From the IMG/VR virus record IMGVR_UViG_3300030098_002423, positions 16,120-38,456 of that record: a stretch of DNA of 22,337 bases, one strand, 5' to 3'. Positions 1-22,337 of this stretch are shown in pieces; within the stretch, counting starts at the first letter, position 1; the number at the start of each line of letters is the position of its first letter. The position numbers and the translations under genes are program-made. The DNA is from a virus. The notes beneath the pieces are model-generated. The model did not search any database. It saw nothing but the letters and a program-made list of their open reading frames with translations, and was not told where the DNA came from.

Positions 1-137
1 GGCTCATTAATGCTTCCATGCTTTCTTTCCTTATCTCTTTGTTCGTAACAAGCTAAATGTACGTCTGTTCCATTAGCAAAACATACAAAGTTATCTTGTT
101 TTACATTAATAGGTTGCTCGCAATACGCACAAATCAT
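1..137 (-). CDS. N-terminal part of a small zinc-finger-like protein, truncated by the window edge
   Basis: The minus strand reads MICAYCEQPINVKQDNFVCF, then ANGTDVHLACYEQRDKERKH and GSINE up to the edge (45 codons and 2 bases). The ATG (137-135) overlaps the tail fibre stop as ATGA. Cys3-x2-Cys6 and, 20 residues later, His27-x2-Cys30 make a clear 'CxxC ... HxxC' set, the pattern of a treble-clef or ribbon-type zinc site; an extra Cys19 could also bind. No function follows from this, but a DNA-, RNA- or protein-binding role is usual for such folds. Being downstream of the fibre it may be the start of another gene group. The C-terminus is outside the window. Confidence 0.75.
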   Translation of the reverse strand, partial: MICAYCEQPINVKQDNFVCFANGTDVHLACYEQRDKERKHGSINE

Positions 138-3100
138 ATACCTTCAACGACTTCAAGCCACATTTGACAGCCTTCTTCAATATCACAAGCGACTCCTGTA
201 ATATTCAAAAAGAACAGTTGAAAGTAATCGCCGGGGTTTACTTTAACAATCCCGCTTATACAGTTTGATCCTGCTGAGTGACCTACTTGATGCGCTGCAG
301 AATCCGTTGCAACGCCACCCCAAACCAAACCATTAGCCTGATAAGACCCTCCAAATGATTGAGCTAAATCAAAACTAGCTTGATATGCTACATGAGCCGC
401 GCTGTAATGCACTATTCGTATTCCACTCATACCTTGGGTTGGCCCTGCACCAGACTGTGTAATCATTGCTGTTGCACCAACTTTGACAAACCTCACTGAT
501 CCATCATTAGGAACATATATACGACCTAAATTAGCCTGCGTAGTAAACGCGTCAGTGTCATAACCTCTTGTCATTGATGCTCGTACATGCAAGGTATTGT
601 TTTGAAGGTTGCTTGTTGAAGTATTATAAAAAACATCAAATAAACCCGGATTAGCTGACGCTGTGTAAATCATAGCCTTTCGACCTGACAAACTAGCAGG
701 GTGGTGTTGTAAAGATTGAGAGGCATCGTTTACATAAATTCCTGCAGTTCCACCGGGCGTTCCTGATCCTGTGTGCGTAAAGCGGTTTCCTGTTATAGTA
801 TGATTACGGACAGAGTTTCGTATAATTATACAAGAACCCTCACCAGACCATTGAAAAAAGTTTCCTGTAATAGACACCCCTGTAATTGTTTGTGTTGTAT
901 TAGGATCACCGATAGTTATGCCAAGGCCACCCATAAAGTTGTTATTACCATTTGGGGTGAGAGATACAAAAAAGTTATTAGATATAACAAATGATGTGTA
1001 ATCAACGGCTGCACCTGATGTTGATAAACCAATCATTGTAGATGTAGTTGATTCTTGTCTGTTGTAAAAGTTATTGCCAGTGATAATAGCTTGCGAAAAT
1101 TTACCGATAATATTGCCAACAAAATTTGAAAAGTGCGAGTTTGAAACTTGCAACGACAAAAATCCGTAAGGGTTATTATCGCATAAAATTCCGTAATTGT
1201 TTGCAACAAGTCCACAGTTTATAAGATAAATACCTTCTGCATCACCAGTATTGTTTGGACTTACACTGGGATCATTACAATGCACTGCCTGTTGACAGAA
1301 AAATATGCTACCGTCTGTAATGTGGTATTCTGTTGCTTGACCTTCTGTTGGTGGGGTTGTTCCCACACCAGTAGAAGTAATTTCAATGCCTGCTGTTGTC
1401 CCAATAAGTTGCGATACACCATCAGTATATTGACCATCAATTAAAAATTCAGACATTTTAAAATGCGGACAGTCATCTACATCAACAGCTTTTGTCCAGT
1501 AGGCACTTCCTATTGCTCCTTGTATATGCACTCTGTTAACAAATGCACTAGGATCTATAACCCCTGCACGAAAATGCCCATTGAATTGCAAAGCAATATT
1601 ACCAGATCCACCCGCTTTGTTTGTTTGTATTGTTAAGTCTTTTACCCCAACTTCTTGACCGTCAGGAGCGCCCCCTTGAACGGCGGGAACACCAGACATA
1701 TCAAACGTAAAGCCACCGTCAATACTTGCATCAAAACGCACAAATGTAACACCTATACCTGCACCCATAACAACTACAGGAACACCCGCAGGGATATTGA
1801 TTTTACCTGTAACGTTACATAACCCCGGAGGAAAATATAATACACCACCTGTTTGTCTGTATGTCGTAGTTTGACTGTGAGGATCAGGATATTGTGTAGC
1901 TGTTGGGTTAGCGGGATCAAACAATTCTGCTAATGCTGTTTGAATTTGTGCAGAACAGTCGGTTGCATGATATGGAGCGCCATTACCTACGACAGCTACT
2001 TTTGTACTAACGCCTGCTGTTGTGCCTGCGGCAATACTTGTCACTTGACCGAAAGCATTAATAGCTACGTTTGCATTATTAAAAACAGTAGGTATACCTT
2101 GTGCGTTTGCTAAAGGCCATGTGCCTGTGCTAGGAGAATGAACAGGAGCCAATGCGATTTCTATATCTTGTGTATCTTTCAGTTGACCATTACCAGTTAA
2201 AGCGCCAATACCTTTGACTGTAAGATCACCGTTTGCTTGTGGTGCGCCCGATTCTATAGATGTAATTCTGCCAAAAACATCAACAGTTATATTGGATGGG
2301 TTTATAGCTGTTACACCAGAACCTAATGTTTCAATTGCTTTTAAACTAATTTCAATTTCTGCATCTGTTCCTGTTGTTCCACTAGCGCTTACGGCTCCGC
2401 GACCTTTAATGACTGTTCCTGAACCTGATCCACCACCCGCCGAACCGTTAGAAATAGCTGTTATTCGACCATATTTATCTACAGATACATCAGCATTTGT
2501 ATAGTTGCCTTCCCCTCCTGTAGTATAGGACATCTCCGCTAAACTTATCGTTCGACCCTCAGTTCCAATAGGGCCACCATTATGTAAACCTACACCTGTA
2601 CCTATTATTGCAGTAGTTGGAACTTTAGTTGAGTCAAGCGTAGTAGCCGTTCCTGTGGTGGTGCCATCTTTTGTAATAATCTGTTTGCCAGTAGGGTCGA
2701 AAGCAAGATACTTATTAGCACGACCTGTTGCATTAGTAGTAATGTCGCTGTTGTCACTATCAAAATCTGTTTCAACTACACCAAACTTTTGATCAACTTG
2801 CCGTTGCAAATCTTGTTGTGTAGCAACGATTTGATCAAGTTGTTTATTTAGTTCTCGTATATTGAAACCGCCAGATGGTGGGAAATCGGTTGTACGTTCT
2901 TTTTTAATATGCCTGACTAATGTTATATCAGTGTTCGTCACCCCTGTTGTAAATGTTACAGTGCCACTTGTAAAACCACCATCTTCTGCAACAACACCTG
3001 TAATCGTGTAATCAGAATCTTCGCTTTTAGCAAGAGTGCCATCATAAACTACAATGTCTGATGTTTTAAAAAATGGGAACGGTATTGTAAAAGTGGTTTG

Positions 3101-3163
3101 TGCTGCACTTCCCACAGTGTATTTAGTACGTGTAGCAACTTCTGTAATATTTAAATCAGCCAT
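134..3163 (-). CDS. Tail fibre with gp17-type anchor, three shaft repeats and a beta-helix domain
   Basis: This 1009-residue protein has a T7 gp17-type anchor at about residues 1-130: YTVGSAAQTTFTIPFPFFKT, then TLVRHIKKERTTDFPPSGGF and a coiled-coil LNKQLDQIVATQQDLQRQVD. Three shaft repeats follow, at about 222-240, 288-306 and 362-380, each ending 'V.(V/I)...GR(I/V)T.I..G' (e.g. VDKYGRITAISNG). From about 395 comes a right-handed beta-helix start like Pectate_lyase_3 (DCSAQIQTALAEL, then GGVLYFPPG) with Asn/Gly turns to about 810, suggesting a receptor-binding or polysaccharide-cutting tailspike. The last 170 residues look like a beta-sandwich head. The anchor docks at the tail nozzle. The ATG has GGAGG 5 bases upstream. 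The stop forms an ATGA overlap with the next gene. Confidence 0.9.
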   Translation of the reverse strand: MADLNITEVATRTKYTVGSAAQTTFTIPFPFFKTSDIVVYDGTLAKSEDSDYTITGVVAEDGGFTSGTVTFTTGVTNTDITLVRHIKKERTTDFPPSGGFNIRELNKQLDQIVATQQDLQRQVDQKFGVVETDFDSDNSDITTNATGRANKYLAFDPTGKQIITKDGTTTGTATTLDSTKVPTTAIIGTGVGLHNGGPIGTEGRTISLAEMSYTTGGEGNYTNADVSVDKYGRITAISNGSAGGGSGSGTVIKGRGAVSASGTTGTDAEIEISLKAIETLGSGVTAINPSNITVDVFGRITSIESGAPQANGDLTVKGIGALTGNGQLKDTQDIEIALAPVHSPSTGTWPLANAQGIPTVFNNANVAINAFGQVTSIAAGTTAGVSTKVAVVGNGAPYHATDCSAQIQTALAELFDPANPTATQYPDPHSQTTTYRQTGGVLYFPPGLCNVTGKINIPAGVPVVVMGAGIGVTFVRFDASIDGGFTFDMSGVPAVQGGAPDGQEVGVKDLTIQTNKAGGSGNIALQFNGHFRAGVIDPSAFVNRVHIQGAIGSAYWTKAVDVDDCPHFKMSEFLIDGQYTDGVSQLIGTTAGIEITSTGVGTTPPTEGQATEYHITDGSIFFCQQAVHCNDPSVSPNNTGDAEGIYLINCGLVANNYGILCDNNPYGFLSLQVSNSHFSNFVGNIIGKFSQAIITGNNFYNRQESTTSTMIGLSTSGAAVDYTSFVISNNFFVSLTPNGNNNFMGGLGITIGDPNTTQTITGVSITGNFFQWSGEGSCIIIRNSVRNHTITGNRFTHTGSGTPGGTAGIYVNDASQSLQHHPASLSGRKAMIYTASANPGLFDVFYNTSTSNLQNNTLHVRASMTRGYDTDAFTTQANLGRIYVPNDGSVRFVKVGATAMITQSGAGPTQGMSGIRIVHYSAAHVAYQASFDLAQSFGGSYQANGLVWGGVATDSAAHQVGHSAGSNCISGIVKVNPGDYFQLFFLNITGVACDIEEGCQMWLEVVEGI

Positions 3164-3217
3164 GCAAACCTCCGCGATCAGAAGATGATATGATTGTTTT
3201 TGTTAAGGTACGCACAA

Positions 3218-6200
3218 TTATTCCGTACCGTCTTCTAAAGAACTAAATAACCAATCGAGATGGGCAATTCTATTATAAGGCAACAAATCTCTCACTTTAG
3301 AACCGTCTATGTTGCCAGTTAACACATCCCCTGCCATGCTTGCGGCTGTTGATGCAGCCTTAAAAGATGGCCCTAACATATATTGCATCGAAGAAAACTC
3401 ACCGTGATTTTCGCTTGCACCTAACATAGCTTGTATAGATAAACTCCCGCCTGTTGCGTTACTGGCTAAGTTGTCTGCATCCATAAACCAGCCTGTCCAT
3501 CCCGCACGACCAACTGCACCAATCATTAACTCATTCCAATCTTTGTCTGGCGACCCTAGTTGTGCGTTTCTTATTTGTTCGATAGCCAATCCAACGCCTG
3601 TCATTAGCGCTATCTGCGTCAACACATTTCTGTCTGCGTCTTGTAATGCTGGCACTAACACACGTTGATGAGACGCCATAGCAAATGATTTGAACTGTGT
3701 GAGCAAAGATAAATACTGGTTACTCATAAACAGGGGCCGTTCCCCCAAACCGGGAGTAACAATTATTGTATTTATTTCTTTACTCAAAGCATTTTCAAAA
3801 GCATCTTTAGCAATAAGATTATCCCAATTACGACTGTTGGCAATTATGTTAGCGTCCGTTTTTTCCCATTTGTCTTTCATTTTGTAGATGGATTGTGCCT
3901 CTGCCTCACCAATACCAGACTTGGCAAGACGTTCTCTTTGTTTGACGGTAGCTTTACCAAGCGCCACCGCAGTTACGTCATCGAGTATTTTTGTTCCGAC
4001 AATGATACCGCTACTTGTTTTGACGAAATCATTCCAGAATGACATTCCATTTATCATAAAGTTAAATGATGCTAACCCACCTATCGCAGATTCAAAACGA
4101 TTATGCACACCAAACTGATCACCAACATCTGCTATTTGTGCGGCTCTACTGCTTAACCAAAACTCATAGCTTTCACCAATAGATCGGTTTTGTGCTAATC
4201 CTTTTTTCCAAATATCATTTTTAGTAAGTGCCTCGAACAAACTGCCAAAAGATTTACGCAATCCGTTAGCTGTAACAACTCGCGCAATATCGGGGGCTGC
4301 AGCCATAGCTCCTGTAAGCATTGTTATTGCACTGTAGTTTTTAGCTATACGAATAGCTTTAGACACACCGCTATTGGGATTAGATGGCATCATGTATGTG
4401 CCACGCAACAAATCACGCATAGCACGTAAGTCTTCTAATGTTTCTGCCTTTTGTTTTGTTAATTTAGATCGTTGTGCTTCAGACGTTGCAGCTTTTATTT
4501 TTTCATCAAAGTTTGCTGTTACTTTAGCAATTGGACCAAGATCACCTGTGTTTACATTTGGCAACTCTAGATCTGTAGAGCCAAACTTTTTATACAACTC
4601 AAGGTCAGGCGCTACGCCACGCATATAAGTTGTAAGCACCGTTAGAATATCGTTTTCTAAAAAGTCTTCAAAATCTACGTCATTTATAAAATCAAGATCA
4701 CGTTTATGAAATGCACTTGCAACCCCTGTGACAGTTTCATCTGATTGCACAAACGGATTGTAGTCACGTAATTGTCTTGCAATCTGCACCGCTTTGTCTT
4801 TTTTAAGACCGCCCACTTTCATTATGCGCTCAACGAACTGATCAAAGTTCTTTTCTATTTTATCTTTACGCCACATACGAGGGATGTACCCTTCGGCTGC
4901 AGCACGTAACGCATCGTTAGTTTGTTTAATTTCTTTAGTAAGTTGCGCAATTTTTGCGGCATTTTTTGTTGAATTTGTTTTTTGCAAACGTTGTATCTGA
5001 CGCAGTTTTGCATCATTGATAATACCGCTTTCAACAATTTCATCTGTGTATTTTTTAATTATTGAATTTACTTGTGCAGCCGCCGCATCAATTTCTGGTA
5101 TACCGCTTTTTTGTTTACTGCGTTGTACCTGTGTTACACGCTGTCTAAACTCTAGTATTGATGGTATTTTGTTCTGGCTTAAACCTAATACACCGCCTGC
5201 TCTACGCAATGGATTAACATTCATGCGTTTGAGCATATTGTTGTAACCGCTATAAATGTTTTGATGTAACTCACCTATGTCAGCACGATACTTTGTTTTA
5301 ATGGTGGTTTCTAATGCCTGTTCAGTAGGTTGGAAACCTCCTGCGGCTGTGTTTTTGCGAAGCTTTGGAACCACCTCAAATACATTTAACAATAATGATT
5401 TAGCGTCCGCATCAACACCTGACAATACACGCGAAATAGGCGACAACATATCTCCTAATGCCCACGTTTTTTCAACACTGTTTTGTATAAGTTCTTCTGC
5501 AATAGATTCGGGCTTGGGTGGACTTGCTTCGTTTGCCATAGAACCTACCGATGCTTTACCTTCTGGCCCGGCTTCTGCTGCTTTACCTTCTTTAATAATT
5601 TGTTCAGACATAACGTGCTGACCAGCCGCATCTTCTGCGTTTATTTCTTCACCGTTACGTTTCATTATGGTTTGAAGTTTACTGAAAATACCACTTATAA
5701 CATATTGCGTGCCAGCAATGGCTAATGTTTCACCTACTGCTGTTCGTACATCTCCTGTCTGGTCGGTTTGTGGAAATGTACGTCCTGCCGCTAATGTACC
5801 AGCTTTAAACGCACTTACCCCTGCTTTTGCACCCAACGCGACCCATGCTTCGGGAACTGTTATATAACCAGCAATTTGTCCAAACAACGATGCTTCTGGT
5901 GCTTTAGCCATACGCATACGTTTTTGTTCTGCGTTTATTAAGTACTGTGTGCGTTTTTCAAATTGCTCTTCATTAACAACTCGCGGTGCGTTCCACGCTC
6001 CTTCATAATATTCACGCAATGCTAACATGCCCATTGCTTCTAATCTTGCTTCTAAATCAAATTGCGGGTCCGCTTCTGTGTTAATACCGTTTTCATAATT
6101 GTAAGCAAGCTCATTAATGTTAACACCAGTACGGTTAAAGGCATCCACCATGCCATCCCATGTTTCTTCTGACGGCATATACACACTGGTAAACCCATCC

Positions 6201-6430
6201 CACACAGCGCCCCATGCTTCGCTTTTTGAAATATTGTATGAATTATCAAATGCAGGCGCTTCTATAACGGCTATATCATCTGACACGTCGCCAAAACTTG
6301 GGGTAGGCGGCAACATATCTGTAAAGTCCAGTATTTCTTCGCGTGTACGCACGCGATCCGACGCCACTTCTACTGTTTGTGGAGTGTTCGCTGTTACAAG
6401 ACTTCGCAACAAAGGACGTAATGTCATCAT
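3218..6430 (-). CDS. Internal virion protein (T7 gp16-like ejection protein)
   Basis: This is a 1070-residue, mostly helical protein; T7 gp16 is 1318. The N-terminus has MTLRPLLRSLVTANTPQTVE, then YNISKSEAWGAVWDGFTSVY (about 65-84). There is a hydrophobic Ala/Gly-rich helix pair (about 184-216, YITVPEAWVALGAKAGVSAF) and later YSAITMLTGAMAAAPDIARV. The C-terminal DGSKVRDLLPYNRIAHLDWL is an ending I recall from gp16-like proteins of marine podoviruses. I find no catalytic Glu context of the T7 gp16 N-terminal lytic transglycosylase, so this version may lack cell-wall cleavage. By family it spans the envelope during DNA ejection. Two ATG codons lie in tandem (6430 and 6427); AGGAG is 3 bases from the first and 6 from the second, so the second may be the real start. 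Confidence 0.83.
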   Translation of the reverse strand: MMTLRPLLRSLVTANTPQTVEVASDRVRTREEILDFTDMLPPTPSFGDVSDDIAVIEAPAFDNSYNISKSEAWGAVWDGFTSVYMPSEETWDGMVDAFNRTGVNINELAYNYENGINTEADPQFDLEARLEAMGMLALREYYEGAWNAPRVVNEEQFEKRTQYLINAEQKRMRMAKAPEASLFGQIAGYITVPEAWVALGAKAGVSAFKAGTLAAGRTFPQTDQTGDVRTAVGETLAIAGTQYVISGIFSKLQTIMKRNGEEINAEDAAGQHVMSEQIIKEGKAAEAGPEGKASVGSMANEASPPKPESIAEELIQNSVEKTWALGDMLSPISRVLSGVDADAKSLLLNVFEVVPKLRKNTAAGGFQPTEQALETTIKTKYRADIGELHQNIYSGYNNMLKRMNVNPLRRAGGVLGLSQNKIPSILEFRQRVTQVQRSKQKSGIPEIDAAAAQVNSIIKKYTDEIVESGIINDAKLRQIQRLQKTNSTKNAAKIAQLTKEIKQTNDALRAAAEGYIPRMWRKDKIEKNFDQFVERIMKVGGLKKDKAVQIARQLRDYNPFVQSDETVTGVASAFHKRDLDFINDVDFEDFLENDILTVLTTYMRGVAPDLELYKKFGSTDLELPNVNTGDLGPIAKVTANFDEKIKAATSEAQRSKLTKQKAETLEDLRAMRDLLRGTYMMPSNPNSGVSKAIRIAKNYSAITMLTGAMAAAPDIARVVTANGLRKSFGSLFEALTKNDIWKKGLAQNRSIGESYEFWLSSRAAQIADVGDQFGVHNRFESAIGGLASFNFMINGMSFWNDFVKTSSGIIVGTKILDDVTAVALGKATVKQRERLAKSGIGEAEAQSIYKMKDKWEKTDANIIANSRNWDNLIAKDAFENALSKEINTIIVTPGLGERPLFMSNQYLSLLTQFKSFAMASHQRVLVPALQDADRNVLTQIALMTGVGLAIEQIRNAQLGSPDKDWNELMIGAVGRAGWTGWFMDADNLASNATGGSLSIQAMLGASENHGEFSSMQYMLGPSFKAASTAASMAGDVLTGNIDGSKVRDLLPYNRIAHLDWLFSSLEDGTE

Positions 6431-6651
6431 TTACTCCTTTTAGGCTGCTTTTTTCTGTTTGCTTTTTTGCCTATAACAGCCAAATTGCTAGGACGATTAT
6501 CTCTAGGGTTGCCATTTTTGTGGTGTACTTCTTTACCACGACCCGGTTTTTTCATACGGTTAGCTTTATTTCTAGCCGCACGATCTAATTTACCTTTTTT
6601 GGTTCCGTGTGTTGCTTTGTATTCTTTTTTATAATTGCGCGGTTTTTTCAT
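6427..6651 (-). CDS. Small basic HNH-motif protein
   Basis: This is a 74-residue, Lys/Arg-rich protein starting MKKPRNYKKEYKATHGTKKG. Near residues 41-57 it has EVHHKNGNPRDNRPSNL, the 'HH.dGn..nN...NL' signature of the HNH (beta-beta-alpha metal) nuclease core, and it ends AVIGKKANRKKQPKRSK. There is no room for the second, DNA-recognising domain found in homing endonucleases. Similar short proteins are widespread in marine phages, as I recall, between ejection-protein or structural genes. It could be a packaging-linked nuclease or nick-maker, or a DNA-binding relic; activity is unproven. It is joined to both neighbours by ATGA overlaps, so it is a fixed part of the operon and not a recent intron-like insertion. 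Confidence 0.85.
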   Translation of the reverse strand: MKKPRNYKKEYKATHGTKKGKLDRAARNKANRMKKPGRGKEVHHKNGNPRDNRPSNLAVIGKKANRKKQPKRSK

Positions 6652-9413
6652 TGCATATCCGTAGGTTCATTAGTTTCTGTTAAACCAAATCCACGTTTTA
6701 TAGGACGGTTTTTTGCAATAGCGTCTAATCTTCTACCGCTTACTTCTCCTGCTACACCACCACCGAATGTATCACCAAACTCTGTATCAATAGCTGCATC
6801 GCCGATACCGCGACCTCTTGCTAATATTGCTCTTGATGCGTCGGTTTGTTTTTGTGCGTATGCGTTAGTAAAGTTTATGCGCGGCCCCCTGTTAGGCAGA
6901 AATAATTTATGCAAATTGCCACTTTCGTCAATTATAACCATTTCATAAGTGGTTTGCATTTTACCGCCTATGCCGGCTGTTTGCTGACCGTTAATCAATT
7001 TCAAACGTCCAGCTTTATACAACAAACCTAAATCCAATTCTCCTTTACCATCAATTTTATTGTCTCTCCCTCGACGATACTGTGATGTTGCTGGATACAA
7101 CCTGTCAGAAAACTTTTGACCGCCAGTCGTTGTTAATAGATCTTGTGCTTTTACTATTTGATCTGCACGTTCGATCATAGCAATAGCGATTTGTTTTCCT
7201 GATATTTGATTGCCTCTATCGTCTTTTAATACTTGTTCGGGAGGCAAATGATGCAAATGCAAATTGTTTTGATCTTTTTGGTAAATGTTACTGCTAAAAC
7301 CTAACTTGCCATCTTTACCGCCAAGTTTATTTAACACACTTCTAATTGCACCTTTGCTAGTTAAGTTATCTTTACCTAATGTAAGAAACTCTCGTCGTAA
7401 CGCTTTAGTAAGATGTTTGCGACTTTGTTCTGTCATCACAATGCCTGTGCTATCTAAACCAGCAGTCAACGCTCTCCAAATACCTAGTTGGTCTAAACCG
7501 TCGTTAACTAAATGCAAGTTACTATTCATTTCTGCAAAAAAATCATATGCACCAGTTCTCGAATGACCAAGTAAACTATTAAATAAACCTCTAGCAAAAG
7601 TATTAATGAGACCTTTTTCGCCCATCTCATGCAGCACTTGCTGTACAATGTTTTGTCCATCGTCATTTACTTCAGCGATAAGCGTGTCTGCATCTTTTGC
7701 AGCTTTGTCTACTGTTTGATTTGGCATAGCTAACAATTTAGCTCTAATGTCATTTATTTGTGCAACATCCATTGTTGGATCTATTGCCTCGAACAATGCC
7801 GCAACTTTCATATCTGTAGGCAAAGTTATCGTTTCGCCATAATTAGCTTGTTCTGTATTGTACTGTTCTATATCCATTTTCAATTTAACCATTGCACGTA
7901 AAGTTTCCGCATCTTTACGAGGGTCGAACAGATTTAAAATTGCAGTAGGAAGCACGTTGTAATGTTTCCATTCATCTTTGTTTTCACGAAAAAACTCTGC
8001 TGCTCTTGCTGGATCTTTAAATACACCTTGTTCTATAGCATCATTCACTTTGCGGCTTGATTCTGCTTGCCACCAATCTATGTCTGCTTTCAGTGGACTT
8101 CTGGTGCCAGTTATAATGGCATTATGATTACGTTCTCCTGTGGCTCTGGCAGTGATTTTCTTTTGCAATGTTGTTGCGTCACTTTTTGTAATGTCTGTTC
8201 CATCGCTGTAAACTGCAGGCACCTCCGTTATGCGACCACTATCTGCATCTCTCGAAAAACCTTCCATGTCGGTTACTCTTGTTTCTAGTGCCGCTAAATC
8301 GACTCTGCCTTTTTGCGCTCTTGCTATATCTTTGAAATGTTTTTCATATGCTTGAGCATACAACGTTTCAAATCTACCGCTTTCTGCTCCACGAAACTTA
8401 TCTCTGTATTGCCCAAAAAACTCATTAATATCTTCTGGCGTTGTCCATGTTTGTTGCGCTTCAATAGCCATCCTGCGGAACTCGCTAAATTTGTCATTTG
8501 CCCGTTCTATCCGCAAATCACCATTTACTTTGTCTGCTAATTTTTCAAATAACTTAGGAGGCAATCTTTTTTCGGCTTCTGCAAGCGACGCGACTTGTTG
8601 CCCAAGATTTTTATTTGTAAAATCTCTTACAAATTTACTATGACCTTTTAGTATTTTTGCGCTTAAATCAGATTGCTTCAACACAGACTGCACTTGTTTT
8701 TCGAATGTATCTTGCGTTATGTATTGATTCGCAAAGTCTTCAGCCCTAGCTGTTAACATTGTTTCTGCCGCTTCTTCTCCTTGTGTCATAGCAATTTGTG
8801 CATATTGCTGTGCTGTTATATAAGCAGCAAACTCTGTTCTTTTTGTCGCAAACTGTTTTTTTATACGTTGTTCCGAAATTGTTCCTTGTGAGGCAGTTGC
8901 ATATCTTTTTTCTAACGCATTTAGTTTAGCATAATAATCATTTTGAAAATTCACATCCGAATAATTATCTTTGATGTTTTCAAAAGTAATACGTCTAGTT
9001 GTTTCTAACTCGTCTTCGATGCCTATAATATTTTGCTGTATATTATATTTAACTTCTCTATCTACTGTACTGTTTACAATGGGGCTTATTATTCCGGGCA
9101 ACTGTGCTTTTAACTGTGATTGCACATTGGGATTTACACCACGCAACATCTTTCTTGTATATTTACCTAATTCATCTGCCATTGCTGCTGAGTTAGGCAC
9201 ACCTTCTTGCGATATTTGTATTTCTTTGGCTCTGTCGTAAACCGACGCTACGCTTTCTGCTACGGTAATTCGATCTTCTTCTGCATACAGTTCATCTAGT
9301 TCTCGCGCACTATCGCGCTGTACCATTCGCGCAAAGTCCCCAACAGGATTGGTTGGACGTACATATGGCATACCGCCTATGGAAAGACTGCGTGTTTCTC
9401 TCTTTAATGCCAT
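6648..9413 (-). CDS. Internal virion protein (T7 gp15-like ejection protein)
   Basis: This is a 921-residue, mostly helical protein, longer than T7 gp15 (747). It starts MALKRETRSLSIGGMPYVRP, with basic residues and a 'P..FARM.....RELDELY'-type opening. Long charged helices follow, e.g. KRYATASQGTISEQRIKKQF and QQYAQIAMTQGEEAAETMLT. I see no lysozyme or transglycosylase motif. By family it joins gp14 and gp16 in the core and forms the tube through which DNA passes into the cell. A late segment (DGLDQLGIWRALTAGLDSTG) is more hydrophobic. The ATG is 12 bases after the gp14-like stop with GAGGAAACA in front; the stop forms an ATGA overlap with the HNH-motif gene. Gene order makes gp15-like the best call. 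Confidence 0.82.
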   Translation of the reverse strand: MALKRETRSLSIGGMPYVRPTNPVGDFARMVQRDSARELDELYAEEDRITVAESVASVYDRAKEIQISQEGVPNSAAMADELGKYTRKMLRGVNPNVQSQLKAQLPGIISPIVNSTVDREVKYNIQQNIIGIEDELETTRRITFENIKDNYSDVNFQNDYYAKLNALEKRYATASQGTISEQRIKKQFATKRTEFAAYITAQQYAQIAMTQGEEAAETMLTARAEDFANQYITQDTFEKQVQSVLKQSDLSAKILKGHSKFVRDFTNKNLGQQVASLAEAEKRLPPKLFEKLADKVNGDLRIERANDKFSEFRRMAIEAQQTWTTPEDINEFFGQYRDKFRGAESGRFETLYAQAYEKHFKDIARAQKGRVDLAALETRVTDMEGFSRDADSGRITEVPAVYSDGTDITKSDATTLQKKITARATGERNHNAIITGTRSPLKADIDWWQAESSRKVNDAIEQGVFKDPARAAEFFRENKDEWKHYNVLPTAILNLFDPRKDAETLRAMVKLKMDIEQYNTEQANYGETITLPTDMKVAALFEAIDPTMDVAQINDIRAKLLAMPNQTVDKAAKDADTLIAEVNDDGQNIVQQVLHEMGEKGLINTFARGLFNSLLGHSRTGAYDFFAEMNSNLHLVNDGLDQLGIWRALTAGLDSTGIVMTEQSRKHLTKALRREFLTLGKDNLTSKGAIRSVLNKLGGKDGKLGFSSNIYQKDQNNLHLHHLPPEQVLKDDRGNQISGKQIAIAMIERADQIVKAQDLLTTTGGQKFSDRLYPATSQYRRGRDNKIDGKGELDLGLLYKAGRLKLINGQQTAGIGGKMQTTYEMVIIDESGNLHKLFLPNRGPRINFTNAYAQKQTDASRAILARGRGIGDAAIDTEFGDTFGGGVAGEVSGRRLDAIAKNRPIKRGFGLTETNEPTDMQ

Positions 9414-9425
9414 TGTTTCCTCACA

Positions 9426-9896
9426 CTAATAACTTGTCGCGCCTCGACCCGAAAATGGACGAGAAGAAGATACACTACGATTACTGCTTTTTAATAAAGT
9501 TCTTCCTCCCGCAAATGCAGTTTGTGCAGCACTCGCTTTAAATGCTTGCGAGTCAGCTTTGCCTTGCAACTGTATGCCTCTTACAGCACTCCCACCCGAT
9601 ACTCTTGCGGCTAAAATGTTATCTGCATCTCTGCGTAGGTTTTCTGTTTGTAATGCAAACGCAGACCGACTTGTTGAATCACCTCCATATGCGGCTCGTA
9701 ATGCTCTGTTACGTGCTTTACGTTCTGCTGATTCTCTTCGTAACTGTGCTAACTGTCGCTGTGTTTCTAACTCTCGTTGTTTAGCTGCTTCGGCTGCTCT
9801 ACGTTTCGCTAGGTTTGCTTGCTTCAAATCAGAAACAACCCCAACGGCAGTGCTTGCGGCAGTCAAAGCAAGTAAAATGGTTTCTGTTCCAGCCAT
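9426..9896 (-). CDS. Internal virion protein (T7 gp14-like)
   Basis: This is a 156-residue protein; T7 gp14 is 196. Residues 1-22 are hydrophobic and Ala-rich (ETILLALTAASTAVGVVSDL), as expected for the segment that inserts in the host outer membrane during DNA ejection. Then come a charged coiled coil with many Gln, Arg and Ala (KRRAAEAAKQRELETQRQLA, about 31-50) and a Ser/Arg-rich end (SSNRSVSSSRPFSGRGATSY). Place and composition fit the gp14 family: tail tubular B upstream and the gp15-like protein 12 bases downstream. Primary similarity is low, so the assignment uses order and composition as well as the N-terminus. Confidence 0.8.
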   Translation of the reverse strand: MAGTETILLALTAASTAVGVVSDLKQANLAKRRAAEAAKQRELETQRQLAQLRRESAERKARNRALRAAYGGDSTSRSAFALQTENLRRDADNILAARVSGGSAVRGIQLQGKADSQAFKASAAQTAFAGGRTLLKSSNRSVSSSRPFSGRGATSY

Positions 9897-12037
9897 TAGT
9901 ACGCTATCTCCGCTGACATTGATAATATTGTAGCTTTCATTGGTTCATTCAAAGCCAACGTTATTGTTGGGTCTCTACTGTATCCCAATATATTAAACTC
10001 ATATGGCCCACTTCTTGGCTTTGGTTGGCCCGGCAAGTTATCCGTAACATCCCTAGTTAGAATAACATCATCTTCTAATTTCAAAGATAACGTGTCATAT
10101 GTCTCAACTATAAGACGGCTAACACGACGTTTTTTTCCGGTGAGTGTGCCTGATCTTGTATTTGCATCAAATGGCATAGGTTGCATATAAGCAAGGTATG
10201 GCAAGCCAACTTCTATGTCTACTTGCTTTGTAACTGTGTCAGGCAAATCTAAGCGACCAGCACTATCAACTGTATATGTGCCTAGAAACGCGTTCCTTGA
10301 TCGTACAGCGACTTTGGTGTTCGCAAACTCTAACAACCCCAAAAATGTCCTAGAGGCCGTCTGGACGCGAATACTGCGGGCTAAATCGAAGTAGCGGGCA
10401 TTGTTGAATCGCTCTAAATAAAATTTGTTGCCGCCACGTATCCTTCGTTCTGTTATTACAAAAATATCGTCATTGACTACTGTAATAGCTTTAAACTTGT
10501 CACTAGATTGTTCTGATGTAAATAAATCTAACTGACTCATGAAATGAGTTTGTGATGAAAATTTAGTATCAGATGTAGCATAGTTAACTACATTAGATTT
10601 TTGCCCTGCATCGTTAGTGCCGGGAAACCACAATGCCCATCCACGCGATTCTTGCTCACGGATACTATGAAATACTGCAAGAGAACCATTATCCATTACA
10701 AAAAACGCATATTGTTCGGGGTAATTAGAACTTGTTATAACTGCTGAATCAATTGGGTTCTCTATCAAATGACCCGCTAATAAACTAACAGATGGGCTTT
10801 CATACGCTTGACTAAGATCTTTGAAATGATATTCACGTATATTTTTACCACGACCACGTTGTACAAATAATATAGCACCATCAAACACAAATGGTTTCAC
10901 TCTTTTGCAACCAAAATACGTTTGCGGTTTTACGTTCATATTGGTGGGCGTAAGCGCTTCACCATCATCAACTGACGTAAACATTTCTGCACCGTCGGTA
11001 AAAATAGTCAAATCTCTACCGGGTATTAAATATTCTATTTTACGAACTTCGGATGTAGCTGCATTAAAATCTATAGCGTCATCATCTAACGCAGTTCCAA
11101 CATCAAAATTAAAAAACTGTTCCGTTTTGCTTGCTAACAAAGCTGATGGTCGTGTCCGTGGGCCATTAAACCACAAACGACCTTCTCTAAAACAAGTTGT
11201 AGATGGATAACCGCGCAGATCACTAAATAATGGCTCTCCCCAATCTAATGTATTGGTTGTGCTGGCATATAGTGTTGTGCCTGTTGTACCAAAATCTTTT
11301 TTAATAGTAACAGTAGCGTCTTGCAAAACACCGCCCGGATGCAGTGCAGTTACTTCTACTTCTTTCAGTTGATTGTCAGATGGGTCTAAAATGGAAATAC
11401 GCAAACCTATATGTTGTGTTTTCCAAAAATCTGTAACCCCTGTAGAACCATTATTACGATAGATACCAATAGTAATACTGTCACCAGCATTATAAGTAGG
11501 GTTAGATGCAGGATTATTAGCGCGTAGATGCGTGTCTGGTGAAACAAATTTATGATACGGCTGAAAAATATATTCACCTTTATCATCACCATCGAATGTA
11601 AATTCGCTAAAAGTAAACTCATCTTGTCCAATACGCTTTAAAATATATGGTGGAATGTTTTCATGCACTATAATCATAGTGTCTGCAAATTGTGTAAAAT
11701 CTAGTGCTTTAGCAGTTTGCAAGTTGTATGGTGTAAATATTTCTTGTATTAGGTTCCAGTTTTGTAAATTTTCATAAATGCGAATTTTGTTTTGCACAAA
11801 TACTAAAAGGTAGCTTGTATTTTCAGAAAACACGAAAGGCACTAAACGACCATCGGCTGGTAGGCTGTCTACAAAATCTGTACCGGGCCTTGTTTGTATT
11901 CCACCTTGCGCTAATTGCCTAAAATTACGCATACGCAAAGCGCCTTGCACATATTGTTTTACATCAGTGCGTCCGCGCATACGAGGGTCTAGTTCTCCGC
12001 TACTAAACGTAGCAATGGTTGATTGCGCTATAGCCAT
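9896..12037 (-). CDS. Tail tubular protein B (T7 gp12-like nozzle)
   Basis: This 713-residue protein is somewhat shorter than T7 gp12 (794). It forms the tail nozzle below tubular protein A. The start IAQSTIATFSSGELDPRMRG and RMRNFRQLAQGGIQTRPGTD (about 34-53) is the typical opening of the family ('F..GelSprl.gR.D...Y..g...l.N......GG...RPGt.fv'). The middle is beta-propeller-like, with GYPSTTCFREGRLWFNGPRT and other strand-rich repeats. The end ITLALNEPMKATILSMSAEI is also typical. It starts in a TAATG overlap with tubular A and itself ends in a TAATG overlap with the gp14-like gene, giving a tight tail and ejection string. Confidence 0.93.
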   Translation of the reverse strand: MAIAQSTIATFSSGELDPRMRGRTDVKQYVQGALRMRNFRQLAQGGIQTRPGTDFVDSLPADGRLVPFVFSENTSYLLVFVQNKIRIYENLQNWNLIQEIFTPYNLQTAKALDFTQFADTMIIVHENIPPYILKRIGQDEFTFSEFTFDGDDKGEYIFQPYHKFVSPDTHLRANNPASNPTYNAGDSITIGIYRNNGSTGVTDFWKTQHIGLRISILDPSDNQLKEVEVTALHPGGVLQDATVTIKKDFGTTGTTLYASTTNTLDWGEPLFSDLRGYPSTTCFREGRLWFNGPRTRPSALLASKTEQFFNFDVGTALDDDAIDFNAATSEVRKIEYLIPGRDLTIFTDGAEMFTSVDDGEALTPTNMNVKPQTYFGCKRVKPFVFDGAILFVQRGRGKNIREYHFKDLSQAYESPSVSLLAGHLIENPIDSAVITSSNYPEQYAFFVMDNGSLAVFHSIREQESRGWALWFPGTNDAGQKSNVVNYATSDTKFSSQTHFMSQLDLFTSEQSSDKFKAITVVNDDIFVITERRIRGGNKFYLERFNNARYFDLARSIRVQTASRTFLGLLEFANTKVAVRSRNAFLGTYTVDSAGRLDLPDTVTKQVDIEVGLPYLAYMQPMPFDANTRSGTLTGKKRRVSRLIVETYDTLSLKLEDDVILTRDVTDNLPGQPKPRSGPYEFNILGYSRDPTITLALNEPMKATILSMSAEIAY

Positions 12038-12645
12038 TATATCAACCCTTCGTTACCCGACCTTTGACCTCGCCTTGCACTCATCATCTGTTGTGTGTTC
12101 AACACTCTTGGAGATGACTGACCGCCATCTTGCGCTCTTGCTTTTCTGCGATAGGTGTCCCCTGCAGCCAATAACATTTTTGACTTTTCCTCATTTTCCG
12201 TAAGAGATAAGGCAAAGATACCCGCCAAACCAAATATCACGGCCATACGGAAATGCGGAGGCCAGTTAGTTACTGGAGGCTCAGTAGTGCGATCAACAGA
12301 AATAACGCTATTACTGTCAGCATCAATAAGAAGTTTGTCACCTTCCATCTCCCATTCGCCTAAGACTGAACGACCTCGTTCTAGTACGTTCCACACCCTG
12401 ATTGTGTTACTGGGTATTTGAAAAACGCCTAAACCTGTTGGATGTGTAACGCTCGAAACAAAACTTGTTACTACTGTATTGCTGGCAAACCGCCATCTGG
12501 TTTCAAATAGTTCTGCTTCTATCAAATCTTCTAGCACAGTATTGGCGACAAGTGCTTGCGTAGTTTGGTCATCTAGTGAAGTAATTGGATTGTCTCCAAC
12601 CATGATAAGAGCAGAATTTACCAAATCTATTTTTGTTTTACTCAC
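12037..12645 (-). CDS. Tail tubular protein A (T7 gp11-like, gatekeeper)
   Basis: This is a 202-residue protein, close to T7 gp11 (196). It forms the ring joining the portal to the tail nozzle. The family pattern is clear: KIDLVNSALIMVGDNPITSL (about 5-24), then a run of helix with ALVANTVLEDLIEAELFETR and WRFAS. A beta-rich middle follows (LGVFQIPSNTIRVWNVLERG) and then PPHFRMAVIFGLAGIFALSL. The start codon is GTG (12645-12643) with AGGTGA upstream. The stop TAA overlaps the next ATG (TAATG), matching the usual A-then-B order. It is the first gene after the terminator, so its expression needs read-through or a promoter in the 85-base gap, where none is obvious. Confidence 0.92.
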   Translation of the reverse strand: MSKTKIDLVNSALIMVGDNPITSLDDQTTQALVANTVLEDLIEAELFETRWRFASNTVVTSFVSSVTHPTGLGVFQIPSNTIRVWNVLERGRSVLGEWEMEGDKLLIDADSNSVISVDRTTEPPVTNWPPHFRMAVIFGLAGIFALSLTENEEKSKMLLAAGDTYRRKARAQDGGQSSPRVLNTQQMMSARRGQRSGNEGLI

Positions 12646-12662
12646 TGATCACCTACCTATTT

Positions 12663-12714
12663 AAAAAAGGGTGAGCAGAACGATGAAAGAGCCGAAAACC
12701 GTCCATACTCACCC
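12663..12714 (-). terminator. Intrinsic terminator after the capsid unit
   Basis: On the minus strand GGGTGAG (12714-12708) pairs with CTCACCC (12675-12669) and is followed directly by TTTTTT. The stem can extend inward through GGACG and CGTTC, which pair with one G-T wobble around a loop of about 17 bases. The stem and T-run give a classic rho-independent terminator, placed between the small head protein and tail tubular A, so it should reduce transcription of the tail genes relative to the capsid. Confidence 0.85.
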
Positions 12715-12730
12715 CATACCCCGAAGGGAT

Positions 12731-12988
12731 CTATCTGCTGTCAGTTGCAGTTATTGCATCCACGTCGCCTGTATCTACAGTACCACCTGAATTTGCATTT
12801 ACAATTACTTGACCGACACCATCAGATGCTTTGACTAAAATCACGTCGTTGACGTTCAAAAACTCAGAAGCACCATTGAAGTAGCCAGAAGCATCAACAG
12901 TATTTTTTGCATCAGATGTTGCATACATATACTGCGTAAATCCTGCACCTTGGCATACTCGGGAAAGTGTATTGAAAGTAAAAGCCAT
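12731..12988 (-). CDS. Small head protein downstream of the capsid gene (decoration candidate)
   Basis: I start at MAFTFNTLSRVCQGAGFTQY (85 residues), which has GGGAGGG 5 bases before its ATG, among the strongest ribosome sites in the window. The longer frame adds 37 residues that lie inside the capsid gene. The protein is Gly, Ala, Asp and Val-rich with a beta pattern (SGYFNGASEFLNVNDVILVK, then ASDGVGQVIVNANSGGTVDT). A strong site, a position 10 bases after the capsid stop and before the terminator, and small size point to a highly made virion component such as a decoration or cement protein. This is inference; I know similar short proteins beside marine podovirus capsid genes but no proven function. 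Confidence 0.8.
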   Translation of the reverse strand: MAFTFNTLSRVCQGAGFTQYMYATSDAKNTVDASGYFNGASEFLNVNDVILVKASDGVGQVIVNANSGGTVDTGDVDAITATDSR

Positions 12989-12998
12989 GTTACCCTCC

Positions 12999-13820
12999 CT
13001 ATTCCGTGTATTTGACTTCTTCGATACCATCATTGTCAATGATGACAGCACCAAGAGCCAAGGAACCAACAAACAAGAACGCAGCATATTCGTTCTCATA
13101 AGATGGTGTAATTTGTGGTTCAGCGTTCATACCAAGACCAACAGCAGAACGGTGGTAAGCAAAACTCTTACGAACATTGCTACCGTCTACATCGAGACCA
13201 GAGAATGTCCAGTATAAGAAACCAAACCAACGCTTTGCAGTAATGCCAGTAGGCCAAGGTAGCTGATCAGGGCCGATATAGTCAGCATCAGAAAACTGAT
13301 CAATGCTGATAAGATCGTTCCAACCAGCAGGACTTACAGGCCAATACCGTTGTCCGTCATCTGGAACATCTCTATTACCCATGCGTGTATGTACGTTTTG
13401 TACTTTAGCAAGAGTTATACCGCCAGAAGATGATTCAGAATCGTTGGTTGCTGCATCCATAGCCGCAACTAAGATTTCGTCAACCTTACGACCTAAAGCA
13501 CCAGCTATTGCTTGCACTGTTACTTGTCGCTCATCAATGTTAGTTTTTAACATATCGAGTTTATCAACAAGTTCGCCAGCATAGTAGTCTGCCATTGTGA
13601 CTTGAACTTTGGAGTGTCCAAGATTCATCAATGGAACTTTACCATGCCTAGCTTTTTGCCCCGCCGTTCCTTTTCCTATTTTTGGAAAAGTATCGTCTTG
13701 AGCAGACACCTTTTTCTCACGCACTGTGTTTCGGAGTTTAGAACCCATACGCTGGAAAGCAACGTGTACTTCACTCTCAAACTGGGAGATAAAGGTGGTA
13801 TCAATGGTAGGAGCTGCCAT
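12999..13820 (-). CDS. Major capsid protein
   Basis: I start at the ATG giving MAAPTIDTTFISQFE (273 residues); the longer frame begins with TTG placed directly against the AAAGGA site and would add only four residues. The segments FESEVHVAFQRMGSKLRNTV (about 12-31), GKGTAGQKARHGKVPLMN, YYAGELVDKLDMLKTNIDER and ALGRKVDEILVAAMDAATND are characteristic of the HK97-fold capsid proteins of marine T7-like podoviruses. The C-terminal AAFLFVGSLALGAVIIDNDG also fits. It follows portal and scaffold in order and is preceded by the only large leader. It forms the icosahedral shell. I see no slippery site or extension that would suggest a T7 10A/10B-like frameshift product. Confidence 0.92.
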   Translation of the reverse strand: MAAPTIDTTFISQFESEVHVAFQRMGSKLRNTVREKKVSAQDDTFPKIGKGTAGQKARHGKVPLMNLGHSKVQVTMADYYAGELVDKLDMLKTNIDERQVTVQAIAGALGRKVDEILVAAMDAATNDSESSSGGITLAKVQNVHTRMGNRDVPDDGQRYWPVSPAGWNDLISIDQFSDADYIGPDQLPWPTGITAKRWFGFLYWTFSGLDVDGSNVRKSFAYHRSAVGLGMNAEPQITPSYENEYAAFLFVGSLALGAVIIDNDGIEEVKYTE

Positions 13821-13859
13821 TCGACTATCCAATCCTTTAAAAAGTTAATAACAAAATAC

Positions 13860-13895
13860 GGTTGTTCCTAGCAGATGGGCTAATCTGGTTGTTCC
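13860..13895 (-). repeat. 9-base direct repeat GGAACAACC in the capsid leader
   Basis: GGAACAACC occurs at 13895-13887 and again at 13868-13860 on the minus strand, with starts 27 bases apart. Between them is a short inverted pair TAGC/GCTA around CCATCT. Two exact copies in a 154-base leader are unlikely to be noise but could still be chance; a protein-binding or RNA-structure role is possible. Confidence 0.45.
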
Positions 13896-13897
13896 TT

Positions 13898-13928
13898 TCG
13901 GGCCAGTACCACCATACTTTTGGGCCGA
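13898..13928 (-). other. Hairpin in the capsid gene leader
   Basis: On the minus strand the segment begins TCGGCC and ends GGCCCGA, which pair with one bulged C. Inside, AGTA and TACT pair around the loop TGGTGG. The stem starts only a few bases after the TATAGAGG promoter-like core, so it would sit at the 5' end of a capsid transcript and could protect it or be an RNase III site. There is no T-run after it, so it is not an intrinsic terminator. Confidence 0.5.
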
Positions 13929-13974
13929 TGTTATACCTCTATATAAAGGATTTTTATTACTCTACGCACAAAAG

Positions 13975-14253
13975 CTAACAATTCCACTTTCTTAGTGCTT
14001 TATTAATTCTGCTATTAGGATCTCTAGCAGTTTTCGCGCTAGTCAATTTACGCTTCATGCCCTTCATGCGTGAGCAAAAAGACTTTCTTCTTTTAGCCGC
14101 TTTACTACCTTTTTTAAGTTTAGACGGCTTTGTTGTTACAGGGGCTTTCAGATTGCCACCTGTTTTTCTATTGTAACTTGCACGACCCCGCGCGTTTAAG
14201 CCACCACTTTTGCTCTTTCCTGCTTTCCGTTGCCATGCAGGAGTTTTAGCCAT
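13975..14253 (-). CDS. Basic DUF6321-like protein
   Basis: This is a 92-residue protein starting MAKTPAWQRKAGKSKSGGLN, then ARGRASYNRKTGGNLKAPVT and KAAKRRKSFCSRMKGMKRKL, ending in ALRKWNC. The order 'TPAWQRK.GK...GGLN..GRASYN..TGGNLKAPVT...SKAAKRRKSFC.RM.GM' and the final 'LRKWNC' are the hallmarks of the DUF6321 family, widespread in phage structural regions and of unknown function. About one third of residues are Lys or Arg, with a single Asp. The two cysteines (in KSFC and the last residue) are conserved in the family as I recall it. The gene directly precedes the 154-base capsid leader and is the last of the small-gene cluster. Confidence 0.88.
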   Translation of the reverse strand: MAKTPAWQRKAGKSKSGGLNARGRASYNRKTGGNLKAPVTTKPSKLKKGSKAAKRRKSFCSRMKGMKRKLTSAKTARDPNSRINKALRKWNC

Positions 14254-14256
14254 TTT

Positions 14257-14424
14257 TTATTTCCCTACTTGTTTTTGTGCCTTTTTATGAGCAGCCGTAA
14301 AACTCATTCCATTTTGCAACATCAATTTTCGCATCATCGCCATATGTTTGCTTGAGTGATGAGCGCTGTGTCGTTTCAGTGTTGCCTTTTGTCTATCTGT
14401 AAGTTGTTTCTTTTTTGTAGCCAT
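14257..14424 (-). CDS. Tiny His/Lys-rich helical protein, KRHS.HHS.KHM family
   Basis: The minus strand reads MATKKKQLTDRQKATLKRHS, then AHHSSKHMAMMRKLMLQNGM and SFTAAHKKAQKQVGK: 55 residues ending with TAA at 14259. The 'LT.RQK.TLKRHS.HHS.KHM..M..LM..G.SFT.AHK.A...VGK' pattern is one I recognise from many marine phages near the capsid gene. Five histidines, four of them clustered, could bind a metal, but there is no cysteine. It is helical, with Met-rich stretches. It overlaps the previous stop by one base and lies 3 bases before the following gene. No function is known to me. Confidence 0.85.
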   Translation of the reverse strand: MATKKKQLTDRQKATLKRHSAHHSSKHMAMMRKLMLQNGMSFTAAHKKAQKQVGK

Positions 14425-14588
14425 TACGCTCTCTTTTTACGTTTTTTCGCTGTTTTAGCAGATTGCACAAATGCTTTTTTAGTAGGAGCGCCTTTTGTTC
14501 CGGGCTTTCTCATTTTTTCACCACTGCCAGCTTTAATTCTTTTTCGTTTTGCATGAATGTTTGCATAAAGTCCGGGTCGTTTTGCCAT
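14424..14588 (-). CDS. Tiny basic protein, RPGLYANIHAKRKRIKAGSG family
   Basis: The minus strand reads MAKRPGLYANIHAKRKRIKA followed by GSGEKMRKPGTKGAPTKKAF and a Lys/Arg-rich end; it is 54 residues long and stops at TAA 14426-14424. Twenty residues are Lys or Arg and only one is acidic. The 'RPGLYANIHAKRKRIKAGSGEKMRKPG' type sequence is one I recognise as recurring in many marine phages, always annotated hypothetical. The ATG follows directly after the preceding TAA, and the stop overlaps the next ATG (TAATG), so it is part of a coupled string. A nucleic-acid-binding or virion-packaged role would fit the charge, but nothing shows it. Confidence 0.85.
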   Translation of the reverse strand: MAKRPGLYANIHAKRKRIKAGSGEKMRKPGTKGAPTKKAFVQSAKTAKKRKKRA

Positions 14589-14759
14589 TTATCTGTCCCT
14601 GTCTCTAAGATTGTTAACTAAATTAAATAGAGTTTCTACTTTTTTATTTAAATGTTCAACATCAACTTTTGTTTTTATAATCGCGTATACCATACCACCC
14701 AGAATCGCGAAAGCTGCGATAGCCGTATTCAGCAAGTCAAGAGCGTCTATTCCTTCCAT
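14589..14759 (-). CDS. One-helix membrane protein with coiled-coil tail; holin candidate
   Basis: I start at MEGIDALDLLNT (56 residues), whose ATG overlaps the previous TAA by one base; the longer frame adds 18 residues that lie inside the preceding gene. Residues about 9-28 form one transmembrane helix (LNTAIAAFAILGGMVYAIIK). The rest is charged and heptad-like (VDVEHLNKKVETLFNLVNNL), ending RDRDR. A short N-terminal segment, one membrane helix and a charged cytoplasmic tail resemble the small holins of T7-like phages (gp17.5 has one transmembrane helix and 67 residues). There is no sequence match I can claim, so holin is an inference from topology, size and the adjacent exported protein. 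Its stop TAA abuts the next ATG. Confidence 0.75.
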   Translation of the reverse strand: MEGIDALDLLNTAIAAFAILGGMVYAIIKTKVDVEHLNKKVETLFNLVNNLRDRDR

Positions 14760-15094
14760 TATGCCCCCGGTTTTTGTAGAATTTCTCCATGATCCCCTCC
14801 ATCTGGCAAACAACTATGTCCTGATGGCGTGTGTACTACGGCTGACCATTTAAGAGTTTTTTTATTAACCCAAATTTCTGTTATATGGCCCCTTGCAGAT
14901 AAACCACGCCAAATGCGTTCTTCCCCTAAATTTTTTAATTGATCGATAGTTTGTTGCGTTGGCAAACACGGCAAATAACTATTCATTTGTGTTTCCATAG
15001 CATCATCTAAATCACTAGTTGCCTGAGAGTCACGGAACGTAAAGAACAATATAATTATTGCCAATACAAGAACCGTGACTTCAGACCACCTCAT
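14759..15094 (-). CDS. Membrane-anchored or exported protein with two cysteines
   Basis: This is a 111-residue protein. The N-terminus has MRWSEV followed by a hydrophobic stretch (VTVLVLAIIILFFTF, residues about 6-20), consistent with a signal anchor with the rest facing the periplasm. Beyond it are SYLPCLPTQQTIDQLKNLGE, then a basic beta-rich part with WVNKKTLKWSAVV and a second cysteine in HSCLPDGGDHGE; the two cysteines could form a disulfide in the periplasm. The TAATG join with the next gene, a small membrane protein, suggests they act together, perhaps in lysis or on the host envelope. I do not recognise a spanin pattern (no lipobox, no long coiled coil), so the role is open. Confidence 0.78.
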   Translation of the reverse strand: MRWSEVTVLVLAIIILFFTFRDSQATSDLDDAMETQMNSYLPCLPTQQTIDQLKNLGEERIWRGLSARGHITEIWVNKKTLKWSAVVHTPSGHSCLPDGGDHGEILQKPGA

Positions 15095-15202
15095 TTACTT
15101 AACCATTCTTTTAGCAGGTTTTTTACGTTTCTTTTTGAGCGACATCTTTGATGTTGGGCCGGGGTAAGGCTTAACTTTTCCCCCTTTTTTAGAATAAGGC
15201 AT
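15095..15202 (-). CDS. Tiny Lys-rich protein (35 residues)
   Basis: Reading the minus strand gives MPYSKKGGKVKPYPGPTSKM followed by a Lys/Arg-rich end, KKKRKKPAKRMVK, and TAA at 15097. It is 35 residues long, with 14 Lys or Arg and no acidic residue. A strong GGAGGA site stands about 7 bases before the ATG, and the stop TAA is directly followed by the ATG of the next gene. These two signals argue for a real gene despite its size. It is one of a cluster of tiny basic proteins here and may bind nucleic acid or an acidic virion surface, but no function is known to me. Confidence 0.7.
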   Translation of the reverse strand: MPYSKKGGKVKPYPGPTSKMSLKKKRKKPAKRMVK

Positions 15203-15220
15203 AGTAGTATTCCTCCGCTA

Positions 15221-15961
15221 TCAGCCATTTTGTAAACGTTCAAATCCTTTTGTAACACGATCTATTAGTTGTTGATCACGCACACCTGCAGCACCCCAGT
15301 ATTTTTCTGTATTCATAAGTGCTTGCAGTTCTTCTAACGATTCTGCCACTGGCGTAGATTGTTGCCCATTAACATTATTTGCTGATGTTTGTGCCAGACT
15401 CATCATCTCTTCTATTGCTACCACGCCCTCTGCGGTAGTTGCTAACATATTAAGTGCATTTTTAGTGTCTTCTGACAGTTTCGCGTCAGCCCATGCGTTT
15501 ATAGCATCTATTCTAGTTTGACCGTCTTCACCAAGTTTTGCTAGTTCTTGATCGACATTTGGACCATTTGCTTGCATGGCTTCCACATAAGACTTGATCC
15601 CTGCTTGGAATCCGTCGTTATCCATACCCATTCCATGCGCTTGCTCACGCCAAAATGACAAAAGCGGGTCTCCTTCTTGGAACTCAACACCCTCCAACTC
15701 AGGGAGCGTATAATCCGACGCATTTTCTGGCCTGTTAGCAAGACTTTCAGCTTTAACTTCAGCACGAAGATCATCCATCTTAGAGTGAAATTTTTGCTCC
15801 AACTGAGTATATGACTCGCCAAATGTTTGAAGCCTAGCCTCTCCTTTGTCTGCATCCCAAAATTTTTCTGGTACATACTCAGGTCTACTAGCTATCGACT
15901 GTTCTTGTGTCTCCACTGACTCTGTTGTTGGCTCTGGTGAAGATGTTTGTGACTCGCTCAT
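15221..15961 (-). CDS. Capsid assembly scaffolding protein (T7 gp9-like)
   Basis: This is a 246-residue acidic protein with a disordered N-terminus (MSESQTSSPEPTTESVETQE) and a YVPEKFWDADKGEARLQTFG segment (about residues 29-48). The latter is the typical start of T7-type capsid assembly proteins ('vPeKFwd...G.......l..sY..LE'). It continues with LEQKFHSKMDDLRAEV and helical segments, ending in a helix with basic residues (LIDRVTKGFERLQNG) that could bind the shell. By family it guides major capsid protein into a procapsid and is removed during DNA entry. It lies between portal and capsid, as in T7. It starts inside the preceding gene (74-base overlap) with AGGAACAA before the ATG. Downstream is an AGCGGAGGAA site for the next small gene. 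Confidence 0.9.
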   Translation of the reverse strand: MSESQTSSPEPTTESVETQEQSIASRPEYVPEKFWDADKGEARLQTFGESYTQLEQKFHSKMDDLRAEVKAESLANRPENASDYTLPELEGVEFQEGDPLLSFWREQAHGMGMDNDGFQAGIKSYVEAMQANGPNVDQELAKLGEDGQTRIDAINAWADAKLSEDTKNALNMLATTAEGVVAIEEMMSLAQTSANNVNGQQSTPVAESLEELQALMNTEKYWGAAGVRDQQLIDRVTKGFERLQNG

Positions 15962-16196
15962 TTGTTCCTGTCTCCGCTGCTTTCAGTTTGTTTGATGTTT
16001 CTATTAATTTTATTATGTCCGCATATACTGATCTTCGACCCTCCATATATACGGCTTCTGAAGGATCTATTGGCGGTTGCAATATGGTATTCATTGTTAT
16101 TGACCGCAAATATTCTAAAACTATTTCTCCGTCTTTTGATTCAAAAAAATTTGTTGCTAAATGTGCTACTGTACTCTTTGCTATTTGTCTATTCAT
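15888..16196 (-). CDS. Bbp19-like phage protein
   Basis: I start at the ATG giving MNRQIAKSTVAHLATNFFES (102 residues), which forms an ATGA overlap with the portal stop; the longer open frame would add 43 residues lying inside the portal gene. The order ATNFFESKDGEIVLEYL, then PPIDPSEAVYMEGRRSVYAD, then IIKLIETSN matches the Bbp19-like family as I remember it: a 'F.s.dG..vL..L' start and an 'EG.R.v...I' centre. That family is found beside portal and capsid genes of podoviruses, with no firm biochemical role. Its last 74 bases overlap the scaffold gene in a different frame, so its C-terminal tail (NNRVSGDTRTVDS) is read from the same DNA as the scaffold N-terminus. Confidence 0.78.
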   Translation of the reverse strand: MNRQIAKSTVAHLATNFFESKDGEIVLEYLRSITMNTILQPPIDPSEAVYMEGRRSVYADIIKLIETSNKLKAAETGTNERVTNIFTRANNRVSGDTRTVDS

Positions 16197-17728
16197 ATAG
16201 GCGGCTCTCCACGTTGTTGTTCCAATACAGGCGCTAATTGCCCGACAGTTTCCTGCAATAATGCAGCTTGCTCTTCTGGCTTGCGTAACAAGTCCAAAGG
16301 AATTTGTTGTTTTTCTGCATACCATTTAGCAGCTTTATCTTGATCAACAAGCACTTGTAATATCTGTGGGCCGAAAACACTAACCATACGCTGCAAAAAC
16401 TGATCCATATTAGTTACATCTTGCATACGTTGTGCTGTAGCCAATGGCGACTGCGATACAATCTGTATTTGTTTGCCATCGATTGTTGGTATCTTAATAA
16501 GACCTTTATCTTTTAAAATATAGATAACTCGCTGTATTACAGGTTCAACCAATTCTTTCATCAAACGACCAAAAGCTGGCCCAATTTCATTAGCGAGTTG
16601 AGCCATACGTTCTGCAACCTCTGTAGCCGACATTGGTGTGGCTTCATGTGGTCTACCTAGTTGCTGATTGTATAATGCTTTTTTAATGTTATGACGCATA
16701 TCATCTAACACTAACTGCCCTACATCGAATCGTGCAGGAGTTTGCAATGGATCTATACGAGATCCGGGGGCGCGAGGGATGATGATTCCCGGTCTTAAGT
16801 TAATGCTATCTGGATTTATCACCCCGTCATCATCCGCTTGCCACATTCCAGTTACCGCCATATCAGCGTTTTCTAGAATTAGTTGCACTGTTAAGTTACA
16901 AGTGCGTATTGCAGGAAGAGCATTTATAACAGGGCCACGACCATAACTTTCGCCAGCAGCCTTGCTCCATCGGAACAATATCCAAGGGTTAGATCCACGA
17001 CCCTCGTATCGCTCTCTGGCTATTTCTTGCTCTATAGACGGTATATGCGCTACATAATCCCACTGTCGTAAATTCGGCTTACTACGATCTCGCATCGTAC
17101 TTTGTACAAGTTCTATACGATCATCTGTATAATTTTTTGACTTAATGACTTCATATACATCTTTTGGAAGATCAGGATACATAATCGGTAAATGATCTAC
17201 TTTACAAAACTTCCTGTAATGTATGTCATCGATTTGTCCATCCGGGCCATCTTCGATAGCAATTTCTGTAAGTGGTATAGCACGAAACCTTAAAGGATCT
17301 ATTGCATCTCCGGGCATAACATGAAGTATTCCTGTACCAACTGCTAAATCATGTAGCGCTTCATTTACTTCTTGGTCAAAATTAGAAGCAGCAATGTAGT
17401 CAAATACTTTCTGTGTAATTGCTTGCAACTCTTCGTTTATTTCTTCTGCCTCATCAACATCTTCAATATCACTGCCAGCAACTAAATTAGCCCATCGACT
17501 AAACGGTGGCATTAAACTACTTTGCAATTCGGCTGCAAATTCTGTAACACCAACAACAGCAGTTTCATCAAATATTCTATCTGTACGCGATTGACCTAAT
17601 GTATCGCTATAATCAAACCCTTGTCTGGTCGGCATAGTATAATCATACGCATCTTGAAATAGCGGTCTAAACTTATCTCTATTGTTAAACGCCATTTCTG
17701 CTTTGTGTTTAATGTCTTTAGGAGTCAT
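16193..17728 (-). CDS. Portal (head-to-tail connector) protein
   Basis: This 511-residue protein matches the T7 gp8-type connector family (Head-tail connector, PF12236), close to T7 gp8's 536 residues. Twelve copies form the ring at one capsid vertex through which DNA enters and leaves and on which TerL and the tail dock. Recognisable segments are RPLFQDAYDYTMPTRQGF (about residues 21-38), RTDRIFDETAVVGVTEFAAE (48-67) and SLMPPFSRWANL (71-82). Further on come WILFRWSKAAGESYGRGPVI and the C-terminal helical PHEATPMSATEVAERMAQLA, all typical of the family. The C-terminus is Gln-rich (LEQQRGEPPI). The stop TGA overlaps the next ATG as ATGA. The start ATG has GGGA 6 bases upstream. Confidence 0.95.
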   Translation of the reverse strand: MTPKDIKHKAEMAFNNRDKFRPLFQDAYDYTMPTRQGFDYSDTLGQSRTDRIFDETAVVGVTEFAAELQSSLMPPFSRWANLVAGSDIEDVDEAEEINEELQAITQKVFDYIAASNFDQEVNEALHDLAVGTGILHVMPGDAIDPLRFRAIPLTEIAIEDGPDGQIDDIHYRKFCKVDHLPIMYPDLPKDVYEVIKSKNYTDDRIELVQSTMRDRSKPNLRQWDYVAHIPSIEQEIARERYEGRGSNPWILFRWSKAAGESYGRGPVINALPAIRTCNLTVQLILENADMAVTGMWQADDDGVINPDSINLRPGIIIPRAPGSRIDPLQTPARFDVGQLVLDDMRHNIKKALYNQQLGRPHEATPMSATEVAERMAQLANEIGPAFGRLMKELVEPVIQRVIYILKDKGLIKIPTIDGKQIQIVSQSPLATAQRMQDVTNMDQFLQRMVSVFGPQILQVLVDQDKAAKWYAEKQQIPLDLLRKPEEQAALLQETVGQLAPVLEQQRGEPPI

Positions 17729-17731
17729 AAG

Positions 17732-17953
17732 TTATCCCAACAAACTTTTTTTAGTTTGGTTATCGCCTGTACCAGCACCTAATAAACTCGAATAGCCAAC
17801 ACGACCACGCATACGTGCATTTCGCAATCTGCGATCCTTTTCTTCTTGCCTTGCTTGTTCTTCCTCGGCTTGACGTTGGGCTGCTAATCTATCGGCCTCT
17901 AGTTGTGGATCAGGACTATCCCCACCAAATAACTTTTTTGTAATACCGCCCAT
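17732..17953 (-). CDS. Small charged protein before the portal
   Basis: This is a 73-residue protein starting MGGITKKLFGG. I choose the ATG at 17953 because GGAG sits 6 bases upstream; a GTG at 17965 directly after the previous stop would add four residues (MENG) but lacks a spaced site. After an acidic Pro/Asp linker (DSPDPQLEADRL) comes a Gln, Glu and Arg-rich coiled-coil-like helix (about residues 24-46) and a C-terminal GRVGYSSLLGAGTGDNQ. Short proteins of this shape (glycine-rich start, charged helix, R.R.G..SLLGAG-type end) commonly lie next to portal genes in podoviruses, as I recall, but their function is unknown. The portal ATG follows 3 bases after its stop. A minor head-tail joining or scaffold-associated role is possible but not shown. 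Confidence 0.7.
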   Translation of the reverse strand: MGGITKKLFGGDSPDPQLEADRLAAQRQAEEEQARQEEKDRRLRNARMRGRVGYSSLLGAGTGDNQTKKSLLG

Positions 17954-17965
17954 TCCATTCTCCAC

Positions 17966-18379
17966 TTACAATTCGGTAGGTGTAAAACAAACCGATGCAC
18001 CGGCTTTTTTGTACGCACAAAACAATTGCGTTGGTGTCCACGCCCAACTTTTAAATTTCACTAAATGCTTCATTGCGCTTACACAAGTAGCTATTGGGTG
18101 AAATGGTTTTTTGTACGTCGCATCCGGCTCTAAAGCACTCAGGATTACACTTTCTGTATTATAAAAATGTATCAGCATTGCATCTACGTGATCTGTTGTA
18201 AGTTTCGTTATGCAAATTCCGTATAACGACCACTCATAAAAGTACCATTGATCTAATTCGGGGTCGAACCCAAGTGCCGCTACGTGTTTGTATTTGCCTC
18301 TACAAAACACATAATCCCACCAATACATTTTTTTTCTAGCAATAAATACTAAGTACCACGACGAAATATCTGTTCCCAT
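17966..18379 (-). CDS. Unknown protein with a circularly permuted NlpC/P60 (papain-like) residue pattern
   Basis: This is a 137-residue protein rich in Trp, Tyr, Phe and Cys, lying between TerL and portal. What is seen: His32 at the start of a strand-like segment (KYKHVAALGFD), Glu49 in the next strand-like segment (WYFYEWS), and Cys99 opening a helix-like segment (ATCVSAMKHLVKF), followed by a WTPTQLF..YKKAGAS ending. The order His, acid, Cys with Cys last is that of circularly permuted NlpC/P60 (LRAT/YiiX-like) thiol hydrolases. 'TP..L......GA' endings are common in NlpC/P60-like proteins. By family this could be a peptidase, amidase or acyl-transferase acting on peptidoglycan or lipids; here that is only inference. 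The start overlaps TerL by 31 bases with a weak ribosome site, and an alternative ATG lies at 18328. Confidence 0.72.
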   Translation of the reverse strand: MGTDISSWYLVFIARKKMYWWDYVFCRGKYKHVAALGFDPELDQWYFYEWSLYGICITKLTTDHVDAMLIHFYNTESVILSALEPDATYKKPFHPIATCVSAMKHLVKFKSWAWTPTQLFCAYKKAGASVCFTPTEL

Positions 18380-19929
18380 TTGTCATTTGCTCTTTTTTTA
18401 GGTTGCATCACGTGTTTTTGTCTATCAAACGGATCGAAAAATGCCTTACCATTTACTACGTTAGCTTTTTTTTGTCCAAGCATTTGTCTCGCTTCTCCAC
18501 CACCTACAATGGCATACTGCAAAGCATCATGTACGTGACTAAATTTATTTTTATCTGGTGTATCGTGATAACGTTCAGTTACACCACTAGCCCTCACACG
18601 AACATACGAATACCCACCCTCAAACCCGCGCTTCAAGACAGTACAACTAGGATCTATCAAAAATCCTGATTTGCCTTGAATAACGCGAGTGAGTGTCCCA
18701 TCCACACTATCTATCCGTAAACTTGGATCATTTGTGGGCGCTGGATACGCTTTTAGCCCTGCTACACGCAATATGCTAAATGGCGTTTTTTCGTCGGTCT
18801 GCGCTCTATAGTCGCCAGCCGGGTCTCCATATACAATTACGTCACCAGAATGGTCTGGGAATTTTTTGGCGATAACGTGTTTTACTTCTTGAGCGAATTT
18901 CTCCGCACCCATATTCGCAGCCACTAATTCTGCCAATACTATCCACCGTCCAGTTGGCAATCGTTGCGCAAAGACGGCTGCAGGCGTTAATCCGAAGTCC
19001 ATACCTACGATAATTGTTTGACCCGGAGCAGGAGGGATTGGTTCTTTCGCTACGTGCAAATCTGCTGAAAAATTGGGATATACTACTTTCCCATCCACCA
19101 CATTGCCAATTCGATTCATAACATAGACATCTATCCATGATTTTGTTTTCCCACTTATAAGTTTCGGATAGTACGTTTCCACGAGGTTGTCTTTGTTCTC
19201 AGCTTTATTGTTTAGCTGATAATCTAAAACTTCCCCATCGGGCGCTTTGATCTCTTTCAAGGCGCTTGGTTGCGTAAAAAACTTCCAATCGTCGGGCTGT
19301 ACAAGTGTTAACGCTTCTTCTCTTGTTAAATACTCAGGTAATGGCACTTCCCCTGACATGATTGCCCACCAATGGTCTTCGTCAGGTGCGTTCGTGTCCA
19401 TAATTACACCATACCACGTAGGTCCACCGTCTTTTTTACTTGGGAATCGGCCAACACGCATAGTACACGCATCGATAATAGATTTAGGCACTTCTCTTGC
19501 CTCATTTATCCAAATGCCAGTAAATTCTATAGATAATAACTTTCTAACGTCTTCGTCACGGTCTAACGCTATAAATATTACTTCTATTTCTACATCTGCA
19601 AACTTAACAACATGCGTATATGGCACTGACCACTTAAAAATGCCAAAAACATCCTCTGGATACCAATCTAGCCATGTTTTTATTGTTGTTGTGCGTAATT
19701 GCGGGTTTGTATTGCGTACAACACCCCATCTTGACCGCCTAACACCACTTTTATCAGGTTCTTGCTGGCAGGCACGTCGCATTACTTCTATACAGCAACT
19801 TACCGACTTACCGCTACCTACAGGGCCACGTACACCACGCACAAAAGAATCATCTTTTAGAAATTCTTTTAATACCGGGCCACCCGGCTTATACGAAAAA
19901 TCGTAAGTTTTAGGTGAGTTGTCCAGCAT
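18349..19929 (-). CDS. terL: Terminase large subunit (DNA packaging ATPase and nuclease)
   Basis: This 526-residue protein powers DNA translocation through the portal and cuts the concatemer. The Walker A loop is GPVGSGKS at residues 35-42. The Walker B region is TGIWINEARE around 137-146, with Glu143 as the likely catalytic acid. A coupling-motif-like stretch, MDTNAPDEDHWW, follows at about 177-188. The C-terminal RNase H-like nuclease has GMDFG with Asp311, VIVYGDPAGDYR with Asp369, and HVHDALQYA with Asp468, giving the acidic set expected for metal binding. The length fits the phage range. The N-terminus starts 20 bases inside the previous gene, with AAAGG upstream of the ATG. The last 31 bases overlap the next gene. 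All motifs are intact, so the enzyme should be active. Confidence 0.95.
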   Translation of the reverse strand: MLDNSPKTYDFSYKPGGPVLKEFLKDDSFVRGVRGPVGSGKSVSCCIEVMRRACQQEPDKSGVRRSRWGVVRNTNPQLRTTTIKTWLDWYPEDVFGIFKWSVPYTHVVKFADVEIEVIFIALDRDEDVRKLLSIEFTGIWINEAREVPKSIIDACTMRVGRFPSKKDGGPTWYGVIMDTNAPDEDHWWAIMSGEVPLPEYLTREEALTLVQPDDWKFFTQPSALKEIKAPDGEVLDYQLNNKAENKDNLVETYYPKLISGKTKSWIDVYVMNRIGNVVDGKVVYPNFSADLHVAKEPIPPAPGQTIIVGMDFGLTPAAVFAQRLPTGRWIVLAELVAANMGAEKFAQEVKHVIAKKFPDHSGDVIVYGDPAGDYRAQTDEKTPFSILRVAGLKAYPAPTNDPSLRIDSVDGTLTRVIQGKSGFLIDPSCTVLKRGFEGGYSYVRVRASGVTERYHDTPDKNKFSHVHDALQYAIVGGGEARQMLGQKKANVVNGKAFFDPFDRQKHVMQPKKRANDKWEQIFRRGT

Positions 19930-20146
19930 CTATCAAAGCCTTTAACTGTTTCTCAGCGACCCTTGGGCCAATAGCTTCAATAATGCGATCCATCTCCCTT
20001 TCTGTCATATGACTTGCAGGATAGTTTTTCATGTGTACTTTTCTAACAACTTGCCTAAGTTTTTGCAAATCATCGAATGATAAGCTGCCTAACCAATCTG
20101 AATAATGATATGGCTCTATTTTGCTGTAGTCTATGCTCTTTTCCAT
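19910..20146 (-). CDS. Small protein upstream of TerL; possible small terminase subunit
   Basis: This is a 78-residue, mostly helical protein: a polar start (MEKSIDYSKIEPYHYSDWLG), then LSFDDLQKLRQVVRKVHMKN and MTEREMDRIIEAIGPRVAEK. Two charged helices joined by a short turn could be a DNA-binding or oligomerisation unit. It lies directly upstream of TerL and overlaps it by 20 bases, the usual place for the small terminase subunit, which binds the packaging site and regulates TerL. However, I see no clear helix-turn-helix signature, and it is short for a T7 gp18-type subunit (about 89 residues). The small subunit call rests on position alone. The ribosome binding site GAGG is about 9 bases from the ATG. 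Confidence 0.65.
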   Translation of the reverse strand: MEKSIDYSKIEPYHYSDWLGSLSFDDLQKLRQVVRKVHMKNYPASHMTEREMDRIIEAIGPRVAEKQLKALIDAGQLT

Positions 20147-20150
20147 TATT

Positions 20151-20624
20151 TTATTCCTCAGGTTTTTCGGGAAATTCTACATCAGGCCAATCTTCATGCG
20201 CTGGCAAATCCCTTAGTGCCTGTCTATATGTTTTCATTGCATCTGGCATTGTAACATCTGATAATGCGTAAAAGTCTGTTTCTGCCAGTAACGCATTTCG
20301 TTTTTCCCTTTTATCAGCCTCCTGCACAGATAATATTTCTGCCTCTCTAGCTTTATTTTCATCAGTAATGTCACGCTCTGTATATGTATAATGGTATACA
20401 TTATCTATTAGTTCATGCCCTGTAATAGTAACTTCTTTATTAACATCATTAATCCAAGGACTTTGCACTTCATGTAAAACACCATCAACTAATACTTCAT
20501 GTGCATCATTATTGCTTTCAAATGCTATATGACCTTCTCTTTCAGCTTGTTGCCTAGCTAATTCAAAATTACCTATAGCTAAAATTTGTTGACATATACC
20601 TTTGTTGTCAAAAATTTTTAACAT
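20151..20624 (-). CDS. Tail fibre assembly chaperone-like protein
   Basis: This is a 157-residue protein. Its C-terminal third reads KREKRNALLAETDFYALSDV, then YRQALRDLPAHEDWPDVEFP. This is the recognisable pattern of the phage tail assembly chaperone family (Phage_tail_APC, PF16778): an RN.LL..(S/T)D helix, a YRQALRDLP helix and a W/P-rich end. Known relatives help fold or trimerise tail fibre proteins and are usually encoded directly downstream of a fibre gene. Here it follows three fibre-like genes with a TAATG overlap, so these are its likely clients. The N-terminal 100 residues are charged and partly helical, and they may recognise the client. The stop is followed 4 bases later by the next gene's ATG. 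The large fibre at the far left of the window has no such chaperone beside it. Confidence 0.8.
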   Translation of the reverse strand: MLKIFDNKGICQQILAIGNFELARQQAEREGHIAFESNNDAHEVLVDGVLHEVQSPWINDVNKEVTITGHELIDNVYHYTYTERDITDENKAREAEILSVQEADKREKRNALLAETDFYALSDVTMPDAMKTYRQALRDLPAHEDWPDVEFPEKPEE

Positions 20625-21283
20625 TATGCAAAACCTTCTATTTCTTTAACTTCTACCATTACGTCTGTTCGTTGTCCTGATTGATAACTGCTGTAATTTT
20701 GAACTCTATAAAAGTAATAAAGTTCTTCACCTGCTTCCATAATAAAATCTTTTTGTGCATCAACTTGAGCAGCGCTATTTTGACTACCACTCCAAGGATC
20801 AGAGTTACTCTGATATTGTTGTGATGAAAACATATCATTTGAACTTTGTCCCCTAGGAGAGTTATCACTTGATAGATAAGCATTTTGCATATATTTAGCT
20901 TGACCACTTCCCCACCAACCTTGATTATATGCACCCACGCTATAGTTAGCACCTATCGAGGATTCTAAGTAGTCGTGAGGATTTCTTAGTGTTATCATTT
21001 GTCCATCACTAGCAGAAGAATTAAAACTATATTTACCTACTGCAATGATGGAATGTAATCTAGGACTAGACGCATATTTTTGAGCAGCTAATTGAATAGC
21101 AAAAGTTTGGATTGTTCCAGTATTTACTTTACCTACTGTAGCATATTTAAAATTAATTAACGCTTTTTTACCAGTAGGAACAGTGTAAATTAAGTTATGC
21201 GCTCTAGAAGTATTAGAATTTAATGTATACTGGTTATATATAAGTTTAGTTCTTGGTAAATTTTCAATAATTTGTCTACCCAT
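20624..21283 (-). CDS. Beta-rich virion-type protein, paralogue of the preceding gene in its N-terminal part
   Basis: I start this at the ATG giving MGRQIIENLPRTK (219 residues). It lies just after the previous stop and has GAGGAA about 9 bases upstream; the longer frame, 21 codons further up, would run inside the previous gene. Residues about 25-50 contain NLIYTVPTGKKALINFKY, matching the IYTVPASKTA segment of the 104-residue neighbour. Residues about 110-180 are unusually rich in Ser, Gln, Asn, Tyr and Gly, a low-complexity stretch that could form a flexible or fibrous surface. The C-terminus returns to ordered beta pattern (GEELYYFYRVQNYSSYQSGQ, then VMVEVKEIEGFA). The stop overlaps the chaperone-like gene's ATG by one base (TAATG). 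A tail or fibre component is likely from context; the family name is unknown to me. Confidence 0.66.
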   Translation of the reverse strand: MGRQIIENLPRTKLIYNQYTLNSNTSRAHNLIYTVPTGKKALINFKYATVGKVNTGTIQTFAIQLAAQKYASSPRLHSIIAVGKYSFNSSASDGQMITLRNPHDYLESSIGANYSVGAYNQGWWGSGQAKYMQNAYLSSDNSPRGQSSNDMFSSQQYQSNSDPWSGSQNSAAQVDAQKDFIMEAGEELYYFYRVQNYSSYQSGQRTDVMVEVKEIEGFA

Positions 21284-21287
21284 TGTC

Positions 21288-21602
21288 TTATTCCTCAAAT
21301 CCATAGGCACTGGCAGATATGTTTGCCGTGTCAGTTCGCACCACAAGTTGTTTAGTTGCTTGCATTACAATTCCTGTACGCTCCAGTACTCCTTTAGGTG
21401 GTAGTATTGTTTCATACTCAATATATTCTGCATTACCGATTGAACCTGATGCACACAATCCTACTCGTATTGCGGCTGAAGCAGTTCCCCTGTTTACTAA
21501 AGACAAAGTTAAACTTGCTGTCTTAGATGCAGGAACAGTATAAATACTAGTATCTGTATTAACACTTGTTATATCCGTTTGCCCTAATATGCCTGATGCC
21601 AT
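21288..21602 (-). CDS. Small beta-rich virion-type protein (YTVP motif)
   Basis: This is a 104-residue protein with alternating hydrophobic and polar residues typical of a beta sandwich and almost no helix. The N-terminal part contains SIYTVPASKTASLTLSLVNR, about residues 19-38. The 219-residue protein encoded next has a matching segment (IYTVPTGKKALINFKY), so the two probably share a domain. The second half (EYIEYETILPPKGVLERTGI) resembles small structural proteins seen beside fibre genes in marine phages; this is from memory of the family, not a search. The ribosome binding site GAGG sits 8 bases before the ATG. The downstream start lies 4 bases past this gene's stop. A role in the fibre or adhesin complex is inferred from the neighbours. 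Confidence 0.68.
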   Translation of the reverse strand: MASGILGQTDITSVNTDTSIYTVPASKTASLTLSLVNRGTASAAIRVGLCASGSIGNAEYIEYETILPPKGVLERTGIVMQATKQLVVRTDTANISASAYGFEE

Positions 21603-21612
21603 AGTTTAATCC

Positions 21613-22059
21613 TCACATTGATCCAAAAAAATACGCTTTGCCGTTACTCGTACCTCCTGCTGGAATTTCTACACTGCTCCAGCTTGTTACGCCATTTCCA
21701 TCTGTGCTAAGAAACTGCCCAGAGGTTCCAGTATTTGGAGGCAAAGTAAGTGTTGGGTTGCCGCTAAAATTTGCATGTGCTGGCGCTTTTAAGGCAACAT
21801 AATGCGCATTATTTACTTCGCAATACATTCGAATCTCTGATTGCGTGCCAGTGTTTTTAATCCCTAAAACACCATCGGCTATAGAGTTTGATCCCATAGT
21901 AAGGTCGCCACCCAAAGCAGGCGTCGTGTCTTCTGATAGTTCGGTTATGCCAGCATCTTGCGCTGACCAGTTAGTGCCATCAGATGTTAATATTTGACCG
22001 TTATTACCAGCAGATATAACTGCTAAGTTCTTGTCAGCTACATCTCTTGCTCTAGTCAT
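21613..22059 (-). CDS. Tail fibre-like structural protein
   Basis: This is a 148-residue protein. It opens with MTRARDVADKNLA and carries ITELSEDTTPALGGDLTMGS around residues 38-57; both motifs recur at the starts of fibre and baseplate-fibre proteins of marine phages, as I recall them. Two copies of a GQ(I/F)L..DG....W pattern (about residues 20-32 and 118-131) suggest short repeated beta elements. The body is rich in Gly, Ser, Thr and Asn with no long helix, as expected for a trimeric fibre or shaft segment. It ends FFGSM. It is short for a receptor-binding protein, so it may be an adaptor or fibre tip rather than a whole fibre. It is coupled by TAATG to the gene before it, and the next gene follows 10 bases later. 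Structural assignment is fairly sure; the exact location in the virion is not known. Confidence 0.72.
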   Translation of the reverse strand: MTRARDVADKNLAVISAGNNGQILTSDGTNWSAQDAGITELSEDTTPALGGDLTMGSNSIADGVLGIKNTGTQSEIRMYCEVNNAHYVALKAPAHANFSGNPTLTLPPNTGTSGQFLSTDGNGVTSWSSVEIPAGGTSNGKAYFFGSM

Positions 22060-22337
22060 TATTCACTTTCCTCACTTGTGGATACTATAGGAGGCCATAC
22101 ATTCCAAAGCCCCTCATCACATTTGACAGCAAACTTATGACGTTGGGCATCATTTACCCAAGGCTCTACGGACAGAGGATTGTAATTGGGAAGATTAATA
22201 AAAAATTTAGTTTCTGCCGTAAAACCTTCATAGTCTACTGTTACGTCAATACCGCCATCTTCATTTTCTGTTTCTGTTATTGGCGGGCGAGTTTTTGCAA
22301 TTGTTGAAGATGAAAGATGCTCGTCAATGGTCGTTTC
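22059..22337 (-). CDS. C-terminal part of an unknown phage protein, truncated by the window edge
   Basis: This frame is open from the right edge for 92 codons and stops with TAA at 22061-22059; the N-terminus is outside the window. The visible part is acidic and rich in Thr, Glu and Asp. It has a tryptophan-rich stretch near the end (EPWVNDAQRHKF, then GLWNVWPP) and finishes with the acidic tail STSEESE. The stop overlaps the ATG of the next gene by one base (TAATG), so the two are probably translated together. Its position at the head of a run of fibre-like genes suggests an adhesion or tail accessory role, but I do not recognise the family and assign no function. The uninterrupted frame, normal-looking composition and TAATG join support it being real. 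Confidence 0.7.
   Translation of the reverse strand, partial: ETTIDEHLSSSTIAKTRPPITETENEDGGIDVTVDYEGFTAETKFFINLPNYNPLSVEPWVNDAQRHKFAVKCDEGLWNVWPPIVSTSEESE

Follow-up and report, generated by a model that had tools for sequence, protein, structure and literature searches.

The closest described counterparts of the genes considered here are the internal head proteins of bacteriophage T4, IPI, IPII and IPIII, together with Alt. These are small, basic and accessory, and their occurrence is patchy between relatives. According to a review on the assembly of the T4 head (PMC9026906), residues 4 and 7 of the T4 capsid-targeting (CTS) peptide serve in targeting and processing depends on residues 8 and 10; cleavage by gp21 follows L/I-x-E. 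PMC3012670 describes one T4 internal protein that shields incoming DNA from a restriction enzyme.

Three families of small phage proteins are also relevant. DUF6321 (PF19846; phrog_4689, phrog_727 and phrog_3477), phrog_16028 and phrog_31838 are uncharacterised, with no function given in the Pfam and PHROG libraries, and a search of the open-access literature for the name DUF6321 returned no paper. The cyanomyovirus cluster T4-GC 119 (S-SM1_115, P-SSM4_160 and P-HM2_112) has DUF6321 at or near the C-terminus of a larger, multi-module protein, which in S-SM1 and P-SSM4 includes several other basic modules. DUF5872 (PF19197) and the basic modules GPGTYG, YPSAYAN and FKARH..YW turn up repeatedly as neighbours or fusion partners of these families.

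The window, the whole stretch of 22,337 nucleotides that was analysed, belongs to a record of 38,456 bases from a marine T7-like podovirus. Among isolates, Pelagibacter phage EXVC031P Hodr comes closest, with a portal protein 49% identical. An earlier note, made from the sequence alone, described a cluster of four tiny and extremely basic proteins beside the capsid gene, interleaved with two membrane proteins and tied by TAATG or near-abutting joins. The coordinates and composition (25-40% Lys/Arg, at most one acidic residue) are all confirmed, the interleaving and joins read from the sequence as described, and the cluster sits between the scaffold and major capsid protein (MCP) genes, both assigned from Pfam matches.

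15221..15961, minus strand: T7-type scaffold or capsid assembly protein (PF05396, 1e-7); acidic, K/R 8%, D/E 18%
15095..15202, minus strand: basic protein, 35 aa; 40% K+R, no acidic residue; most near relatives have a 35-aa gene
14759..15094, minus strand: membrane-anchored protein, 111 aa; phrog_25396, function uncharacterised; by eye, a distant counterpart seems to be kept in the related locus L021
14589..14759, minus strand: membrane protein, 56 aa, with a C-terminal coiled-coil-like stretch; homologue kept in L021
14424..14588, minus strand: basic protein of the 'NIHA' family, 54 aa, with the motif GLYANIHAKRKR; phrog_16028; 37% K+R, one acidic residue
14257..14424, minus strand: basic three-helix protein, 55 aa; phrog_31838; 25% K+R, one acidic residue
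13975..14253, minus strand: basic protein, 92 aa; DUF6321 (PF19846) / phrog_4689; 33% K+R, one acidic residue
12999..13820, minus strand: MCP (PF19821, 1.1e-58)
6427..6651, minus strand: fifth basic small protein, 74 aa, HNH_3-like (PF13392, 1.3e-9); 38% K/R

The 35-aa gene abuts the 111-aa gene, stop to start, as the 56-aa gene does the 54-aa gene; TAATG overlaps join the 111-aa to the 56-aa gene and the 54-aa to the 55-aa gene, and a 3-base gap separates the 55-aa from the 92-aa gene. Only one other gene in the 38.4-kb genome is equally basic, that at 6427-6651, which the earlier note did not include. Four of the five thus lie within six consecutive genes (p about 0.01 by permutation). The neighbours of the fifth are two very large genes, one of 921 aa and one of 1070 aa that is internal-virion-protein-like; the match of the fifth to HNH_3 scores 37.9 bits, over the curated cutoff of 24.8, and covers part of the domain only. 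The two small membrane proteins (14589-15094, minus strand) in the scaffold-MCP interval are, from their sequences, possibly lysis-related.

Three of the four proteins belong to the families introduced above. The 92-aa protein matches DUF6321 with E 1.1e-21 and 77.7 bits (curated cutoff 28.5) over positions 1-72 of 72, the 54-aa protein matches phrog_16028 with E 5.6e-26 and 91.6 bits over positions 3-49 of 50, and the 55-aa protein matches phrog_31838 with E 3.4e-7 and 31.3 bits over positions 2-51 of 51. The 35-aa protein has no match among the Pfam and PHROG profiles. Of 50,697 phage records, 517 contain DUF6321, most of them from cyanophages, and 90 contain phrog_16028; the 55-aa protein has no direct match in the phage collection at E 0.01, and a divergent phrog_31838 member can be read in Hodr (MVKDLTKKQMNTLMKHKKHHSKKHM...). 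Against the relatives listed, dN/dS is 0.04-0.12 for DUF6321 and 0.02-0.16 for phrog_16028 (0 against locus L018). MCP values against L014, L017, L018 and L019 are left out because the equal-length slices behind them had not been aligned. The DUF6321 and phrog_16028 genes are therefore real, as purifying selection acts on them (dN/dS mostly 0.02-0.16), and the cluster, with three open reading frames in known families and low dN/dS in two, is more than a product of chance.

The predicted model of the 55-aa protein has three helices (pLDDT 88) and that of DUF6321 is mostly helical (pLDDT 83, pTM 0.58); neither finds a match in the PDB at E 0.001 or better. Some phrog_16028 genes of 49-52 aa carry the label 'ribonucleotide reductase A subunit' (positions 5001-5150 of L171, from S-B28, and 6001-6159 of L170, from CRP-810). 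We reject the label, apparently a propagated annotation error, because the CRP-810 gene translates to the small basic protein of this family.

In T4-like marine phages DUF6321 forms part of longer proteins, and two further families, phrog_11180 and phrog_28131, contain both the motif of the 54-aa protein and DUF6321. Proteins of about 140 aa combine a short leader with both domains, as in locus L466, MIMRDYKELKELCE/AKRGLYANIHAKRKR...LTTE/AAWTKKAGK, where a slash marks a junction. In five distinct DUF6321 proteins a CTS-like peptide of 10 residues immediately precedes the domain (MLTFQEFITE/ATPAW, MITLKEFIVE/VAAW, MLKFKDFILE/VAAW, MLSFSEFIVE/AAPAW and MRSFGQYIKE/VAAW); one capsid-targeting propeptide junction reads in full MLTFQEFITE/ATPAWQRK. 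A strict form of the pattern (F/Y4, F/Y7, I/L/V/M8, E10) occurs in 8 of 89 long DUF6321 forms and in 24 of 4940 other open reading frames, 19 of these 24 from the same phage loci, giving a p value of 5e-8 that is indicative only since related sequences overstate independence. A recognisable CTS is absent from 82 of the long DUF6321 proteins examined, the majority. Of 92 distinct fused proteins, 61 have a [LIVFM]-x-E site 2-6 residues ahead of the first conserved Trp of DUF6321, compared to 10.8% expected from the same proteins. We caution that the CTS and site tests are not fully blind, as the patterns were picked after some of the sequences had been read. Adjoining the fused DUF6321 genes in many T4-like loci (L413-L486 and L335; for example L413, 3576-3890) is a further CTS-like family, MKSFxQFLSESxNIxGDFNGTL....

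Some of the fused relatives are reported in virions. S-SCSM1_29, which has DUF6321 at its C-terminus, carries the annotation of a virion protein in the record of its phage, and the paper on that phage reports virion proteins by mass spectrometry; the support applies to the whole protein and is not placed to particular residues. The virion table of S-CREM2 (PMC10665884) lists the DUF6321 protein gp137 with 4 unique peptides, a detection likewise at the level of the whole protein, and gp160 with 7. By eye, gp160 contains modules like the ones that other phages fuse to DUF6321. The same table includes the cytidylyltransferase gp154, and its start, MKNFSSFLTE..., represents an independent CTS-like start on a virion protein. 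S-SZBM1_192, a leader followed by DUF6321, is absent from the 30-protein virion list of its phage. For podoviruses, the literature passages retrieved held no virion mass spectrometry showing the stand-alone small proteins; those on the P-SCSP1u cryo-EM structure describe a capsid shell of MCP only, and those of the P-SSP7 paper that concern proteomics give no virion proteome.

Since relatives of two of the window proteins are pieces of larger proteins that resemble T4 internal head proteins, carriage in the virion with the DNA is suggested. We consider it somewhat more probable than not that the cluster encodes packaged, DNA-associated basic peptides that are co-ejected with the genome, where location in the podovirus virion, contact with DNA, co-ejection and benefit are what we infer. 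The cluster would then be a cassette of accessory internal head proteins. With their genes in the structural array the proteins are probably made late; they would get into the procapsid along with either the scaffold or the DNA as it comes in, remain on the packaged DNA through contacts of Lys and Arg with phosphate and pass into the host together with the genome. Once there, their role may be to protect the DNA or to act on the cell itself.

The window proteins share with the T4 internal proteins a small size, a basic composition (25-40% K/R) and, judging by their absence from L021, dispensability. Their fused relatives share the CTS-like peptide of 10 residues, in which positions 4 and 7 are aromatic, position 8 is hydrophobic and position 10 is Glu, as well as L/I-x-E-type sites and, in some cases, presence in virions. 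The window proteins differ in that they have neither a CTS nor an L/I-x-E site and start at what corresponds to the mature N-terminus (M-AKRPG and M-AKTPAW), which leaves their route into the head unexplained. The likeness we draw is one of signatures and composition rather than of sequence homology, and no gene here was identified as a prohead protease. The T4-GC 119 proteins share DUF6321 at or near the C-terminus with the 92-aa protein and differ as large multi-module proteins from the tiny genes here; DUF5872 and the modules listed with it are absent from the window cluster. Comparison of the stand-alone gene starts, M-AKRPGLYANIH and M-AKTPAWQRK, with the presumed post-cleavage starts, E/AKRGLYANIH and E/AKSPAWQRK, makes the podovirus genes look 'pre-cut' because the two sets resemble each other, and suggests that they encode pre-cut internal head proteins. 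T4-like marine phages would thus make longer precursors, some with a capsid-targeting propeptide and prohead-protease-type sites, and podoviruses may have a separate tiny gene for each mature piece.

The proteins might instead act in the infected cell rather than the virion, as late basic factors that bind RNA or ribosomes or take over the host. Their composition suits nucleic-acid binding in general, patchy presence in the clade of the window fits an accessory function and podovirus virion mass spectrometry lends a virion location no support. We nevertheless regard such a role as unlikely, given the CTS-like leaders and protease-type sites of the T4-like relatives and the two DUF6321 proteins, from S-SCSM1 and S-CREM2, reported in virions.

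The patchiness was followed in near relatives, defined by an MCP that shares at least 82% identity with that of the window. All four basic genes are read only in L007, where the DUF6321, phrog_16028 and 55-aa genes are identical to those of the window; among the near relatives the 55-aa gene is likewise read at this locus alone. L012 and L013 have the 35-aa gene alone of the four, and L020 and L021 have none. In L021, a 36.5-kb record with an MCP 83% identical, the scaffold-MCP interval is intact, with small membrane proteins and no basic gene; neither DUF6321 nor phrog_16028 occurs anywhere in this record, the ends of which may be incomplete. The basic genes are thus not required for assembly in the L021 lineage and, being patchy in this clade, are accessory. 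L018 has 111-aa and 54-aa proteins identical to those of the window but an MCP that is only 82% identical, a pattern consistent with exchange of the block by recombination.

The earlier note had proposed that the shared charge reflects a common job, such as neutralising packaged DNA. A shared, virion-linked role is favoured by the co-occurrence of the families, the fusion of those of the 54-aa and 92-aa proteins, the CTS and protease signatures and the presence of fused relatives in virions. Neutralisation as the main job is not supported: by our estimate a few hundred copies at about +20 to +30 would offset roughly a tenth of the approximately 77,000 phosphates of a 38-kb genome, and this small offset, with the absence of the genes from a near relative that has an intact scaffold-MCP interval, makes bulk neutralisation unlikely in that role. 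Because one T4 internal protein protects DNA, the peptides could reasonably serve to deliver a specific activity instead.

Also suggested was that the proteins bind an acidic scaffold. As assembly helpers they would act on the scaffold or the packaging machinery while the procapsid forms and would not be kept in the mature head. The adjacent scaffold is indeed acidic, and the genes are flanked by scaffold and MCP genes both in the window and in HTVC168P, and by terminase and portal genes in MEP301. The intact L021 interval shows that such help is not required there and fused relatives are reported in mature virions, so that we judge this explanation quite improbable and retain that of internal head proteins.

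How far the set travels together was assessed on metagenomic loci, the best 80 per query rather than a random sample, with neighbours labelled from locally built profiles and the PHROG annotation of cluster representatives. Of the best 80 loci for phrog_16028, 57 have DUF6321 within 1.5 kb of that family, as do 39 of the best 80 for phrog_31838. Recognised head or packaging genes occur within 4 kb in 52 of the best 80 phrog_16028 loci and 35 of the best 80 for DUF6321, and an internal-virion-protein gene does so in 35 of the best 80 for phrog_31838. A lysis gene lies within 4 kb in 12 of the best 80 DUF6321 loci, and 36 of these 80 have no recognised neighbour. The DUF6321 and phrog_16028 pair is found between scaffold and MCP in HTVC168P, uvMED S28-C3, S-RIP2 and S-B28, just after the MCP in P-SCSP1u and, in MEP301, just before the portal in the terminase-portal interval. 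Upstream of the portal gene, Hodr has a run of DUF6321, a 39-aa basic gene, the divergent phrog_31838-like gene and a DUF5872-like gene, the last two assigned by eye. Some homologue clusters, in HTVC033P and HTVC034P, are beside lysis genes. The families do co-occur in marine phages, and the capsid link is real and frequent without being strict. Other homologues are found after the MCP, in the terminase-portal interval, or next to genes for internal virion proteins or for lysis, and those near lysis genes (HTVC033P, HTVC034P and the 12 of 80 DUF6321 loci) rule out a universal link.

That the proteins are cationic, membrane-active peptides aiding lysis with the interleaved membrane proteins is very unlikely, for although two membrane proteins share the interval and genes for an amidase, peptidase or lysozyme border some of the homologue clusters, L021 keeps the membrane proteins without the basic genes, many relatives have basic genes in head or packaging blocks, the conserved DUF6321 motif contains Gly, Pro and Cys and is not a plain amphipathic helix, and fused virion forms are reported.

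Reading the cluster as internal head proteins leads to a wider proposal that we offer tentatively. Marine phages of unrelated assembly types may have in common an exchangeable kit of small, basic, capsid-carried domains, capsid-targeted and protease-cut in T4-like phages and encoded as already-cut tiny genes in T7-like podoviruses, and this common cargo would reach Synechococcus, Prochlorococcus, Pelagibacter and Roseobacter along with the DNA. If so, DUF6321 and its neighbours would have a job as T4-style head cargo, families of 'hypothetical' small genes would gain a testable role, the clustering of tiny basic genes near head genes would be explained, and there would be a route by which one cargo serves phages whether or not they have a prohead protease.

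Three further observations concern individual loci. HTVC033P (L003, 4907-6252) has seven tiny basic genes in a row, DUF6321 and phrog_16028 among them, beside an amidase gene. A 170-aa gene of S-RIP2 (L169, 5992-6504) joins the phrog_16028 motif to a signal-peptide-like segment and an outer-membrane-protein-like C-terminus, either a fusion or a missed break in the frame. Finally, an HNH-like small protein similar in look to that at 6427-6651 recurs near phrog_31838 genes in other loci.
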